Shown: positions 1-64,000 of the stretch, one piece after another | How the letters are laid out: every line of letters starts with the position of its first letter | Numbering within the stretch: position 1 is the stretch's first letter | Source: Paraburkholderia azotifigens | GTDB lineage: Bacteria > Pseudomonadota > Gammaproteobacteria > Burkholderiales > Burkholderiaceae | NCBI RefSeq assembly: GCF_007995085.1 | Contig: NZ_VOQS01000005.1 | Span: forward strand, 248,001 to 312,000 | Direction of reading: 5' to 3' | Length of the DNA: 64,000 bases | Notes under the pieces: model-generated | What the model was told of the DNA's origin: nothing | Database searches by the model: none | The model's input: the letters and a program-made list of their open reading frames with translations, nothing else | Position numbers and translations under genes: made by a program

Positions 1-1
1 C

Positions 2-1087
2 AATGCCAATCTGCAGGCGCAGATCGACGAACGCCGACGCGCCGACGCGCGCTTGCAGGCAAGCGAAGCGCGCTTTCGCGCAATCGTCGAAACGAGTCCT
101 GTGCCGTTGTGCATCACGTCGATGCCGGATGGGCGCATCCTCTACACGAACGAGCCGCTGCGCGCGCTGTTCGGCATGAGCGCGGGCGTGGCCGAGAACA
201 TCGCGGACTTCTACGCGGACCCGCTGGAGCGTGAGCGGTTGATCGGTCATCTGAGAACGGAGGGGAGTCTGCGCGATACGGAGGTCCGATTCCAGCGTCC
301 CGACGGTACGCGCTTCTGGGCGATGGCAACGGCGCGCGTCGCGACTTACGACGACTCGCCCGCGATCTACGTCGGCATGAACGACATCACGGGACGCAAG
401 CAGATGGAGCAGGAGCTGGTCGAATCGCGCGAGCAGCAGCGCGAGCTTTCCGCGTACATGGAAGCGATCCGTGAGGAGGAAAGAAAGCGTATCGCGATGG
501 AGATTCACGACGAACTCGGACAGTTGCTGACGGCGCTCAAGATGGACGTCTCGTTGCTGAAGATGCGCCTCGCGCACGACGCGGAAGCGACGAAGAAGGC
601 CGACGACATGCGCGAACTCGTCGAAGGTACGATCTGGATGGTGCGCAACGTGGCGAGCCATTTGCGGCCCGCCGCGCTCAACTTCGGCATCGTGTCGGCG
701 CTGGAATGGCTCGTCGACGAGTTCAACCGGCGTAACGCGATTCCCTGCGAACTGCGCATCGAGGGCGGCGAGCCCGCGTTGTCGGACGCGCACGCGACGG
801 CCGTGTTCCGCATCGTGCAGGCGTCGCTCACCAATGTGGCGCGGCATGCGAAGGCGACGCATGTCGATGTGTCGCTGGTGTCGACGGCGGAGCTGCTCGA
901 ACTGCGCGTGCGCGATGACGGCAGGGGCTTCGACCGCGAAGCGGCGCGCCGCGAGTATTCGTATGGCCTGCTCGGCATGTATGAACGTGCGCGGCTGATC
1001 GGCGCGACGCTTTCGATCGACAGCGCGCCGGGTGCGGGCACCACGGTTTCGATTCACATTCCGCTCGATGGCGGTCATAAAACATGA
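2..1087 (+). CDS. PAS-domain sensor histidine kinase, NarX/DegS-like (5' partial)
   Basis: The reading frame is open to the left edge, so the N-terminus lies outside the window. A PAS domain covers about the first 130 visible residues and ends in the usual DITGRKQ linker, followed by a short coiled coil. A HisKA_3 dimerisation domain follows, with the phospho-acceptor His in EIHDELGQ, and then a compact HATPase domain with N-box residues NVARHA and the G-box DDGRGFD. This is the architecture of two-component kinases that pair with NarL/FixJ regulators. The final codons overlap the start of the regulator gene by ATGA, which indicates translational coupling. The stimulus cannot be read from the sequence. 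The low-oxygen type genes downstream make a redox or oxygen signal plausible, but that is inference. Confidence 0.93.
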   Translation, partial: NANLQAQIDERRRADARLQASEARFRAIVETSPVPLCITSMPDGRILYTNEPLRALFGMSAGVAENIADFYADPLERERLIGHLRTEGSLRDTEVRFQRPDGTRFWAMATARVATYDDSPAIYVGMNDITGRKQMEQELVESREQQRELSAYMEAIREEERKRIAMEIHDELGQLLTALKMDVSLLKMRLAHDAEATKKADDMRELVEGTIWMVRNVASHLRPAALNFGIVSALEWLVDEFNRRNAIPCELRIEGGEPALSDAHATAVFRIVQASLTNVARHAKATHVDVSLVSTAELLELRVRDDGRGFDREAARREYSYGLLGMYERARLIGATLSIDSAPGAGTTVSIHIPLDGGHKT

Positions 1088-1716
1088 TCAGGATACTCAT
1101 TGCCGACGACCACGCGATCGTCCGCGGCGGACTCAGGCAGATCATCGCGACGACGAGCGACATGGTCGTCGCGGCGGAAGCGGCGCAAGGCTCGGAAGTC
1201 GTCGACAAGCTGCGCAGCTGTGCCGTCGATCTTCTTCTGCTCGACATGACGATGCCGGGCATCAGCGGCGTCGATCTGATTCGCCGCGTACGTGCCGAAC
1301 AGCCTGCGCTGCCCGTGCTGGTGCTGAGCATCCACGACGAAGCGCAGGTCGCGTCGCGCGCGCTGCGCGCGGGCGCGACGGGCTATCTGACGAAAGACAG
1401 CGACCCCGATGTGCTGCTCGCGGCCATCCGCAAGCTGGCGGACGGCGGGCGTTTCATCGATCCGAAGCTGGTCGATGCGATGGTGTTCGAGACGCATCGC
1501 GGCGACATGCCGCCGCATGAAGTGCTCTCCGACCGCGAATTTCAGGTGTTGCAGATGCTCGCCGCAGGCAGGAGCATCAACGAGATCGCCGATATCTGCG
1601 CGCTCAGCGCGAAGACGATCAGCACGCACAAGATGCGCCTGATGCAGAAGCTCGGCCTCGCCAACAACGCCGAAGTCATCCGCTACGCGATCCGCCATGG
1701 GCTGATTGTCGAGTAG
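1084..1716 (+). CDS. NarL/FixJ-family response regulator
   Basis: This is a full-length 210-residue regulator. The receiver domain (about residues 1-120) has the acidic pair in IADDHAIVRGG, the phospho-acceptor Asp in LLLLDMTMPG and the conserved Lys in LTKDSD. The C-terminal LuxR-type helix-turn-helix (about 145-205) starts LSDREFQVLQML and has the recognition helix around SAKTISTHK. The ATG overlaps the kinase stop codon, so the two form an operon and a cognate phosphorelay. Phosphorylation is expected to promote dimerisation and DNA binding, as in the family. Target promoters are not identifiable here. The universal-stress and phasin genes within 3 kb are candidates by proximity only. Confidence 0.95.
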   Translation: MIRILIADDHAIVRGGLRQIIATTSDMVVAAEAAQGSEVVDKLRSCAVDLLLLDMTMPGISGVDLIRRVRAEQPALPVLVLSIHDEAQVASRALRAGATGYLTKDSDPDVLLAAIRKLADGGRFIDPKLVDAMVFETHRGDMPPHEVLSDREFQVLQMLAAGRSINEIADICALSAKTISTHKMRLMQKLGLANNAEVIRYAIRHGLIVE

Positions 1717-1892
1717 CCGCGGCATTGCGCCGCACATGCGCCGCGCGCGTGAATGCGCGCAGTAAGTATTGTGTTTGCAATATGTCAGCGGGTTTATCCG
1801 AATGTCGACGCCAGTCTGGTCCGTGACACGATCTGCTCAAGCTCGACTATGCGCGAGCAACCCGCACGTTCCTGTATTTGTCACGCGTATTT

Positions 1893-2768
1893 ATGCATCG
1901 CAGGCGTTTCCTATTTGCCGCGGCGAGTGCCGCGGGCGCGGCGCTGGCTGCGCGAGCCGCATCGGGCGAACACTTCGATATCGTCTATCCGCAGATCAGG
2001 CCGGGCAGGGATGTGCACGCGGCATTCGCGCTCGCGACGCTCGATCTCGCGATGAAAGCGGCCAATGCGACATACACCGCGCGTCAGATCGAACTCGTGA
2101 TGGAGCGCGGCCGCGCGCTTGCCGAACTCGCCAACGGCACGACGATCAATCTCCACTGGACGAGCATGGAGGCGCAGGCCGAGCGCGGCCTGAACGTCGT
2201 GCATATTCCGATTCATCGCGGGCTGATCGGGTATCGCGTATTCATCATCAGACAGGACAGGCAGCCTGATTTCGACAGGATCGAAACGCTCGACGATCTG
2301 CGTTCGATGACGGCCGTGCAGGGGCTCGGCTGGATCGACACGGAAATCATGCGCAACGCGGGCCTTCCCGTGCAGACGCCTTCGACCTACGAAACGATCT
2401 TCAGGATGGTGGAGGGCAAGCGCGTCGACTATTTTCCGCGCGGCTTGGTCGAGGCTTACCCGGAGATCGAATCGCGCAAGGACACCGAGCCCGGACTCGC
2501 CGTCGAGAACCGTCTGCTGCTCGCGTATCGATCGGACTTTCTGTTCTATGTGTCGCCGAATCACGAGCGGCTCGCGGCGACGATCGCGCGAGGCTTTGCG
2601 GCAGCGTGGCGCGATGGCTCGTATCTGAAGCTGTTCAACACGCATCCATATATCCAGAATGCGCTGAAGCGCACGAATCCGGGCGGCCGGAAAATCATCC
2701 GGCTGGACAATCCGTTCATGTCGGACGAAGACCGCGCGATTCCCGACATGTACTGGCTGCATCTGTAG
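1893..2768 (+). CDS. Tat-exported periplasmic substrate-binding protein
   Basis: The protein is about 291 residues when started at the ATG giving MHRRRFLFAAASAAG. An upstream TTG would add five residues before the signal and is less likely. The N-terminus is a twin-arginine-like signal (RRRF, then an Ala-rich stretch ending near ARAASG). The mature part resembles a type 2 periplasmic binding fold as used by ABC transporters or sensors (phrases such as ETLDDLRSMTAVQG and YFPRGLVEAYPEI). No permease or ATPase gene is adjacent. It lies 176 bp after the two-component pair on the same strand, so it may be a ligand-sensing accessory protein. The ligand is unknown. Confidence 0.75.
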   Translation: MHRRRFLFAAASAAGAALAARAASGEHFDIVYPQIRPGRDVHAAFALATLDLAMKAANATYTARQIELVMERGRALAELANGTTINLHWTSMEAQAERGLNVVHIPIHRGLIGYRVFIIRQDRQPDFDRIETLDDLRSMTAVQGLGWIDTEIMRNAGLPVQTPSTYETIFRMVEGKRVDYFPRGLVEAYPEIESRKDTEPGLAVENRLLLAYRSDFLFYVSPNHERLAATIARGFAAAWRDGSYLKLFNTHPYIQNALKRTNPGGRKIIRLDNPFMSDEDRAIPDMYWLHL

Positions 2769-2789
2769 CTTCGTGTCCGATCAGGGCGA

Positions 2790-3092
2790 ATGGACGAATT
2801 GCGTGGCAAAGCAGCCGTTGATCGAGGCTTGCGCTGCCTCAAGCCGGGTGGCCTGCATGCCGACATCCTGTGTATGGATATGGATCATGTACAGGCGCTG
2901 TTTCAATCCGCGCACGAAACCGCAAAAACCATCGCCAAGGCGCGCGGCTGGCGTGACAGAACGAATCCTTCGCTATACGACCGTATCTTCTATGCGCTGC
3001 TGGCCAATCATCTGGACGAAGCGGAAGCGGAGCACGACGAGCGGGATCAGGACGATCAGGGTTGTCGCGATTCAACGGACGAAGGCTGTTGA
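2790..3092 (+). CDS. Hypothetical protein, acidic C-terminus
   Basis: An open frame of 100 codons lies 21 bp after the binding-protein gene on the same strand. I do not recognise a family. The convincing part begins around the in-frame ATGs at 2874 and 2880 (MDMDHVQALFQ), and the shorter product of about 70 residues may be the real one. It reads as a helical region (HVQALFQSAHETAKTIAKA) followed by a strongly acidic tail (LDEAEAEHDERDQDD). No signal peptide or membrane segment is visible. Codon use matches the neighbours, which is the main support for it being a gene. Confidence 0.45.
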   Translation: MDELRGKAAVDRGLRCLKPGGLHADILCMDMDHVQALFQSAHETAKTIAKARGWRDRTNPSLYDRIFYALLANHLDEAEAEHDERDQDDQGCRDSTDEGC

Positions 3093-3120
3093 AGCGGGAA
3101 AACCACTTTCGCCACAATGG

Positions 3121-3140
3121 ATCACAATATGATATAAAAT
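3121..3140 (+). promoter_or_regulatory. Repeated AT-rich element, copy 1
   Basis: The sequence ATCACAATATGATATAAAAT stands out as AT-rich in high-GC DNA. It matches 16 of 20 positions of a second copy at 4349-4368. It contains a TATAAA-like segment that could act as a -10 region toward the DUF1840 gene, and an ATCAC/GAT partial inverted repeat. A role as promoter or regulator site is inference. Confidence 0.4.
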
Positions 3141-3301
3141 GGAAGTGAGCCTTCGGGCGGCTGCAGCATGAGCGGGACGGCGCTAACGATGCAGGCGGAA
3201 ATCATCGCGCTGCAATTCCAACTACCTCCGTGAAGGAACGAGCGTTTTCCCCGGGGACGCAACCGCTACGAAGGCCCTGAATTCACTACAGGGGAGTTGC
3301 C

Positions 3302-3622
3302 TTGCTCGTCACCTTCCAGTCACCGGCCACGCCGGACGTCATCATGCTCCGCGACCTCGCGCAATATCTGCTGGGGTTGATCGGCAAGCGGCTCGACAAT
3401 CGGGGCGTCATTGCCCGCGACGATTTACCCGAAGCGATACGCCGTCTCGAAGCCGCTATCGTCGACGACAAGCAGACGGCCGCTGCATATGAAGCGGCCA
3501 AGGCGTCCAGCGCCGGACATCATCAGCATCAGCACGCGGGTTTCTCGCAGCGCGCATGGCCTTTCCTCGACATGCTGCGCGAAGCGCGCAGACAAAACGC
3601 GGACATTCTTTGGGGACTGTGA
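3302..3622 (+). CDS. DUF1840 domain-containing protein
   Basis: The 106-residue protein begins LVTFQSPATPDVIMLRDLAQYLL, the typical opening of DUF1840 proteins of beta-proteobacteria, and ends with the family-like PFLDMLREARRQNADILWG. This supports the TTG start at 3302, preceded by a GGGGAG ribosome binding site. A His-rich linker (GHHQHQH) sits at about residues 72-78 and could bind metal, though this is only a compositional remark. The function of DUF1840 is not known to me. It converges on the universal stress protein gene. An AT-rich element about 160 bp upstream is shared with the next promoter region. Confidence 0.85.
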   Translation: MLVTFQSPATPDVIMLRDLAQYLLGLIGKRLDNRGVIARDDLPEAIRRLEAAIVDDKQTAAAYEAAKASSAGHHQHQHAGFSQRAWPFLDMLREARRQNADILWGL

Positions 3623-3645
3623 TTCAAGGTTCGACGCCTGCCCGC

Positions 3646-4092
3646 TCAGGGCACGGTGTCGGGTGAAACCTCGAAGAGAATGCCGCAACCCACGCGGTCG
3701 AGCAGTTGCGCATGACGCTCGCCCGTCCACCAGCGCGCGAAGGGTCCGAGATGATGATGCCCGATGACGATCAGATCGGCGCGCAGCCGGTCGGCCATCG
3801 TCGCGATGCGGTCAACGGGATCGCCCACGCAGAAATGTCCCGTCGCGCTGATGCCGCACGCGGATAGCCGCTCGATACCGTCGTTCAATACTTCGCGTGC
3901 CGCCTGCTCGTCGATGTCGAATGCCATCGACGAAAGCACGTCGTAGCCACTCGACCACCACGATGAATCGACCACGGAAAGCAGATGCGTTTGCGCATCG
4001 AGCTGCTTTGCGAGCGATGCGCCGCAGCGCAATGCGCGACGGCCTTCTGACGTGCCGTCATAGCAGAGCAGGATGCGTTTGAACGGAATCAC
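3646..4092 (-). CDS. Universal stress protein (UspA family)
   Basis: The 148-residue single-domain protein starts with FKRILLCYDGTSEGRRAL, the classic Usp first strand and helix, and carries DLIVIGHHHLGPFARWW near the end. The usual ATP-binding signature (G-2X-G-9X-G-S/T) is only partly kept. The segment after GHHH reads WTGERHAQLL, with Glu where Ser or Thr is normal, so nucleotide binding may be altered. Usp proteins act in the cytoplasm in stress, stationary-phase and low-oxygen survival. The gene follows a tiny membrane-protein gene on the same strand with an 18 bp gap, probably as one operon. Confidence 0.92.
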   Translation of the reverse strand: MIPFKRILLCYDGTSEGRRALRCGASLAKQLDAQTHLLSVVDSSWWSSGYDVLSSMAFDIDEQAAREVLNDGIERLSACGISATGHFCVGDPVDRIATMADRLRADLIVIGHHHLGPFARWWTGERHAQLLDRVGCGILFEVSPDTVP

Positions 4093-4110
4093 AGCGGTAC
4101 CCGATGCCGC

Positions 4111-4296
4111 TCACGTAATGAGCGGAACAGCCTCGATCAGCGCAATGCCGAGCAATGCGCCGATTGCAGCGCCGATCAGCTTCGGATGCCATCGTTCGAG
4201 ATGCACGGCAGTCAACAGACTGCCGACGAGAATCACGCCAAGCAGCGTGAACGAACCGACGAGAAAAGCGATTTCGAAATCGCTATTGATGACCAT
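4111..4296 (-). CDS. Small two-segment membrane protein
   Basis: This 61-residue protein has two hydrophobic stretches (about 10-30 and 41-58) separated by a short basic loop (HLERWHPK), so it is probably an inner-membrane hairpin. A GGGAGACGAC stretch precedes the ATG. It is the first gene of a likely two-gene operon with the universal stress protein. I do not recognise a family. Its placement with a stress gene suggests a stress-related role, by inference only. Confidence 0.7.
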   Translation of the reverse strand: MVINSDFEIAFLVGSFTLLGVILVGSLLTAVHLERWHPKLIGAAIGALLGIALIEAVPLIT

Positions 4297-4348
4297 GATG
4301 TCGTCTCCCTGATGGGTACATCCGCTGCATCCTCTATTTCAATTATAT

Positions 4349-4368
4349 ATCACAACGTGATGTAAAAG
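4349..4368 (+). promoter_or_regulatory. Repeated AT-rich element, copy 2
   Basis: ATCACAACGTGATGTAAAAG contains the inverted repeat ATCAC-AAC-GTGAT and matches 16 of 20 bases of the element at 3121-3140. It lies 53 bp upstream of the minus-strand membrane-protein/usp operon and about 315 bp upstream of the phasin gene. It may be a shared regulator site. It does not match a textbook FNR or CRP box. Confidence 0.4.
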
Positions 4369-4683
4369 AGCGATCGGGATCGCTGCGTAGGAGCGTCGCG
4401 CGACGGAAAATTTGCCTTCGACGCCCCCGTTTCGACCATCCCGACCGGCCGGTCGTCGACACGAATCGTCCCAACATGTAGAAAAGCGGGACGACAACCC
4501 AGGGTAACTACCGACATAAGACTGTTCAAAAATTGTCAAATGATGTGTTTAGAATGATGGTTCTAATGGTGCTTTGCACAAACAATGCTTTGTGCTCGAA
4601 CGTCCATGCTATTTGCATCGCGCAGCGCGGCCCGCTGTGCAGGTCGCAATGAGCTAATTAGTAAGACTAACGGAGTCGCGTCA
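4369..4683. other. Intergenic region before the phasin gene
   Basis: No credible gene is visible in these 315 bp. The stretch 4515-4600 is markedly AT-rich (TTCAAAAATTGTCAAATG and following), which suits a promoter and leader for the phasin gene. A GGAG ribosome binding site lies just before 4684. I cannot assign exact -35 and -10 boxes. Confidence 0.5.
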
Positions 4684-5208
4684 ATGAACACTCGGAATTC
4701 CGCAGGTGTCATTTCGGCGTGGGAGCCCGGTATTTCCGCTCTCTACGCGTGGGCCAATCCCGTCGTTCGGGAGGCGCAATCGGTTGCGGTACTCAATCTG
4801 CATATGATTAACCAGCTGAACGGCGAAATGCTGAAAACCATGAGCATGCTCGGTAGTGCTCGCAACCCGGTTGAGTGGCCCGCGATCCAATGGAGCGCGG
4901 CCAACGGGATCGCCACGCTCGTTGCCGGATACGGCAATGAACTGGGCTGCATCGTTTCGCGGCTGAATGGAGCGCTTCAGGAAGTTGGACAAACACAAGC
5001 GAAAAAGAACGACATCCATGTGCGCTCCGTCGTCGACGCAATGAAGAGCCGCACGCATGCGGCCGCGTCCGCAGTGACTTCGGCGGTGGCGACGGCGCTG
5101 TCCGCTGCGCCCGCTTCCGAAGCGCTCGCACGACAGCAAACCGAAGACGCGATCGCGCGCGCCGCAAGCGCTGCCGGTACGCGTCCCCACAAAGCGGTTG
5201 TCGATTAA
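4684..5208 (+). CDS. Phasin-family (PHA granule-associated) protein
   Basis: The 174-residue product from the ATG at 4684 was chosen because of the GGAG site; the frame is open further upstream. It is helical and Ala-rich with no signal peptide. The N-terminal half (ALYAWANPVVREAQSVAVLNLHMINQ, then LKTMSMLGSARNPVEWPAIQW) has the amphipathic-helix pattern of phasins, including a PVEWP-like motif. The C-terminus is low complexity (AASAVTSAVATALSAAPASEAL). Phasins coat polyhydroxyalkanoate granules in the cytoplasm. A PhaB-type reductase gene follows 190 bp downstream, which supports the assignment. A generic stress-associated phasin-like protein is the alternative. Confidence 0.72.
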   Translation: MNTRNSAGVISAWEPGISALYAWANPVVREAQSVAVLNLHMINQLNGEMLKTMSMLGSARNPVEWPAIQWSAANGIATLVAGYGNELGCIVSRLNGALQEVGQTQAKKNDIHVRSVVDAMKSRTHAAASAVTSAVATALSAAPASEALARQQTEDAIARAASAAGTRPHKAVVD

Positions 5209-5398
5209 TCACCTTAAGCACAGGTATACGCCGGATCATCTACCGACACGCGACGTCGCAGGGAATCGCGAAACGCGCATGCCGCAGTGAGCGGCGAAGA
5301 CAAAGGATCAGTCGGGGAGACCAGTCAACGGCTGCATTTGCGAACCAGCTTGTTGACCATTGGGAAGATTCGCATTGAACGACTGATAGGTGTAAAGG

Positions 5399-6142
5399 AT
5401 GACTAATCGAATTGCTGTGGTAACGGGTGGCATGGGCGGTCTTGGCGAGGCCATCAGTATCCGTTTGCACGACGCCGGCTACCGTGTCGTGGTGACGTGT
5501 TCGCCCGGCAACACGTGCAGCGACGACTGGCTTGCTTCGATGGAAGCGGCCGGCCGCTCGTTCTATGCGTATCACGTCGACGTCGCCGACTACGACTCAT
5601 GCCATGAATGTGTCGCGAAGATCACGGCAGAGATCGGTCCCATCGACATCCTCGTGAACAATGCGGGCATTACGCGCGACATGACACTGCGCAAGCTCGA
5701 CAAGGTGAACTGGGACGCCGTGATGCGCACGAATCTCGACTCCATCTTCAATATGACAAAGCCTGTCTGCGAAATGATGGTGGAGCGCGGTTGGGGACGA
5801 GTGGTCAATATCTCTTCGGTGAACGGCTCGAAGGGATCGGTCGGGCAGACCAACTATGCGGCCGCGAAAGCGGGCATGCACGGCTTCACGAAGTCGCTCG
5901 CGCTCGAAGTGGCGCGCAAGGGCGTGACCGTCAACACGATTTCACCCGGCTATCTGGCAACGAAGATGGTGACGGCGATTCCGCAGGATATCCTCGACAC
6001 GAAAATCCTGCCGCAGATTCCCGCCGGCCGTCTTGGCAAGCCGGAGGAAGTGGCGGCGCTGGTCACATTCCTGTGTTCCGACGACGCCGGCTTCATCACG
6101 GGCGCGAACCTGGCCGTGAACGGCGGCCAGCATATGAACTGA
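5399..6142 (+). CDS. phaB: Acetoacetyl-CoA reductase (PhaB-like SDR)
   Basis: The 247-residue classical short-chain dehydrogenase has the nucleotide-binding TGGMGGLG near the N-terminus, the NNAG motif, catalytic Ser in NISSVNGSKG and the YAAAKAG active-site signature. The SVNGSKGSVGQTNYAAAKAG region and the ending AVNGGQHMN match PhaB proteins closely. PhaB reduces acetoacetyl-CoA to (R)-3-hydroxybutyryl-CoA with NADPH, supplying PHA synthesis. No phaA or phaC is nearby, so this is probably one of several phaB copies, as is common in Burkholderiaceae. Grouping with a phasin and a Usp resembles the low-oxygen-activated locus described in Burkholderia cenocepacia. Confidence 0.93.
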   Translation: MTNRIAVVTGGMGGLGEAISIRLHDAGYRVVVTCSPGNTCSDDWLASMEAAGRSFYAYHVDVADYDSCHECVAKITAEIGPIDILVNNAGITRDMTLRKLDKVNWDAVMRTNLDSIFNMTKPVCEMMVERGWGRVVNISSVNGSKGSVGQTNYAAAKAGMHGFTKSLALEVARKGVTVNTISPGYLATKMVTAIPQDILDTKILPQIPAGRLGKPEEVAALVTFLCSDDAGFITGANLAVNGGQHMN

Positions 6143-6172
6143 TCTTGTATCGACAATAACAAGGGCTCGCTC

Positions 6173-6394
6173 ATGCCCGTCGGGAAGACGGCGCCAGGGC
6201 CCGACAAGGAAGAAGTGGTGGAGACAAAACAACAGCTTTATCAATGCCGGTGCACGAATCAGGTTGTCGTCGTGAACCGGACTTTCGGTCCGCGTACGCC
6301 TGCGGATCGCGATGCTGGCCGATATCGCGAACTGGTTTTCGAACAGTGCATGCACGCCGGCAGTTGTCCGAAGGCCGGCCAGTGCCCGCTCTGA
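6173..6394 (+). CDS. Small Cys-rich hypothetical protein
   Basis: A 73-codon frame starts 30 bp after phaB with an AAGGG site eight bases before the ATG. Its distinctive part is YQCRCTN near the middle and a C-terminal FEQCMHAGSCPKAGQCPL, five cysteines in all, a spacing that could bind metal or form disulfides. No signal peptide is present, so metal binding is likelier than disulfides. I do not recognise a family. Location at the end of the phasin-phaB set suggests co-expression. Confidence 0.5.
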   Translation: MPVGKTAPGPDKEEVVETKQQLYQCRCTNQVVVVNRTFGPRTPADRDAGRYRELVFEQCMHAGSCPKAGQCPL

Positions 6395-6439
6395 AAACCG
6401 CGCACGATGCGGCAAGCGTAGTTGCTACAGGGGATGGCA

Positions 6440-6598
6440 ATGAACGAAACATGGATTGGTCTTGTGCTGGGGGGATCCGTGCTGTTGATTGCGTTGCTGT
6501 CGATGGTGCAGCACTACCGTCGCGAGCGGTTGCGCGCGGAGTTGCTGAAGAATCTCGATCACCATAGCTGGTGCCGCTTCTCGCGCGCACGACGTTGA
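6440..6598 (+). CDS. Tiny single-pass membrane protein (52 aa)
   Basis: An ATG at 6440 is preceded by AGGGG six bases upstream. The product reads MNETWIGLVLGGSVLLIALL and continues with a basic tail (HYRRERLRAELLKNLDHH). There is one clear transmembrane helix at residues 4-22, then a positive cytosolic segment. A second ATG at 6434 is in frame but too close to the ribosome binding site. The hydrophobic helix, the strong Shine-Dalgarno sequence and the position directly after the preceding small gene support it as a real small protein. The frame contains a six-G run at 6469-6474. Function unknown. Confidence 0.6.
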   Translation: MNETWIGLVLGGSVLLIALLSMVQHYRRERLRAELLKNLDHHSWCRFSRARR

Positions 6599-6618
6599 CG
6601 TTCTGAACAGAGGCCGAT

Positions 6619-7866
6619 CTACGCTGCAGCGATGTTGATGGTGCGCGCGACGTCGACGACGGCGAGCCGTATCGCGTCAATCAACGCGCGCGCAGCGGGA
6701 GACGGTGTGCCCGCTGCGCGCAACGTCAGGCCGATATCGCGCCGCGTGTTGTGCAGCTTTACATCGAGCACGGCCAGTTCGCCCGACTGACATTCATAGT
6801 GCAACTGCTGCGTGGACAGTGCCGCAAGCATGTCCGTGCCGAGCAGCAAGCCGCGGATTACCGCGAGGTCCGCGGTCTCGACCGACGGCATCGGCGGCTT
6901 CAGCTTAACGCGTTTGAATTGCGCCTCGAACAGGCCGCGTGCGGGCGCGTGACTGCGCGGCACGATCCATTGCACGTCCTGCAGATCGGCGACTGTCAGA
7001 CCTCGTTCGTTTGCGAGCGGGTGCGTGCGGCGCGCGAGCACGACCATATCTTCCGACATCAGGCGCTCGTTCATCAGACCGCTCGACGCATCGTTCTCGC
7101 GCAACGCGCCGAGAATGAAATCGATATCGCCTGCACGCAGTCCCGCCACCAGCGTTTCATACGCGCTCTCATCGGTGATGATGCGCACGCCCGGATGCTT
7201 CGCGCTCATGCTCGCGATCGCCTTCGGCAGGATCAGCGTGCGGCCGAGCGGCAGCGCGCCCACGGTCACTGCGCCCTGAATGTAGCCGTGCAATGCGGCG
7301 ATATCGTCGGGTACGTGACGCAGTTCGTTCAACGCGCGGCGCACGTGTAGCAGAAATGTTTCGCCCTCCGTCGTCAGCAGAATGCCGCGCGGGCTGCGGT
7401 GGAACAGTTGCAGTCCCGAACCGCTTTCGAGTACGCGTATCGCGGTGCTCACAGCGGGCTGGCTGATGCCGAACGCCTTCGCCGCACTGGGCATATGCCG
7501 ATGGCGCGCGAGCGCGGCAAACAGTTGCAGTCGGCGCGTATTGAGCAGATACGCAGGCAATGAACCTTCCGCAGCGGGACGTCGGCGCGCCTGACGCGCG
7601 GCGCACCATCGCGCGAGTTCTTCGAGTTCGGCGAAGAGCCGTTCGCAGCGATGCAGCACGGCGCGGCCGACGGGCGTCGGCAACATGCCTGAAGGCTTGC
7701 GGTCGAAGAGCGGTTCGCCGAGCGCCGCTTCGAGTTCCTGCACGGAACGCGTCACAGCCGACTGCGCGCGAAACAACGCGGACGCGGCGCGCGTCGCGCT
7801 GCCCGTATCGGCAACGAGCTTGAAGGCGCGCAACTGCGCAATGTTGAGAAAGTCTTTGCTGCTCAC
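6619..7866 (-). CDS. LysR-family regulator with two N-terminal HTH domains
   Basis: At 415 residues this is about 110 longer than a normal LysR protein. There are two complete winged-helix domains in tandem. The first spans about 8-70 (LRAFKLVADTGSATRAASAL, LFDRKPSGMLPTPVG). The second spans about 108-170 (LQLFAALARHRHMPSAAKAF, LFHRSPRGILLTTEG). A single effector-binding domain follows (VTVGALPLGRTLILPKAI onward). Each HTH retains the A-V-S/T recognition-helix pattern (SAVTRSVQELE and PAVSTAIRVLE). It lies next to a FadR-type regulator and upstream of an aromatic-acid transporter, so control of aromatic or organic acid use is plausible. Confidence 0.93.
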   Translation of the reverse strand: MSSKDFLNIAQLRAFKLVADTGSATRAASALFRAQSAVTRSVQELEAALGEPLFDRKPSGMLPTPVGRAVLHRCERLFAELEELARWCAARQARRRPAAEGSLPAYLLNTRRLQLFAALARHRHMPSAAKAFGISQPAVSTAIRVLESGSGLQLFHRSPRGILLTTEGETFLLHVRRALNELRHVPDDIAALHGYIQGAVTVGALPLGRTLILPKAIASMSAKHPGVRIITDESAYETLVAGLRAGDIDFILGALRENDASSGLMNERLMSEDMVVLARRTHPLANERGLTVADLQDVQWIVPRSHAPARGLFEAQFKRVKLKPPMPSVETADLAVIRGLLLGTDMLAALSTQQLHYECQSGELAVLDVKLHNTRRDIGLTLRAAGTPSPAARALIDAIRLAVVDVARTINIAAA

Positions 7867-7915
7867 GGAATAGCCCGTAGGGAAGTGCGAATGGCAGGAA
7901 TCGACAGTGTCGTCT

Positions 7916-8617
7916 TCATGCCGCGCCCGCGATCAGATGCAGCGCGGGCAGCGACAGGTTGAGGCTTTCCTTCGATATGTGCGTGTGTTCCTTCATCAGC
8001 GCTTCGACGCGCGCGCCTTCGCCGTTGACGAGCGCGCCGACGATCGCATGATGCTGGCGGTGCGCGTACATGAGCATGGCGAATTGACGCTCGCGCGCGG
8101 ATTCGTCGAAGGCGATCGTCGACGGCGCGACGAACGGGATTTTGTCGTTGAGGCTCAAGGCGGCGTTGATCGCGGCGTTCTGTGCGGCGTCGACGATGAG
8201 CGCATGGAAGCGTCCGTTCATTTCCGCGTAACGCACGTCGTCGCCTTCCTTCAATGCGCCGGCGTTGAAAATGTCGTCGCCTTCATGCAGGCATGCGTTC
8301 AGCGAAGTAGCCAGCGCAGCCGATACGCCGCTTTCCGCGACCATGCGCGCCGCAAGACCTTCCAGCACGCCGCGTACGTCGATTGCATTCAATACGTCGC
8401 GCACGCTGAAACGTCGAACGACGTAGCCACGCGCGCCCGATCGCTCGAGCAGGGCTTCGCTTGCCAGCACGCTCAGTGCGTAGCGCAGCGGCGTGCGGGA
8501 TACGCCCAGCCACTGCGCGAGCTGCGCTTCGACGAGGCGCTGGCCGGGCGCCAGTTCGCCCGACAGAATCTTCTCGCGCAGCGTCTGCACAATTGCTTGC
8601 TGTGTTGTCTCGTTCAT
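7916..8617 (-). CDS. GntR-family regulator, FadR (FCD) subfamily
   Basis: The 233-residue protein has an N-terminal winged HTH (LREKILSGELAPGQRLVEAQLAQ, then GVSRTPLRYALSVLASEALLE) and a C-terminal all-helical FCD domain. The FCD metal/ligand site residues appear in NGRFHALI, HRQHHAIV and KEHTHISK. Such regulators usually repress catabolic operons and are released by a carboxylic acid effector. It is transcribed away from the AAHS transporter gene at 9165, with about 550 bp between them, so regulation of that gene is plausible but not shown. Confidence 0.93.
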   Translation of the reverse strand: MNETTQQAIVQTLREKILSGELAPGQRLVEAQLAQWLGVSRTPLRYALSVLASEALLERSGARGYVVRRFSVRDVLNAIDVRGVLEGLAARMVAESGVSAALATSLNACLHEGDDIFNAGALKEGDDVRYAEMNGRFHALIVDAAQNAAINAALSLNDKIPFVAPSTIAFDESARERQFAMLMYAHRQHHAIVGALVNGEGARVEALMKEHTHISKESLNLSLPALHLIAGAA

Positions 8618-9113
8618 ATGTTTCTACTCATTGGCTGGTCAGTATAGCGGCGCTCGCCTGCGCATCACAACGCTTCTAAAGCGGATTGCGACTTGCCTCG
8701 CTTGCCATCTGTTCTGTTTATCGGCACCTGTGTGCGCGCGATCAGCGACGGACGCTTCGAACCGTGCGCCGGGATACCAAAGTGCTTGATCTGTCTTGGA
8801 GTCAGCATGGGCAAGTCGCACCTGACCATCCCCTGGAACCCTGTCTTACCGAATTTTTCCGGGTTGGCATGTGGTTAACCCGCACTACCTGACAAGCACC
8901 TTGCGTCTATATCGTTGTATCCCAAGTTAGCCGCAAGTCCAAGGATCCTGAAGACGCGCGGCCGATCTGTTTGGCGCGCGAGCGCTGCGCATCGTGAAGT
9001 GACGGAAGACATCGAAATGTTCTTCAACGACCACGCAAATAGCTGCTTATTCGATTGCTGCGAGCGACGCCGCTGATCTTCTTTTAGTCGCTTTTCTCTT
9101 CGACACAACGAGA
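8618..9113. other. Intergenic region without a recognisable gene
   Basis: About 500 bp separate the divergent GntR-type regulator and the transporter. Open frames here are short and lack ribosome binding sites or recognisable motifs. The region presumably holds promoters for both genes. The only clear structure is the hairpin just downstream at 9114-9138. Confidence 0.5.
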
Positions 9114-9138
9114 CTCCGGGTTCGTCGGAAACCCGGAG
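9114..9138 (+). promoter_or_regulatory. Leader hairpin upstream of aromatic-acid transporter
   Basis: CTCCGGGTT and AACCCGGAG form a perfect 9 bp stem around a 7-base loop, ending 26 bases before the ATG at 9165. No U-tract follows, so it is not a simple terminator. It could be a leader-RNA structure or an operator. Confidence 0.45.
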
Positions 9139-9164
9139 CAGGGCACCTGTTTTCCGGAGACTTT

Positions 9165-10508
9165 ATGCAACCCGCAGAATCAGTCGACATCAAGGCGTTC
9201 ATCGACGCACGCAAGGTGTCGGCGTACCAGTGGCTCGTGCTTTTTTTGTGCTTCTGGATCGTCACGATGGACGGGCTCGACACGGCTGTGATGGGCTTCG
9301 TTGCGCCCGTCATCATGCACGACTGGAGCGTGAGCCGCGCCGCGTTCGGTCCCGTGATGAGCGCCGCGATGGTCGGCCTTGCGGTGGGCGCACTGGTCGC
9401 CGGCCCGATGGCGGACCGCGTCGGACGCAAGAAGGTGCTGATCGGCTCCGTATTCTGCTTTGGCTTCTTCAGCCTGCTGTGCGCATTTGCAGAGACGCCC
9501 ACGTCGCTTGTCATGCTGCGCTTTCTCACGGGCCTCGGTCTCGGCGCCGCGATGCCCAACTCGACGACGCTGCTGTCCGAGTACGTGCCCTCGCGCAGCC
9601 GTTCGCTGCTGCTGACGATCATGTTCACGGGCTTCAATTTCGGCTCGGGTGCGGGCGGCTTCGTCGCCGCGTGGCTGATTCCGAATCTGGGCTGGCGGTC
9701 CGTGTTCATGTTCGGCGGCATTCTGCCCATTCTCAGTGTGCCGCTGCTGGTCTGGTTGCTGCCCGAGTCCGCGCGTCTGATGCTGGTGCGCAAGGTGGTC
9801 GCGCAGCGCATTGCGCGCACGCTGGGACGCGTGTGCGGACACCGCTTCGGCGAAGACGTGCGCTTCACCGCGCCGGAGCCTGTCGTCGCTGCGAAAGCGC
9901 CTGTCCGCATGCTGTTCGCGGACGGTTACGCAATGAGCACGCTGATGCTGTGGGTCACTTATTTCATGGGCCTGCTGATCATCTATCTGTTGACGGGTTG
10001 GCTGCCGACGCTCATCAAGGACGCCGGCCTCCCCGTCGAACGCGCTGCCGCGATCACGGGCATGTTCCAGCTTGGCGGCACGATCGGCGCAGTGGCCGTC
10101 GGCTTCGCAATGGACCGCATGGACCGCAACGCGGTGATCGGCACAGCGTATCTGCTCGGCGGCGTCTTCATCTTCGCGCTCGGCATGGGCACGCTGAAGT
10201 CCGACATGCTGCCTGTGCTCGTCGCGTGCGCGGGCTTCTTCATGAGCGGCGCGCAGACGGGCCTCAATGCGCTTGCGCCGAGCTGTTACCCGACGCGTGC
10301 CCGTGCGACGGGCGTCAGCTGGATGCTGGGCTTTGGCCGGCTCGGCGGCATTCTCGGTTCGCTCGTGGGCGGTGCATTGCTCTCGCTGGGCTTCAGCTTT
10401 GCGGCCGTGTTTTCGGTGCTCGCCGTGCCCGCCGTGATCGCGGCCTTCGCGATCGTGATGAACCGTGTCGCGTTGCGCTTCATCACGAGCCCTGTCGCGG
10501 ATGCATGA
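9165..10508 (+). CDS. MFS transporter, aromatic acid:H+ symporter (AAHS) family
   Basis: This is a 447-residue, 12-helix permease. The N-terminus (VDIKAFIDARKVSAYQW, then TMDGLDTAVMGFVAP) is diagnostic of AAHS transporters such as those for 4-hydroxybenzoate, protocatechuate or benzoate. The loop 2-3 MFS signature is ADRVGRKKV, and TM4 carries the RFLTGLGLGAAMPN motif. It imports an aromatic or related carboxylate with protons across the inner membrane. A porin-type gene follows 109 bp downstream and may supply outer-membrane passage. No ring-cleavage genes are adjacent, so the substrate is open. Confidence 0.94.
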   Translation: MQPAESVDIKAFIDARKVSAYQWLVLFLCFWIVTMDGLDTAVMGFVAPVIMHDWSVSRAAFGPVMSAAMVGLAVGALVAGPMADRVGRKKVLIGSVFCFGFFSLLCAFAETPTSLVMLRFLTGLGLGAAMPNSTTLLSEYVPSRSRSLLLTIMFTGFNFGSGAGGFVAAWLIPNLGWRSVFMFGGILPILSVPLLVWLLPESARLMLVRKVVAQRIARTLGRVCGHRFGEDVRFTAPEPVVAAKAPVRMLFADGYAMSTLMLWVTYFMGLLIIYLLTGWLPTLIKDAGLPVERAAAITGMFQLGGTIGAVAVGFAMDRMDRNAVIGTAYLLGGVFIFALGMGTLKSDMLPVLVACAGFFMSGAQTGLNALAPSCYPTRARATGVSWMLGFGRLGGILGSLVGGALLSLGFSFAAVFSVLAVPAVIAAFAIVMNRVALRFITSPVADA

Positions 10509-10617
10509 AACGCGCGCCATTCATGCCGTGCCCGGCTCGAGCGACTGGAGAACATTGCGCCCGATCCACTAAAAGAATCCAAACAGCAGTAAAACCAGGA
10601 AGATGGAGGTCAGAAGA

Positions 10618-11837
10618 ATGAAGAGGAGTACCAGCAGCGCAAAGGCAGTCGTGATCGGGGCTGCCCTCGTCGGCAGCGTGCCGGCATTCGCGCAAAGCAG
10701 CGTGACGCTGTACGGCATCGTCGATAACGGGCTGGCCTATCAGAGCAGCTCGACCTCGCTCGGCTCGACGAGTGGCGGTCACTCTGTCGTCAAGATGACG
10801 CCGGGCGTGTGGGCGGGCAGCCGCTTCGGCCTGAAGGGGGAGAAGATCTCGGCGGCGGCACCAAGGCGATCTTCCAGCTCGAGTCGGGCTTGAACTCGGG
10901 GACGGGCGCGGCGCAGTACACCAACGCACTGTTCGGCCGCCTTGCGTATGTCGGTGTGACGAACGCCAGCTACGGTACGTTCACGGCGGGCCGTCAATAC
11001 GCTTCGTATTACCAGCTGCTGTCGCCGTATAGCCCGACTACGTGGATCACGGGCTTCTATGGCGCTCACCCTGGCGATATCGACGGACTCGACACGATCT
11101 ACCGCGCGAACAATACGCTCGAATACACGTCGCCGAAGCTGTACGGCTTGACGGTGAGCGGCTCATACTCGCTCGGCGGCGTGGCGGGCAGCGTGAATCA
11201 GGGTTCGACGTGGACGGGAGCGGTCCAGTATGCGATGGGTCCGATCGGCCTCGCAGTCGGTTTCTCGCGCATCAACAACTCGACGTCGGGCGGCGGCGCG
11301 TGGGGCTCGGATTCGACCACGACGAACGGCGGCTCGCAGGTCGGCGTGTCCGCGTTGACGAACGGCTATCAGACGGCCCGCGCGCAGCAGCGCTTTGCGG
11401 TGGGCGGCGGCTATACGTTCAACAGCGCGTGGGACGTCACGGCGACGTACTCGAACGTCCAGTACATCCCTGGCATCAACTCGAAGTTCACCGACACGGC
11501 GATCTTCAATACGGGCGGTGTCGTACTGCACTGGAAGCCGGCTGTGGTGTGGGACTTCGCGGCAGGCTACAGCTATACGCGTGCTACGCGCGCGAACGGC
11601 ATTACGGATAGCGCGTCGTATCAGCAGTTCAACCTCTCGCAGTACTACTCGCTGTCGAAGCGGACCGGCCTCTATGCGCTCGAAGCGTATCAGCGCGCGA
11701 ACGGCAAGACGCTCGGCACGAACGGCGCGGGTCAGATCATCGACGCGACTGCGAGCATCGGCGACGGCTTCAATTCGACGCCGGCATCGTCGGCGAGTCA
11801 GTTCGCGTTTGGTCTGGGCATCATCCACCGCTTCTGA
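10618..11837 (+). pseudogene. Gram-negative porin, single-base frameshift
   Basis: The start at 10618 follows GGAGG and encodes a signal peptide ending VPAFAQ, then SSVTLYGIVDNGLAYQSSS, the standard opening of Burkholderia porins. The first frame fails after GSRFGLKG near 10840. The second frame resumes at EDLGGGTKAIFQLESGL and runs to the terminal Phe of IIHRF at 11837. One extra G in the five-G run 10836-10840 would restore a continuous porin of about 406 residues reading LKGGEDLGGG. It is closely similar along its length to the intact porin at 16081-17310. Either the gene is inactivated or the base is a sequencing error. Confidence 0.9.
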
Positions 11838-11962
11838 CGCAACCTGCAGCGCCCGTTGATTTCGGTTCGGTCGACGACGGGTGCTTGCCTGCCCGTATGG
11901 ACAAGCGAAAACGTCGCTGTGTGGTAGCGTAGCGGATCCGTCCGCTACGCTTATCGCACATC

Positions 11963-12748
11963 ATGTCCGCATCCCCTCGCAAAGTCCCGCGCGTTCTGCT
12001 GACCAACGACGACGGTATCGACGCACCCGGCCTCGCCGTACTCGAAGCCGTGGCCGCCGAACTCGCCGAAGAAGTGTGGGTCGTCGCGCCCGAGCACGAT
12101 CAGAGCGGCACTTCACATTCGATCAGCCTGCATTCGCCGCTGCGCGTGAGCCGCCAGGGCGAGCGCCGTTTCGGCGTAGTCGGTACGCCGGGCGATTGCG
12201 TCGTGATGGCCGTGCGCCATCTGATGCGCGATATGCCGCCGACGCTCGTGCTGTCCGGCATCAATCGCGGCGGCAACCTCGGTGTCGAGACGATGTTCTC
12301 CGGCACGGTCGGCGCGGCCATGACGGGGCTGCTGCTCGGCTTGCCGTCGATCGCGCTCAGCCAGACATTCCGCGACCGCGAGAACGTGCGCTGGGACACG
12401 GCGCGCGCGCTCGCACCCGGCGTGATTCGCGAGCTGTTCGCCATCGAGCACGAAGCGCCCGTTTGCCTCAACGTGAATTTCCCCGATATCGATGCATCGG
12501 CGGCGGGGCCGTTGACGCCGACGAAGCAGGGCGTGGGTCTCGTCGAGGGCATCGACGTGTTGCCGCATGTCGATCCGCGCGGGCTCGAATATCACTGGCT
12601 GCGGTTCCAGCGCGGCCCGCGCGAGAATGCGCCCGACAGCGAAACGGCAGTGGTGGCGTCGGGACGTGTGTCGGTGACGCCGCTTTACTTCGATCGTACG
12701 GACGAGGCTACGTTTGCGAAGCTCGCGGCGTCGTTGGGCGGGGCGTAA
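11963..12748 (+). CDS. surE: 5'/3'-nucleotidase SurE
   Basis: This 261-residue protein has the SurE N-terminus VLLTNDDGIDAPGL with the paired metal-binding Asp residues, the SGTSHSIS phosphate-site segment and NRGGNLG. SurE is a divalent-metal-dependent phosphatase that hydrolyses nucleoside monophosphates in stationary phase. In most beta-proteobacteria surE sits with pcm, nlpD and rpoS. None of these is present here, so this is probably an accessory copy. It lies between a porin gene and the convergent gluconate repressor gene and seems to be transcribed alone. Confidence 0.93.
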   Translation: MSASPRKVPRVLLTNDDGIDAPGLAVLEAVAAELAEEVWVVAPEHDQSGTSHSISLHSPLRVSRQGERRFGVVGTPGDCVVMAVRHLMRDMPPTLVLSGINRGGNLGVETMFSGTVGAAMTGLLLGLPSIALSQTFRDRENVRWDTARALAPGVIRELFAIEHEAPVCLNVNFPDIDASAAGPLTPTKQGVGLVEGIDVLPHVDPRGLEYHWLRFQRGPRENAPDSETAVVASGRVSVTPLYFDRTDEATFAKLAASLGGA

Positions 12749-12798
12749 AGCGCTGAAAACCCCTTGCGCCGCGCATCAAACACGCAGCGCAACGCACC

Positions 12799-12840
12799 AC
12801 GCTCAACGCTGGCGTCAAAAAGTACGTAGTCGTTGAGCGT
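12799..12840. terminator. Inverted repeat between convergent surE and gluconate repressor
   Basis: ACGCTCAACG and CGTTGAGCGT form a perfect 10 bp stem with a 22-base loop, and the right arm reaches the stop codon of the minus-strand repressor gene. Position between two convergent genes suits a bidirectional terminator. The lack of a U-tract and the long loop make this only moderate. Confidence 0.45.
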
Positions 12841-13868
12841 CAGGCACTCTCCCGCACGACCAGCTCGTAGCCGAGATCGACGACGGGTGATGGGACGGGC
12901 TTATTGTCGATCATCGACAGCAGCAGGTTAGACGCCACCCGGCCGACCTCCGCTCGCGGCGTGCGAACCGTCGTGAGTCTCGGCACGCAATCCGCGGCCC
13001 CTGCCAGATCGTTGAAGCCGACTATCGCAACCTGGTCTGGAACCTGGATGCCTTGACGGCGCGCCTCGAATAGCGCGCCTTGGGCGAGATCGTCGTTGCC
13101 GAAAAAGATGCCGTCGACATCCGGCCGTCGCTGTAGCAACTGGCGAAACAGATCACATCCAAGCCCGATGGACGACGGCGCGGGCGTAAGTATCTCGAGG
13201 TCGGCGTCGTACAGTCCTTTGCGCCGCAGTGCCTCACGAAAGCCTTCCCCGCGCTGCATCATCCGTGAATCGAGCTGTGCCGCGACAAATGCATTGTGCC
13301 GGCATCCTCGCGCTACCAGATGATCGGCAACTGCTTCACCAGCCCGTGCCTGCGAGAAGCCGACGCAGTGCACGCCTTCGGCTTTTTCGAGTTCCATGAT
13401 GTGCACGCAGGGCACGCCGCTCGCCTCGATCAGGCGACGCGCGCTTTCCGTCCGGTCGAAGCCGGTTACGATGAGCCCGCTCGGCGGAGCGGCAAGGTAG
13501 TGGCGGATCAGGTCTTCTTCCGCATTGCGCGAATAATGCGAATTTCCGATCAGGATTTCGTAACCGCGTGGACGCAGCACGCTATGAATCGATTCGAGCA
13601 CGTCGACGAACACCGAATTCGACAGAGAGGGAATCACGACAGCCACCGTGCCGCTGCGCGACGACGCGAGTGCGCGTGCCGCGGGGTTCGCGACGTAGTT
13701 CAGTTCTGCCGCCGCGGCCTTTACCCGTCGCACGTATTCCGGTCCGACGGAATCTACGCCGCGCAGGACGCGCGACGCCGTAATCGAGCTTACGCCGGCC
13801 AGTTCGGCGACGGCGTCGAGCGTCGGCCGGCCGGTGCTTCGGGTTTTCCTGAGTGTTGGAGCTGTCAT
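12840..13868 (-). CDS. gntR: LacI-family gluconate-type repressor
   Basis: The 342-residue protein has an N-terminal LacI HTH (RPTLDAVAELAGVSSITASR) with the hinge-helix region NPAARALASSRSGTVAVVIP, then a periplasmic-binding-like effector domain. It resembles GntR-type LacI regulators, which are released from DNA by gluconate or its 6-phosphate. It is divergent from a gluconokinase gene. Three copies of one palindrome lie in the locus, one just before its own start, one before gntK and one before the transporter gene, so it is likely autoregulated. The symbol is by analogy. IdnR-like function is the alternative. Confidence 0.9.
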   Translation of the reverse strand: MTAPTLRKTRSTGRPTLDAVAELAGVSSITASRVLRGVDSVGPEYVRRVKAAAAELNYVANPAARALASSRSGTVAVVIPSLSNSVFVDVLESIHSVLRPRGYEILIGNSHYSRNAEEDLIRHYLAAPPSGLIVTGFDRTESARRLIEASGVPCVHIMELEKAEGVHCVGFSQARAGEAVADHLVARGCRHNAFVAAQLDSRMMQRGEGFREALRRKGLYDADLEILTPAPSSIGLGCDLFRQLLQRRPDVDGIFFGNDDLAQGALFEARRQGIQVPDQVAIVGFNDLAGAADCVPRLTTVRTPRAEVGRVASNLLLSMIDNKPVPSPVVDLGYELVVRESA

Positions 13869-13877
13869 GATCGTTTT

Positions 13878-13893
13878 AGGATAGCGCTGTCTT
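13878..13893. promoter_or_regulatory. Putative repressor operator (autoregulatory, imperfect)
   Basis: AGGATAGCGCTGTCTT is an imperfect copy of the palindrome found at 13982-13999 and 14555-14572, keeping the AGCGCT core and the right half GTCT. It lies 10 bases upstream of the repressor start codon on the minus strand, suitable for negative autoregulation. Confidence 0.65.
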
Positions 13894-13981
13894 GAGGGCT
13901 GCGCAACAGGGCTCGATCATCGGTATCCGGAACCGGGTATCGATTGACCGCCAGATTCGCGTCCCTTATTTTTTGCGTTTT

Positions 13982-13999
13982 TGAGACAGCGCTGTCTCA
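13982..13999. promoter_or_regulatory. Putative repressor operator before gluconokinase gene
   Basis: TGAGACAGCGCTGTCTCA is a perfect 18 bp palindrome centred on AGCGCT, a typical LacI-family operator with a central CG. It ends 15 bases before the gntK ATG, where a bound repressor would block transcription. Confidence 0.8.
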
Positions 14000-14014
14000 C
14001 ACGAGGAGGTGCAT

Positions 14015-14557
14015 ATGATCGAGCACATTTCATCGCTGGTCGTCATGGGTGTCGCGGGTTGCGGCAAAAGCAGTGTCGCTCAGGCGCTGGCCGCGAGGCT
14101 CGGCGGTGTGCTGATCGAAGGCGACGCCTTTCATCCGGCAGCGAATGTCGACAAGATGCAGCGCGGCATCCCGCTGACCGACGAGGATCGGGCGGGCTGG
14201 CTCGACCGGTTGTCGGAGGAAATCGAACGGGTGGCCAGTCGCGGGGAGCGCGCGGTGCTCGCCTGTTCGGCTCTCAGACAGCGCTATCGCAACCGTCTGC
14301 GCGCCGCGACGTCGTCACTGGGATTCGTGTTTCTCGATCTGCCGCAACCGGAAGCGCTGCGTCGCGTGGCGCAGCGCGAGAGCCATTTCATGCCGGCGTC
14401 GCTCGTCGAAAGCCAGTTCGCCACGCTGGAGCGGCCCGTTTTCGAGCCGTTGACGCTGACCGTCGACGGCACACGTCCGCTTGCCAGCATCGTCGGGGAG
14501 GCGGCAGCGTGGTGCGGGAGCACGTGCATTCCGTCTGAATTTTTGCAGCCTGCATGA
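14015..14557 (+). CDS. gntK: Gluconokinase
   Basis: The 180-residue kinase starts at the ATG at 14015 because GAGGAGG lies five bases upstream; a GTG at 14009 overlaps that site. It has the Walker A motif GVAGCGKSS, then LIEGDAFHPAANVDKM, which matches the substrate-binding GDxLHP segment of GntK, and LACSALRQRYR. It phosphorylates D-gluconate to 6-phosphogluconate in the cytoplasm, feeding the pentose phosphate and Entner-Doudoroff routes. An operator precedes it and a transporter gene follows. The stop codon overlaps the next operator copy. Confidence 0.94.
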   Translation: MIEHISSLVVMGVAGCGKSSVAQALAARLGGVLIEGDAFHPAANVDKMQRGIPLTDEDRAGWLDRLSEEIERVASRGERAVLACSALRQRYRNRLRAATSSLGFVFLDLPQPEALRRVAQRESHFMPASLVESQFATLERPVFEPLTLTVDGTRPLASIVGEAAAWCGSTCIPSEFLQPA

Positions 14558-14572
14558 GACAGCGCTGTCTCG
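14555..14572. promoter_or_regulatory. Putative repressor operator before transporter gene
   Basis: TGAGACAGCGCTGTCTCG differs from the upstream operator only at the last base and contains a perfect 16 bp palindrome. It overlaps the gntK stop codon and lies 55 bases before the transporter start. The transporter may therefore have its own repressible promoter or benefit from repressor looping between sites. Confidence 0.78.
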
Positions 14573-14627
14573 ACAAATTGAGTCAGCCGGACGGCTGGCT
14601 ACAGGGATATTTCTAAAGGAGACCAAG

Positions 14628-15977
14628 TTGGCAAACACATCGGAAACTTCGGGGCAACGCGTCCCCAACAGGCGTTGGGCGATCGGCCTGCTGTTGGGCA
14701 TTGGCGTGCTCATCAACTATTTCGACCGGATCAACCTGTCGGTGGCGGCGCCCCAGTTGAAGGAGGCGTTCAACCTGTCGCCCGCCGATATGGGCCTGCT
14801 GTTCAGCGCATTTTTCTGGCCCTACGCGTTGCTGCAGGTGCCGGCGGGTCTCTTCCTCGACCGTTTCGGCGTGACGCGCGTCGGCCGGTGGGGCGCATTC
14901 CTGTGGGGCCTGGCGTCCGCCATCACGGTGTTCGCCAGCGGCTTCGGCGGCGTGTTCGCGGCGCGCGCGGTGCTCGGCATCGCGGAAGCGCCCGGCTTTC
15001 CCGTCAGCTCGAAAGCGACGGGCTACTGGTTCCCGCGCAAGGAGCGCGCGCTGGCGACGGCCATCTTCGATGCCGCGGCCAAGTTCTCCAATGTGATCGG
15101 CGTACCGCTGGTTGCGGTCGTCGTGGTGAACGCCGGCTGGCGCTGGGGATTCGGCGTGACCGCGCTGCTGAGCTTTGCGTACTTCGTCGCGTTTCTGCTC
15201 ATCTATCGCGATCCGAGCAAGGACAACAAGCTCTCGTCCGCTGAACTCGACTACATCCAGAAGGGCGGTGCGACGCCTGAAGGCACGTCGAGCGCGAGCG
15301 TGTTCGGCATGCTCGGTTATCTGCTGACCAAGACCAAGGTCTGGGGTTTGACGATCGGCTTTGCCGCATACGGCTACTCCTTCTATCTGTTCCTGACCTG
15401 GCTGCCGGGCTATCTGGTGCAGACGATGCACATGAGCATCCTGAAGTCAGCAGGGTTTGCCGCGATTCCGTGGGCCGTGGCCACGGTGACCGATCTCGTC
15501 GTCGGCGGCTGGCTGATCGATCACCTGATTGCGCGCGGCAAGGACGAGACGCGCGTGCGCAAAGCCGTGCTCGTGACGGGGATGCTGTTCGGTCTCGCGG
15601 TATTCGGCGCGACGCAGACGGTCAATCCCGGCTGGGCGATCTTCTGGATCTCGATTGCGCTTGGCGGTCTCGCGGCCGCGGCGCCTGTGGGCTGGTCGTT
15701 GCCGTCGCTGATTGCCCCGAAGGGCGGCGTGGGCACCGTCGGCGGCATCATGAACTTCGCCAACAACCTGATGGGTGTGGCCGCACCCATCGTGACGGGC
15801 TTCATCGTCGGCGCGACGAATTCGTTCGCCAACGCGTTCCTGGTTGCAGGCGTCATCCTCGCCGTCGGCATCGTGTCGTTCGTGTTCGTGATGGGGCGCA
15901 TCGAGGCGATTCCCGAGCCGACCGGCCACGACGCCGATGCTCGCGCCGCGTCGAAAACGTCGACGCCGGCGGGCTGA
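14628..15977 (+). CDS. MFS transporter, ACS family (gluconate/sugar-acid type)
   Basis: The protein is 449 residues from the TTG at 14628, which has AAAGGAGA six bases upstream. Earlier codons in the open frame lie inside gntK and are rejected. The N-terminal helix carries IGVLINYFDRINLSVAAP, the signature of the anion:cation symporter family that includes galactonate, glucarate and 2-ketogluconate permeases. About 12 membrane helices are visible, with the loop motif FLDRFGVTRVGRWG and an RAVLGIAEAPGFP segment. Context with gntK and the repressor points to gluconate or a related aldonate as substrate. It is a proton-coupled inner-membrane importer. Confidence 0.92.
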   Translation: MANTSETSGQRVPNRRWAIGLLLGIGVLINYFDRINLSVAAPQLKEAFNLSPADMGLLFSAFFWPYALLQVPAGLFLDRFGVTRVGRWGAFLWGLASAITVFASGFGGVFAARAVLGIAEAPGFPVSSKATGYWFPRKERALATAIFDAAAKFSNVIGVPLVAVVVVNAGWRWGFGVTALLSFAYFVAFLLIYRDPSKDNKLSSAELDYIQKGGATPEGTSSASVFGMLGYLLTKTKVWGLTIGFAAYGYSFYLFLTWLPGYLVQTMHMSILKSAGFAAIPWAVATVTDLVVGGWLIDHLIARGKDETRVRKAVLVTGMLFGLAVFGATQTVNPGWAIFWISIALGGLAAAAPVGWSLPSLIAPKGGVGTVGGIMNFANNLMGVAAPIVTGFIVGATNSFANAFLVAGVILAVGIVSFVFVMGRIEAIPEPTGHDADARAASKTSTPAG

Positions 15978-16080
15978 TTGGCGCCAGGCAGGTGCGAGGC
16001 GAGCGTCTCGCACCGCTGCAAAGCAAAATCAGAATAACGAATCAATAACAGCCTCAAAGAGGCATCTGGAGAACATCACA

Positions 16081-17310
16081 ATGAAAAAAAACCGTCAACG
16101 ACGCCTGATCAGTCTCGCAGCCGTCGCTTCCGTTGCGACGGCTGCTCACGCACCCGCATTCGCGCAAAACAGCGTGACGCTGTACGGCATCGTCGATAAC
16201 GGTATCGGTTATCAGTCGAGCTCGACGACGCTGGGGTCGACGTCGGGTGGTCACTCGGCGTTCAAGATGATCACGGGCGTGTGGGCGGGCAGCCGCTTCG
16301 GTCTGAAGGGCGCTGAAGATCTGGGCGGCGGCACGAAGGCGATTTTCACGTTGGAAGAGGGCTTTAGCGCCAACAGCGGCGCGATGTCGACGAACAACCT
16401 GATGTTCAGCCGCCAGGCGTTCGTCGGCGTGACGAATCCCACGTACGGTTCGCTGACTGCGGGCCGTCAGTATGCGTCGTACTACCAGCTGCTCTCGCCG
16501 TACAGCCCGACGACGTGGCTCACCGGCTTCTATGGCGCGCATCCGGGCGACGTGGACGGCCTCGATACGATCTATCGCGCGAACAGCACACTGCTGTATA
16601 TGTCGCCGTCGCTGCATGGCTTCAAGTTCAGCGGCTCCTATTCGTTTGCGGGCGTGCCGGGCAGCGTGAACCAGGGCTCGACCTGGAGTACGGCGGTCCA
16701 GTATCAGCAAGGCCCCGTCGGCGTTGCGGTTGGTTTCTCACGCATCAATAATTCCACGGCGGGTGGCGGGGCATTCGGCACCGACTCGACGACCTCGAAT
16801 GCAGGGGCGCAAACGGGGGTGTCGGCCGTGACGAACGGTTACCGTACGGCGCAGGCGCAGCAGCGCTTCGCAGTCGGTGCGGGCTACACATTCAACAGCC
16901 AGTTCGATATCACGGCGACGTATACGAACGTGCAGTACATCCCGGGTGCGGGATCGTCGTTCCGCAACGAGGCAATCTGGAACACGGGCGGTATCGTGCT
17001 GCACTGGAAGCCGGCCGCGGCATGGGACTTCGCGACGGGCTACAGCTATACGCGTGCAACGAAGTCCAACGGTATAACGAGCAGCGCGCAGTATCAGCAG
17101 TTCAACCTCTCGGAATACTACGCGCTGTCCAAGCGTACCGGGCTGTATGCGTTGCAGGCATATCAGCGTGCCAATGGCCAGACGCTCGGCAATGGCGGTG
17201 CGGGCAACATCATCAATGCGACGGCGACACTGGGCGATGGTTTTAACTCGACCCCTTCGTCATCGCGCAGCATGGTTGGTGCAGGCGTGGGTATCGTGCA
17301 TCGGTTCTGA
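16081..17310 (+). CDS. Gram-negative porin (Burkholderia type)
   Basis: The start at 16081 opens a signal peptide (MKKNRQRRLISLAAVASVAT, ending APAFAQ). The mature barrel begins NSVTLYGIVDNGIGYQSSS and ends with the terminal Phe of GIVHRF, needed for outer-membrane assembly. The total is 409 residues, normal for the family. It has the LKGAEDLGGGTKAIFTLEEGF motif that is interrupted in its paralogue at 10618. It follows the gluconate transporter by about 100 bp on the same strand and is probably co-transcribed, giving outer-membrane passage for the sugar acid. A strong terminator lies 29 bases after the stop. Confidence 0.95.
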   Translation: MKKNRQRRLISLAAVASVATAAHAPAFAQNSVTLYGIVDNGIGYQSSSTTLGSTSGGHSAFKMITGVWAGSRFGLKGAEDLGGGTKAIFTLEEGFSANSGAMSTNNLMFSRQAFVGVTNPTYGSLTAGRQYASYYQLLSPYSPTTWLTGFYGAHPGDVDGLDTIYRANSTLLYMSPSLHGFKFSGSYSFAGVPGSVNQGSTWSTAVQYQQGPVGVAVGFSRINNSTAGGGAFGTDSTTSNAGAQTGVSAVTNGYRTAQAQQRFAVGAGYTFNSQFDITATYTNVQYIPGAGSSFRNEAIWNTGGIVLHWKPAAAWDFATGYSYTRATKSNGITSSAQYQQFNLSEYYALSKRTGLYALQAYQRANGQTLGNGGAGNIINATATLGDGFNSTPSSSRSMVGAGVGIVHRF

Positions 17311-17338
17311 CATCACTGACGTATTCAACGCATGACAG

Positions 17339-17366
17339 GGCGCCGCAGATTGCGGCGCCTTTTTTT
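17339..17366 (+). terminator. Rho-independent terminator after porin
   Basis: GGCGCCGCA and TGCGGCGCC form a perfect 9 bp stem with the 3-base loop GAT, followed directly by seven T residues. It ends the gluconate-porin transcription unit and is the clearest intrinsic terminator in the window. Confidence 0.93.
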
Positions 17367-17448
17367 GCAATACTGGATTGGATGCCGGCCATCATCCCGG
17401 CGAACAACGCGTCGAGTGTGCTGGTTCCCGTGAAATTCGCGCACCGCC

Positions 17449-18404
17449 TCACACGACAACATTCACGGGCGTGCCGCCCACGAAGTTCGCAATGTTGTTC
17501 ATCAATTGATCTGCGAGTGCCTGTTGCGCTTCATCGGAAGCCCACGCGACGTGCGGAGTCACGATCACATTCGGGCGTTGCGCGATCTTCATCAGCGGGT
17601 TGTCGTCGGCGGGGGCTCGCCCGACAGCACGTCGAACCCGATACCGCCAATCAAACCTTCGTCGAGCGCGCGCACGAGCGACGCTTCATCGACGAGTCCG
17701 CCACGCGCCGTGTTGATGATGAGCGGCTTGCGCTTCATCTTGCGAAACTCGGGCATCGCGAGCATGCCGCGCGTTTGCGGCGTGAGCGGGCTGTGTATCG
17801 TGATGATGTCGCTGGTCGCGAGTACGTCGTCCCACGGCGTGTAAAGCGGGCCGAGCCCGTCGCGGCCCTTGTGCGCGGCGAACAGCGGCCGCATGCCGAA
17901 CGCTTTCGCGATCTCAGCGACACGCTGGCCGAGCACGCCTTCGCCGATGATGCCGAGCGTCATGCCGCCCAGATCGTGTATCGCGTGATTGAAGAAGCAG
18001 AACTGGCCTGACTTCTGCCATTCGCCCTTCAGCACATCATCGCGATAGGCGATCAGGTTGCGGCGCAGCGCGAGCATCAACGCGAACGTGTGCTCGGGCA
18101 CCGTGTTCACCGCATAGCCGCGAATGTTCGACACCTTGATGCCGTGCCGCTCGCACGCTTCCTTGTCCACGCAATCCGTGCCCGTCGCGGCGACGGCAAC
18201 GAGCTTGAGCGTCGGCACTTGCGCGATCACATCGGCGGTGAGCGGCACCTTGTTGGTGATCGCGATGGTCGCGCCGTCCAGGCGAGCGGCGACCTGATCG
18301 GGCTGCGTGTGATCGTACTCGACCAGTTCGTGTTCGAAGGCGGGACGTGTGAGCTTGATCTGAGGTGCGAGCGTCGCGCGGTCGAGAAAAACGATCTTCT
18401 GCAT
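17449..18404 (-). pseudogene. D-2-hydroxyacid dehydrogenase (hydroxypyruvate/glycerate type), 3' frameshift
   Basis: The first 265 or so residues are a normal NAD-dependent 2-hydroxyacid dehydrogenase, with the nucleotide fold around GGMTLGIIGEGVLGQRVAEIA and the catalytic Arg in NTARGGLVDEASL. The frame breaks at SGEPPP near 17611 and stops at 17592. Adding one base to the five-G run at 17611-17615 restores GEPPADDNPLMKIAQRPNVI, the catalytic His in VTPHVAW and a normal end at 17449, about 318 residues. Enzymes of this type reduce hydroxypyruvate to D-glycerate or the reverse. It is the last gene of the transketolase-TRAP operon, where hydroxypyruvate, a transketolase ketol donor, is a fitting substrate. 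Confidence 0.88.
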
Positions 18405-18444
18405 GCTGAGTCCTGTTGAGCGTAATGAGCGTGGGGGAAACGGA

Positions 18445-20433
18445 TCAGAGACGGCGTTTTGCTTCAGCGACGATATGCGCTGGCGTGATGCCGAAGTGTT
18501 CGTACAGCGCGTCGGCAGGCCCGGATGCGCCGAATCCCGTCATGCCGACAAAGCCGCCGCGTTCGCCGAGATAGCGGTCCCAGCCGAAACGCAGGGCCGC
18601 TTCGACGCCGATCCGCACGGTGTCGGCGCCGAGCACCGCCTGACGATACGCGCGGTCCTGTTCGTCGAACAGTTCCCAGCAGGGCAGCGACACGACAGCG
18701 GTTGGGATGCCTTCCTGTTGCAGACGCTCGCGCGCCGCAACGGCCAGCGCGACTTCGGAACCCGTCGCCAGCAGCGTGACGAGACGCTTGCCGCCTTCGG
18801 CTTCGGCGAGCACGTAGCCGCCTCGCGCACAGAGGTTGTCGGTGCCGTGCCGCGTGCGCACGAGCGGCAGCGTCTGGCGCGCGAACACCATCGTGCTGGG
18901 CCCGCTGCGGTGCTCATACGCGAGCGCCCAGCACTCGGCGGCTTCGACGGCATCGGCGGGACGGAACACCTGCATATTCGGCATCGCGCGCAGCGACGCG
19001 AGAATCTCCACAGGCTGATGCGTCGGCCCGTTCTTGCCGACGCCAATCGAATCGTGGCTGAACACGAACTTCACGGGCAGGCCCATCAGCGCGGCCATGC
19101 GCATCGCGGGCCGTTCGTAGTCGGAGAACGCGAGGTACGTGACCGCGAGCGGTATCACGCCGCCATGTGCCGCCATGCCGTTCGCCATCGCGCCCATGAC
19201 ATGCTCGCGCACGCCGCAATGCACATAGGCGCCGCTATGGTCTTCGGCCGTGAACGCATGCAGGCTGAGCTTGTGGCTCGTCGGCGCTTCGAGATCCGCG
19301 CAGCCGACCATGCGCTCGGGCAACTGCGCGAGCAGATCGTTGATCTCGGCGGAAATCATGATGCCCGCCTGGCCTTCGCCCTTTTCGACGGCGTTCTTCT
19401 TGTAGTCTTCCAGCACGCGCTGCCAGCCCGCGGGCAACTCGCCTGCCTGGATGCGCTTGAATTCGGCGCGTGCATCGTCGGGTAGCGCGGCAAGGCGTTC
19501 ATGCCACGCGAGATAGTCGCGTTCGTTGCGCCGTCCGGCGGCGCGCCATTCGTCGAGCACGCCGCGCGGAATCTCGAACGGTGCATGCGGCCAGCCGAGT
19601 TCGCTGCGCGCCGCATCGGCGTCGGCGTCGAACAGCTTGCCGCTGTGCCCGCCGCGCTGCCCTTGCAGGCGCGCGATGCCGCGCGCGATCACAGTGCGGC
19701 ACGCGAGCATCGACGGGCGCGGGTCGCGTTTCGCTTCGGCCAGCGCAGCGGCGACCGCTTCGATGTCGTGTCCGTCGACTTCGATCACATGCCAGCCCGC
19801 GACGCGAAAACGCTCGCTGACGTCCTCGCTGATCGAAAGCGACGTGCTGCCGTCATCGGTGATGCGATTGTCGTCCCAGCAGAGAATCAGCTTGCCGAGC
19901 TTCAGATGCCCCGCGAGCGAAATCATTTCCTGACCGACGCCTTCCTGAAGACACCCGTCGCCGACGAACGCATACGTGTAGTGGTTCACGATGCCGTCGC
20001 CGAATTTCGCATTCAGATACGCTTCCGCGACGGCCATGCCGAACGCGTTCGCGATGCCTTGTCCGAGCGGCCCCGTCGTCACTTCGATGCCTGCCGCCGT
20101 ATCGAACTCCGGGTGCCCTTCGCAATGCGAGCCCATTTCGCGGAAGCTCTTGATCTGATCGATGCCGAACTGCGCGTAGCCCGTCAGATGCAGCAGCGCG
20201 TAGAGCAGCATCGAGCCATGTCCGTTCGACAACACGAAGCGGTCGCGGTCGGGCCATTGCGGATCGGCGGGATTGAACTTCATGTGCTGCGTGAACAGCG
20301 CCGTCGCAATTTCGGCCATGCCGAGCGGCACGCCCTGATGGCCTTCGCCGGCGCGCACGATGGCATCGATGGCAAGAAAGCGGATCGCGTTGGCGATCGG
20401 ACGCGTTGCGCGCAACGGCGTGAGTGCGGACAT
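18445..20433 (-). CDS. tkt: Transketolase (full length)
   Basis: This 662-residue enzyme has the thiamine diphosphate domain (GDGCLQEGVGQEMISLAGHL, Mg-binding DDN after it), the pyrimidine-binding domain with the cofactor-activating Glu in CGVREHVMGAMANG, and the C-terminal domain. Early histidines are present in GSHCEGHPEF and SNGHGSM. The segment after CRTVIARG reads IARLQGQRGGHSGKLFD and differs from the HGAPLG loop of housekeeping transketolases, which hints at an altered donor or acceptor. It transfers two-carbon ketol units between sugars. It lies 40 bp before the hydroxyacid dehydrogenase gene, after the TRAP genes. A housekeeping copy normally sits elsewhere with gapA. Confidence 0.93.
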   Translation of the reverse strand: MSALTPLRATRPIANAIRFLAIDAIVRAGEGHQGVPLGMAEIATALFTQHMKFNPADPQWPDRDRFVLSNGHGSMLLYALLHLTGYAQFGIDQIKSFREMGSHCEGHPEFDTAAGIEVTTGPLGQGIANAFGMAVAEAYLNAKFGDGIVNHYTYAFVGDGCLQEGVGQEMISLAGHLKLGKLILCWDDNRITDDGSTSLSISEDVSERFRVAGWHVIEVDGHDIEAVAAALAEAKRDPRPSMLACRTVIARGIARLQGQRGGHSGKLFDADADAARSELGWPHAPFEIPRGVLDEWRAAGRRNERDYLAWHERLAALPDDARAEFKRIQAGELPAGWQRVLEDYKKNAVEKGEGQAGIMISAEINDLLAQLPERMVGCADLEAPTSHKLSLHAFTAEDHSGAYVHCGVREHVMGAMANGMAAHGGVIPLAVTYLAFSDYERPAMRMAALMGLPVKFVFSHDSIGVGKNGPTHQPVEILASLRAMPNMQVFRPADAVEAAECWALAYEHRSGPSTMVFARQTLPLVRTRHGTDNLCARGGYVLAEAEGGKRLVTLLATGSEVALAVAARERLQQEGIPTAVVSLPCWELFDEQDRAYRQAVLGADTVRIGVEAALRFGWDRYLGERGGFVGMTGFGASGPADALYEHFGITPAHIVAEAKRRL

Positions 20434-20497
20434 GACTTCTCCTTGCCGCTGCGCCCGTCAGGCGGCGGCTATCGTGAGGTTTGGTGGTGAGGGAAGC

Positions 20498-20525
20498 GCG
20501 CTGCGTCGGCGGACAGACGCAGCGC
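20498..20525 (-). promoter_or_regulatory. Intercistronic hairpin between TRAP permease and transketolase genes
   Basis: GCGCTGCGTC and GACGCAGCGC form a perfect 10 bp stem with an 8-base loop, just after the TRAP permease stop on the minus strand. There is no U-tract, so it more likely stabilises or partly terminates the upstream transcript than ends the operon. Confidence 0.6.
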
Positions 20526-20539
20526 AATGCGTCAACGCG

Positions 20540-22408
20540 TCAGTGCAGGAACCCGATCGAGATCCAGGGCACGGCAGCGACCACGATCAGGCCGACGATG
20601 AGCGCGATGATGTAGCCGATGATTGGCTTCATGCCCTCGTCAGGGTGGATGCGGCTCACCGCGCACGCCGAGTAGTAGCCGACGCCGAACGGCGGCGCGA
20701 ACAGGCCGACGCCCATCGAGAGAATCACGACCATCGCGTAGTGCACGTCGTGAATGCCCATCTGCCGCGCGATCGGGAACATCAGCGGGCCGAACAGCAC
20801 GATCGCGGGTATGCCTTCGAGCACGCTGCCGAGCACGATGAAGACGAGCACGGAAGCTGCCATGAACATCGCGGCGCCGCCGGGCAGCGCGGCCAGGGTC
20901 TTCGCAAGCTGACCGGAGAAACCCGATTGCGTGAGCGCCCAGGCCATGCCCGTCGCCGCGCCGATGATCAGCAGGATCGCGCCGGAGAGCGCCGCCGTGT
21001 CGATCAGCATCGGCTTGAGGCGCGCCCATTCGAAGCGGCGATAGATCAGGAGGCCTGCCAGCACCGCATACGCGATGCCGATCGTCGACACTTCCGTCGC
21101 CGTCGCGACACCTTCGACGACGGCGAGGCGGATCACGAACGGCAGCGCGAGCGCGGGCACGGCAATCGCGAGCTTGCGGACCACTTCGCCGCGTGTCGCG
21201 CGGCGCACGCCCGACAGATCGTCGTTGCGATAGCGCCACCAGACGACGGCGCACAGCGTGATCGCGAGCACGATGCCGGGCAGCATGCCGCCCGTGAAGA
21301 GCGCGGAGATCGACACGCCCGTCACTGAGCCGAGCGTGATCAGCACGAGGCTCGGCGGAATCGTCTCGGTCTGCGCGCCCGTTGCGGCGAGCAGCGCGAC
21401 GAGGTCGCCGGGTTTCGCGCCGCGTGCCTTCATCTCGGGGAACAGCACGGGCGCGATGGCGGCCATGTCGGCGGCCTTCGAGCCGGAAATGCCCGACACC
21501 AGGTACATCGTGCCGACCAGCACGTACGACAGACCACCGCGCACGTGACCGAGGAGGCTCGCGAGGAAGGCGATCATCGCGTTGGCCATGCCCGTCATCT
21601 CGATCAGCTGACCGAGGAACACGAACAGCGGAACCGACAGCAGGATCAGATGCGACATGCCTTCGTCCATCCGCCCGACGACCACGCTGAGCGGCGTGCT
21701 CGTCGTGAGCGCGAGATAGCCGAAGGTCGCGAGCCCGAACGAGAACGCGATGGGCACGCCCGACAGCACGCACAGCGCGACGAGGCCGACGAAGAAGATC
21801 AGCAGGTTCACGTTGCCCAGATCGTGCAGCAGCGGGCCCACCGCGACGAAGCCGCCTGCGATCGCCGCCACCAGCGCGAGTGCCGCGACCGTCATCTGCC
21901 AGTTGGCCGTGCGGACCAGCCGCAGACACGCGACGGCCAGCATCAGCGAGCAGCCGACGGGCAGCGCCGCCGCGCGCCATGTGTTCGAGATTTCGAGCGC
22001 AGGCGTCGTGATGAAGCCTTCGTCCTGCGCGAACTCGACGGCGGGTCCGATTACCAGCACGAGAAAAGCGAGCGGCGCGGCGATGGCGACGACATCGAGA
22101 AACGCGCGCACGGCGGGCGATGCCTTGCCGACGAGCGCTGTCATCCGCATATGCTCGCCGCGCCGCAAAGCGACCACGGCGCCGAGCATCGCGAGCCAGA
22201 GGAACAGCATCGACGCGAGTTCATCGGACCAGACGAGCGGCGTGTGCAGCAGATAGCGGCTCGTCACGCCCGCGAGCAGCACGAAGATTTCCGCGACCAC
22301 CAGCAGCGCGGCCGGAATCTCCACGATATACGCGAGCACATTGTCGATCACGCTGACGATACGGCGCGGCGACGGATGAGGGAAAGTAATCGTGTGCATG
22401 GTGTTCAT
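20540..22408 (-). CDS. TRAP transporter, fused small (DctQ) and large (DctM) permease
   Basis: The 622-residue membrane protein is a fusion. Residues about 20-165 are the four-helix DctQ unit (VLAYIVEIPAALLVVAEIF, VWSDELASMLFLWLAMLG). About 190-620 are the DctM unit with GVPIAFSFGLATFGYLAL and repeated helices ending near the C-terminus. A connecting helix lies between them. TRAP transporters use a sodium or proton gradient and a periplasmic binding protein to import organic acids or sugars. Its ATG overlaps the stop codon of the dctP-like gene by ATGA, so the two are translationally coupled. Substrate is unknown; context suggests a polyol, ketose or sugar acid. Confidence 0.94.
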   Translation of the reverse strand: MNTMHTITFPHPSPRRIVSVIDNVLAYIVEIPAALLVVAEIFVLLAGVTSRYLLHTPLVWSDELASMLFLWLAMLGAVVALRRGEHMRMTALVGKASPAVRAFLDVVAIAAPLAFLVLVIGPAVEFAQDEGFITTPALEISNTWRAAALPVGCSLMLAVACLRLVRTANWQMTVAALALVAAIAGGFVAVGPLLHDLGNVNLLIFFVGLVALCVLSGVPIAFSFGLATFGYLALTTSTPLSVVVGRMDEGMSHLILLSVPLFVFLGQLIEMTGMANAMIAFLASLLGHVRGGLSYVLVGTMYLVSGISGSKAADMAAIAPVLFPEMKARGAKPGDLVALLAATGAQTETIPPSLVLITLGSVTGVSISALFTGGMLPGIVLAITLCAVVWWRYRNDDLSGVRRATRGEVVRKLAIAVPALALPFVIRLAVVEGVATATEVSTIGIAYAVLAGLLIYRRFEWARLKPMLIDTAALSGAILLIIGAATGMAWALTQSGFSGQLAKTLAALPGGAAMFMAASVLVFIVLGSVLEGIPAIVLFGPLMFPIARQMGIHDVHYAMVVILSMGVGLFAPPFGVGYYSACAVSRIHPDEGMKPIIGYIIALIVGLIVVAAVPWISIGFLH

Positions 22409-23448
22409 ACCAGTTTTCCGACGTACTTTTCGAGCAGACTCCAGCCCTGGTCGCCATATTTGGATTTCCAGTCGCTGTAGAAGCTGGTCTTACGCAATGC
22501 ATCGCGGAACGCCTGGCGATCCACATCGACGACGTTGATGCCCTTCGCTTTGAGGTCGTTGCGCAGCGTGCCGTTGAGCCTGGCGATGTCCGCGCGTTGC
22601 AGCATGCCTGCCGCTTCGAATTCGCGTGTGACGATGGTGCGCATGTCGGCGGGCAGCTTTTCCCATGCACGTCGATTGCCGAGAATCCAGTAGCCGTCCC
22701 ACACATGCGACGTGAGGCTGATCGACTTCTGCACTTCATACAGCTTGGCCGTCGCGATGATGGGCAGCGCGTTCTCCTGTCCCTCGACGACGCCCGTTTG
22801 CAGCGCCGAATACAGCTCGTTGAAGTTGATGGGGGCAGGGCCCGCATCGAGCGCCTTGAAGAGCGACGTGAGCATCGGCGCCTGCGGCACGCGGATCTTG
22901 AAGCCCTTCAGATCGGCCGGCTGCTTGATGACGCGCGTTGAGGAGCTGACCTGGCGAAAACCGTTGTCCCACGGACGCGACACCGTGACAATGCCCGTCT
23001 TCTCGATCTGCGCGCGGATATACGCGCCGAGGTCGCCGTCCATCGCTTTCCAGACGGTGTCGTAGTCGGGAAACGCGAAGCCCGTGTTGACGATGCCCGC
23101 TGCGGGCGCGAGCGTCGCGAGAATCGACGATGCCTGGTTGAAGAACTCGACACCGCCGCTTCTCACCTGCGACAGCAGATCGGTATCGGAGCCGAGCTGG
23201 TTCGCAGGGAAGACCTTGATGTCCAGCTTGCCGTTGGTGGCCGAGCGAATCTTGTCGCAGGCCTGTTGCGCGCGAATGTTGACCGGGTGCGTCGGGTCCT
23301 GGCCCGTCGCGAGCTTGTACGAGAAGTCGGCGGCCGATGCGCGTCGGATCGACAAGCCCCACAGAGGCGCGGCGGCGGCGACGCTCGCGCCCGCTTTCAG
23401 AAAGGTGCGCCGGTCGATGCCGCTGCGGATGGTCGAGCGGTTGCTCAT
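22405..23448 (-). CDS. TRAP transporter periplasmic binding protein (DctP family)
   Basis: The start at 23448 has GAGGAGC upstream; the longer open frame adds 20 implausible residues. The 347-residue protein carries a twin-arginine signal (IDRRTFLKAGASVAAAAP, ending RRASAA). The mature part has DctP hallmarks: HPVNIRAQQACDKIRSATNG, FNELYSALQTGVVEGQENAL and the conserved Arg in FKIRVPQAP that binds a substrate carboxylate. It delivers substrate to the fused permease, whose gene overlaps it by four bases. The carboxylate-binding Arg suggests a carboxylated substrate, though some TRAP proteins bind sugars. Confidence 0.94.
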   Translation of the reverse strand: MSNRSTIRSGIDRRTFLKAGASVAAAAPLWGLSIRRASAADFSYKLATGQDPTHPVNIRAQQACDKIRSATNGKLDIKVFPANQLGSDTDLLSQVRSGGVEFFNQASSILATLAPAAGIVNTGFAFPDYDTVWKAMDGDLGAYIRAQIEKTGIVTVSRPWDNGFRQVSSSTRVIKQPADLKGFKIRVPQAPMLTSLFKALDAGPAPINFNELYSALQTGVVEGQENALPIIATAKLYEVQKSISLTSHVWDGYWILGNRRAWEKLPADMRTIVTREFEAAGMLQRADIARLNGTLRNDLKAKGINVVDVDRQAFRDALRKTSFYSDWKSKYGDQGWSLLEKYVGKLV

Positions 23449-23552
23449 GATGTGCTCCTCCAATACGGATCTGTGATGTATCGGTGTATTTGTCTTTCCG
23501 GACAACACGCTCTGAGGCGCGTTTGCCTGCGTCCGGCTACTGCATCCTCGCG

Positions 23553-23576
23553 CGCGGCCGGCCGGACCCGGCCGCG
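23553..23576 (-). promoter_or_regulatory. Intercistronic hairpin between SDR and dctP-like genes
   Basis: CGCGGCCGG and CCGGCCGCG form a perfect 9 bp GC-only stem with a 6-base loop between the SDR stop and the binding-protein start. It could stabilise mRNA ends after processing and so raise binding-protein output relative to its neighbours. Confidence 0.55.
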
Positions 23577-23590
23577 TCGTTGACCCTGGG

Positions 23591-24355
23591 TCAGCCGTGA
23601 ATCAGCATGCCGCCGTTCACGTCGATGACGGCGCCCGTGATGTACGACGATATCGGCGACGCGAGAAAGAGGAACGCGCCCGCGACATCATCCGGCACGC
23701 CGAGACGGTTCAGCGGAATGCCCGCGAGAATCTCGCCGCGCTTGTCGTCGCTGATCTTGCCTGCGTTGATGTCCGTCTGGATCAGGCCGGGCGTCACGCA
23801 GTTCACGCGGATGCCGTCGTTGCCGAGTTCGCGCGCCATGGCTTTCGCGAGGCCGAGTACGCCTGCTTTCGCCGCCGAATAGTGGGGGCCGCCGAGAATG
23901 CCGCCACCGCGCTGCGCCGAGACCGACGACATGCAGCCGATCGAGCCGCTCTTCTGCTTCTTCATCTGCGGCACGACGGCCTGCGACAGATACAGCACGC
24001 CGCGCAGGTTGACGTCGAGGATGCGGTCCCAGCTTTCGGAGTCGATGTCGAGCAGCTTGACGGCCTGCGTGATGCCCGCGTTGTTGATGAGCACGTCGAT
24101 GGCGCCGAAGTCGGCGACGATCTGTTCGACGGCGCTCTGGCAGGCTTGCCTGTCCGTGACGTTGCATGCATAGCCGCGATGCTCGGGGCCGATGGAGGCG
24201 GCGGCATCGCGTGCTGCCGAAGCGTCGAGATCGAGGATCGCGATCTTCGCGCCGTGCTTCGCGAACATGCGCGCGGTGGCCATGCCGATACCCCGTGGCG
24301 ATGCTGCGCCGGAAATGACGGCGACCTTGCCGTCGAGAAGACGCGACTCTGACAT
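23591..24355 (-). CDS. SDR-family NAD(P)-dependent oxidoreductase
   Basis: The 254-residue classical short-chain dehydrogenase has a cofactor loop SGAASPRGIGMATARMF, NNAG, catalytic Ser in SSVSAQRGG and the YSAAKAG active-site motif. Asp in AILDLDAS after strand 2 suggests NAD preference. It ends with VNGGMLIHG. Family members oxidise sugars, polyols or hydroxyacids. Its place between a split transketolase and a TRAP transporter suggests it oxidises the imported substrate, or an intermediate, to a ketose that the transketolase can cleave. The substrate is inferred only from context. Confidence 0.92.
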   Translation of the reverse strand: MSESRLLDGKVAVISGAASPRGIGMATARMFAKHGAKIAILDLDASAARDAAASIGPEHRGYACNVTDRQACQSAVEQIVADFGAIDVLINNAGITQAVKLLDIDSESWDRILDVNLRGVLYLSQAVVPQMKKQKSGSIGCMSSVSAQRGGGILGGPHYSAAKAGVLGLAKAMARELGNDGIRVNCVTPGLIQTDINAGKISDDKRGEILAGIPLNRLGVPDDVAGAFLFLASPISSYITGAVIDVNGGMLIHG

Positions 24356-24413
24356 GATGCTGTTCTCCTGATAATGGATTCTTGAATAAGGGTGGTGATG
24401 TGGCTATCGGGGC

Positions 24414-25412
24414 TTAGCCCAGCCAGCCTTTGATGGTGTCGCACATCGTTTGCGTCGAGATGCCGTAGCGGTCGTGCAGCGTCGGCAGTGCGCCAGCGTC
24501 GAGGAATTCGTCGGGCAGCGCGATCTGCCGGAAGGGCGGCGTGACACCCGCGCCGAGCAGCGTGCGTGCAACCGCCTCGCCGAGCCCGCCGATCACCGTA
24601 TGGTTCTCCGCGACGATCACCATGCGGCCCGTGCGTTTCGCTTCGCGCAGGATCGTCGCCGTATCGAGCGGCTTGATCGTCGGCACGTGCAGCACGCCGA
24701 CGCCGATGTTGTCTTCCTCCAGCGCCTTCGCGACCTCGAGCGAACGCATCGTCATGATCCCGGACGAGATCAGCAGCACGTCGTTGCCGTCGCGCAGCAG
24801 CTTCGCCTTGCCGAGTTCGAACTTGTAGTCGTATTCGTCGAGCACGGCGGGCACATTGCCGCGCAGCAGGCGCGCGTAGACGGGACCTTTGTGTGCAGCG
24901 ATCGCGGGCACCATCTGCTCGATATCGAGTGCGTCGCACGGGTCGATCACCGTCATGTTCGGCATTGCGCGCATCAGCGCGATGTCTTCGGCGGCCTGGT
25001 GGCTCGGGCCGTAGCCCGTCGTGAGGCCCGGCAATGCACAGACGATCTTCACGTCGAGGTTGTCTTCGGCGATCGTCTGATGGATGAAGTCATAAGCGCG
25101 GCGCGTGGCGAACACGGCATAGGTGGTGACGAACGGCTGCGCGCCTTCGTGTGCGAAACCGGCGGCGGCGCCCATCAAAAGCTGCTCGGCCATGCCCATC
25201 TGGTAGTAGCGATCGGGGAATTCCTTCGCGAAGATGTGCAGGTCGGTGTACTTGCCGAGGTCGGCCGTCATGCCGATCACGTTGGTCTTCGTGCGCGCCA
25301 GTTGCGCAAGCGCGTGGCCGAACGGCGCGGAACGCGTGACCTGGCCTTCCGCCGCGATCGAGGCGATCATCGCGGATGTTTTCAGGCGCGGTTTCTTCGC
25401 GACGGTGCTCAT
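24414..25412 (-). CDS. Transketolase C-terminal subunit (split enzyme)
   Basis: The start at 25412 overlaps the stop of the N-terminal subunit gene by ATGA; the much longer open frame upstream is a shadow of that gene. The 332-residue protein holds the pyrimidine-binding domain (GMTADLGKYTDLHIFAKEFP, with the catalytic Glu in QMGMAEQLLMGAAAGFA) and the transketolase C-terminal domain (VHVPTIKPLD-like region and HTVIGGLGEAVA). With its partner it should form a heterotetrameric thiamine-diphosphate enzyme. Split transketolases are often dedicated to unusual substrates such as apulose 4-phosphate or sulfosugars, rather than the pentose phosphate pathway. Confidence 0.92.
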   Translation of the reverse strand: MSTVAKKPRLKTSAMIASIAAEGQVTRSAPFGHALAQLARTKTNVIGMTADLGKYTDLHIFAKEFPDRYYQMGMAEQLLMGAAAGFAHEGAQPFVTTYAVFATRRAYDFIHQTIAEDNLDVKIVCALPGLTTGYGPSHQAAEDIALMRAMPNMTVIDPCDALDIEQMVPAIAAHKGPVYARLLRGNVPAVLDEYDYKFELGKAKLLRDGNDVLLISSGIMTMRSLEVAKALEEDNIGVGVLHVPTIKPLDTATILREAKRTGRMVIVAENHTVIGGLGEAVARTLLGAGVTPPFRQIALPDEFLDAGALPTLHDRYGISTQTMCDTIKGWLG

Positions 25413-26254
25413 GCTTGCCTCCCGGCTTCGAGTGCTTCGAGCGCGAGCTTCCACTCGTGCGCGTCGACGCGGATGAAATGGTTCTTCTCGCGTTCTTCGA
25501 GGAACGGCACGCCGCAGCCCATCTTCGTATCGCAGACGATGATGCGTGGCCGCTCGCCCGTATGCTGGCGGGCGTTGTCGAAGGCGCGCGTGACGGCGGC
25601 GATGTCGTTGCCATCCACGCGCTGCGTATACCACCCGAACGCTTCCAGCTTTTCGACGAGCGGCTCGAACGCCATGATCTGTGTCGACGGACCGTCGGCC
25701 TGCTGGTTGTTGACGTCGACGATCGCGATCAGGTTGTCGAGCTTCCAGTGCGCCGCCGACATGATGCCTTCCCAGATCGCGCCTTCGTCGAGTTCGCCAT
25801 CGGAGAAGAGCGTGTAGACGAACGCGTCCGAGCCTTTGCGCTTGAGGCCGAGGCAGCGGCCCACGGCGATCGTCAGGCCCTGGCCGAGCGAGCCGCCCGA
25901 CATTTCCATGCCGGGTGTGTAGCTCGCCATGCCCGACATCGGCAGGCGGCTGTCGTCGCTGCCATACGTTTCGAGTTCGTCGGCGGGCAGGATGCCTGCC
26001 TCGAATAGCGCCGCATACAGCGCGATCGCGTAGTGGCCGTTCGACAGCAGGAAGCGGTCGCGTCCTTCCCACTCAGGGTCTTCAGGGCGATAGCGCATGG
26101 CGCCGAAGTAGGCGACGGCCAGTACGTCGGCAATGTCGAGTGCCTGGCCGATATAGCCTTGCCCCTGTACTTCGCCCATTAGCAGCGCATTGCGGCGGAT
26201 GCGGTAGGCGTGTTCCGCGAGTTGGGCGGCGCGCCCGGCTTCGCTCGTATTCAC
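25409..26254 (-). CDS. Transketolase N-terminal subunit (split enzyme)
   Basis: The 281-residue thiamine-diphosphate-binding half has the cofactor motif SDGELDEGAIWEGIMSAAHW followed by IAIVDVNNQQADG, and the early histidine in LLSNGHYAIALY. It is the first gene of the minus-strand operon that runs to 17449. It is divergent from a LysR gene with a 202 bp gap that must hold both promoters. It pairs with the next gene as in other split transketolases. No sugar kinase is encoded nearby, so the substrate is probably either phosphorylated elsewhere or used unphosphorylated. Confidence 0.92.
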   Translation of the reverse strand: MNTSEAGRAAQLAEHAYRIRRNALLMGEVQGQGYIGQALDIADVLAVAYFGAMRYRPEDPEWEGRDRFLLSNGHYAIALYAALFEAGILPADELETYGSDDSRLPMSGMASYTPGMEMSGGSLGQGLTIAVGRCLGLKRKGSDAFVYTLFSDGELDEGAIWEGIMSAAHWKLDNLIAIVDVNNQQADGPSTQIMAFEPLVEKLEAFGWYTQRVDGNDIAAVTRAFDNARQHTGERPRIIVCDTKMGCGVPFLEEREKNHFIRVDAHEWKLALEALEAGRQA

Positions 26255-26456
26255 GCGTGTCTCCTTCTCTTGGCATCCGGCTTTTGAGGGCCGGACACCG
26301 GATGATGTGTGGCGGGATGTTTCGTCCTGCTCGCAGATTCGGGTAATCCCTTGCTTCTGGTGCGCTGCGAGTTGAGTAAAGCGTATCTGCTTGAATCCAA
26401 CGGCTCAAACGAATTAAAGTGGCCTATCGGTGAATTGAATTCATGCGGGTATTGCG

Positions 26457-27344
26457 ATGCACAATCGGGCCACACTCAAGTCCATACAGGCTTTCGAGGC
26501 CGCTGCGCGGCTCTCGTCGTTCGCGCTTGCAGCAGACGAACTGTTTGTGACGCCGTCCGCGATCAGTCATCAGATCAAGCTGCTGGAGGACCAGTTGGCG
26601 GTGCGGCTCTTTCATCGCGTGCATCGCGCCGTGATCCTCACGGACACGGGGCGCCAATATGCAGAGGAAATCGGCGCGGCGTTCGCGCGAATCGACAAGG
26701 CGACGCGCGACATCGGGCGGGTCGAGAAGAGCGACATCCTCACCGTGCACGCGACGCCGAGTATTGCGACGCAATGGTTGATGCCGAGACTTGCGCGGTT
26801 CAGCGCGATGCATCCGGATATCGACGTGCGGCTCAATGCGTCGTCGGCGCCTGTCGATCTGATCAAGGAGTCTGTCGATATCGACATCCGCTACGGCGCG
26901 CGGCGCTTGCAGCCGGCGGGCACGATGGTGCTGGATCTGCCGCTCGAGACGATCGTGCCGTTGTGTTCGCCGCGTCTGGCGAATGGAGAGCATCCGATTC
27001 GTACGGTTTCGGATTTGCGGCATCACACACTGATTCATAGCGAAGGATGCCTGGTTGGCTGGCGGGACTGGATGCGGCTGCACCGTAAAGTCGTGCTGGA
27101 TATTACGCGGGGCCCGCGTTTCGACCGCTCGTTTATGGCGATTAGCGCGGCTGCGGATGGGATGGGGATTTGCCTTGAGAGCCTGTTGCTCGTACAGCGT
27201 GAGCTGGAGACGGGAATGCTGGTGGCACCGTTAGGTTTTGACGGATTGAGGATCAGTGGATATACGCTCAACCTTCTGAAGTCGCGAGCGGATTTGCCTA
27301 AGCTTAAGCGTTTTCAGGATTGGCTATTTGCTGAGTTGGGGTAG
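26457..27344 (+). CDS. LysR-family regulator (GcvA-like)
   Basis: This 295-residue regulator has an N-terminal HTH (LKSIQAFEAAARLSSFALAA, PSAISHQIKLLEDQL, LFHRVHRAVILTDTG) and a LysR effector domain. The HTH sequence resembles the GcvA group. It is divergent from the split transketolase gene, the usual arrangement for a LysR activator of a catabolic operon. It is therefore the best candidate regulator of the whole 17.4-26.3 kb operon. The inducer is presumably the TRAP substrate or an intermediate. Confidence 0.93.
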   Translation: MHNRATLKSIQAFEAAARLSSFALAADELFVTPSAISHQIKLLEDQLAVRLFHRVHRAVILTDTGRQYAEEIGAAFARIDKATRDIGRVEKSDILTVHATPSIATQWLMPRLARFSAMHPDIDVRLNASSAPVDLIKESVDIDIRYGARRLQPAGTMVLDLPLETIVPLCSPRLANGEHPIRTVSDLRHHTLIHSEGCLVGWRDWMRLHRKVVLDITRGPRFDRSFMAISAAADGMGICLESLLLVQRELETGMLVAPLGFDGLRISGYTLNLLKSRADLPKLKRFQDWLFAELG

Positions 27345-27371
27345 GCGTATTCTCAAGTCAAGCACAGCATG

Positions 27372-27418
27372 GAGCGCCGCGTTCGAGCCGTCGGAACCGG
27401 CTCTCACGCGTGGCGCTC
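27372..27418. terminator. Nested inverted repeat between convergent genes
   Basis: An inner stem GAGCCG/CGGCTC (27385-27390 with 27398-27403) sits inside an outer stem GAGCGCC/GGCGCTC (27372-27378 with 27412-27418). The structure fills the gap between the LysR stop and the binding-protein stop, as for a bidirectional terminator. No U-tract is present. Confidence 0.5.
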
Positions 27419-28364
27419 ATTGCGGCTCGCCTCCCGCCATCGTCTGAATGATGGTCGCAAGCTGTGCACTCATCGGCAGGTTGAGGCTGGTGCCCGACGG
27501 CAGGCGGCGCAAGAACCACCGCTTGTATTGACGGTCGATTTCTCCGTCCGCCGCGAGTTCCTGGAAGGTATCCCTCACCACTTGCGCGAGCTGCGGGTCG
27601 TCCTTGCGGAACATGATCCCATACGGGTCATAAGACAGATAATCGCCGACCACGCGATATTCGCCGCGCTCGCCGCTATGCTCCGCGATCAGGCCGTACA
27701 GCAACACGTCGTCGGTGGCGAACGCGTCGGCCTGTCCGTTGGCCACCTGCGCGAACCCCTGCGCATGGTCGGGCACCACCTGCAGCTGCATCCCGAGCCT
27801 GAACTTCCGGTCCAGATCGCGCAGCGCCTTCTCGTTCGTGGTGCCGGCCGTCACCGCGACCCTCCTGCCCGCGAGATCGCGGAACGAGCCGATCGGCGAA
27901 CCTTTCTTTACCATGACCTTTGTGCCCGCCACGAAGATGATCGGCGAGAAGGCCACTCGTTTCTGACGTTCCACATTGCTGGTCGTAGAACCGCATTCCA
28001 GATCGACCCGGCCGCTGACCACCGCGTCAATGCGGTTTTCGGGTGTGACAGGCACCCACTGGATGGTCAGGGTCCGGTTGACCGCGTCTCCGATCGCTGA
28101 CACCAGTGCCTTGCACAGCTCGATCGAATAGCCGATTGGCTCCTTGCGCGCGTTCAGCCAGGAGAACGGCACCGACGACTCGCGGTAGCCAAGCGCGATG
28201 GTGCCCGTCTCTCGCACCTTGGACAGCGTGCCCGTCAGCGCCGCCGGCGCCGGGCTGTCGGGAACCGGACGCGACAACTGCGTGTCCTCCTGCGCCCCCA
28301 CTGTGGCGCCCGCCATCAGCAGCCCCGCGATGGCCAGCATCGACCAGAATCGCTGCGTCTTCAT
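27417..28364 (-). CDS. Amino-acid binding protein, glutamate/aspartate (GltI-like)
   Basis: Started at 28364 (MKTQRFWSMLAIAGLLM, signal ending near TVGAQ), the protein has 315 residues. The mature part is a type 2 binding fold with IALGYRESSVPFSWLN, PIGYSIELCKALVSAI and AGTTNEKALRDLDR, typical of GltI-family glutamate/aspartate binding proteins. ABC permease and ATPase genes are absent. Instead it is co-transcribed, 13 bp downstream, with a DctA-type symporter. It may deliver to an ABC system encoded elsewhere, or sense or buffer the substrate. Confidence 0.9.
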   Translation of the reverse strand: MKTQRFWSMLAIAGLLMAGATVGAQEDTQLSRPVPDSPAPAALTGTLSKVRETGTIALGYRESSVPFSWLNARKEPIGYSIELCKALVSAIGDAVNRTLTIQWVPVTPENRIDAVVSGRVDLECGSTTSNVERQKRVAFSPIIFVAGTKVMVKKGSPIGSFRDLAGRRVAVTAGTTNEKALRDLDRKFRLGMQLQVVPDHAQGFAQVANGQADAFATDDVLLYGLIAEHSGERGEYRVVGDYLSYDPYGIMFRKDDPQLAQVVRDTFQELAADGEIDRQYKRWFLRRLPSGTSLNLPMSAQLATIIQTMAGGEPQ

Positions 28365-28377
28365 GGCTCGGTCCCTG

Positions 28378-29685
28378 TCAGCTTTCTGCCGGATGGGCGA
28401 TCGTCGCGTCCAGCTCGGCGTCAATGCGCGCCGCGTTGGCCTCAGCCTCGGCTTCTGTCATCAGTTCCCCTTCCCACTTCGCGACCACCGCGCTCGCGAT
28501 CGAGTTGCCCACTGCGTTCGTGGCCGATCGACCCATGTCGAGGAACGTATCCACGCCGAGGATCAGCAGCAATCCGGCTTCGGGGATGCCGAACTGGTTG
28601 AGTGTGGCGGCAATCACCACCAGCGACGCGCGAGGCACGCCCGCCATCCCTTTGGACGTCAGCATCAGGATCAGCAGCATCGTCAGCTGCGTGCCGAGTG
28701 AGAGGTGCATGTTGTACGCCTGGGCGATGAACAGTGTCGCGAAGGTGCAGTACATCATCGAGCCGTCGAGGTTGAACGAGTATCCCATCGGCATCACGAA
28801 GCTGGAGATTTTGCGCTTCACGCCGAAACGGTCGAGCGCGTCGAGGATCTTCGGATACGCGGCCTCGGAACTCGCCGTCGCAAACGAAAGCATGAACGCC
28901 TCCTTGATCAGCGCCAGCAGCTTGAGCACGCGCGGTCCGAGAAAGAGGAAGCCGGCCGCTGTCAGCAGCGACCACAACAGGAAAAGGCTGAGGTAGAAGT
29001 CTCCCATGAAGACCGCGAACTTCAACAGGATCGTCAGCCCGTTGACGGCTACGGTCGCGGCCATCGCCGCGAGCACCGCCAGCGGGGCGAGCTTCATCAC
29101 GTAGCCGGTGATCTTGAGCATGACGTGCGAGAGCTGATCGATAGCGGCCACGAGGATCTTGCCTTTCTCACCGAGCGCGGCCAGCGCGATGCCGAAGAAC
29201 ATCGAGAACACGACGATCTGCAGAATCTCGTTGTTGGCCATCGCCTCGGCGAATGACCTTGGGATCATGTGGCCGATGAAGTCCTTGAGCGTGAACTTGG
29301 CAGTCGCGAGGTTCGCCGACGCGCCGATGTCGGGCAGGGGCAGCCCGAGATTCTCGCCGGGCCTGAGCAGATTGGACATCAAAAGACCGAGAAGCAGCGA
29401 GATCAGCGACGCGGTAATGAACCAGCTTAGCGCTTTTGCGAACACACGCCCAACCGAGGCGGCGTCGCCCATGTGCGCAATGCCGACGACGAGCGTAGAA
29501 AAGACGAGCGGGCCGATCACCATCTTGATCAGACGCAGGAACACGTCCGACACCAGCGAGATGTAGCCCGCGATCTCCGTCGCGGTCTTCCTGTCCGGAA
29601 AGCTCGTGTAGATCATGTAGCCGATCGCGATGCCTACCAGCATCGCGATCAGAATCCAGATGGCCGCGGCATTCTTTCTGTTCAT
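28378..29685 (-). CDS. Dicarboxylate/amino acid:cation symporter (DctA/GltP family)
   Basis: Started at 29685, seven bases after GGAGG, the protein has 435 residues. It shows eight-helix DAACS features: LIKMVIGPLVFSTLVVGI, the serine-rich FATASSEAAYP loop, the FVMPMGYSFNLDGSMMY segment and ILMLTSKGMAGVPRAS. These line the substrate and sodium sites. Family members import C4-dicarboxylates, aspartate or glutamate. It heads a two-gene operon with a GltI-like binding protein. A second member of the family lies at 36894, so the window has two. Confidence 0.94.
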   Translation of the reverse strand: MNRKNAAAIWILIAMLVGIAIGYMIYTSFPDRKTATEIAGYISLVSDVFLRLIKMVIGPLVFSTLVVGIAHMGDAASVGRVFAKALSWFITASLISLLLGLLMSNLLRPGENLGLPLPDIGASANLATAKFTLKDFIGHMIPRSFAEAMANNEILQIVVFSMFFGIALAALGEKGKILVAAIDQLSHVMLKITGYVMKLAPLAVLAAMAATVAVNGLTILLKFAVFMGDFYLSLFLLWSLLTAAGFLFLGPRVLKLLALIKEAFMLSFATASSEAAYPKILDALDRFGVKRKISSFVMPMGYSFNLDGSMMYCTFATLFIAQAYNMHLSLGTQLTMLLILMLTSKGMAGVPRASLVVIAATLNQFGIPEAGLLLILGVDTFLDMGRSATNAVGNSIASAVVAKWEGELMTEAEAEANAARIDAELDATIAHPAES

Positions 29686-30230
29686 CTCGAAGCCTCCATT
29701 CACTGCATAGGGGTGCGGATGGAAAGGTCGAAACAGGATGCGACAGGTGTTGCCCGGGATGCTATCGGCTGCGTCCAGGGCAGCGGCTGACTCGGAAGAT
29801 CGCTTGCCGTCGCCGCCCCGAGGGCCGTCAGGGACCGTGTCAACGGTTCGTCAGGCCCGTGCCCCCGCCCGCCTCGACAGCTTACGGGCGATCGTCCACT
29901 ACAGTGTAGTGTAGCCGCGTCACCAGGCAACCTGCGCGAGCGGTTCGCCCGAAGGCCGCAGTCGACCCAGACGGGCGCGCTGCCGTCATTCCTGGATTCC
30001 AATGCTGCGAAAGCCAGCGACGGGCCCACAGGAGCCACTCACACGCAAGCGATGTATGCGGAAGGAGCGTCCAGTTCGCGCAACAGAACCGACGGCGAAT
30101 CTGAGTCCGGGACGTCCGGGCATGCCGTGCCTTGTCGGGTGATGTTGACGATGGGGTGATTGCGACGATCGCTGCCATGCCTCTCGTGCCGGAGCGCCGG
30201 CCCAGGAGGGACAAGATGCTTCGCGAATAT
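29686..30230. other. Intergenic region with a short palindrome
   Basis: About 545 bp separate the symporter start from the end of the LysR gene at 30231. Open frames on both strands lack ribosome binding sites and read as non-coding. The one notable element is CACTAC-AGT-GTAGTG at 29897-29911, about 210 bp upstream of the symporter start. It could be an operator. I see no other feature. Confidence 0.45.
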
Positions 30231-31145
30231 CTAGTTCACACGGTAGCCTGCAATCCAGCCATGAAGCTGTTCAACTTCAGGACTGAGTGGACGCTGATCA
30301 TTGCGCATCAAGAAGTAGCCTCGACCTGGACGCACGCTCAACGAAGACAGGCGGGCCAGTCTGCCGCTACGAATTTCCGAGTCGAGCAGATGACGCGTGC
30401 CGAGCGTTACGCCTCTTCCTCGCGAGGCCGCATCGACGAGCACGTTGTAGTTGTTGCCATACTCGGTTGCCCTCACGCGGCTCGGGTCAACACCGAGCGA
30501 CTTGAACCAGATGGACCAGTTGATCCAGTTCGGCTGGATGCGTTCGTACTCGAGAAGCACCTGCGATAGCAATGCTTCGGGACCGTCGCCAGTCAGCGGA
30601 TGACTCTCGATATAGGCCGGACTCGCGACGGGGAATATCTCTTCCTCGAACAACAACTGCGCCGTCCAGTTGATTCGCTTGCCGGGGTCATACGCGACGA
30701 CAAGGTCGACGCCGTCGTTGAACAGATCGGAAGGCTGGTCGGACGTAATGGTGCGAATGCTCGCGGCAAAGCTCGGATTGCGGGCGCGGAAGTCCCTCAT
30801 CACTTCACTCAGCCAGAAATGCGAAATCGCCGTGTTTGCGGCCACCGTCACCATACTCGCGTTCCGCTTGTCGCTGATTTCGTCGACGGCATCAGCGAGG
30901 TAATTGAACGCCGCGCTGACCTTGTTATGAAGCTGCGTCCCACGCGGCGATAGCTGCACGCGTCGACCGGTCCGCTCAAAGAGTGCAAAGCCAAGCCCTT
31001 CCTCGAGCTGGCGGATCTGCTTGCTGACGGCTGCCTGTGAAACATGAAGCTCTTCGGCGGCTCGCGTGAAATTCAATGTCCGCGCCGCGGCCTCGAAAAA
31101 CATCAGGCTCGTCAGCGGCGGAAGGCGATGACGCAAACTCTTCAT
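30231..31145 (-). CDS. LysR-family regulator (GcvA-like)
   Basis: The 304-residue protein has an N-terminal HTH (LTSLMFFEAAARTLNFTRAA, QAAVSKQIRQLEEGL, LFERTGRRVQLSPRG) and a GcvA-type effector domain. It is divergent from the DddP-like gene at 31307 with a 161 bp gap, making it the likely regulator of that operon. An inverted repeat with T-N11-A spacing overlaps its start codon, consistent with negative autoregulation. The inducer is unknown; an osmolyte or its breakdown product is the natural guess. Confidence 0.93.
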   Translation of the reverse strand: MKSLRHRLPPLTSLMFFEAAARTLNFTRAAEELHVSQAAVSKQIRQLEEGLGFALFERTGRRVQLSPRGTQLHNKVSAAFNYLADAVDEISDKRNASMVTVAANTAISHFWLSEVMRDFRARNPSFAASIRTITSDQPSDLFNDGVDLVVAYDPGKRINWTAQLLFEEEIFPVASPAYIESHPLTGDGPEALLSQVLLEYERIQPNWINWSIWFKSLGVDPSRVRATEYGNNYNVLVDAASRGRGVTLGTRHLLDSEIRSGRLARLSSLSVRPGRGYFLMRNDQRPLSPEVEQLHGWIAGYRVN

Positions 31146-31158
31146 AACGCAGGGTTAT
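31144..31158. promoter_or_regulatory. Putative LysR-type box at regulator start
   Basis: ATAAC-GCAGG-GTTAT has perfect 5-base arms and the T-N11-A form of LysR boxes. It overlaps the LysR start codon in the divergent promoter region. A second inverted repeat, AACC-AGA-GGTT at 31270-31280, lies 26 bases before the DddP-like start. Confidence 0.4.
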
Positions 31159-31306
31159 CAACGGACATGAGATTTCATCTGTGTACAGGGAAATTGCCAA
31201 CTCGTAAAGTCACTTCTATGGCAACGCAATCGGAAGAATTCGAAAGCAGGCTGTAGCCGTTTGCTTCATAACCAGAGGTTGGTATTTACCCTATCCGGAC
31301 GTTCTT

Positions 31307-32563
31307 ATGACTACGCTTGACTGGCATCGCGAGCGCCACGATCCTGGCGAACTTCAGTTGCTCGATCGAACCATGCATGGCTCGGACATCGACCTCGTGT
31401 CGGTGCGAGCGTATCGCCTTGGCAGAGTCCGCGCGGAAATGCGAAAGCGCGATATCGCGGCCTTGATCATCTGCGACCCGGTGAACATCCGGTACGCCAC
31501 GGGCGCGCGCAACATGCAGATTTTTTGCGCCCGGAATACGCCGTCGCGCTACCTCATCGTCACGGAAACACGGACGATTCTGTTCGAGTTCACCGGTTGC
31601 GAGCACCTGGCCGACGGCCTTGAGACCATTGACGAAGTTCGGCCATCGTCAACCGCCAGTTTCGTCGCGGCAGGCCCGGCCATCGCGGCGCGCGAAACGG
31701 CATGGGCGGCCGGCATGGCGGCCACGCTGACCGAACTCGTCGGCGCGAAGCCGACAGTCGGTATTGAGCGCATGAACGCGGGAGCCGCGCTTGCGCTGGC
31801 GGGGCACGGTGTCCGTCTGGTCGATGCGCAGGAGCCGATCGAGATGGCGCGTGCGATCAAGTCGGCCGAGGAACTGAAATGCGTGATCGCTTCGCTGCGC
31901 GCGACAGAAGCCGCAGTCGGGAAGCTTCGGGACGCGATCAGGCCCGGCATGTCGGAGAACGAGCTGTGGTCTGTGCTGCATCAATCGGTCATTGCTCAGG
32001 ATGGCGACTACGTCGAGACTCGCCTGTTGAGCGCCGGGCGTCGAACCAACCCGTGGTTCCAGGAAACATCGAGCCATGTCATCGAACCGAATCAGCTGAT
32101 TGCGCTGGATACCGATGTCGTCGGCTGTCACGGCTATTACTCCGACTTTTCCCGTACCTTCCACGCCGGGCCTGACAAGCCGGGCGAGAACCAGTGCACG
32201 CTCTACAAGCTGGCTCACGAGCAGGTGCATCACAACATCGGGATTATCCGGCCGGGCATGACGTTCAGGGAGTACAGCGACAAGGCCTGGAACATCCCGG
32301 ACAAATATCACGCGAATCGCTATTACCTGTCGGCACACGGGTGCGGTATGACGGGCGAATATCCGTACCTCTATCATCACTCGGACTTCGGCGCATCCGG
32401 CTATGACGGCGAGATCCAGCCGGGAATGACGCTGTGTGTCGAGAGCTACATCGGCGAACAGGGCGGACAGGAAGGCGTGAAGCTCGAGCAGCAACTGCTC
32501 GTGACAGAGACAGGAACGCGACTGCTTTCGCTATTTCCCTTCGAAGAAACACTGCTGCGCTAA
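31307..32563 (+). CDS. M24-fold metallo-hydrolase, DddP (DMSP lyase)-like
   Basis: The 418-residue protein has an N-terminal creatinase-like domain with DPVNIRYATGARNMQIF, which resembles the matching DddP segment, and the central SAGRRTNPWFQETS. The C-terminal pita-bread domain has all five M24 metal ligands: Asp in ALDTD, Asp in YSDFSRTF, His in SAHGCGM, Glu in LCVESY and Glu in GVKLEQQ. DddP cleaves dimethylsulfoniopropionate to dimethyl sulfide and acrylate. As I recall, characterised DddP reads HGVGLCDEWP with an Asp catalytic base; here the aligned stretch is HGCGMTGEYP with Gly. The enzyme may therefore act on a related osmolyte or amide. It starts a run of genes with a betaine-type binding protein and an FAD oxidoreductase. 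Confidence 0.8.
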   Translation: MTTLDWHRERHDPGELQLLDRTMHGSDIDLVSVRAYRLGRVRAEMRKRDIAALIICDPVNIRYATGARNMQIFCARNTPSRYLIVTETRTILFEFTGCEHLADGLETIDEVRPSSTASFVAAGPAIAARETAWAAGMAATLTELVGAKPTVGIERMNAGAALALAGHGVRLVDAQEPIEMARAIKSAEELKCVIASLRATEAAVGKLRDAIRPGMSENELWSVLHQSVIAQDGDYVETRLLSAGRRTNPWFQETSSHVIEPNQLIALDTDVVGCHGYYSDFSRTFHAGPDKPGENQCTLYKLAHEQVHHNIGIIRPGMTFREYSDKAWNIPDKYHANRYYLSAHGCGMTGEYPYLYHHSDFGASGYDGEIQPGMTLCVESYIGEQGGQEGVKLEQQLLVTETGTRLLSLFPFEETLLR

Positions 32564-32619
32564 GCAAGACGGCGCTGTCAGTGCTGGACGGTTTCAACTC
32601 TCACATGGAAGCGTAGAAA

Positions 32620-33483
32620 ATGACCAGGATGCTGAGATTGTGCAAGTGGCTGCTGCCCGTCGTCTTTCTGCTGACGGGCGCTGCAGCCCATGCAGAAGAC
32701 AAGTCGATCACGATCGGCGTGAACAACTGGGCCGAGAATATCGCCGTCGCGAACATGTGGAAGATCCTTCTCGACGAGAAGGGCTTCAAGGTTCAGTTGC
32801 AGAACGCAGACAAGGCGCTCATCTACAACAGCGTCGCGCAGGGGAAGATCGATCTGACCTTCGAAGTCTGGCTTCCTGCAGGCGACAAGCCTGCGTTCGA
32901 CAAGGTCAAAGACAGAGTGGTACAGATCGGGCCGTGGTTCAAGGAAGCGAACCTGGGTCTGGTCGTTCCTGACTACGTAGCCGTCGACAGCATCGATCAG
33001 TTGAACGCGAATAAAACGCTGTTCGCTTCGTCTGGTCGCGCGAAGGTCGTCGGCATCGACTCCGGCAGCAGTCTGATGCAGTTGACGGAGAAGGCGAAGG
33101 CAAACTATCAGCTCGACTATGACATTCAGTCGTCGTCCGAGTCTGCGATGGTTCTGTCGCTCGAGCGGGCGATTCAGCGCAAGGAGCCTGTGGTCGTGAC
33201 GCTGTGGAAACCGCACTGGATCTGGTCCAAATACAAGCTGAAGTATTTGAAGGATCCGAAAGGCGCCTACGGTGCGAGCGATTCTATCTATGGCATCGAG
33301 TCCCCAACGTTCAGGAAGCAGCATCCTGACGTCGAGCGATGGTTGCAGCAATGGAAGATGGATGACAACTCGCTCGGAAGCCTGATGTCGGAAATCATCA
33401 AGCAAGGCGCGTCGACGCCCGAGAAAGGCGCGAAGGTTTGGATCGATGCGAACCGCACGCTGGTACAGCAGTGGACGAAGTGA
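32620..33483 (+). CDS. Glycine betaine/choline-type binding protein (OpuAC/ProX family)
   Basis: The 287-residue protein has a clear signal peptide (MTRMLRLCKWLLPVVFLLTG, ending AAHA) and a mature region of the OpuAC type: ITIGVNNWAENIAVANMW, DLTFEVWLPAGDK and TLWKPHWIWSKYK. The many Trp residues suit the aromatic cage that binds quaternary ammonium or tertiary sulfonium groups. It lies 56 bp after the DddP-like gene. No ABC permease or ATPase genes are present, so it must use components encoded elsewhere. It is expected to capture betaine, choline, carnitine or a DMSP-like compound. Confidence 0.9.
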   Translation: MTRMLRLCKWLLPVVFLLTGAAAHAEDKSITIGVNNWAENIAVANMWKILLDEKGFKVQLQNADKALIYNSVAQGKIDLTFEVWLPAGDKPAFDKVKDRVVQIGPWFKEANLGLVVPDYVAVDSIDQLNANKTLFASSGRAKVVGIDSGSSLMQLTEKAKANYQLDYDIQSSSESAMVLSLERAIQRKEPVVVTLWKPHWIWSKYKLKYLKDPKGAYGASDSIYGIESPTFRKQHPDVERWLQQWKMDDNSLGSLMSEIIKQGASTPEKGAKVWIDANRTLVQQWTK

Positions 33484-33563
33484 GTCAGCGCTCAGCGCGA
33501 CGACGCGTCCCGGCACCGCTTTGATCATCCCGATCCAGATTTCTTTCACTCCGCACGTCCGAC

Positions 33564-33881
33564 ATGAACGCTTTCATCACGACTCCATCGATCTCCAGAG
33601 AACGAGCGCCGGATGGCATCGAGCACACGACCGCCCGTTGGCAAACCTGGCATTGCGACAGCAACACGTTCCAGCATCGCTATGTGCCGGGCGCGACGTT
33701 CTACGTCGTCAAAGGCCGCGCACGACTGACCTTCGCACACGGCGCGCAACTCGATATCGAAGCCGGAGATTTCGTCTCCATCGGTGACGGCGCGGAGGCA
33801 GTGTGGGAAATCTCCGCGCCCGTCGAAACGCGCTACGCGTATCACGACGATCGCAGACCAGCGACGGAGGCGCGATCATGA
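33564..33881 (+). CDS. Small cupin-domain protein
   Basis: The 105-residue product shows a single cupin barrel: FQHRYVPGATFYVVKGRARL, then DIEAGDFVSIGDGAEAVWEI. The usual metal ligands are poorly conserved, with the first motif reading HRYVPG, so a binding or regulatory role is as likely as catalysis. It has no signal peptide. Its stop codon overlaps the start of the GMC oxidoreductase gene by ATGA, which shows tight coupling. I infer an accessory role in the same pathway, such as binding a carboxylate intermediate. Confidence 0.75.
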   Translation: MNAFITTPSISRERAPDGIEHTTARWQTWHCDSNTFQHRYVPGATFYVVKGRARLTFAHGAQLDIEAGDFVSIGDGAEAVWEISAPVETRYAYHDDRRPATEARS

Positions 33882-35512
33882 GCGAGGCCGTGGAATTCGA
33901 CTATGTGATCGGAGGGGCAGGCTCGGCAGGCTGTGTACTTGCGCGCCGGCTCGCTGATGCGGGTAATCGGGTACTGCTGATCGAAGCGGGACCGCGCGAC
34001 AACTCGTGGGTGATCCGTATGCCTGCCGGTCTGAGATCGATCTTCAAGCCGAGCTCACGATATAACTACTGGTTCGAGACCGAGCCGCAGCGCAACCTCG
34101 GCAACCGCCGTATCCAGCAGCCGCGCGGTCGCGTTCTCGGCGGCTCGTCTTCGATCAACGGCATGACATGGCTGCGCGGTCATCCGCTCGACTACGAGCG
34201 CTGGGAGCAGGAAGGTGCGTCCGGCTGGAGCTGGAAGGATTGCCTGCCGTACTTTCGCAAGATCGAGCGAAGCGATGTGGTCAGCGCCTATCGAGGTAAC
34301 GACGGTTTCATTCATGCACAGCGTCAGGAGCATCTGTGTCCGCTCAACCAGGCCTTTCTCGACGCAGGAATCGAAGCTGGATTTCCACTCACCGAAGACG
34401 TCAACGGATTCCGGCAGGAAGGCGTATCGCGCTTTGAGATGAGCGTCGATCACGGTATTCGCAACAGCGCCGCGTACGGCTACCTTCATTCGCGCAAGGA
34501 CGACGGAAATCTTACGATCTGGACTCAGAGCACGCTCGAGCAGATCAATCTCATCGGCAACCGGGCGACGGGATTCAAGGTGACGCGCGACGGCTCTGCT
34601 GTGAATGTCACTGCACGAAAGGAGACGCTGCTTTGCGCGGGTGTCTTCGGCTCGCCGCAACTGCTGATGTTGTCAGGAATCGGGCCCGGCGATCACCTCA
34701 ACGAAAAAGGCATTGTCCCGCGAGTGGAGTTGCCCGGGGTCGGAGAAAATCTGCAGGATCATCTTGAATGTCACATTCAGGTCGAAACCAGGGAACCTGT
34801 CTCGCTCAACCGGGAGCTGCAACTTCACCGGATGTTGTGGGCTGGCGTGCAGTGGTTCGGTTTCAAGTCGGGCGTTGCGTCCGTCAACCAGTGTCATGTG
34901 GGCGCCTTTCTGAAGAGCGCTTCTCACATTCCCCATCCGGATATCCAGTTTCACTTTTTTCCAGTGTTCTTCAACAAGGACTGGATACCTACACGGCACA
35001 CAAATGGGTATCGCATCGGAGTCGGTCCAATGCGTCCGACCAGTCGTGGGCGTGTCCGGCTGAAGTCCAGGCGGGCCGAAGATCCACTTTCGATCGACCC
35101 GAACTACATGAAGACCGAGGAGGACTGGCGCGTGATGCGCGAGTCGGTACGGCTTGGGCTGCTGTTTTCACGACAACCCGCGTTCCGTCGCTTTCATTAC
35201 CGTGAAGACATGCCAGGCGTCGATGTAAGCGCGATCGCGGATGTCGACGAGTTCATCAGGCAGGACGCGTCGAGTGCCTATCACCCCTGTGGAACCTGCA
35301 AGATGGGAGCGAAGCACGATCCGTCTGCCGTCGTAGGTCCCGATCTGAAAGTCCGGGGGGTAGAGCGACTGCGTGTCATCGATGCATCGGTGATGCCGTC
35401 TGTGCCGAGCGCGAATATCAACGCTGCGACCATCATGCTAGCCGAGCGGGCGAGTGATCTTGTGCTCGGGCGTCCAGCGATGCAAGCACAACCTCTGCAG
35501 TTCGCTGCCTGA
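33878..35512 (+). CDS. GMC-family FAD oxidoreductase (choline dehydrogenase-like)
   Basis: Started at 33878 inside the ATGA overlap with the cupin gene, the protein has 544 residues. It has the N-terminal FAD motif VIGGAGSAGCVLARRL, GMC signature 1 (RGRVLGGSSSINGMTWLRG) and signature 2 (GSPQLLMLSGIGPGDHL). Active-site His lies in SSAYHPCGTCKMG and Asn in SANINAATIMLAE. Relatives oxidise choline, other alcohols or hydroxyacids to aldehydes with FAD. Next to a betaine-type binding protein a choline-like alcohol is an obvious candidate, but no betaine aldehyde dehydrogenase gene is present, so the substrate stays open. Confidence 0.93.
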   Translation: MSEAVEFDYVIGGAGSAGCVLARRLADAGNRVLLIEAGPRDNSWVIRMPAGLRSIFKPSSRYNYWFETEPQRNLGNRRIQQPRGRVLGGSSSINGMTWLRGHPLDYERWEQEGASGWSWKDCLPYFRKIERSDVVSAYRGNDGFIHAQRQEHLCPLNQAFLDAGIEAGFPLTEDVNGFRQEGVSRFEMSVDHGIRNSAAYGYLHSRKDDGNLTIWTQSTLEQINLIGNRATGFKVTRDGSAVNVTARKETLLCAGVFGSPQLLMLSGIGPGDHLNEKGIVPRVELPGVGENLQDHLECHIQVETREPVSLNRELQLHRMLWAGVQWFGFKSGVASVNQCHVGAFLKSASHIPHPDIQFHFFPVFFNKDWIPTRHTNGYRIGVGPMRPTSRGRVRLKSRRAEDPLSIDPNYMKTEEDWRVMRESVRLGLLFSRQPAFRRFHYREDMPGVDVSAIADVDEFIRQDASSAYHPCGTCKMGAKHDPSAVVGPDLKVRGVERLRVIDASVMPSVPSANINAATIMLAERASDLVLGRPAMQAQPLQFAA

Positions 35513-35800
35513 CAAGATTTGCCGAACGGTTTCGGTACGCGCGTCCGGCGATTTCGGGTTGATCTGCCAATCGCCCTCCGACGACGGCTCGAGTGTACGA
35601 ACAGCTGGAGAGCGCTCTGGCTATCAAGAGGCACTTTCGGGTCAAGGCTGCGGAGGCGGGGACATCGGTCGCGATCCGGCCAGGCGATCGCGGACCCGGC
35701 TACGAGCAGGCGCAAATCGGTGAGCATCTGCAGTCGAAGCAATCCGCATGGTCACTGTGCGGCTAAAATCGACGATTCCGAAGACGGTCCGAAGGTCAAC

Positions 35801-36715
35801 ATGGAAATCAAATGGATTGAAGATTTCATCGCTCTTGCGCAGTACCAGAGCTTTTCCCGCGCCGCTGAATTTCGTAATGTCACGCAGTCCGGTTTCAGCC
35901 GCCGAATCCAGTCGCTCGAGCAATGGGTCGGCGCTGAACTGATTGACCGCAGCAGCTTTCCTCCCGTCCTGACCCCCGCCGGTCAGCTGTTTCGTGAAGT
36001 CGCCGACGATGTTCTTTCCCGGCTTCTCGATACGCGGGCCATCATCCGCACTGAGCAGCGCATCGCGGGCAAGAGTCTGCAGATTTGCGCGGGACACACG
36101 ATAGCCCTGAATTTCCTTCCGACATGGCTCAAAGCGCTCGCGCCGCAATTCGGGGAGGTACGGGCGCGCGTCATTCCGACGAACGTCCACGACTCGATTC
36201 TCATGCTCGTGAACGGCAATTGCGAGCTGATGTTTGCCTATCATCATCCGGAGCTCCCACTCCATCTCGACGCCGCGAGGTATGAGCATCTCACCGTTGG
36301 TCTCGATACCCTGATGCCAACCAGCAGGTCAAACGAGCGTTCGGCTCCCAAGTTCCGCCTGCCGGGGACCAGGCAACGTCCGCTGCCCCTTATCTCCTAC
36401 ACCGAAACAAGTTACTTCGGACGTTGCCAGGCGCTGCTGTTGAAGAAGGCATCGGACGCGCTGTCGTTGCGGCTGCACTATGAGTCCGACATGGCGGAAG
36501 TTCTGAAGAAACTCGTCATGGAGGGGGAGGGCGTGGCCTGGCTCCCCAGGAGCACGATCACGAAAGAGCTTGCCGATGGCGATCTCGTACCGGCAGGGCC
36601 GGCGAGCTGGCACCTGCAGGTGGAACTGCGCGCATATCGTGATTCAACGAATCGCAGCGAATTCCTGGATACGCTGTGGTATCACCTGCGCGCGGGCTCC
36701 GCCACGCTGGAATAG
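35801..36715 (+). CDS. LysR-family regulator, HypT/YjiE-like subgroup
   Basis: The ATG at 35801 was chosen because it begins MEIKWIEDFIALAQYQSFS, the family start; the frame is open far upstream without meaning. The 304-residue protein has the HTH with QSGFSRRIQSLEQWVGAELI and an effector domain with DSILMLVNGNCELMFAYHHP and GEGVAWLPRSTI. This layout resembles E. coli HypT (YjiE) more than the catabolic LysR groups. It precedes a DctA, racemase and aspA set on the same strand by about 180 bp and probably regulates it. Confidence 0.9.
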   Translation: MEIKWIEDFIALAQYQSFSRAAEFRNVTQSGFSRRIQSLEQWVGAELIDRSSFPPVLTPAGQLFREVADDVLSRLLDTRAIIRTEQRIAGKSLQICAGHTIALNFLPTWLKALAPQFGEVRARVIPTNVHDSILMLVNGNCELMFAYHHPELPLHLDAARYEHLTVGLDTLMPTSRSNERSAPKFRLPGTRQRPLPLISYTETSYFGRCQALLLKKASDALSLRLHYESDMAEVLKKLVMEGEGVAWLPRSTITKELADGDLVPAGPASWHLQVELRAYRDSTNRSEFLDTLWYHLRAGSATLE

Positions 36716-36893
36716 GGTTTTCCCGTGTTATGCGATTTTCGCATGGGCGCATGTCGTAACAGCATCAGCGTTTTTTTGAACGTCCCTACCATCCGTTCTA
36801 CGGTGAAAGTGCCGCTCCCAGCGCCGCTTTCATTTCTTCTCCCGCGCGTGGCCGCTACTTTCCATCGTCCACGCCGCCACAGGACGGATGACC

Positions 36894-38171
36894 ATGAAGA
36901 ATCGCCTTACCCTGAGCATCGCGGTAGCCATGCTCCTTGGAGTCGGAGCCGGGTACGCATGCCACACGAACATTGCTGACCCCGCCACGCTGAAAGCGGT
37001 TGCCGGCTACTTCTCGATTGTCACGGATATTTTCCTGCGTTTGATCAAGATGATCATCGCGCCGCTGGTCTTCGTCACACTCGTGTCGGGGCTGGCGGGG
37101 ATGGATAGCGGCGACGATGTAGGCCGGATCGGGCTGCGCTCGGTTGGATGGTTCATCAGCGCATCACTCATCTCTCTGGCGCTCGGACTCGTCATGGCAA
37201 ACGCGCTGCAACCCGGCGCAGGCCTGCATCTGACTGAGAGCTCCAGCGAAGTGAATACAGGGCTCAATACGGCTGCACTGAACGTCAAGGACGTCATCAC
37301 GCACGCATTCCCGACAAGCCTGCTGGATGCGATGGCGCGCAATGACATCCTGCAGATCCTCGTCTTCTCGCTCTTCCTTGGCGTCGGCCTTGGTGCACTC
37401 AAGCGCGACTCGCGCGTCGGCGTCGTCATCCAGGCGATCGACGGAATGGTCCCTGTGATGCTTCGGCTCACGAACTACGTCATGCGTGCTGCGCCGCTAG
37501 GTGTCTTTGGTGCCATCGCGTCGTCCGTGACGCTGCGTGGCCTAGATGTCATCTACACCTACGGCAAGCTCATCGGCTCGTTCTACCTCGGGCTGCTGAT
37601 CCTCTGGGCTATCCTCGTCGCAATCGGCTACGCTTTTCTCGGACGCAAGGTGGGTAGTCTGCTGAAGGCAGTCCGTGAACCCGCGATGATTGCATTCTCG
37701 ACGGCAAGCAGCGAGGCTGCATATCCGCGACTCACCGAGCAGCTGGAGAAGTTCGGCGTCGACAAGAAGGTGGTTGGTTTCACGTTGCCACTGGGCTATG
37801 CATTCAACCTGGACGGTTCGATGATGTATCAGGCGTTCGCCGCGATTTTCATTGCGCAGGCCTTTGGTGTCCACATGCCGGTGTCGCAGCAGATTCTCAT
37901 GTTGCTGATTTTGATGTTGAGCAGCAAGGGTATGGCAAGTGTGCCGCGCGGGTCGGTGGTCGTCGTTGCCGCTGTCGCGCCGATGTTTCATCTGCCTGTC
38001 GCCGGCGTGGCTTTGGTCCTGGCGATCGACCAGATTCTCGATATGGGTCGCACGATGACCAACGTGATCGGCAATAGCGTTGCGACTGCTGTGATCGCGA
38101 AATGGGAAGCTGCACGCGAAGCAAAGTCGACGGACGCCTCCTTTGAGCAGGTGGAGGCCGGTGCACAATGA
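36894..38171 (+). CDS. Dicarboxylate/amino acid:cation symporter (DctA family)
   Basis: The start is at 36894 (MKNRLTLSIAVAML) with AGGACGG upstream; an ATG at 36888 is also possible. The 425-residue DAACS protein has RLIKMIIAPLVFVTLVSGL, the FSTASSEAAYP loop, LPLGYAFNLDGSMMYQAFA and LMLSSKGMASVPRGS. It is expected to import aspartate, fumarate or related dicarboxylates with cations. Its stop codon overlaps the racemase start by ATGA, and aspA follows, so aspartate is the likely substrate. It is a paralogue of the symporter at 28378-29685. Confidence 0.94.
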   Translation: MKNRLTLSIAVAMLLGVGAGYACHTNIADPATLKAVAGYFSIVTDIFLRLIKMIIAPLVFVTLVSGLAGMDSGDDVGRIGLRSVGWFISASLISLALGLVMANALQPGAGLHLTESSSEVNTGLNTAALNVKDVITHAFPTSLLDAMARNDILQILVFSLFLGVGLGALKRDSRVGVVIQAIDGMVPVMLRLTNYVMRAAPLGVFGAIASSVTLRGLDVIYTYGKLIGSFYLGLLILWAILVAIGYAFLGRKVGSLLKAVREPAMIAFSTASSEAAYPRLTEQLEKFGVDKKVVGFTLPLGYAFNLDGSMMYQAFAAIFIAQAFGVHMPVSQQILMLLILMLSSKGMASVPRGSVVVVAAVAPMFHLPVAGVALVLAIDQILDMGRTMTNVIGNSVATAVIAKWEAAREAKSTDASFEQVEAGAQ

Positions 38172-39628
38172 GCGCGACGGTGGCGGAAAGCCGGCGCAAG
38201 CTGGGCGTAGTCGGAGGACTGGGCCCGCTGGCGAGCGCCGATGTGTTCTTCAAGATCGTGAAGGCGACGCCGGCGTCCTCCGACGCCGAGCATGCCGAGG
38301 TCATCTTCGAGCAGCGCCCGTTCAAGGGAGCCGGGGCGGGTAGTGCCGCGACGACGGAGCGCAAACTGTACATCTTCGACATGATCCGTGATTTCGAAAA
38401 ACGCGGAGTAACGATGGTTGTGCTCCCGTGTTTTCTGAGTCACACGTTTATCGACGAACTGAAGGCAAATACGAGCTTGCCTATTGTCGATATCGTCGAA
38501 GCCGTTCGCAGCCACGTGCAGCGAAAATTCCCCGCCGCGAAGCGTATCGGTGTGCTCGCATCCGATTACGTCCGTGAAAAGCGGCTCTTTGAACGGTATT
38601 TCGCCGCCCCCGAATTCGAGGTCGTGTATCCGCGCACTGCCGACGATACCGATACGGTAACTGAAGCCATCTATGGGTCCGACGGTATCAAGAGCGGCAA
38701 TCTCCGCGGCCGCCCTGTCGAGTTGCTGCGCGCTGCGTGCGAGAGTCTCATGGATCAGGGCGTCGATGTCATCGTGCCGGGCATGACGGAAATCGCCCTC
38801 GTCGCCGGGGAAATCGGTCAGTTGCAGGTGCCACTTGTCGATTCCAATATGGCGTATGCGCAGTATGTCGTCTCTGGCGGTCCCGGTTCGCCTGCCCCGG
38901 TTTTCAAGGTCGGCGTGGTGGGAGGCGTAGGCCCTGCTGCGACGGTCGATTTCCTTAACAAGGTCGTCCGTCATACGCCGGCGTCGCGCGACCAGGATCA
39001 CATCAAGCTTCTGATTGAGCAAAATCCGCAGATTCCCGACCGAACAGAAAACCTGATCAGTGAAGGGGTGGACCCGACCGTCTCGCTCTACGCCACGTGC
39101 AAAAAACTGGAAGACGGTGGCGCAGACATCATCGCAATTCCCTGCAACACTGCGCATGCGTTCGTTGACCGGATCCAGCCGTATCTCGGGATACCTATCG
39201 TCAACATGCTCACCGTCACGGTGCGCTACCTGCGTGATTCCTTTCCCGGCTTGCGCGATGTCGGCGTACTGGCCACATCAGGCACGATCGGCAGCGGTGT
39301 CTACCAGAAGGCTCTCGAATCGCAGGGCCTGCACCAGATTGCCCCTGGCGCCGCTTTGCAGGCGCGTGTGATGGAAGCCATCTACGGAATGAACGGCGTC
39401 AAGGCAGGTTTCACGACCGGTCAATGTCAGGAAGACATCGTCGCAGCAGTCGAGGGACTGATTGCCGGGGGCGTTGAAGTCATCATCCTCGGATGCACCG
39501 AACTCCCAATCCTTCTTCCAGCAGGCGAATTCGTCGGCTGCAACGGCGGGCGCGTGCAACTGATTGACCCGACAGAAGTCCTGGCGAGGCAATGCATTGC
39601 TTACGCGAAGGGCGGCGCCGCCAACTGA
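38168..39628 (+). CDS. Tandem-domain aspartate/glutamate racemase family protein
   Basis: The 486-residue protein is two Asp/Glu racemase domains fused head to tail, each near 235 residues. Both begin alike: LGVVGGLGPLASADVFFKIV at about residue 12 and VGVVGGVGPAATVDFLNKVV at about 248. The C-terminal domain keeps both catalytic cysteines (IPCNTAHAF and LGCTELPIL). The N-terminal domain keeps the first (VLPCFLSHTF) but has Met in place of the second (VPGMTEIAL), so it is probably not an active racemase. The gene is translationally coupled to dctA and followed by aspA. Interconversion of D- and L-aspartate before deamination is the natural role. Confidence 0.88.
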   Translation: MSATVAESRRKLGVVGGLGPLASADVFFKIVKATPASSDAEHAEVIFEQRPFKGAGAGSAATTERKLYIFDMIRDFEKRGVTMVVLPCFLSHTFIDELKANTSLPIVDIVEAVRSHVQRKFPAAKRIGVLASDYVREKRLFERYFAAPEFEVVYPRTADDTDTVTEAIYGSDGIKSGNLRGRPVELLRAACESLMDQGVDVIVPGMTEIALVAGEIGQLQVPLVDSNMAYAQYVVSGGPGSPAPVFKVGVVGGVGPAATVDFLNKVVRHTPASRDQDHIKLLIEQNPQIPDRTENLISEGVDPTVSLYATCKKLEDGGADIIAIPCNTAHAFVDRIQPYLGIPIVNMLTVTVRYLRDSFPGLRDVGVLATSGTIGSGVYQKALESQGLHQIAPGAALQARVMEAIYGMNGVKAGFTTGQCQEDIVAAVEGLIAGGVEVIILGCTELPILLPAGEFVGCNGGRVQLIDPTEVLARQCIAYAKGGAAN

Positions 39629-39720
39629 GCTGGCACTGGCTCGCCACCAAAAGCTTTCGTCGCACGGTTCGAGAACGGACCGGGCGCGCCATCGGTTTGA
39701 CCTTTTCCTTGGAGCATCAA

Positions 39721-41139
39721 ATGTCAGTTTCGACTCACCGTATCGAGCACGATCTTCTCGGCGATCTGCCTGTTCCGCAGGAGGCGTATTACGGCGTCCA
39801 CACCCTGCGCGCGCTTCAGAATTTCCCGATCACCGGCATTCCAATTTCGACTTACCCGAATCTGGTCAACGCGCTTGCCAGCGTCAAGGAGGCGGCAGCA
39901 CTCGCCAATCACGAGCTGGGCCTGCTGCCGGAGCACAAACTGAAGGCCATCGTGCAGGCCTGCCAGGCGATTCGTCAGGGCGTGGCGCATGACCAGTTCG
40001 TGGTCGACGTCATTCAGGGCGGCGCCGGCACGTCCACGAACATGAATGCGAACGAGGTAGTTGCCAATCTCGCGCTGGAGTACCTCGGATGTCAACGCGG
40101 CGACTATGCAGCCTTGCACCCTAACGAGGACGTCAATCTGGGACAAAGTACCAACGACGTTTATCCGACTGCACTCAAAATTGCTGCTTACATGGGTATC
40201 GTGCAGCTCGTCCATGCAATGGGTGTGTTGCGTGCCTCGTTCGAACGGAAGGCGGATGAGTTCAGAAACGACCTCAAGATGGGGCGGACGCAGCTGCAGG
40301 ATGCGGTGCCCATGACGCTGGGCCAGGAGTTCAGTACCTTTGCCGTGATGCTGGGCGAAGACGAAGATCGCCTGATGGAGGCATCAAAGCTGATCTGCGA
40401 AATCAACCTGGGGGCGACCGCGATCGGCACGGGTATCAACACGCCGCCTGAGTACGCGCCTCTTGTATGCCGCCACCTTGCTTCCGTCACGGGAATTCCC
40501 GTCACCACTTCGCCGAATCTCGTTGAGGCAACACAGGACGTCGGCTCGTTCGTGCAATTGTCGGGTGTGCTGAAGCGCGTAGCCGTCAAACTCTCGAAGG
40601 TCTGCAATGACCTCCGGTTGCTCTCCAGTGGTCCGCGAGCAGGCTTTGGGGAAATCAACCTTCCTCCCGTTCAGGCGGGTTCCAGCATCATGCCGGGCAA
40701 GGTGAACCCGGTTATCCCGGAAGTGATGAACCAGATCGCGTTCGAGGTGATCGGTAACGATGTGACGGTCAGCTTCGCAGCAGAAGCGGGTCAGTTGCAG
40801 CTGAACGCGTTCGAGCCGGTTATCGCGCACAGCCTCTTCAAGAGCGTCGCGCATCTTCGGGCGGGATGCCTGACATTGGCATCAAAATGCGTGGACGGCA
40901 TTACTGCGAACCGCGAGCGACTGCAGTCCCTCGTCGAGAATTCGATCGGCATTGTGACTGCGCTGAACCCCTACATCGGATATGTGAATGCAACCCAGGT
41001 CGCGCAGCAGGCACTCGTTTCCGGCCAGAGCGTCGCGGAGATCGTCATTGAGCGCGGCCTTCTCACCCGGGCACAACTGGATGAAATTCTTCAGCCAGCG
41101 ATGCTGACCCAGCCCAGACAGTCCATCGTCTTGCGGTGA
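39721..41139 (+). CDS. aspA: Aspartate ammonia-lyase
   Basis: Started at 39721 (MSVSTHRIEHDLLGDLPVPQ), the enzyme has 472 residues. It shows the fumarase/aspartase signature GSSIMPGKVNPVIPE with the catalytic Ser, GAGTSTNMNANEV, and NLGQSTNDVYPTALK. It converts L-aspartate to fumarate and ammonia, supplying the TCA cycle and nitrogen. It follows the racemase gene by 92 bp. Together, symporter, racemase and lyase form a compact route from external D- or L-aspartate to fumarate. The GQSTNDVYPTA motif favours aspartase over fumarase C. Confidence 0.94.
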   Translation: MSVSTHRIEHDLLGDLPVPQEAYYGVHTLRALQNFPITGIPISTYPNLVNALASVKEAAALANHELGLLPEHKLKAIVQACQAIRQGVAHDQFVVDVIQGGAGTSTNMNANEVVANLALEYLGCQRGDYAALHPNEDVNLGQSTNDVYPTALKIAAYMGIVQLVHAMGVLRASFERKADEFRNDLKMGRTQLQDAVPMTLGQEFSTFAVMLGEDEDRLMEASKLICEINLGATAIGTGINTPPEYAPLVCRHLASVTGIPVTTSPNLVEATQDVGSFVQLSGVLKRVAVKLSKVCNDLRLLSSGPRAGFGEINLPPVQAGSSIMPGKVNPVIPEVMNQIAFEVIGNDVTVSFAAEAGQLQLNAFEPVIAHSLFKSVAHLRAGCLTLASKCVDGITANRERLQSLVENSIGIVTALNPYIGYVNATQVAQQALVSGQSVAEIVIERGLLTRAQLDEILQPAMLTQPRQSIVLR

Positions 41140-41966
41140 TCGGGTGACGGGCGCCGGGGCCTGTCATCAAAGCTATTTCAGCTTGACCGGCCGATGTGGG
41201 TCGGCCTGGTGCGTTCGCCGTCGTCCGGGATTCGGCCCAATAGCGGCCGCTCGCGGAACTTCCACAGCGGTGATTCAGCGGCCGATTCCCTGCGTAACCT
41301 GCCGGATGCTCAATGTGAGCAGTCGGCCCTTGCGGACGTCGGAGTGTCGACGCCTGTGAGACCACCCGTAGCGACTGCCAGTAGACGCTGCCTGTCATCA
41401 CCCGCAATGAACGTGATCGAAAGCGGCTTGATGCCATCGTTCTGCTCGCGACGGGAGTATTTGATCGGAGAAACGCATCTCGCTAGTGTCCGACAGTTGG
41501 CTGTGTGTAAGCGCGTGTGCCGCCATCTGCCTGCCGACATGTCGAGATACGCGAGGACGTTCGGGACGAAACGAAGGACGCGACGAGGGCGACGGAGGGA
41601 GTGTTTCGCACGGCTTTAGCGACCCGTGCTGCTCGCCTCGACTTCTAAAGTACCTGAGGCAGTGCGCGAAAATCACATTTGATACGCACTCGGTGACACC
41701 TCTTCTTGCGCTTGGATAATTGCCGCACGTGTCGATATTGGTTTAGCCGGCATGCTGGCTGATCGCCTTAAGCCTGAAACAGCCGCGATTTCGAAAACGG
41801 GCACTGTTCCGCAAGTCACGAGGGATAGTAATAGTGATTTACATCCTCATAAGCGCAAAGCACCAGGTATTAGCTCATTCATCTGTTACAGATAATTGCA
41901 ATTTGCTCAGCAAAGTTACCGTACGTTTCCGTATCCTTCTGCACACACAACAATCAAGGGGGTTAT
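41140..41966. other. Intergenic region without a recognisable gene
   Basis: This 827 bp stretch holds several open frames up to 141 codons, but none has a convincing ribosome binding site, motif or Burkholderia-like protein composition. The segment 41650-41960 is AT-richer than the surroundings and may be a long promoter/leader for the lipoprotein gene at 41967. Some of it may be decayed coding DNA, but I cannot identify a parent. Confidence 0.5.
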
Positions 41967-43142
41967 ATGAAAACGACAAGAAAACTGCTTTGTCTGCTGG
42001 CGTTTCCGCTTGCGCTAGGCGCATGTGGCGGCGGTGGTGGCAATAGCAGCAACGGCGGCACAGGCACACTGCATGTGGCCATGACGGACGCGCCATCCTG
42101 TGGATTTGATCATGTGTATGTGACCGTCAACAAGGTACGTGTCAACGCGAGTTCAACGGCAGGCGATACGGACGGTGGATGGACCGATATTGCACTGGCT
42201 GCACCACAAAAGATCGATCTTCTTTCACTGACAAATGGCGTGCTGACAGACCTCGGCCGCGCACCGCTTGCTGCCGGACAGTATCAGCAGATCAGGCTCG
42301 TACTCGCACAGAACCAGGGAAATGCGGTGGCGAACTCCGTGGTGGTCAGCGGCACAACGACTGAGCAACCCCTCGCGACGCCGAGCGCGAGTCAAAGCGG
42401 ATATAAGATCATTCAGCCCTTTACGGTTCAGCCAAATACCCTGGTCGATCTCGTGCTCGATTTCAATGCATGCAAATCGATCGTCCAGCGCGGCAACGGC
42501 AGCTTTAGCCTGAAGCCGGTTGTGACGGCAACACCGACCGTAGTGAGCGGCAGTATCACAGGTTTTGTCGCGCCGGGCGAAGTGGGCGCCACCGTGTACG
42601 CGGAACAAAACGGTCATGTGGTGCGTGGCACGATCGCGGACAGCAATGGCCAGTTCGTCCTGAGTCCGCTGATCCAGAGTTCGTCGAATGGCAATTACGA
42701 TGTGGTGATCGTGGATAACCGGCAGCCCAACGGACACGCGAATGGCGTGATCCATGCCGTGCCTGTGACGGCGAATGCCACAACGGCACTCTCGACTTCG
42801 TCGTCGCCGATCACACTTCCGGTGTCCACAGTCAATACGATCGCGGGTACCGTGACGGCGTCCGCGCAGGCGACCGTGCGCGCGCTGCAAAACGACGGCG
42901 CAGGATCGTATGAGGTTGCATCAGCAAACGCCAATCTCGATACGGGTGCTTATGCACTTGCGGTGCCTGCCGCGGCCCCTGTGACAGGCACATACGCGGG
43001 TTCGCTGCCCGTCGCGCTGTCTACGGTAAACGGTGTGGCTGGAGCCTATACCGTCGAATCAGATAGCGTAAGTGGCGCGACGCAGTCGACGGGCGTTAAT
43101 GTGTCTGCCGGCAACCAGTCGGGCATCAACTTCAACTTCTGA
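41967..43142 (+). CDS. DUF4382-domain lipoprotein
   Basis: The 391-residue protein has a lipoprotein signal (MKTTRKLLCLLAFPLALGAC) with lipobox LGAC followed by a Gly/Ser/Asn linker. Residues about 34-175 match the DUF4382 pattern (LHVAMTDAPSCGFDHVYVTV, KIDLLSLTNGVLTDLG, VDLVLDFNACKSIV). The C-terminal half looks like repeated beta-sandwich segments (SGSITGFVAPGEVGATVYAE and NTIAGTVTASAQATVRALQ), perhaps carboxypeptidase-regulatory-like domains. It should be anchored to the outer membrane and face the periplasm or surface. Function is not known to me. Base composition is slightly AT-richer than neighbours. Confidence 0.9.
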   Translation: MKTTRKLLCLLAFPLALGACGGGGGNSSNGGTGTLHVAMTDAPSCGFDHVYVTVNKVRVNASSTAGDTDGGWTDIALAAPQKIDLLSLTNGVLTDLGRAPLAAGQYQQIRLVLAQNQGNAVANSVVVSGTTTEQPLATPSASQSGYKIIQPFTVQPNTLVDLVLDFNACKSIVQRGNGSFSLKPVVTATPTVVSGSITGFVAPGEVGATVYAEQNGHVVRGTIADSNGQFVLSPLIQSSSNGNYDVVIVDNRQPNGHANGVIHAVPVTANATTALSTSSSPITLPVSTVNTIAGTVTASAQATVRALQNDGAGSYEVASANANLDTGAYALAVPAAAPVTGTYAGSLPVALSTVNGVAGAYTVESDSVSGATQSTGVNVSAGNQSGINFNF

Positions 43143-43186
43143 TTTCGGAGGGCGGGGAAGGTCACAGGGCGTTCCCCGCGCAGCGC

Positions 43187-43353
43187 ATGAAAATAGTGAT
43201 GATTCTGTTGTCGACCGCGATGGCGGCACTGGCGGGCTGCGCGGTATACGTGCCAAGCGATCCAGGCGTAGTCGTCGTACCGCAAGGCAAACCTCAAGGG
43301 GGCCGGGCAATGGATTCTGTCCGCCCGGTCAGGCAAAGAAGGGTAACTGCTAA
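43187..43353 (+). pseudogene. Small lipoprotein, single-base frameshift
   Basis: The start encodes a lipoprotein signal, MKIVMILLSTAMAALAGCAV, then YVPSDPGVVVVPQGKPQGG. At the five-G run 43298-43302 the frame turns into an unrelated Arg-rich tail. Adding one G restores PGNGFCPPGQAKKGNC and a stop at 43351-43353, an ending typical of small Burkholderia lipoproteins (CPPGQAKKGNC). The intact product would have about 56 residues. The change is either a true mutation or a sequencing error. It lies 44 bp after the DUF4382 gene. Confidence 0.75.
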
Positions 43354-43480
43354 TCCCGGTCGGCGTGCGCGTACGGTGTACTGAAGCACTGTCTCAATGG
43401 AGGGAGCGCGATCAGCAGCAACCGCTCCGAAAGTGCCCGCAGGACAGAATGCGTCAATCTCTCATGAGATTGACCACACC

Positions 43481-43849
43481 TTATTTCGAAGGCTCAGGCC
43501 GATTTCGCTCCGCCGTTTCTTCTGGCAGCCGTGGCGAGGTGCAAGCCTGAAGTTCAGCGAGTGCCTTTCTCGCAACTGCCACGGTCTCCTGACATGCATC
43601 CGGCTCCTCTGCCTTGGGGCAGCCGCCCACAGCCATTATCTGCGCCAGTGAATCCTGAATTTTCCTGTGCGCGAGTTCGGGAGAACCTGTATCTGCGATC
43701 AGACGGGCCAGATTAAAGATGCGGCCTGTCGGAAGCGATACGTAGGCTGGGCAGACCGGTTCTGCTCGAACGATATACGAAGTGAACATCAGCAGCAAAA
43801 CGGCGCCGGCCGGCCATCGATGATCGAAACGTTTGGGAGCAACTTGCAT
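43481..43849 (-). CDS. Exported hypothetical protein
   Basis: Started at 43849 (MQVAPKRFDHRWPAGAVLLL), the product has 122 residues with a signal peptide ending near IVRAEP. The mature part contains four cysteines (PVCPAY, GGCPKAEEPDAC, QACTSP) that could form two disulfides, and helical stretches (HRKIQDSLAQIMAV, CQETVAVARKALAEL). I do not recognise a family. It is a stand-alone gene facing the DUF4382 lipoprotein unit. Confidence 0.65.
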   Translation of the reverse strand: MQVAPKRFDHRWPAGAVLLLMFTSYIVRAEPVCPAYVSLPTGRIFNLARLIADTGSPELAHRKIQDSLAQIMAVGGCPKAEEPDACQETVAVARKALAELQACTSPRLPEETAERNRPEPSK

Positions 43850-44154
43850 TGTCGGCGCCTCAACCAACGTCTGATACGTCGCCACCTGTGCACGATCCAG
43901 GCGACTCGGTTGATGTGCCTGGCGCCGCAGCAGGAACGTGCTATCGGTGAATGGCCGTAGAAGCAACGATGCCAATCTTGGGAAAGTTATAGCTGCGGCA
44001 CCTTAGGGTTTGCTTAAGCCAACGCGGACGTTGTTCGTTGCCATCCGTCGGTGTTCTTTCCGTCAGCTTCTGAAGCAGGCAACGCAGTCCACCGCGAAGA
44101 TTGTGCACATGTCAGGGTAACGCCGCCTATCCTTGAAGATAGGAGAAAACCGTG

Positions 44155-45018
44155 ATGATCAATTTGCACGGACTCACATATGTCCGGCTCGGTACCCGCG
44201 ACATCGATGCCGCGGCCAGGTACGCCGCCGACATTCTGGGGTTGCAGTTTGTGCGCCGCGACGGTGGTTGGGTCTACCTGCGCTCGGATGGGCGTGATCA
44301 CACGCTGGTCTACTTCGAGGGCGATCCGGACGATCATACGGTCGCATTCGATGTCGTCTCGGACGAGGCTCTCGAACATGCGGGCATGGTGTTGGAGCAG
44401 AATGGATTTCGCGTGCACGTCGGGAGCCGCGACGAATGCGATCAACGTCGTGTACGGAGTTTCATCAGTTTCAATGACCCGTCGGGCAACCAGATCGAAC
44501 TGGTTCTCGGCCCCTGGCATAGCGGCCGCCGCTACTGCCCGCCGCGCGACGTGGGAGTTACCGGCTTCAGCCACGTGGGTCTGCGGACGACCGATCCTCG
44601 ACGCGACGAACTCTTCTGGACGAAACTGTGTAACGCGCGGGTGAGCGACTGGATTGGCCCTGCGCCGCTGCTAAGAATCGACGAGGTACATCACCGGATC
44701 GCTCTCTTTCCTTCCTCGTTTGCGGGCATTCAACATATCAATCACCAGGTTGAGAGCATCGATGACCTCATGCGTGCCTGGTACACGCTGCGTGAGCGCG
44801 GGATACCCATTCGGTTCGGACCCGGGCGACATCCGACGTCGGGCGCGATCTTTCTCTACTTCGAAGGTCCTGACGGAATGACGTATGAATACTCGACAGG
44901 CGTTCGCCTGATCAGGCAGGACGAAGAGCCGACATATTGTCCCCGACAGTTCCCGTTCGATTCGACGGGCTTCTGCATGTGGGGAGCCAGACCCGACATC
45001 CCGGAGTTTCAATCCTGA
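44155..45018 (+). CDS. Extradiol ring-cleavage dioxygenase (VOC superfamily)
   Basis: The 287-residue protein (ATG at 44155; GTG at 44152 also possible, with TAGGAGA upstream) has two glyoxalase/VOC modules, as in type I extradiol dioxygenases. Module 1 starts LHGLTYVRLGTRDIDAAARY. The catalytic module 2 has the 2-His-1-Glu iron ligands: His in GFSHVGLRT, His in GIQHINHQV and Glu in GMTYEYSTG. The enzyme should cleave a catechol-like ring next to the hydroxyls with O2. It is followed by an AAHS transporter gene, which fits aromatic uptake and cleavage. No other meta-pathway genes are adjacent. Confidence 0.9.
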   Translation: MINLHGLTYVRLGTRDIDAAARYAADILGLQFVRRDGGWVYLRSDGRDHTLVYFEGDPDDHTVAFDVVSDEALEHAGMVLEQNGFRVHVGSRDECDQRRVRSFISFNDPSGNQIELVLGPWHSGRRYCPPRDVGVTGFSHVGLRTTDPRRDELFWTKLCNARVSDWIGPAPLLRIDEVHHRIALFPSSFAGIQHINHQVESIDDLMRAWYTLRERGIPIRFGPGRHPTSGAIFLYFEGPDGMTYEYSTGVRLIRQDEEPTYCPRQFPFDSTGFCMWGARPDIPEFQS

Positions 45019-45158
45019 CGTGCGACTGGGTCGATCGACGATCGCGCAAGAATAATATCGAGGCCACCGGAGACGGAGCCCAGAGTCGTGGAAGCTGGTT
45101 TCTGTCGTTACCTTTCTCAAAGAGACGGCTAGCATGTCGCGTCTCCAGGGAGAACATC

Positions 45159-46520
45159 ATGGAGACAACCAGATCGGTCGACGTTCAGGATTTCATCAAC
45201 TCGCACAAGCTGTCGGCGTATCAGCTTCTGATCGTGGCGCTGTGTTTCCTGGCGGTCGCATTCGACGGTTTCGACACGGGAAGCATCGGCTTTATTGCGC
45301 CGGCCATCCGGAAGCAATGGGCATTGAGCGTGCTCCAGCTAGCACCTGTGTTCGGCGGTGGCCTGTTTGGTCTGATGCTGGGTGCGCTCCTGTTCGGCCC
45401 ACTCGCGGATGCGTTTGGGCGCAAACCCATACTTTGCCTTTCAGTGGCGCTTTTCGGCGTCATGTGCCTGTGGTCCGCGCATGCGGCCTCTTTGCGCGAA
45501 CTCATCGTGTTACGGTTCCTGACGGGCCTGGGCCTTGGCGGAGCCATGCCGACTGCCATTACGATGACATCCGAATTTGGCCCGGAGAAACAGCGCTCGC
45601 TATTGGTGACGACCATGTTCTGCGGTTTCACATTGGGCGGGGCATTGGGGGGCGTGGTCGCATCGCAAATCATTCCCCTGCATGGATGGCAGGGCGTACT
45701 GTTATTGGGCGGAGCGATGCCGTTGGCGTTGGTGCCCGTGCTGATATGGCTGCTGCCCGAGTCTGTCCGGTACCAGGCGCTGTCAGGCCGGGAACATGAG
45801 CAAATGGTACGCACGCTGCGGCGCATAGCACCGCAGGACGCGCACGACCGTACGACATACACAGTCCTCGAAAACGAGGCGAAGGGCTCTCCAGTCCGCA
45901 ACCTTTTCAGCAGAGGCGTGATCGTCGGCACCATCTGCCTCTGGCTCACCTTCTTTATGAGTCTGCTGGTGTATTACCTGCTCACCAGCTGGCTGCCGAC
46001 GGTCATTAACAACACAGGCATCCCGCTGGGTAAGACCGCACTGGTCGCCGCGGCACTGCCGTTCGGCAGCACGGTCGGCGCGGTGGTGATCGGCCGTCTG
46101 ATGGACCGGTACAGGCCCTGCACGGTGCTCGCAAGCTCCTACATGATTGCCGCCATGTTTATCCTGCTGATCGGCCTCGCTTCGTCGTTGCCGATGCTCA
46201 TGTTCGCAGTCTTTGGGGCCGGTATTGGGACCGGCGGCTCGCAGACGGGCGCCAATGCACTGGCGGCGGCCTACTATCCGACCTCTAGCCGCGCATCCGG
46301 CGTAAGTTGGGCACTCGGCATTGGCAGGGTGGGCTCGATCGTTGGGTCGATGGTCGGTGGAGCGCTGCTAGCCATGCATCTGAGCCTGCCCATCATGTTT
46401 GCTCTGGTTGCGGTTCCGACTATCGTGGCCGCGCTCAGCCTGTTTGGGATGGGACACCACGAGGCGGCGCTCAGGTCGTCCAGGGTCGCTTGCCCGCTCC
46501 CTGGTCCGGCAGAGCTTTAA
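45159..46520 (+). CDS. MFS transporter, aromatic acid:H+ symporter (AAHS) family
   Basis: The ATG at 45159 (METTRSVDVQDFINSHKLSA, then YQLLIVALCFLAVAFDGFDT) gives 453 residues; AGGGAGAAC lies upstream. The VDVQDFINSHKLSAYQ opening and the FGPLADAFGRKPI loop are AAHS features, with RFLTGLGLGGAMPTAIT in helix 4. It is clearly paralogous to the transporter at 9165. It lies 140 bp after the extradiol dioxygenase gene on the same strand and probably imports its aromatic substrate or a precursor. Confidence 0.94.
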   Translation: METTRSVDVQDFINSHKLSAYQLLIVALCFLAVAFDGFDTGSIGFIAPAIRKQWALSVLQLAPVFGGGLFGLMLGALLFGPLADAFGRKPILCLSVALFGVMCLWSAHAASLRELIVLRFLTGLGLGGAMPTAITMTSEFGPEKQRSLLVTTMFCGFTLGGALGGVVASQIIPLHGWQGVLLLGGAMPLALVPVLIWLLPESVRYQALSGREHEQMVRTLRRIAPQDAHDRTTYTVLENEAKGSPVRNLFSRGVIVGTICLWLTFFMSLLVYYLLTSWLPTVINNTGIPLGKTALVAAALPFGSTVGAVVIGRLMDRYRPCTVLASSYMIAAMFILLIGLASSLPMLMFAVFGAGIGTGGSQTGANALAAAYYPTSSRASGVSWALGIGRVGSIVGSMVGGALLAMHLSLPIMFALVAVPTIVAALSLFGMGHHEAALRSSRVACPLPGPAEL

Positions 46521-46581
46521 GCAACCATCGACGCCGGATTCATGGACGCACTTGCGCCGAAGTTAGTTTCTTTCAAGCGAT

Positions 46582-47829
46582 TCATCTTCCTTTGCGCCAT
46601 GATGATTCTCCTTCAGGTCTGACCTGACGAAACGCATAGAGCAGCGACAGGTCATACGCGATCTTCAGTGCGCCGCATGCGACGAGCGGTGCGCCGAACC
46701 ATCCGAGGCCCAGCAGTACGCCGGAAAGGGTGGGCGCGACCGCAGCTGCCAGGCTTCGTGGAACGGCTGTAAAGCTTGCCGCAGCGGGGCGCTCGCCCGG
46801 TGTGACGACCGACATGACGTAGGCGCTGCGCGTGGGCACGTCCATCTGGGAGAGTGCGCTGCGCGCAAGAAGCAACGCCAGGGTCAGCGCGAGAGACGGC
46901 GAGAACGCGGCTGCAATCAGACACGCGCTTGAGGGAATATGCGTGAAGACCATCGTGTTAAGCAGGCCGATGCGGCGTGACAACGACGAAGCAGCAAGTT
47001 GTGAAGCCGCGCTGAGCAGTCCGGCGCAGAAAAAGAACTGACCAGCCGTGCCGGGCGAAAGCCCAAAGCGCTGGATCAGCCACAGGGTCAGCAGCGAGTT
47101 GACGAGAAGTCCGCCAGCGAATGCGTCCACGCTGAACAGCAGAGCAAGGCGTGTGACGATTCCGCGCGACGGTCCGAGCGGTATCCGCGGCGTGTCGGTG
47201 TTAGGTGGGCATGCAGGCAGGCGCCGGTAAATGAGCCAGTTAACGAAGCCTGCTGTCGCGTAGACGATGAACATTACGCGGATTGCCGCGAGTGGCGACA
47301 TAGCCGAGTGGACTGAAATCAATTCGGGCAGGCCAGCCGCGAGCGCGCCGAACGCCGCGGACAGACCGCCGACCAGGCTATAGCGCGCGAACAACGCTGT
47401 GCGGGCATCACCCGTTGCAGATTCGGCGAGCCTTGCATGTTCGAGCGGAAGGAACAGGCTCACGTCGCCGGAGCTCGGATTCAACGTGCCGACGAATGCG
47501 ACGACGAGCAGCGGCCACAGCGATGACAGGCCCGCGAACCCGAAACCCGTGGCCGTCATCAGTGCGGCGGCAAAGAGCAGAAGGGTGCGCTGTGCGAAGC
47601 GATTGCCTATGAGGCCAACCAGAATCGTCGCAAGGGCTGACCCGAACAGCGTGGTCGTACTGATCAGCCCGACGGCCAGTTGACCGAAACCGAGCGCAAG
47701 CAGATAGGCTGGCAGCAGCACGGCGATAAAGCCGTCGCACATGCCGCGAAGACCGCGAGCGACAAGCAGGCTGAAGGCGCCTGGTGCGACATCGTCAGGA
47801 AGAAGCAACGTTGACAGCCGTAATGTCAT
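46582..47829 (-). CDS. MFS transporter, unassigned subfamily
   Basis: The ATG at 47829 (MTLRLSTLLLPDDVAPGAFS) gives 415 residues; codons upstream belong to other frames. About 12 helices are visible, with LVARGLRGMCDGFIAVLLPA in helix 1, ILVGLIGNRFAQRTLLLF as the loop signature and a long central loop after YRRLPACPPNTD. It resembles drug- or metabolite-efflux permeases, but the substrate is unclear. The start codon overlaps, by ATGA, the stop of a frameshifted gene upstream, so the two were once an operon. Confidence 0.88.
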   Translation of the reverse strand: MTLRLSTLLLPDDVAPGAFSLLVARGLRGMCDGFIAVLLPAYLLALGFGQLAVGLISTTTLFGSALATILVGLIGNRFAQRTLLLFAAALMTATGFGFAGLSSLWPLLVVAFVGTLNPSSGDVSLFLPLEHARLAESATGDARTALFARYSLVGGLSAAFGALAAGLPELISVHSAMSPLAAIRVMFIVYATAGFVNWLIYRRLPACPPNTDTPRIPLGPSRGIVTRLALLFSVDAFAGGLLVNSLLTLWLIQRFGLSPGTAGQFFFCAGLLSAASQLAASSLSRRIGLLNTMVFTHIPSSACLIAAAFSPSLALTLALLLARSALSQMDVPTRSAYVMSVVTPGERPAAASFTAVPRSLAAAVAPTLSGVLLGLGWFGAPLVACGALKIAYDLSLLYAFRQVRPEGESSWRKGR

Positions 47830-48150
47830 CGCTCGATCTGCCGTATGTCCTGTTGCAGTTGGCGCAATGCAGCCTCGGCGCGCGTTGCGGCTTCGCCCGG
47901 GAAAAAGTTCGTTGCGACGATACCAGGGCGCGCGACAGGCATGCGGTGCCGTCACTGTTGGAGATGGCGCCGGACCGTTCCCGTAGCTGTTCCTCGCCTT
48001 CTTCGGTGTAGGGCAGCGGTTCGATGCTGTCAGGCAGCACCGCGCAACCTGCGGCCTTCAGCGCACGCTGGAAGCGCATGCATGCGATCGCGTTCTCAGC
48101 GGGCAGTGTCAGACCAGGCAGTGACGACGTTGCGCAACTTCACATGTAGT
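47826..48150 (-). pseudogene. Remnant of unidentified gene coupled to the MFS gene
   Basis: Two minus-strand frames look coding. The first reads TLPAENAIACMRFQRALKAA and on through PYTEEGEEQLRERSG. The second, ending at the ATGA overlap with the MFS start, reads ARPGIVATNFFPGEAATRAE and RQLQQDIRQIER. They join near 47955 by a frameshift, and no start codon is evident at the upstream edge, where GGDEF-derived sequence begins. The gene is therefore 5'-truncated and shifted. I do not recognise the family. Confidence 0.5.
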
Positions 48151-48234
48151 CCATGTTACGAGCATGGTGCAGCGTCTACAAGCGAGCCTTTGGGAATCGC
48201 GCATGATGTTCGTAGATTGGCTACCTTCACGTAG

Positions 48235-48560
48235 CTACGCTGCTTCCGCGATGAAAGCAAAACTCGGCGCGATGGTTCTGATCGCTTCCTCGAGCGCCCG
48301 CAATACGTTGCGCCTGAAATGCGGCGGACGTAGAGTGCGATGTCGGCGTTGCTGACGAGCGGGAGAACGTCGTCGGCATCATCCGGGAAGCGGCTGAAGC
48401 CGATGCTGGCCGTCACCGCGAGGTTGCGCCCTTGCAATGTGAACGGTCGAGCAAGTGCGCCGCAAGGAAAGCCATCGTCAATCCAATGCGTCAATCCAAT
48501 GCGAGCTTTGATGGTGATTCGGGCCCGCGCAATGCTTCGTATCACCCATCCGCGAGATTG
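48235..48560 (-). pseudogene. GGDEF (diguanylate cyclase) domain remnant
   Basis: The minus strand encodes the end of a GGDEF-like domain: LAVTASIGFSRFPDDADDV then LVSNADIALY up to 48330. After a frameshift the expected continuation NVLRALEEAIRTIAPSFAF reaches a stop at 48235. The GGDEF active-site half is missing, and the upstream side runs into an unrelated plus-strand hicB-like gene. The fragment is therefore a 5'-truncated, frameshifted relic. Confidence 0.65.
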
Positions 48561-48644
48561 CGTATAGCGCGGCAAGTCGCTCAACTGGATAAAGATCAAG
48601 AGCACCGGTTGCAGAAGGACGGCCGCTTTGGGGTGTGGGAGTGC

Positions 48645-48935
48645 ATGACGGAGGCAATCGTGTTGAGGTACCCGGCGCGCTTTGAACCGGTTGATGGAGG
48701 CGGATTCGTGGTGACGTTCCGCGATGTTCCAGAAGCCATCGCTCAGGGCGAAACGATCGAGGAATCCCTGGTCATGGCCGCTAATGCGTTGGCCACCGCG
48801 ATGGACTTTTACTTTGAGGACAGGAGACCGATACCCGCCCCTTCCGAGGTCGAGAACGGTGAGGAGCCGGTCGCGTTGTCGGTGAGCATGTCGGACAAGG
48901 TACTGGCATTCAATAAGATGCTCGCAAAGAAATAA
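48645..48935 (+). CDS. HicB-family antitoxin-like protein, no HicA partner
   Basis: The 96-residue protein from the ATG at 48645 has the HicB partial RNase-H-like fold: LRYPARFEPVDGGGFVVTFR, DVPEAIAQGETIEESLVMAA and a later PVALSVSMSDKVLAFNKML region that corresponds to the DNA-binding tail. HicB normally neutralises the mRNA-cutting toxin HicA, encoded just upstream by about 60-80 codons. I find no HicA-like frame on either side. It is either an orphan antitoxin left by decay or a stand-alone regulator. The surrounding DNA is full of gene relics. Confidence 0.82.
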   Translation: MTEAIVLRYPARFEPVDGGGFVVTFRDVPEAIAQGETIEESLVMAANALATAMDFYFEDRRPIPAPSEVENGEEPVALSVSMSDKVLAFNKMLAKK

Positions 48936-49132
48936 TCGGTTAGTGACGCGCGGAGAAGCTGCCGACGCGCCACCAGGGTTTGCCCGGCCATCGGTGCAAA
49001 CAACGGACGCATTGCAATGCGGGGCGCGGAAGGGCTCTCCGTTAATCGCCGCGCAATAGCGACGAGCAGGCGTGAGTGGCGGCAACGTCACCTCTCATGC
49101 TGCTAACGATTCTTCCGCTAGCGCCGCGTCGT

Positions 49133-49294
49133 TTAGCGCCGCATGAGGCCCATCACCAACGTCACCAGGAAAATGACAACGAAGATAACAAACAGTATCT
49201 TCGCGATACTGGCTGCGCCAGCGGCAATTCCGCCGAATCCGAAGACAGCGGCAACGATTGCAATAATGAAAAAGACCAACGCGTAGTAAAGCAT
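49133..49294 (-). CDS. DUF1328 small membrane protein
   Basis: The ATG at 49294 follows AAAAGGGGC and gives a 53-residue protein, [20 protein letters not shown] with [18 protein letters not shown], which matches the DUF1328 (YtjA) family. It has two hydrophobic helices and a basic end (GLMRR). These proteins are widespread in proteobacteria and often respond to stress. The molecular function is not established to my knowledge. The gene stands alone. Confidence 0.92.
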
Positions 49295-49540
49295 TGCATG
49301 CCCCTTTTTAAGTTTGGTGCCAATCCGGCGCCCATGCCACGAGACGTGCAAGGTTTGTTCCCAAGCCTTCAGTCGCCGAAGACGCGCAAGTGCAAGTGTG
49401 AGCGTCGACGCTGTCAGTGGTCGCGCCGCGTTGAAGCCTCGCGGATTCGATGCGGCCGTGGTCGTTGGACCGATGGAGACGCCTTACCTTCCGCGCAATT
49501 CCCCGTGACTTCACATAAGCGTAAGTCGGCGACCTGATGT

Positions 49541-49969
49541 TCAAGCCGACTTGCACAATCGCCAGCGGCTTGCGGGCAGGCGGATTGCGAAGGCGCCGTA
49601 GTCCTTCAATCTGTCGCAGATTTGCCCCAGCATTGGAGACGGAGGACACACCGCGACAAGCAAGGTATGTCCATCCTTTGGGTTCTGGTCTGAACTGCGG
49701 ACACTGCAGTCCGACCATGGTTCGCTGTACCAGTTTGCGTGGAATATCTCCATCTGTTCGCCGTGTCCCGCGTATTCCGCCCGGTCCACCTCGCGTCCCT
49801 GCCACGCGTCATTCCCACAGTCGGCGAGATGAACTATCGGAAACAGGAACACTTGCGTGGGATCGGGCAAACACCCGGATTCGAGAAGCGACCTTCGCGC
49901 GTCACGAGCGTCACGAAATGAGCGAAATATCGCGCTCAAATGTCCATCGGATTTCACGACATCTTCCAT
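49541..49969 (-). CDS. Hypothetical protein, resembles stress-protein YflT-like fold
   Basis: Started at 49969 (MEDVVKSDGHLSAIF, with AAGG upstream), the product has 142 residues. The N-terminal pattern SAIFRSFRDARDARRSLLES and the C-terminal HTLLVAVCPPSPMLGQICDR look like the two halves of the small alpha/beta domain in general-stress proteins of the YflT type, with a divergent middle (HANWYSEPWSDCSV). This is weak pattern similarity only. No signal peptide is visible. Confidence 0.5.
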   Translation of the reverse strand: MEDVVKSDGHLSAIFRSFRDARDARRSLLESGCLPDPTQVFLFPIVHLADCGNDAWQGREVDRAEYAGHGEQMEIFHANWYSEPWSDCSVRSSDQNPKDGHTLLVAVCPPSPMLGQICDRLKDYGAFAIRLPASRWRLCKSA

Positions 49970-50260
49970 TTCACTGCCTTCACAATCGCGTACCAAACCT
50001 GGAAATCCCTATCGCTGTACCTGCGATACGTAGATTCGCGCAAGAGGAGTGCCCAGACATGCTGCGCTTTCTCGATGCGGCAAGGGCTACCGATTCGGAA
50101 CCCGTGTCGGCTTCAAAGCATTTCATTGCCGGGACCTGAAGGCCTCATGTTGCAACCGCACAGGGCAGCAGGGAGCAGGCAAACCCTCGCGAGGTGTCGA
50201 GGAGACGTCCCGTGGTCGGTTGACTTTCATTGACCCGCCATTGAGCCTTCGCCTTTCTCG

Positions 50261-51559
50261 TCAAGTCGGCCAGAACATGCCGATCGCCGCCACGATCATC
50301 GCACCCGTTGCCAACCACCCGCTCCACAGCAACGCGCCCTTCACGGCGAATTTTCCCATCACGGAGCGGCTGCCCGCCATCAGCATCACGAGCGTCATGA
50401 TGGGGACGGCCGCGATACCGTTGATGACGGCGCTCCAGTACAGCGCCTTGATGGGATCGAGATGCATGAAGGTGAGAGCAACGCCACCCAGGATGGCGAC
50501 GGCAATGACCGCATAGAACTGCTTCGCGAGATTGACCTGCAAGGCGAGACTGTTTCGCCATTTCATCGCGCCTGCCGTCGCATACGCTGCCGATCCTGCA
50601 AGGACCGGCAACGCGAGCAACCCAGTGCCGACAATGCCAAGACTGAAGAGGGCGAACGCAAGTTCGCCGGCAATTGGTTTGAGCGCGCTAGCAGCGTCAG
50701 CCGTCGTTTTCACCTCCACATGGTGCGTATGCAGCGTCGCGGCGGCCGATAGCATGATGAAGAACGCAACGGCGTTCGACAACGCCATCCCGACCCAGGT
50801 ATCGATGCTGATCCGCTTGAGCTGGACGCTCGCCTGCATCGGCGCACGCAATAGCGGTTGCTGGGCCGGGTGAGAACGGATCTCTTCGACTTCCTGAGAC
50901 GCCTGCCAGAAGAACAGATATGGGCTGATGGTCGTACCGAACACCGCGACCACCGTCGTCAGGTAGTCCCCGGAGAAGATGACGGGTGGCCTGACGATAC
51001 TCAGTCCTACCGCCGTCCAGTCAACCGGGACGACAAAGACCATGGCCACGTATGCGAACAGCGCGAGTGTCAGCCACTTCAGGAAACGCGCGTAGCGCTC
51101 GTAGGTAACGAAAACCTGCAACAGCAGAGAACCTGTGCCCAGAATCACGACGTAAAGCTGGACAGGCCCGCCGAGCACGAGCTTTGTCGCTGCGCCCATG
51201 GCGGCAAGATCCGCGGCGATATTGATCGTGTTTGCGACGAGCAGCACCATCACGGCGGCATAGAGGATGGGCGCCGGATAGTGACGACGAAGGTTTGTCG
51301 CCAGTCCGCGACCAGTGACCCGTCCGAGCCGCGCGCTGACTGACTGGATCGCGACCATGAGCGGGTACGTGAGCAACATCGTCCAGAGCAGGCCAAATCC
51401 AAACTGCGCGCCCGCCTGTGTGTACGTTGCGATCCCGCTGGGGTCATCGTCAGCCGCACCCGTTATCAATCCCGGACCGAGGCGTTTCATCCATGATCGC
51501 TCCGCCTCGTCCTCGACAACCAGTTCAGGTTCGGATTGCCCGTTTTCGTATGTCTTCAT
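50261..51559 (-). CDS. NRAMP-family divalent metal transporter, atypical motif
   Basis: The 432-residue membrane protein has about 11 helices and an NRAMP core. Helix 1 reads ITGAADDDPSGIATY instead of the canonical DPGN metal-binding motif (DPSG at residues 39-42). Helix 6 reads FGTTISPYLFFWQASQEVEE instead of the usual MPHN segment, so the Met ligand is missing. NRAMP proteins import Mn2+, Fe2+ and similar metals with protons. Loss of the soft Met ligand has been linked to transport of Mg2+ or other hard ions in related proteins, so the substrate here may differ. The gene is monocistronic. Confidence 0.88.
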   Translation of the reverse strand: MKTYENGQSEPELVVEDEAERSWMKRLGPGLITGAADDDPSGIATYTQAGAQFGFGLLWTMLLTYPLMVAIQSVSARLGRVTGRGLATNLRRHYPAPILYAAVMVLLVANTINIAADLAAMGAATKLVLGGPVQLYVVILGTGSLLLQVFVTYERYARFLKWLTLALFAYVAMVFVVPVDWTAVGLSIVRPPVIFSGDYLTTVVAVFGTTISPYLFFWQASQEVEEIRSHPAQQPLLRAPMQASVQLKRISIDTWVGMALSNAVAFFIMLSAAATLHTHHVEVKTTADAASALKPIAGELAFALFSLGIVGTGLLALPVLAGSAAYATAGAMKWRNSLALQVNLAKQFYAVIAVAILGGVALTFMHLDPIKALYWSAVINGIAAVPIMTLVMLMAGSRSVMGKFAVKGALLWSGWLATGAMIVAAIGMFWPT

Positions 51560-51639
51560 GGTCTCTACCTGTCATCGTGCGGGGGAATGGCTCAACGTGT
51601 TCCCGTTATCGCGGAAAAAGCAGGTTTCGTGCCGCTGCC

Positions 51640-51950
51640 GAACGCGTACAGATATTCGCTGCGGGAAAGATTGAATTGCGCACGGAAGTTCTCGACATCG
51701 TGAATGCCTCCGATCGGGCGATTGAAAGTCGATCACATCGTTTTTCCAGATGTTCGAGCAAGCAGCTGTCAGGACTACAACCGTAAAAGGCGGGCTGGGT
51801 ATTGGACTCCCGATTGCGCGGTCGCTGGTTCTAATGCGCGGAGGGACAATCGGGGGATACAGCGAAGGTCGTGTGCGTCCAGCGCAGTTGCGCGGCCGAC
51901 GAATTGTGGCGACCGCGGCAGTACTTTTAGCGTTCGGTTACCGAAGTGCG
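51640..51950 (+). pseudogene. Sensor histidine kinase remnant
   Basis: Three pieces of a kinase core appear in different frames: KIELRTEVLDIVNASDRAIE (before the ATPase domain), then MFEQAAVRTTTVKGGLGIGL continuing PIARSLVLMRGGTI (the G-box region), then GDRGSTFSVRLPKC at 51908-51949 (the last strand). The middle of the ATPase domain is deleted. The gene is a clear relic without function. Confidence 0.7.
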
Positions 51951-52342
51951 ACGCACCGGAAGACACGGTTCCCATCGCCAGTCGAACGCGCTTGATGCCT
52001 GAGTTCTCTGCACCGTGTCCGCATGCTCGCCGAATGATGTAAAACAAAGTGCCGTGATTGCTGAAAGTCCATCTGTCATGGATGGACCTCGGCGCGGAGC
52101 GCGCGAATGCGTTTCAAAATGGCTATGAGAACATTTGCTCGCGTCTGGCGCAGACAGAAACCGGCGGATAGCGACAGGGTATTTGTCTCGCATTTTTCGA
52201 AGCGCTTTCGTAACATGTACTCTTCACGCATGCTTATCGAAGGGCGGGCGAGCATCAGTCAACCTCGCTTCCGAATGGGGAAAGCGCCGGGCAATTTGCG
52301 AATGCCGGATATCGCATCGTCTATGTTCGTCCCACAAACGAA
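51951..52342. other. Intergenic region without a recognisable gene
   Basis: About 390 bp follow the kinase relic. Open frames of 60-80 codons exist on both strands but have no motif, no good ribosome binding site and unusual composition. It may include further decayed DNA. Confidence 0.45.
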
Positions 52343-52639
52343 ATGACTGAGACAACAAGCCGACGAGTGGGGAAAGGCAACCATAGCAAGATCAACCGGT
52401 CTTTGATTGAGACCAGGTACGCCGTCGAGTTGGCGCGTGGCGCTTCAGTGATTGCCAGTACCCTTACGCAGTCTTCGCTGATGCAAGCTATTGGAGAAAC
52501 CCTGTCTTCTTTTGTAGCAGACAATGGAAGCGGGGATCTGGATGGATTCGTCGAAGTCCTTCGTAACAGGTTAATCCAACGAAACAGGACGGATGCGGCG
52601 GATACCCTTGAAAACTGGAGGCCATTCGAGCCAAAGTAG
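52343..52639 (+). CDS. Hypothetical protein
   Basis: A 98-codon frame encodes a soluble, probably helical protein (RSLIETRYAVELARGASVIA, then GFVEVLRNRLIQRNRTDAAD). No signal peptide or membrane segment is present, and I do not recognise a family. The Shine-Dalgarno sequence is weak. Base composition is lower in GC than neighbouring genes, and the gene sits beside relics, so it may be acquired DNA. Confidence 0.5.
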   Translation: MTETTSRRVGKGNHSKINRSLIETRYAVELARGASVIASTLTQSSLMQAIGETLSSFVADNGSGDLDGFVEVLRNRLIQRNRTDAADTLENWRPFEPK

Positions 52640-52858
52640 AGAGTGACGCACGGACATAACGGGGAGTGTTTGCGCATCGACTGACTATTTCGGAAGGTCG
52701 CCCTCTAAGCCTGTAGTCACAGCACCGCGAAATTGCACTGGCAAAAACGATCGCGCGTTTGCCAATAGCGCGCCCCAAAGTGAGAGAGAGCGATGCAACA
52801 GCCGACAACACCCCTTCTGGCGTGAGGGGCGGAGCGGCGCCGCTCGCCCCATTCGGTA

Positions 52859-53338
52859 TTACTGCTTCTTGGCAGCATCGATCTTTTGATCGGCGGCTTT
52901 CTTGTTCGCATCGTTCTGCGCCTCGACCTTCTCCTTGTCGGCTTTCGCCTGAGCAACGTTCGCATCATTGGCGGCGTCGTGTTTCTTGCGGTCCGCCTTG
53001 GCCTGAGCATCGTGCTTCTTTTTATCGGCCTTGGCCTGCGCGCGCGCTGCATCTGCACGAGCATCAGACGCCTCGGCCGGCGTCGTCGCCTTCTGCGTTT
53101 TTGCCGCCTTCTTGTCGGCGTCTGCCTGAGCAGAAGCCTTGTCTTCGTTCGCCGACGCCTGAGCCTTGTCGGCGTCGCTTTGAGCTTCGGCCTTCTTCTT
53201 GTTGGCCGTCGCCTGCGCTTCGCTCTTTTCGCTGTTTGCCTTCAATTGCGCCTTGCCGGCGTCCGACGACGCCGCAGTTTGAGCGAACGCCGTGGAGACG
53301 AGCAATACGGATGCAAGAGCCGCGATAATTTTCTTCAT
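52859..53338 (-). CDS. Exported Ala/Lys/Asp-rich repeat protein
   Basis: Started at 53338 (MKKIIAALASVLLVSTAFAQ), the 159-residue product has a clear signal peptide and a mature part made almost only of Ala, Lys, Asp, Gln and Glu. Short degenerate repeats recur, such as AQADADKKA, AQAKADKKKHD and AQAKADRKKHD, suggesting one long charged alpha-helix or coiled coil in the periplasm. Similar low-complexity proteins are common in Burkholderia and some relate to stress response. Function unknown. It is monocistronic. Confidence 0.82.
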   Translation of the reverse strand: MKKIIAALASVLLVSTAFAQTAASSDAGKAQLKANSEKSEAQATANKKKAEAQSDADKAQASANEDKASAQADADKKAAKTQKATTPAEASDARADAARAQAKADKKKHDAQAKADRKKHDAANDANVAQAKADKEKVEAQNDANKKAADQKIDAAKKQ

Positions 53339-53604
53339 GATCTTCCTCCCGTTGAAATGCATGGTTATGTCCAGTACTGTTCAAACACATCCACCGTTCT
53401 CCTGGCGAATCAAGCCAGAAGGCTTCTATGCAACGGCGGTTGCTCTCTCCGAGCAACCGGCATGCCGCAGAGAGGGCGTCAGCACATTCGCAGTGGATTT
53501 TTAATGCCTTAGGCGAATTCTGCGATCCGACTGGCGCGTTATAACGCCCGCGGCGTCAGCAGATTGACCAACGCCAGCGAGCGTGCACGGTTCACGCGGC
53601 GAAG

Positions 53605-55269
53605 TCAGACCTCGGTGCGCCTGAGAAGATAATCGAGCCCACCGACGCGAAACCACCGGTACCCGTAGGGCTCGAGCACGACTGTGTGACGGCCGTCGTC
53701 ATCCGCCTCACTGTGATCGTCGGAGAGAAGATTGATCAGCCTGTCGCCATCCGGCTCGATGCAGCCCGAGCGGAATTTCACGGTGTTCGGCTGCGCAGCG
53801 AAGTTATGTAAAAACAGCACCGAGTTGTTGCGCCAGTGATAACTCAACGCCAGCACATCGTCTCGCGACGTGCGCAGTACTTCGAAGTCTCCCCAACTGA
53901 TCTCCGGTACCTCCCGGCGCATGCGGATCATCCGCTCCGTCCAGTTGAGAAACGATTCCGGGTCGCGCCGCTGCTTCGCCACGTTGACGCGTTCGAAGCC
54001 GTAGGGACCCCTGGAGATGACGGGAACGGGCGGCTTTGGATGTTTGGTGAAGCCGCCTTGCGGCTCACTCGACCATTGCATCGGGGTGCGCGCGCACTCG
54101 CGCTCGGGACGACGCAGGTCGTCGCCCATGCCTATTTCGTCGCCATAGCGGAAAACAGGCGTTCCTGGCAAGCTCAGCATGAGGCTATAGGCGAGTTCAA
54201 GGTGGCGTCTGTCGCCCGCCAGCATCGGCGCCAGCCGGCGGCGTATGCCGCGCTCGTACAGTTGCATGTCGGGCTCAGGCGCGAACGCTGCGAACACCGC
54301 CGACCTCTGTCTGGGCGTGAGGCGGCCCAGGTCGAGTTCGTCGTGATTGCGCAGGAACACGCCCCATTGCGCGCTCGATGGCCGCGGCTTCGTCGCGAGC
54401 AGCGCGTCTTTCAGCGGTTGGGTATCGCCCGTCGCAAGCGCATAAAACGTGTTCTGGTTGACCTGAAAGTTGAACATCATCGGCAGGCGCTCACCCTCGT
54501 CGCCGAAGTATTGAAGGTCTGTATTAGGCAGCACGTTGGCTTCCGCGAGGATAATTGCGTCGCCCTCCCGCCACTGCAAAAACTCGCGAAATGTCCGCAA
54601 CATGTCGTATTGCTCAACGGGTTTGCGGACCTTTGGGCCCTTCGTCGCAATCACGAAAGGCACGGCGTCCATGCGAAATCCCGACACCCCGAGCTGGATC
54701 CAGAAGCCCATGATCTTCAGCAGTTCGGCCTGCACATGAGGATTGGATGTGTTGAGGTCCGGCTGAAAATCATAGAAGCGATGAAAGTACCAGCGCCTTG
54801 CGCGCTTGTCGAAGGTCCACGTCGACTTCTGAACGCCCGGAAATACCACGCCCCGCTTCGCATTGGGCGGCCTGGTATCGGACCACACGTACCAGTCGCG
54901 ATACTTCGAATCGGGATCGCTGCGTGCTTGCGTGAACCAGGGGTGCTGATCCGATGTGTGATTGACTACCAGGTCGATGATCACGCGCAAGCCGCGCTGG
55001 GCGCACGCGTGCGTGAATTCCGAGAAGTCGCCGAGCGTGCCGTACTTCGGATCGACGTTGTAATAGTCGCTGACGTCATAACCGTTATCGCGCCCTGGCG
55101 ACGGATGAAAGGGCATGAGCCAGATGGTCGTTACGCCAAGGCCTTGCAGATAGTCGAGCCTGCGCACGAGCCCCTGAAAGTCACCCACACCGTCGCCATT
55201 CGCGTCCATGAATGTACCTACGGAAAGGCAGTAGATGATGGCGTTCTTGTACCAGAGGTCGTTGAGCAT
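53605..55269 (-). CDS. GH13 alpha-amylase family protein (trehalose synthase-like)
   Basis: The ATG at 55269 (MLNDLWYKNAIIYCLSVGTF) gives 554 residues; the upstream open frame overlaps the divergent gene. Catalytic residues are visible: Asp in SGFRMDAVPF, Glu in IILAEANV and Asp in LRNHDELDLG, with VVNHTSDQHPWF and YDFQPDLN as family motifs. The NHDELDLGRL and MQWSSEPQGGF segments resemble trehalose synthase/maltose glucosyltransferase enzymes. It lacks the C-terminal maltokinase domain found in some. It shares a 48 bp divergent promoter with a second GH13 gene. Confidence 0.9.
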   Translation of the reverse strand: MLNDLWYKNAIIYCLSVGTFMDANGDGVGDFQGLVRRLDYLQGLGVTTIWLMPFHPSPGRDNGYDVSDYYNVDPKYGTLGDFSEFTHACAQRGLRVIIDLVVNHTSDQHPWFTQARSDPDSKYRDWYVWSDTRPPNAKRGVVFPGVQKSTWTFDKRARRWYFHRFYDFQPDLNTSNPHVQAELLKIMGFWIQLGVSGFRMDAVPFVIATKGPKVRKPVEQYDMLRTFREFLQWREGDAIILAEANVLPNTDLQYFGDEGERLPMMFNFQVNQNTFYALATGDTQPLKDALLATKPRPSSAQWGVFLRNHDELDLGRLTPRQRSAVFAAFAPEPDMQLYERGIRRRLAPMLAGDRRHLELAYSLMLSLPGTPVFRYGDEIGMGDDLRRPERECARTPMQWSSEPQGGFTKHPKPPVPVISRGPYGFERVNVAKQRRDPESFLNWTERMIRMRREVPEISWGDFEVLRTSRDDVLALSYHWRNNSVLFLHNFAAQPNTVKFRSGCIEPDGDRLINLLSDDHSEADDDGRHTVVLEPYGYRWFRVGGLDYLLRRTEV

Positions 55270-55317
55270 TCGATTCGCGCGCGGCGTCCAGAAGATCGAT
55301 CGTGAAGAGGAACTGCA

Positions 55318-56901
55318 ATGTCGGAGCTGGCATGGTGGCAACGCGGCGTGATCTATCAGATCTATCCGCGCTCGTTTCAGGACAGCAACGGCGACGGTAT
55401 CGGTGATCTGCCCGGCATCCGTACACGGCTCGAATACCTCGCCGCACTCGGAGTCGACGCCGTGTGGATTTCGCCCATCTATCCGTCGCCGATGGCCGAC
55501 TTTGGGTACGACGTGGCGGACTACTGCAACGTCGATCCGATGTTCGGCACGCTGGATGAGTTCAAGCAATTAATGGGCCGCGCCCATCAACTCGGCCTCA
55601 ACGTGCTGCTCGATTTCGTGCCGAACCATTCGTCGGACCGGCACCCGTGGTTCGAGGAAAGCCGCTCTTCGCGCGACAACCCGAGACGGGACTGGTATCT
55701 GTGGCGCGATCCCGCTTCCGATGGCGGGCCGCCGAATAACTGGTTGAGCCGGATGGGGGGCTCGGCGTGGGAGTGGGACGAACGGACAGGGCAGTATTAC
55801 TACCACGCGTTTCTTCGCGAACAACCCGATCTCAACTGGCGGAACCCACAAGTGCGCCGCGCGATGGATGATGTGCTGCGCTTCTGGCTCGATCTCGGCG
55901 TCGACGGCTTTCGCGTGGACGTGTTGTGGCTGCTGATCAAGGATGCGCTGTTTCGCGACAACCCGCCCAATCCAGCGTACCGGCCCGGCGAGCCGGAGCA
56001 TCACCGGTTATTGCAGCGTTATACAGAGGATCAGCCGGAAGTGCATGACATCGTGCGCTCGATGCGCGCCACGCTGCGTGAGTATGGCGAGCGCGTGCTG
56101 ATCGGCGAGATCTATCTGCCTGTTGCGCAACTGGTGAAGTATTACGGCGCAGGTGGTGATGGCGCGGATATGCCGTTCAACTTCCAGTTGCTCAATGCGA
56201 GATGGAATGCGCGCGAGATTGCGAGCATGATCCAGGCATATGACAGTGCCTTGCCTGAACATGCGTGGCCCAACTGGGTGCTGGGAAATCACGACAATCC
56301 GCGCGTCGCATCGCGGGTCGGCATCGCGCAGGCGCGTGTTGCGGCCGTATTGCTGCTGACGCTGCGAGGGACGCCGACGCTTTACTACGGTGACGAGATC
56401 GGCATGACGGACGGCGCTATTGCATTAGATGAGATCCAGGACCCGGCAGAGCTTCGGCAACCCGGCATCGGTCAGGGACGCGATCCCGAGCGCACGCCCA
56501 TGCAATGGGATGGCTCGCTGCCACACGCAGGGTTCACGCGGGGCCGGCCCTGGTTGCCCGTCGACACGACGACGAGTGTGCGAGATCAGGATAATGACGT
56601 GTCCAGCGTGTTGTCGCTCTACAAGAGTCTGCTGGTCTTGCGGCGCAGTCATGCCGCGTTGGTGCAGGGCACGATCGAGAATATCGTTGCACATGGAGAT
56701 GTGCTGACGTACGAGCGGCGATACCGGAATCAACGCCTTTTCATTGCGCTAAACATGGGTGATGAAGGTGTGGACGTGCAAACGCAATCAGGCGCGGTGT
56801 TGTTATCGACGATGACGTCTCGCCGCGGCCAAGCCGTTGTTCAAGGCGCCATTCATCTTGCGGCAGAAGAAGCAGTAATCGTTGCGCGTGGTAACGAGTG
56901 A
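55318..56901 (+). CDS. GH13 alpha-glucosidase / oligo-1,6-glucosidase
   Basis: The 527-residue enzyme opens WWQRGVIYQIYPRSFQDSNG, the classic alpha-glucosidase start. Catalytic residues are Asp in VDGFRVDVLW, Glu in VLIGEIYLP and Asp in VLGNHDNPR; VPNHSSDRHPWFEES is the first conserved region. It hydrolyses alpha-glucosidic bonds of maltose, isomaltose or similar sugars and probably works in the cytoplasm, as no signal peptide is seen. It is divergent from a trehalose-synthase-like gene, suggesting linked use of maltose or trehalose. Confidence 0.93.
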   Translation: MSELAWWQRGVIYQIYPRSFQDSNGDGIGDLPGIRTRLEYLAALGVDAVWISPIYPSPMADFGYDVADYCNVDPMFGTLDEFKQLMGRAHQLGLNVLLDFVPNHSSDRHPWFEESRSSRDNPRRDWYLWRDPASDGGPPNNWLSRMGGSAWEWDERTGQYYYHAFLREQPDLNWRNPQVRRAMDDVLRFWLDLGVDGFRVDVLWLLIKDALFRDNPPNPAYRPGEPEHHRLLQRYTEDQPEVHDIVRSMRATLREYGERVLIGEIYLPVAQLVKYYGAGGDGADMPFNFQLLNARWNAREIASMIQAYDSALPEHAWPNWVLGNHDNPRVASRVGIAQARVAAVLLLTLRGTPTLYYGDEIGMTDGAIALDEIQDPAELRQPGIGQGRDPERTPMQWDGSLPHAGFTRGRPWLPVDTTTSVRDQDNDVSSVLSLYKSLLVLRRSHAALVQGTIENIVAHGDVLTYERRYRNQRLFIALNMGDEGVDVQTQSGAVLLSTMTSRRGQAVVQGAIHLAAEEAVIVARGNE

Positions 56902-57066
56902 GTCGCTGCGTGCGCGCCCGGGGCTGGTATAGCCATTGCTGCATGGAGCAGCATCGGGTTCTTGTGCGCGCAGGACTTCCGCTCGCATGGCGATTCGCTT
57001 TCCCGATGCAGGTGCCCTTCCCGGATTTCCTTCGACCGGACGAAAGCGTGGCTGAGCCACGCCCGT

Positions 57067-57180
57067 CAGGTGGTTTCCTTTCTGAGTTCACGCGGCCTCA
57101 AGCTCGCGACGGCCGAATCATGTACAGCGGGGCAGATTGCATCGTCTCTCGCAGATGTACCGGGAAGCGGAGCGTGCCTC
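57067..57180 (+). pseudogene. pncC/CinA-like amidohydrolase fragment
   Basis: The frame reads VVSFLSSRGLKLATAESCTA then GQIASSLADVPGSGACL, the N-terminal 40 residues of nicotinamide-nucleotide amidohydrolase (CinA C-terminal domain) including the catalytic ESCTAG Ser. After ACL the homology ends, and the remaining active-site parts are missing. No start codon is well placed, so this is a relic. Confidence 0.75.
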
Positions 57181-57445
57181 GGCAGGGACGAGTGTACGGG
57201 GCAGGAAAGCAGCACGATGGCGAATCAGAAGATTTCTACCGCTCATCGTACGCGTTAGAGTCAGCAGGTCGGGGCGCGCTCATATGCGGCCTTAAGTTGA
57301 TAGGCGTCGAAGAGGACGTTTGCGGGCCGGGGTGCCGAACAACGCTAATCGTGAGTGGCGAAAGAAAAAGTAACTCTGCCGGGCGCAGCCCGTGGGAGAT
57401 CACAAGCTGCGCTCGATCGCATTCGAACGTGACAACGTCGAACAA

Positions 57446-59158
57446 TCAGTCACGGCAGCGTTTTTCAAGCACGATAGTCTCAAACAGTTCGTAGTCTGCG
57501 GTCGCTTTCTGATCCGCACCGGGCGCATGGTAATAACCCATCGTGATCGACGTACGGCCTCCGCGTTCGCCCGGATCAACATCGAACACTGCGATGCCGT
57601 AGCCCGTGCCCGTATCGCGCTGCGCCGACCAGATTGCATCTTCCAGCGCATCCGCGCCGGCGCGCGTGAACGTGCCGGCCGCCGTGCCGGGAATCGGGCG
57701 GTTCGGCTTCGTGAACACCTTCGCCTGCGGGTTGCCATTGCCTGTGTCGACGCCATACACGTCGAGCGGCGCGCTCGTGCCGCCGCCGCCGAGAATCAGA
57801 TGGATCGTCCCGTGGCTCGTGTCGAACGTGTTGCCGTTGCTCGCATGCGGATGCGCGGCGGGCTTCGGTTGCAGCGTGTCGACTTTCTCGCCAGTCGTCG
57901 CATCGATGCCCGCGTGATGATTGCAGCCGCGCACCGGGTAGCTGCGCTCGTAGTCGTGATCATGGCCGCATAGCACGAGGTCGACACCATAACGGTCGAA
58001 GAGCGGCAGCCACGCTTCGCGAATCCCCTTGTCCGAGCCGTTGCCCGTCTTCGACGAAGTCAGCGCGTCCTGATGCATCTGCACGATGATCCAGTCGATA
58101 TCGTCATCGTTTTCGGCATGGCGCAGCGTTTTTTCCAGCCAGCGCGTCTGCTCGCCGTCGCTGTAGCCGCGCACGTAGAACGAGGTGCCCGGCGCGATGG
58201 CGGGATGGCCCGTGCTCGCAGCGGGTACGAGCGGCGACGGACCCGCGACGAATGCGGCGCCGTCCTGATACACGACATCGTCGGCATCGAGCGAAATGAA
58301 CAGCACGGAACTGACGCGGAAGCTGTACCAGCGGCCCGGAAAACGCGTGCCGTTGTGCGGCAGCGTGTAGCGCGTCAGATACGAATCGAAGCCTTGCGCG
58401 CCGTTGTTGAATTCGATTTCGTGATTGCCGGGGCACGGCATCCACGGACGGATCGCCGCCGACGTCTGCGCGTTGTTGCCGAAGTCGCGCCACACGGTGG
58501 GTTGTTGCGCGGGGTTCAGGTTTGCATAGCAGAGGTCGCCATTCAGCAGGTGAAAGAGCGGCTGAAATCGCTCGACGGCCTGCACCGCGAACCTGCTCTG
58601 CGGCGACGACAGCACCCAGTTCGTATTCGGCGTCGCGAGATCGCCGTAGCTCGTGAAGCGGAACCGCGTGCGGCCGCGCGGCGCCGTCTTGAACGATGCC
58701 GAAAACGGCGAGCCCATGTTGCTGTCGTTGTCGGCCGTGACTTCGTACTGATATGTCGTCGCGGCTTTGAGGCCACGCAATCGCGCGTGATACGTGAACA
58801 CCACTTCGCCGTTCAGGCCGTCCGTGTACGTGCGTTGCACGGCATGGACCGTTTCCTTGCGGTCACTGCCCGCGCCGAAGCGTACGCGCGGATGGGTGGC
58901 CGCTGCCGCCGAGCCCCAGGACACGACCACTTCATTCGTGGGATCTTCGCCCCATGTGAGATGCACCTGCTCGGGCGTGCCGTCGGGTGTCGACGGATCG
59001 GCCTTTGCGCTGCTTGCGAAGGTGTTTGCCGCGGTGGCGAATCCGGACGCGCCCGCGAGCTTGAGAAAGCCGCGGCGCGAGAAGGTGGCGGTTTGCGTAT
59101 TGGACTGCGATTCTGCGGGTTCGACGGGCGTTGTATCGGGGGTGTTCTTGTTCGACAT
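57446..59158 (-). CDS. Tat-exported purple acid phosphatase-like metallophosphoesterase
   Basis: Started at 59158, the protein has 570 residues and a twin-arginine signal SRRGFLKLAGASGFATAAN. An N-terminal Fn3-like purple-acid-phosphatase domain (HLTWGEDPTNEVVVSWGSAA) is followed by the metallophosphatase domain. Its metal-ligand motifs are SYGDLATPN, LLNGDLCYANL, PGNHEIEFN, VQMHQDAL and LCGHDHDYERSYP. It should release phosphate from esters in the periplasm or outside. The gene is monocistronic. A PhoB-regulated promoter is likely for this family, but I could not identify a convincing Pho box. Confidence 0.92.
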   Translation of the reverse strand: MSNKNTPDTTPVEPAESQSNTQTATFSRRGFLKLAGASGFATAANTFASSAKADPSTPDGTPEQVHLTWGEDPTNEVVVSWGSAAAATHPRVRFGAGSDRKETVHAVQRTYTDGLNGEVVFTYHARLRGLKAATTYQYEVTADNDSNMGSPFSASFKTAPRGRTRFRFTSYGDLATPNTNWVLSSPQSRFAVQAVERFQPLFHLLNGDLCYANLNPAQQPTVWRDFGNNAQTSAAIRPWMPCPGNHEIEFNNGAQGFDSYLTRYTLPHNGTRFPGRWYSFRVSSVLFISLDADDVVYQDGAAFVAGPSPLVPAASTGHPAIAPGTSFYVRGYSDGEQTRWLEKTLRHAENDDDIDWIIVQMHQDALTSSKTGNGSDKGIREAWLPLFDRYGVDLVLCGHDHDYERSYPVRGCNHHAGIDATTGEKVDTLQPKPAAHPHASNGNTFDTSHGTIHLILGGGGTSAPLDVYGVDTGNGNPQAKVFTKPNRPIPGTAAGTFTRAGADALEDAIWSAQRDTGTGYGIAVFDVDPGERGGRTSITMGYYHAPGADQKATADYELFETIVLEKRCRD

Positions 59159-59588
59159 GTCGTTTGTTCTCGCGGTGGAAGGCAGACGACGCACGCAGAC
59201 GCAACGGCGCGAGCGCGTCGGTGCTGGAAAGGAACGGGAAGGGAGCGTCATTCCGGGCAACACGATAGGCCCAAACCTGTTACCCCGCTGTGACAACGCC
59301 GCCGCGATTTTATGAATGAAGAGGCCGGCAATCCGGTATTAAAGCGCATGGCACCGATGTAAAAGACGATTGACGCACGCGTGTTTTCATCGCACGTGCA
59401 GCGTCCGTTGAGTGGACGGGTGTTGTAACGGCGCACACGCAAAAGGAAATTCAATGCGCGCGTTACACTTTCCCGCCGCCGCACGGTCAATCACGCGATC
59501 GAATTCACGTTTGCTTACACACGCACACATCTTCGCTTTGCGATTTGCATAGAGTGTCTCTCCATAACAGAAGCAGGGAGAGAGCGTC
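59159..59588. other. Intergenic region upstream of the phosphatase
   Basis: The 430 bp between the phosphatase start and a tiny plus-strand frame contain no recognisable gene. They should hold the phosphatase promoter. A GGGAGAGAGCG ribosome binding site ends the region, directly before the frame at 59589. Confidence 0.45.
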
Positions 59589-59663
59589 ATGAAAGCAATA
59601 ATCGCCTTGACGATGTTTGGCGTTTTAGGTCGAAGCACACTCGCGGGTCATAGCGCATCATGA
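59589..59663 (+). CDS. Putative 24-aa peptide coupled to next gene
   Basis: An ATG at 59589 with an excellent upstream site (GGGAGAGAGCGTC) opens MKAIIALTMFGVLGRSTLAG and stops at 59661-59663. The stop overlaps the next ATG by ATGA. The sequence looks like a short signal-peptide or a leader peptide. It may serve for translational coupling, or be the degraded start of a larger secreted protein. Expression is unproven. Confidence 0.35.
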   Translation: MKAIIALTMFGVLGRSTLAGHSAS

Positions 59664-59965
59664 CGGCCGCCTACGAACAACCGCTCGACGACGACGTGAC
59701 CGTGCATGTCGAGGAACAACCCTCTTCGAAGGGCACATGTGTGACGGTGCAGGCGAACGGCACGTCGATGTCCGCCGAATACAGTGTGCTGACGGGACAA
59801 CTGTGCCTCCGACAGGACGGCGTGATGGTCCAGGAATGGTTTCCGCCGCATTCGTGGTTCGCGATTGCATCGGTGGCAGGCGCGAGCCGTTGGGGCACGC
59901 AGCCGAACGCGGACGATCTGCATGCGCTGATACGCAATGAGCTGATGACGAGGCGCTGCGAATAG
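59660..59965 (+). CDS. Hypothetical protein
   Basis: The 101-residue protein from the ATG at 59660 has no signal peptide. It shows beta-rich segments (VTVHVEEQPSSKGTCVTVQA, SMSAEYSVLTGQLCLRQDGV) and a C-terminal helix (ADDLHALIRNELMTRR). I do not recognise a family. The start overlaps the stop of a 24-codon frame. It precedes the aminotransferase gene by 75 bp. Confidence 0.65.
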   Translation: MTAAYEQPLDDDVTVHVEEQPSSKGTCVTVQANGTSMSAEYSVLTGQLCLRQDGVMVQEWFPPHSWFAIASVAGASRWGTQPNADDLHALIRNELMTRRCE

Positions 59966-60040
59966 CAGTTGCCGCGATAGTATGATGCCTCGCATATCCG
60001 CAGATTCCTCTGGCGGATTGCTTCGTGCGAGGAGGGCGCT

Positions 60041-61198
60041 GTGACAGTCTCCCGTTTGCGCAACATCCCGGGCATTGGCGTCGACAGAATGGGCGATGCC
60101 GCCGACGCAACGCAGAACCGCAACATCCTGCGGCTCGAAAATCTCGACACCGACCTTAGACCGCCCGCCGACGCGATACGGCGCACGCACGAAGCCGTCG
60201 ACGACGACGATGCGAACAGCTATCTGCCGTTCACGGGGCAGACCGCGTTGCGCCGCGCTGTCGTCGCACGGATCAGGCAGTCGACGGGCTTCGACTACGA
60301 TGCGAGCAGCGAATGCATTATTTCCGCGGGCGGCCTCGCGGGCATCCTGAATGTATTGCTGTCGATTCTCGAGCCCGGCGATGAAGTCGTGCTCACCGAT
60401 CCCACCTACGCGGGCCTCATCAATCGCGTGCTGCTGGCAGGCGGCGTGCCGAAGTTCGCGCGGCTCGTGCCGTCCGCCGATGGCTGGCGGCTCGATGTCG
60501 AGGCTCTGGCGAACGCAGTGAGTCCGCGCACGCGCGCGTTTCTCATCATGTCGCCGTCGATGCCGAGCGGTTTCGTCGCCAACGCAACCGAATGGCAGGC
60601 GATCGCCGATCATTGCCGCCGCGCGGACGCCTGGCTCGTCTACGACGCGGCCATGGAGCGCATCCTGTTCGACGGACGCAACGCGATTCATCCCGCGTCG
60701 CTGCCGGACATGCGCGAGCGCACGTTGACGGTGGGCTCCGTGTCGAAGGAATACCGGATGATCGGCTGGCGCGTGGGCTGGATCGTCGGCCCCGAGCGCA
60801 TCATGAACGACGTGCGGCTCACGAGTCTGTCGAACGTGGTCTGTCAGGTCGGCATCGGCATGCCGGGCGCGACGGCCGCGCTCACGTGCGCGGACGATGG
60901 CGTGGCGCAATGCGTCGCCGAGTGGCAGGCGCGGCGCGATTGTCTGTTGCATGCATTGCACGATCTGCCGCTGGTGCGGCCCGATGGCGGATGGTCGCTG
61001 CTGATCGACACGACGCAACTCGGCTTGGCGCCGCCCGATGCATCGCGTCGTCTGCTGGACAAAGGCGAGGTTGCCGCTACGCCGATGAACGGCTGGGGAC
61101 CGCAAGCGGAGCGCTATTTGCGCTTCGTGTTCGCCAACGAGCCCATCGCGCGTCTCGCCGATATCCGCGAACGCGTGCGCGCCGCGTGGGGCGTCTGA
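60041..61198 (+). CDS. PLP-dependent class I/II aminotransferase
   Basis: The GTG at 60041 was chosen because GAGGAGGG lies five bases before it. The 385-residue enzyme is a fold-type I aminotransferase. It has NSYLPFTGQTALRRAVVARI early, the PLP-binding YDAAMERILF and the Schiff-base Lys in VGSVSKEYRMIGWRVGW. Arg in LRFVFANEP near the end is suitable for substrate carboxylate binding. It resembles aspartate/aromatic aminotransferases of the subgroup that also includes 1-aminocyclopropane-type enzymes. The exact amino donor is unknown. Confidence 0.9.
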   Translation: MTVSRLRNIPGIGVDRMGDAADATQNRNILRLENLDTDLRPPADAIRRTHEAVDDDDANSYLPFTGQTALRRAVVARIRQSTGFDYDASSECIISAGGLAGILNVLLSILEPGDEVVLTDPTYAGLINRVLLAGGVPKFARLVPSADGWRLDVEALANAVSPRTRAFLIMSPSMPSGFVANATEWQAIADHCRRADAWLVYDAAMERILFDGRNAIHPASLPDMRERTLTVGSVSKEYRMIGWRVGWIVGPERIMNDVRLTSLSNVVCQVGIGMPGATAALTCADDGVAQCVAEWQARRDCLLHALHDLPLVRPDGGWSLLIDTTQLGLAPPDASRRLLDKGEVAATPMNGWGPQAERYLRFVFANEPIARLADIRERVRAAWGV

Positions 61199-61217
61199 CA
61201 GCAACCAAGGAAACGGT

Positions 61218-62021
61218 TCAGTCCGCCTGCATCCAGCGAAGCACCTGGTGCCAGTGCGTGTCGTTCATTGCGCCGAACCAGTCTTCGTGATTCGCGTCGG
61301 GCAACAGCATCAGATGCGCGCCCGCGTGCGTGCCTGCGAGCCGCTGCGCGTGGACGATGGGAATCAGCATGTCCTGCTGCGCGCCGACCACGACGAGCGG
61401 CCCGTTGTAGCGCGCGAGAGCGGCGATGGAATCGAATGGATCGTGCAGCATCCACCGCACGGGGAAGATCGGGTACTTCGTCGAGGCGACGCTCGCGAGC
61501 GAGTCCCACGGCGTAATGAGCGTGACGCCCGCCACGTTGTTTTCGTTGCCTTCGATGGCCTGCGCGGCCATCCCCGCTCCAAGCGATTCGCCTACCAGAT
61601 AAAGCTGCCCCGTCCATTGCGCGCGCGCTGCGCCGAGCGCTTCACGCGACGCGGCGAGGGCAGCCAGCATCGTGCGCTTGCCCTGGCGGTTTCCTTGCCC
61701 CGGATACTCGACCACGACCACGCGATACCCGTCATGCACGAAAATCTCGGCGAGCGGCAACTTGTTCTCCGCCGTTTCCGCATTCCCGTGAAAGACCATG
61801 AACGTGCCGCGCGGCGTGGCGGCGGGCGTGACGAGATATCCCGCGTATTCGCCATTGGCTTTCCACGGCTCGACGTCGTAGGCGGCATGATGTCCCGTCA
61901 GCGAACGGGCGACCTCTGCCGACGCGGGCAACAGCATGCGGTCCTGCATGAAGTAGAGCGCAAGCAGCGCGACCACATAAGCCGCGAGCGCGAAGCGAAT
62001 GCAGAACGTAATCAGCGACAT
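61218..62021 (-). CDS. Membrane-anchored alpha/beta hydrolase
   Basis: The 267-residue protein has an N-terminal hydrophobic helix (LITFCIRFALAAYVVALLAL) that should anchor it in the inner membrane, then an alpha/beta-hydrolase domain. The nucleophile elbow is VGESLGAGM (Ser), the acid Asp is in VGAQQDMLIP and His in DANHEDWFG. The oxyanion motif is FHGNAETAENK. This is the BEM46/FrsA-like layout of bacterial serine hydrolases with unknown substrate. It converges on the aminotransferase gene with a 19 bp gap. Confidence 0.9.
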   Translation of the reverse strand: MSLITFCIRFALAAYVVALLALYFMQDRMLLPASAEVARSLTGHHAAYDVEPWKANGEYAGYLVTPAATPRGTFMVFHGNAETAENKLPLAEIFVHDGYRVVVVEYPGQGNRQGKRTMLAALAASREALGAARAQWTGQLYLVGESLGAGMAAQAIEGNENNVAGVTLITPWDSLASVASTKYPIFPVRWMLHDPFDSIAALARYNGPLVVVGAQQDMLIPIVHAQRLAGTHAGAHLMLLPDANHEDWFGAMNDTHWHQVLRWMQAD

Positions 62022-62155
62022 GCCCGATGCCCATCAGTCGTCGTGAACCGGATGAAATCCGCGATTCGACGAACCGTCGAAGCCGTTGCCGGCTTCGAGC
62101 AGGTCGTCGGGACTTGTCTTTGCCCGCCGTGGCGGGCGGAACTGGCAATGCGAGA

Positions 62156-62371
62156 CTAGGCGTGCGCGTGACGGTCTTCTTCGAGCGCTTTCAGGCGAGC
62201 TTCGCCAGCGTCTTTCGCGGCCGCGCGGTTTTTGTAGGTTTCGTCGGAAACGATCGTGCGTTTCACTTCGCGTGCACCGAAATCGACCAGTGCGATCACC
62301 CACACATAGTCACCCGCCTGCTCGGCTGTCTGCACGAAGGCGCGCACGTCAGCCTTTTCGTCTGCTTTCAT
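62156..62371 (-). CDS. Small conserved-type hypothetical protein
   Basis: The 71-residue product from the ATG at 62371 (MKADEKADVRAFVQTAEQAG, then DYVWVIALVDFGAREVKRTI) is a small soluble alpha/beta protein with a Lys/Glu/Ala-rich C-terminus (NRAAAKDAGEARLKALEE). Its GAGGTC upstream site and normal codon use support it. It looks like the small stress-type proteins often found in Burkholderia, but I do not recognise a named family. Confidence 0.68.
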   Translation of the reverse strand: MKADEKADVRAFVQTAEQAGDYVWVIALVDFGAREVKRTIVSDETYKNRAAAKDAGEARLKALEEDRHAHA

Positions 62372-62601
62372 CGTGACCTCCACAAGAGTCGTGCACGAAC
62401 CGCACACACGGAGCATCGTGAATGCCCGCCCGGATTGCATGGGCGCCGTGCGACCGGATGCACGTGAGACGATTCTAGCCGATGAAATCGCGCCGTATGA
62501 AGGCCCATTGCGCCATGCGCTGCCCCGGCGTGCTTCGGCCGGTAATATGGCTGATGTATGCTGCTGGTTTCCAGAGCAGATCGATAGCAAAGAGGGGACA
62601 C

Positions 62602-63366
62602 ATGCGGCGTGTCGTATTCAATCAGAAAGGTGGTGTCGGCAAATCGACGATCGTGTGCAATCTCGCGGCCATCAGCGCCAGCGAGGGCTTGCGTACGCTC
62701 GTCATCGATCTGGATGCGCAAGGCAATTCCAGCCAGTATCTGCTCGGTTCACGGGCCAGCGAGGTGCATCCCACCGTGGCGAGCTTCTTCGAAACGGCGC
62801 TGACGTTCAGCTTCAAGCCGATCGACGTCACCTCGTTCATTCATCCGACGCCGTTCGAAAATCTCGACATCATGCCCGCGCATGCGGATCTCGATACGCT
62901 GCACGGCAAGCTCGAATCGCGCTACAAGATCTACAAGCTGCGCGACGCACTCAACGAGCTGGACATGTACGACGCTATCTACATCGATACGCCGCCCGCG
63001 TTGAATTTCTACACGCGCTCCGCGCTGATCGCCGTCGAGCGCTGTCTGATTCCATTCGACTGCGACGACTTCTCACGCCGCGCGCTCTACACGCTGCTCG
63101 ACAACGTGAAAGAGATTCAGCAGGACCACAACGACACGCTGCACGTCGAAGGGATCGTGATCAACCAGTTCCAGCCGCGCGCGGCCCTGCCGCAGCAACT
63201 CGTCGACGAACTGGTGAGCGAAGGGCTGCCTGTGCTCGGTTCGAGGCTGTCGTCGTCGGTGAAGATCCGCGAATCGCATCAGCACGCCAAGCCCGTGATT
63301 CATCTCGATCCGAAGCACAAGCTGTCGCAGGAATATCAGGCGCTGCATCGCGAACTGGCGGGCTGA
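62602..63366 (+). CDS. ParA/MinD-like ATPase, no adjacent parB
   Basis: The ATG at 62602 (RBS AGAGGGG) gives 254 residues. The deviant Walker A motif NQKGGVGKST follows the start, with Walker A' VIDLDAQGNSSQYL and Walker B YDAIYIDTPPAL. The product has the size of a small ParA without N-terminal DNA-binding domain. No parB gene or parS site is seen next to it, although downstream DNA beyond ompW is not visible. It may position a non-chromosomal cargo, as orphan ParA proteins do, or belong to a replicon partition locus. Confidence 0.9.
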   Translation: MRRVVFNQKGGVGKSTIVCNLAAISASEGLRTLVIDLDAQGNSSQYLLGSRASEVHPTVASFFETALTFSFKPIDVTSFIHPTPFENLDIMPAHADLDTLHGKLESRYKIYKLRDALNELDMYDAIYIDTPPALNFYTRSALIAVERCLIPFDCDDFSRRALYTLLDNVKEIQQDHNDTLHVEGIVINQFQPRAALPQQLVDELVSEGLPVLGSRLSSSVKIRESHQHAKPVIHLDPKHKLSQEYQALHRELAG

Positions 63367-63502
63367 AGCGATCATCCGGCGGGCCATGCGGCGCGGTAAA
63401 TCCTTACCAAATTCCAGAGCTGACTCACCAGACTCGCAGTATCGATTCGAACGGTCGTGCGCATAGAATCGCCTCCAGACCAACACAACATTGGAGGAGA
63501 CG

Positions 63503-64000
63503 ATGAGGCCATACCGGGCCATTGCCATTGCGGCCGCGCTGTTGACAGGCACGGCCGCGCACGCACAGAGCGCGGGCAGTTTCGTTGCGAACGTGGGCTG
63601 GTTTCATCTGGCGCCGCAGGTGTCGAGCCAGCCGTTCAGCATCAACGCGCTCGGCAAGACGACGACCGCGAGCGGCTCGGGCGCGGATATCGACGGCTCC
63701 GATACCGTCGGCTTGACGGCGACGTACTTCGTCACCGATCACATTGCTGTCGAAGGCGTGTTCGGCGTGCCGCCGAAGTTCACGCTGTCGGGAACGGGCA
63801 CGCTCGCCGGGCTCGGCGAGTTGGGCAAGGCCTATGAATGGAGCCCGACGCTGTTGCTGAAATACTATTTCAACGAGGCGCAAAGCCATTTCCGCCCCTA
63901 TCTCGGGGCGGGCGCGGCATACGTCTGGTATAGCGGCGTAAGCCTGAGTTCGGCGATGTCGAGCGGCGCATTCCTCTACTCGTCGACATACGGCACCGCG
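63503..64000 (+). CDS. OmpW-family outer membrane protein (3' partial)
   Basis: The frame starts at 63503 after TTGGAGGAG and runs off the right edge with 166 codons visible. The signal peptide is MRPYRAIAIAAALLTGTAAH, cut near AQS. The barrel begins SFVANVGWFHLAPQVSS and has the OmpW-typical GLTATYFVTDHIAVEGVFG and LLLKYYFNEAQSHFRPYLGA. OmpW is an eight-stranded barrel that takes up small hydrophobic molecules. It lies 136 bp after the ParA-like gene and probably has its own promoter. Confidence 0.93.
   Translation, partial: MRPYRAIAIAAALLTGTAAHAQSAGSFVANVGWFHLAPQVSSQPFSINALGKTTTASGSGADIDGSDTVGLTATYFVTDHIAVEGVFGVPPKFTLSGTGTLAGLGELGKAYEWSPTLLLKYYFNEAQSHFRPYLGAGAAYVWYSGVSLSSAMSSGAFLYSSTYGTA

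Follow-up and report, generated by a model that had tools for sequence, protein, structure and literature searches.

A DddP-Like M24 Enzyme with Glycine at the Asp377 Position, Encoded in a Putative Betaine Uptake Locus of Paraburkholderia azotifigens

Introduction

DddP is a marine enzyme that makes dimethyl sulfide (a DMSP lyase), and most M24 enzymes catalyze hydrolysis. The orphan OpuAC-type binding proteins CaiX and BetX use the Cbc core transporter, and microbes degrade homocholine to beta-alanine betaine by a route of the GMC/aldehyde dehydrogenase type. Asp377 of DddP is described as invariant and as the favored catalytic base, with Tyr366 named as an alternative base (PMC4108388), and the two conserved substrate-binding histidines of M24 peptidases are reported to be Asp and Phe in DddP (PMC5395565). 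The M24 Xaa-Pro dipeptidases, creatinase, and the ectoine hydrolase DoeA have the pita-bread fold and five metal ligands in common with the enzyme described here (P0001), which differs from them by a sixth ligand, by the lack of the peptidase histidines, and by an identity of 15-22% in structure alignments.

Comparable gene sets are found in the GbcA-like, MttB-like, and hydroxyproline-type betaine clusters, which hold an M24 gene in three Rhizobium species, on Sinorhizobium meliloti pSymA, and elsewhere in the same P. azotifigens genome (C5:1.37-1.40 Mb). Like the window analyzed here, a stretch of 64,000 nucleotides, these clusters place a DddP-like M24 gene beside a LysR gene and genes for OpuAC uptake. 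They carry demethylase-type genes and mostly Asp-type M24 proteins (that of S. meliloti is Gly-type), whereas the window has GMC and cupin genes instead. Neither the Gly-type family nor this gene set was described among the literature matches listed, a collection with most subscription papers outside its scope.

Organization of the Locus

A LysR regulator gene (30231..31145, minus strand; Pfam HTH_1 and LysR_substrate both above cut-off) is divergent from four plus-strand genes. These encode the Gly-type M24 enzyme P0001 of the DddP-like superfamily (31307..32563; 418 aa; Pfam Peptidase_M24 107.6 bits, Creatinase_N 39.6), the OpuAC-type betaine-binding protein P0002 (32620..33483), the EutQ-like small cupin P0005 (33564..33881; Cupin_3 48.7 bits), and the GMC oxidoreductase P0004, nearest the BetA clade (33878..35512; both GMC domains above cut-off). 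All five members of the set named in the first-pass annotation are present, and so is the overlap it had described between cupin and GMC, the latter starting at ATG 33878 within the ATGA common to the cupin stop. The open reading frame listing extends the GMC gene upstream to a GTG at 33803.

A further LysR gene, downstream of GMC (35519-36715), was considered as an operon member and rejected; its HTH profile begins about 95 residues into the reading frame, and among the seven other loci of Burkholderiaceae in which M24, OpuAC, and GMC genes occur together, none has a member of the LysR cluster as the next gene.

The order LysR / M24 - OpuAC - (cupin) - GMC recurred in seven other Burkholderiaceae loci. 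Because M24 orthologues are spread across genera and this order is repeated, the gene set is more than a chance arrangement. The four genes appear to comprise two modules brought together, M24-OpuAC and cupin-GMC, rather than one fixed pathway.

Active Site and Fold of the M24 Enzyme

The best PDB matches of P0001 are DddP structures (E 2e-65), followed by a proline dipeptidase (E 1e-11), and in structure comparison DddP is likewise closest among solved structures (TM 0.78), with creatinase and ectoine hydrolase showing the same fold. Relative to RlDddP (4rzy/4s00/4s01) and RdDddP (4b28), P0001 is 28-29% identical in structure alignments, and it is 31-37% identical to six DddP-clade genes. With residue numbers fixed by the PDB titles 'RlDddP mutant D377N' and 'Y366A', alignment to both proteins places Tyr339 opposite the invariant Tyr366 and Gly350 (codon 32354..32356, plus strand) opposite Asp377. 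The glycine that had been noticed at the proposed catalytic position is thereby confirmed, and the five M24 metal ligands said to be kept are joined by the sixth ligand of DddP (D268, D270, D280, H344, E379, and E394, that is, three Asp, two Glu, and one His). The active-site loop at 339-348 is modeled with pLDDT below 50, and because the active site is poorly modeled, no argument is made from the pocket.

Where P0001 has Phe251 and Gly350, DddP has Phe and Asp, so that the two enzymes share a Phe at a site occupied by histidine in M24 peptidases. Judged by alignment, both peptidase histidines are absent from P0001, their positions in the peptidases being assigned in part from PMC5395565. A common Xaa-Pro peptidase that happens to neighbor transport genes is a highly improbable reading of P0001. 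Automatic database names do call it a Xaa-Pro peptidase or M24 metallopeptidase, and 46 of 80 orthologous loci have no betaine marker gene nearby; the loss of the histidines, the gap between the two E values, and the enrichment of carriers beside the M24 gene all speak against it. Judged by sequence searches, P0001 likewise does not fall inside the Xaa-Pro peptidases, the result named beforehand as refuting.

The Gly-Type Family and Its Separation from DddP

One genome scan retained 80 orthologous loci with 68-94% identity, distributed over several proteobacterial classes, Streptomyces, and a spirochaete. Glycine stands at the Asp377 position in the window and in the orthologues of all 80 loci, and the DddP tryptophan at residue 95 (by count on the alignment) is Phe73 in P0001 and Phe in 80/80 orthologues. 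Forty-three family-diagnostic positions separate the Gly-type family from the six DddP-clade rows. Of 126 M24 rows, 125 retain the metal ligands and Tyr366; the one that does not is a protein of 23% identity. A tree built from 57 of the first 116 M24 rows puts the Gly rows on one side of a branch supported at 100/99 and the DddP rows on the other, with P0001 outside the DddP clade. Orthologues are rare within the bacterial family (4/299 genomes at E<=1e-190), which suggests that the pairing of M24 with GMC may be recent.

These data bear on the possibility that P0001 is a DMSP (or DMSOP) lyase that converts DMSP into DMS and acrylate with Tyr339 alone as base. Its closest solved structures are DddP, the six ligands and Tyr366 are kept, the latter being an alternative base in PMC4108388, and ABC and BCCT carriers of the kinds found here can import DMSP according to PMC10030565. 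Against this, P0001 scores 292.7 bits with the DddP model NF043017, below its cut-off of 600, and falls outside the DddP clade; Asp377 is lost clade-wide and the tryptophan is replaced in every orthologue; a separate gene above the DddP cut-off exists in 5 of 20 orthologue-holding genomes; and the GMC is not of the type adjoining methylmalonate-semialdehyde dehydrogenase. We consider a DMSP lyase quite unlikely. The earlier proposal is partly supported: the enzyme resembles DddP, its active site is altered, and it is tied to betaine-type uptake, whereas DMSP as its substrate is not supported. Since the key DddP acid is missing here and in close relatives, P0001 probably acts on a different compound, one that is betaine-like.

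Betaine-Related Neighbors

P0002 scores 206.8 bits with PF04069 against a cut-off of 21.2, and its best PDB match is B. subtilis OpuAC (E 2.8e-40). W37, W84, and W196 align with OpuAC tryptophans that we take to be its tryptophan cage, and the protein as a whole can be aligned to proteins that bind small betaines. The operon lacks permease and ATPase genes; P0002 is an orphan, resembling CaiX and BetX as a lone binding-protein gene inside a catabolic operon.

Across the 80 loci, a set of reference genes of our own was counted near the M24 gene (within 3.5 kb) and further out. OpuAC genes were near in 17 loci and far in 1, and BCCT carriers (8), GMC genes (8), and MttB-like genes (6) were near and never far; the names MttB-like and DMGDH-like in some relatives are profile-based, with scores under cut-offs. 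Other M24 subfamilies, of Asp or Gly type, likewise occur beside genes for betaine ABC transporters and for GbcA-like Rieske, MttB-like, or DMGDH-like proteins. The enrichment of carriers and MttB-like genes, the related M24 proteins in betaine-demethylation clusters, and the grouping of the GMC with choline dehydrogenase together support a betaine link for the locus, and DMSP is disfavored.

No clear enrichment was seen for AraC (6 near, 6 far), aminotransferase (4, 4), DAO (1, 6), or ABC ATPase genes (4, 16). ALDH (5 near, 13 far) and HIBADH (3, 5) were not enriched, so no product pathway is supported, and their reading as signs of an acrylate or 3-hydroxypropionate route was rejected. In 46 of the 80 loci, no carrier, MttB/DMGDH, or oligopeptide-binding reference gene lay within 3.5 kb of M24, LysR alone being present in 22 of them and not even LysR in 24. 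No neighbor gene in the 80 loci names the M24 substrate.

A constant M24 gene beside varying demethylase-like genes (Rieske, MttB-like, DMGDH-like, OYE-type) would be explained if P0001 hydrolyzed a betaine conjugate such as an amide, ester, or dipeptide, freeing betaine or a choline-type alcohol for the demethylases or the GMC. Such a role would also account for an amino-alcohol oxidase following M24 here, and it fits the hydrolytic habit of M24 enzymes, creatinase and ectoine hydrolase having the same fold. The positions of the peptidase histidines are, however, Gly350 and Phe251 in P0001, and Asp and Phe in DddP according to PMC5395565, and P0002 aligns with binders of small betaines; a conjugate hydrolase is judged unlikely.

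The Cupin-GMC Module

With its reading frame prolonged, P0004 scores 641 bits with PRK02106 (cut-off 605) and 580 with the BetA equivalog TIGR01810, below the cut-off of 732; the genome's own BetA lies elsewhere (C3:291368, 919 bits). In the tree, P0004 groups with choline dehydrogenase (BetA) as a separate adjoining clade, apart from the GMC genes next to methylmalonate-semialdehyde dehydrogenase (L161, L205, L208), a neighbor that we take as a marker for the 3-hydroxypropionate dehydrogenase DddA/HpdH. A role for P0004 as the 3-hydroxypropionate dehydrogenase of the DMSP route was ruled out on this ground. Its AYHP, NIN, and DHLE motifs align with 9lq0 and choline oxidase, keeping the His, Asn, and Glu that line up with those of choline oxidase and BetA. 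It thus has the GMC fold, the His/Asn pair, and the Glu in common with BetA, and differs by its clade, its sub-threshold equivalog score, and its tie to OpuAC and cupin genes. A cupin also adjoins this GMC type in Rhizobium N324, Zobellella, P. citri, G083, and G290. Elsewhere, a cupin-GMC-OpuAC module is found beside another M24 protein (39-41% identity), which carries Val at the Asp377 position; in one case a betaine-aldehyde dehydrogenase (BADH) above both cut-offs is also present.

A GMC nearest choline dehydrogenase would suit cleavage of a beta-ammonium betaine, for example beta-alanine betaine formed from homocholine by GMC and aldehyde dehydrogenase, with release of trimethylamine, a nitrogen analogue of what DMSP lyases do. 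This would be DddP chemistry with nitrogen replacing sulfur; BADH above both cut-offs accompanies the module in G083 and Rhizobium N324, and HIBADH-type genes occur in five loci (L025, L035, L065, L157, L217). HIBADH and ALDH are, however, not enriched near M24, and the MttB-like and Rieske partners, which would act on N-methyl groups, would be superfluous. This specific substrate has a modest chance at best.

Proposed Function

Arguing from gene content and alignment, we give even weight to the reading that this locus of a soil-type bacterium is a regulated module which imports a quaternary-ammonium betaine and cleaves it at a DddP-type two-metal site that uses another base. LysR would control the module, OpuAC would capture the betaine and presumably hand it to a core transporter encoded elsewhere, and the M24 enzyme would bind its carboxylate at the six-ligand two-metal site and probably break a carbon-heteroatom bond. 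In place of Asp377, the enzyme may use metal-bound hydroxide or a base particular to its family (Tyr339, Tyr340, His357, or Glu351). In Paraburkholderia and Caballeronia, a second module of cupin and choline-dehydrogenase-like flavoenzyme is attached, and the flavoenzyme would oxidize a cationic amino alcohol from the same family of compounds.

More tentatively, and at somewhat less than even weight, DddP could be one specialized branch of a far broader superfamily of two-metal M24 enzymes devoted to betaine catabolism, which bear Asp, Gly, Val, or Asn at the Asp377 position and act on various quaternary-ammonium osmolytes in the company of various demethylases. The Gly clade would then catalyze a novel cleavage of a betaine, controlled across Proteobacteria by a LysR operator of its own, and certain genes named dddP would not encode DMSP lyases in the cell. 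If true, a large family annotated as Xaa-Pro peptidase, together with some DddP-annotated genes, degrades betaines. This would bear on how dddP is used to mark DMS production, and it would bring to light a step, not described so far, by which soil, plant-associated, and marine bacteria break down quaternary ammonium osmolytes. Because Asp-to-Gly and Asp-to-Val variants of a single scaffold occur in nature with recurring partners, the mechanism of DddP can be tested directly.

LysR Regulator and Candidate Operator

The divergent LysR appears to be GcvA-like or choline-sulfate-regulator-like, its NCBIfam scores both being under cut-off (GcvA 220.9 vs 288; TIGR03418 208.2 vs 324.8). In 48 of the 80 loci, a gene with this LysR as its best reference match is found no more than 3.5 kb from M24. 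The candidate operator ATAAC-GCAGG-GTTAT (31144..31158, no strand assigned) has its first two bases within the lysR start codon. A wider regulon based on the exact operator in the same genome was rejected, with 3 places found vs 2 for a control pattern and the two sites other than the present one being uninformative. Among 48 lysR-M24 gaps (47 loci plus the window), 28 contain ATAAC-N5-GTTAT with at least 9 of 10 half-site letters, compared with a mean of 0.33 and a maximum of 1 in 100 rounds of mononucleotide shuffling and 0/48 in reversed sequences, and this pattern ranks top of 10,240 half-site/gap combinations.

Gene layout and active site of the M24 enzyme

On the + strand lie the M24 (31307–32563), OpuAC (32620–33483), cupin (33564–33881) and GMC (33878–35512) genes, an operon with no permease or ATPase gene, and a LysR gene (30231–31145) is divergent from it. 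This is the arrangement that the first-pass annotation had described, including the ATGA common to the cupin stop and the GMC start. The window belongs to contig C5, which is 2.67 Mb long; the whole genome measures 9.7 Mb. A scan of genome contigs gave Paraburkholderia and Caballeronia as the nearest named-genome relatives of the M24 protein.

Alignment of the M24 protein (P0001) with RlDddP and RdDddP, DMSP lyases of solved structure (E 2e-65), revealed that P0001 retains all six of the DddP metal ligands as well as Tyr366 but has Gly350 in place of Asp377, confirming the glycine noted earlier opposite the proposed DddP catalytic aspartate. DddP is set apart from M24 peptidases by an additional sixth ligand and by having Asp and Phe where those have two histidines (PMC5395565). 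The sixth ligand is present in P0001, as is the Phe, but Gly stands where DddP has Asp, so the protein carries neither the peptidase histidines nor the lyase aspartate. The DddP profile scores P0001 at 292.7 bits against a cut-off of 600. When 81 family rows, picked as Gly rows, were compared with six DddP-clade rows, 43 positions, Tyr340 and His357 included, were at least 97% fixed in the former and different in the latter. Tyr339, Tyr340, His344, Gly350, Glu351 and His357 are invariant in 30 aligned orthologues; of these, Tyr339, Tyr340, Glu351 and His357 are candidate replacement bases.

The glycine is present in the orthologue at all 80 loci, the best 80 of 242 relatives from one scan of genome contigs. 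Across a set of 116 M24 rows (drawn from the window, the 80 loci, the organism's own paralogues and hits from 20 searched genomes, some genes appearing twice), the Asp377 position is occupied by Gly 99 times, by Asp 16 times and by Asn once; after removal of copies with identical C-terminal 300 residues, the 104 remaining rows have 87, 16 and 1, respectively. Ten added rows contributed three Val and one His (a distant protein), the others being Asp or Gly. This residue is paired with position 95 (by count on the RlDddP/RdDddP alignment), a tryptophan in DddP: Trp accompanies Asp in 17 of 20 rows and Val in 3 of 3, and all 101 Gly rows have Phe or Tyr there. In a tree built from 57 of the 116 rows, all Gly rows fall on one side of a branch with support 100/99.

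Genomic neighbours of Gly-type and related M24 enzymes

Neighbours, labelled from a small chosen reference set of proteins, were counted over the 80 loci, not independent where related, as near (≤3.5 kb from M24) or far (further out, where the bases covered are 1.7 times those of the near zone). OpuAC genes lead with 17 near loci against 1 far, followed by BCCT transporter (8 against 0), GMC (8 against 0), MttB-like (6 against 0), cupin (5 against 1), DMGDH-like (4 against 2) and oligopeptide-type binding protein (3 against 2) genes. No enrichment near M24 was found in these loci for ALDH (5 near versus 13 far), HIBADH (3 versus 5), DAO (1 versus 6), AraC-type (6 versus 6), aminotransferase (4 versus 4) or ABC ATPase (4 versus 16) genes. 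The enrichment of carriers, with OpuAC or BCCT near M24 in 25 of 80 loci, upholds the betaine link first proposed, but not at every locus: in 46 of the 80, none of the carrier, MttB/DMGDH or oligopeptide-binding genes in the reference set lies within 3.5 kb of M24, 22 of these loci having LysR alone and 24 lacking it too. Since M24-adjacent OpuAC occurs in Burkholderiaceae, Pseudomonas, Halomonadaceae, Loktanella, Sinorhizobium and a spirochaete, the association is not limited to one lineage.

The window enzyme is a variant of a known enzyme kind inside a poorly described, widespread superfamily. Three paralogues in its own genome (42–46% identity) all have Asp; between them they adjoin GbcA-like and GbcB-like genes (402 bits against a cut-off of 670 and 341 against 500), a glutathione-independent formaldehyde dehydrogenase (over cut-off), and OYE-type flavoenzyme, OpuAC transport, hydroxyproline-type DAO, DapA-like and ALDH genes. 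Three Rhizobium species have Rieske–reductase–M24 with 4-hydroxyproline epimerase and betaine transport genes, and S. meliloti pSymA has M24 with MttB-like, isochorismatase-family, OpuAC transport and MLE-family genes. MttB–DMGDH–M24 occurs with Asp-type M24 in two Roseibium/Labrenzia genomes (L133, L134) and with Gly-type M24 of the window family in three Rhizobiales loci (L066, L068 and, with one gene between, L090). A Pseudomonas citri gene (locus L146, genome G003, about 9300–10700) exceeds the NCBIfam DddP cut-off at 625 bits within a Rieske/ProVWX/DAO/DapA/ALDH cluster; this betaine-type setting puts its DddP label in doubt and suggests that the name may also cover genes with another role. 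Some relatives depart from the betaine pattern: around a distant Phaeobacter protein and the gene called dddP in Paracoccus yeei, the genes annotated in the stretches shown include no betaine carrier.

Separately, a Rhodobacteraceae M382 plasmid (L151, 9923–11185) encodes an Asp-type DddP-like M24 near agmatinase, arginase, 5-guanidino-2-oxopentanoate decarboxylase and Rieske-type genes; its substrate is perhaps a guanidino compound.

The GMC–cupin module

A quick, midpoint-rooted tree puts the window GMC in one clade with genes from P. citri, Zobellella, Halomonas and Rhizobium N324. A branch with SH-aLRT 99 separates this clade and the BetA clade from the GMC genes beside methylmalonate-semialdehyde dehydrogenase. 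At the positions of the His, Asn and Glu that choline oxidase and BetA have, the window GMC keeps the residues; three other GMC structures have Ala, Ala and Met at the Glu position.

The module varies in its partners. Rhizobium N324 has HIBADH-like, OpuAC, GMC, cupin and BADH genes, with no M24 in the stretch shown, and P. citri has M24–OpuAC and GMC–cupin–OpuAC as two divergent operons. Genome G290 carries M24–cupin–GMC–OpuAC on a single strand, and G083 has M24 divergent from GMC–OpuAC at two places, with a called cupin and BADH (725 and 869 bits, over both cut-offs) at one. The M24 in the G290 and G083 sets belongs to another subfamily (39–41% identity) with Val at the Asp377 position, so the gene set appears to have come together at least twice with M24 enzymes without the aspartate; no other evidence speaks as strongly for a link among the four genes. 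The Gly-type M24 of G083 is not beside GMC, its neighbours being porin, OpuAC and ALDH genes. Of 299 genomes in the family, 4 (the organism's own among them) carry a Gly-type orthologue at E ≤ 1e-190 and 4 carry a GMC orthologue, three genomes having both, which makes this an accessory trait.

An operator-like site between lysR and M24

The window's lysR–M24 gap contains ATAAC-N5-GTTAT. Of 48 such gaps, taken from 47 loci and the window, 28 have at least 9 of its 10 half-site letters; some gaps can be aligned outside the site too. Over 100 rounds of mononucleotide shuffling the count averaged 0.33 and never exceeded 1, and reversed gap sequences gave 0 matches. Of the other 20 gaps, 17 have ATTCC-N5-GTTAT (one strand) and 3 neither site. 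The motif ranks first of 10,240 half-site and gap combinations, ranks 2–5 being its own shifted registers. Its left AT is fixed by its usual overlap with the start codon of lysR. Across the organism's own genome, the exact site is present 3 times, against a control figure of 2.

A T-N11-A palindrome (ATAAC-N5-GTTAT or ATAAC-N5-GTAAT) also occurs in paralogous GbcAB-like clusters (L014 17606, L137 7569, L139 7906, L136 10185, L146 5791 and 10718); the LysR genes of L014, L136 and L146 are 32–34% identical to that of the window.

Proposed substrate and additional genes

The sequences directly document gene content, residues, clades, association and the operator-like site. In the route that we propose, a carboxylate betaine would be taken up, its carboxylate would be bound at the two metals of M24, a bond would be broken by a base other than Asp377, and a related amino alcohol would be oxidised by the GMC enzyme. 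Since relatives have N-methyl-type partners and a BetA-like enzyme is present, sequence comparison favours a quaternary ammonium compound over DMSP. The DMSP possibility raised in the first-pass annotation is further disfavoured by Gly350 and the profile score.

Elsewhere in the window, a HypT-like LysR gene (35519–36715) lies downstream of GMC in the same orientation. The conserved part of this ORF begins only after about 95 residues, so this is probably an independent gene whose start lies further in. A single LysR-type reading frame (6619–7866) has two HTH_1 stretches. A 486 aa ORF (38168–39628) with two Asp/Glu-racemase stretches scores 379.8 against a cut-off of 190 for NCBIfam cysteate racemase (CuyB) and is flanked by dicarboxylate symporter and aspartate ammonia-lyase genes, possibly forming a cysteate or D-aspartate utilisation cluster.
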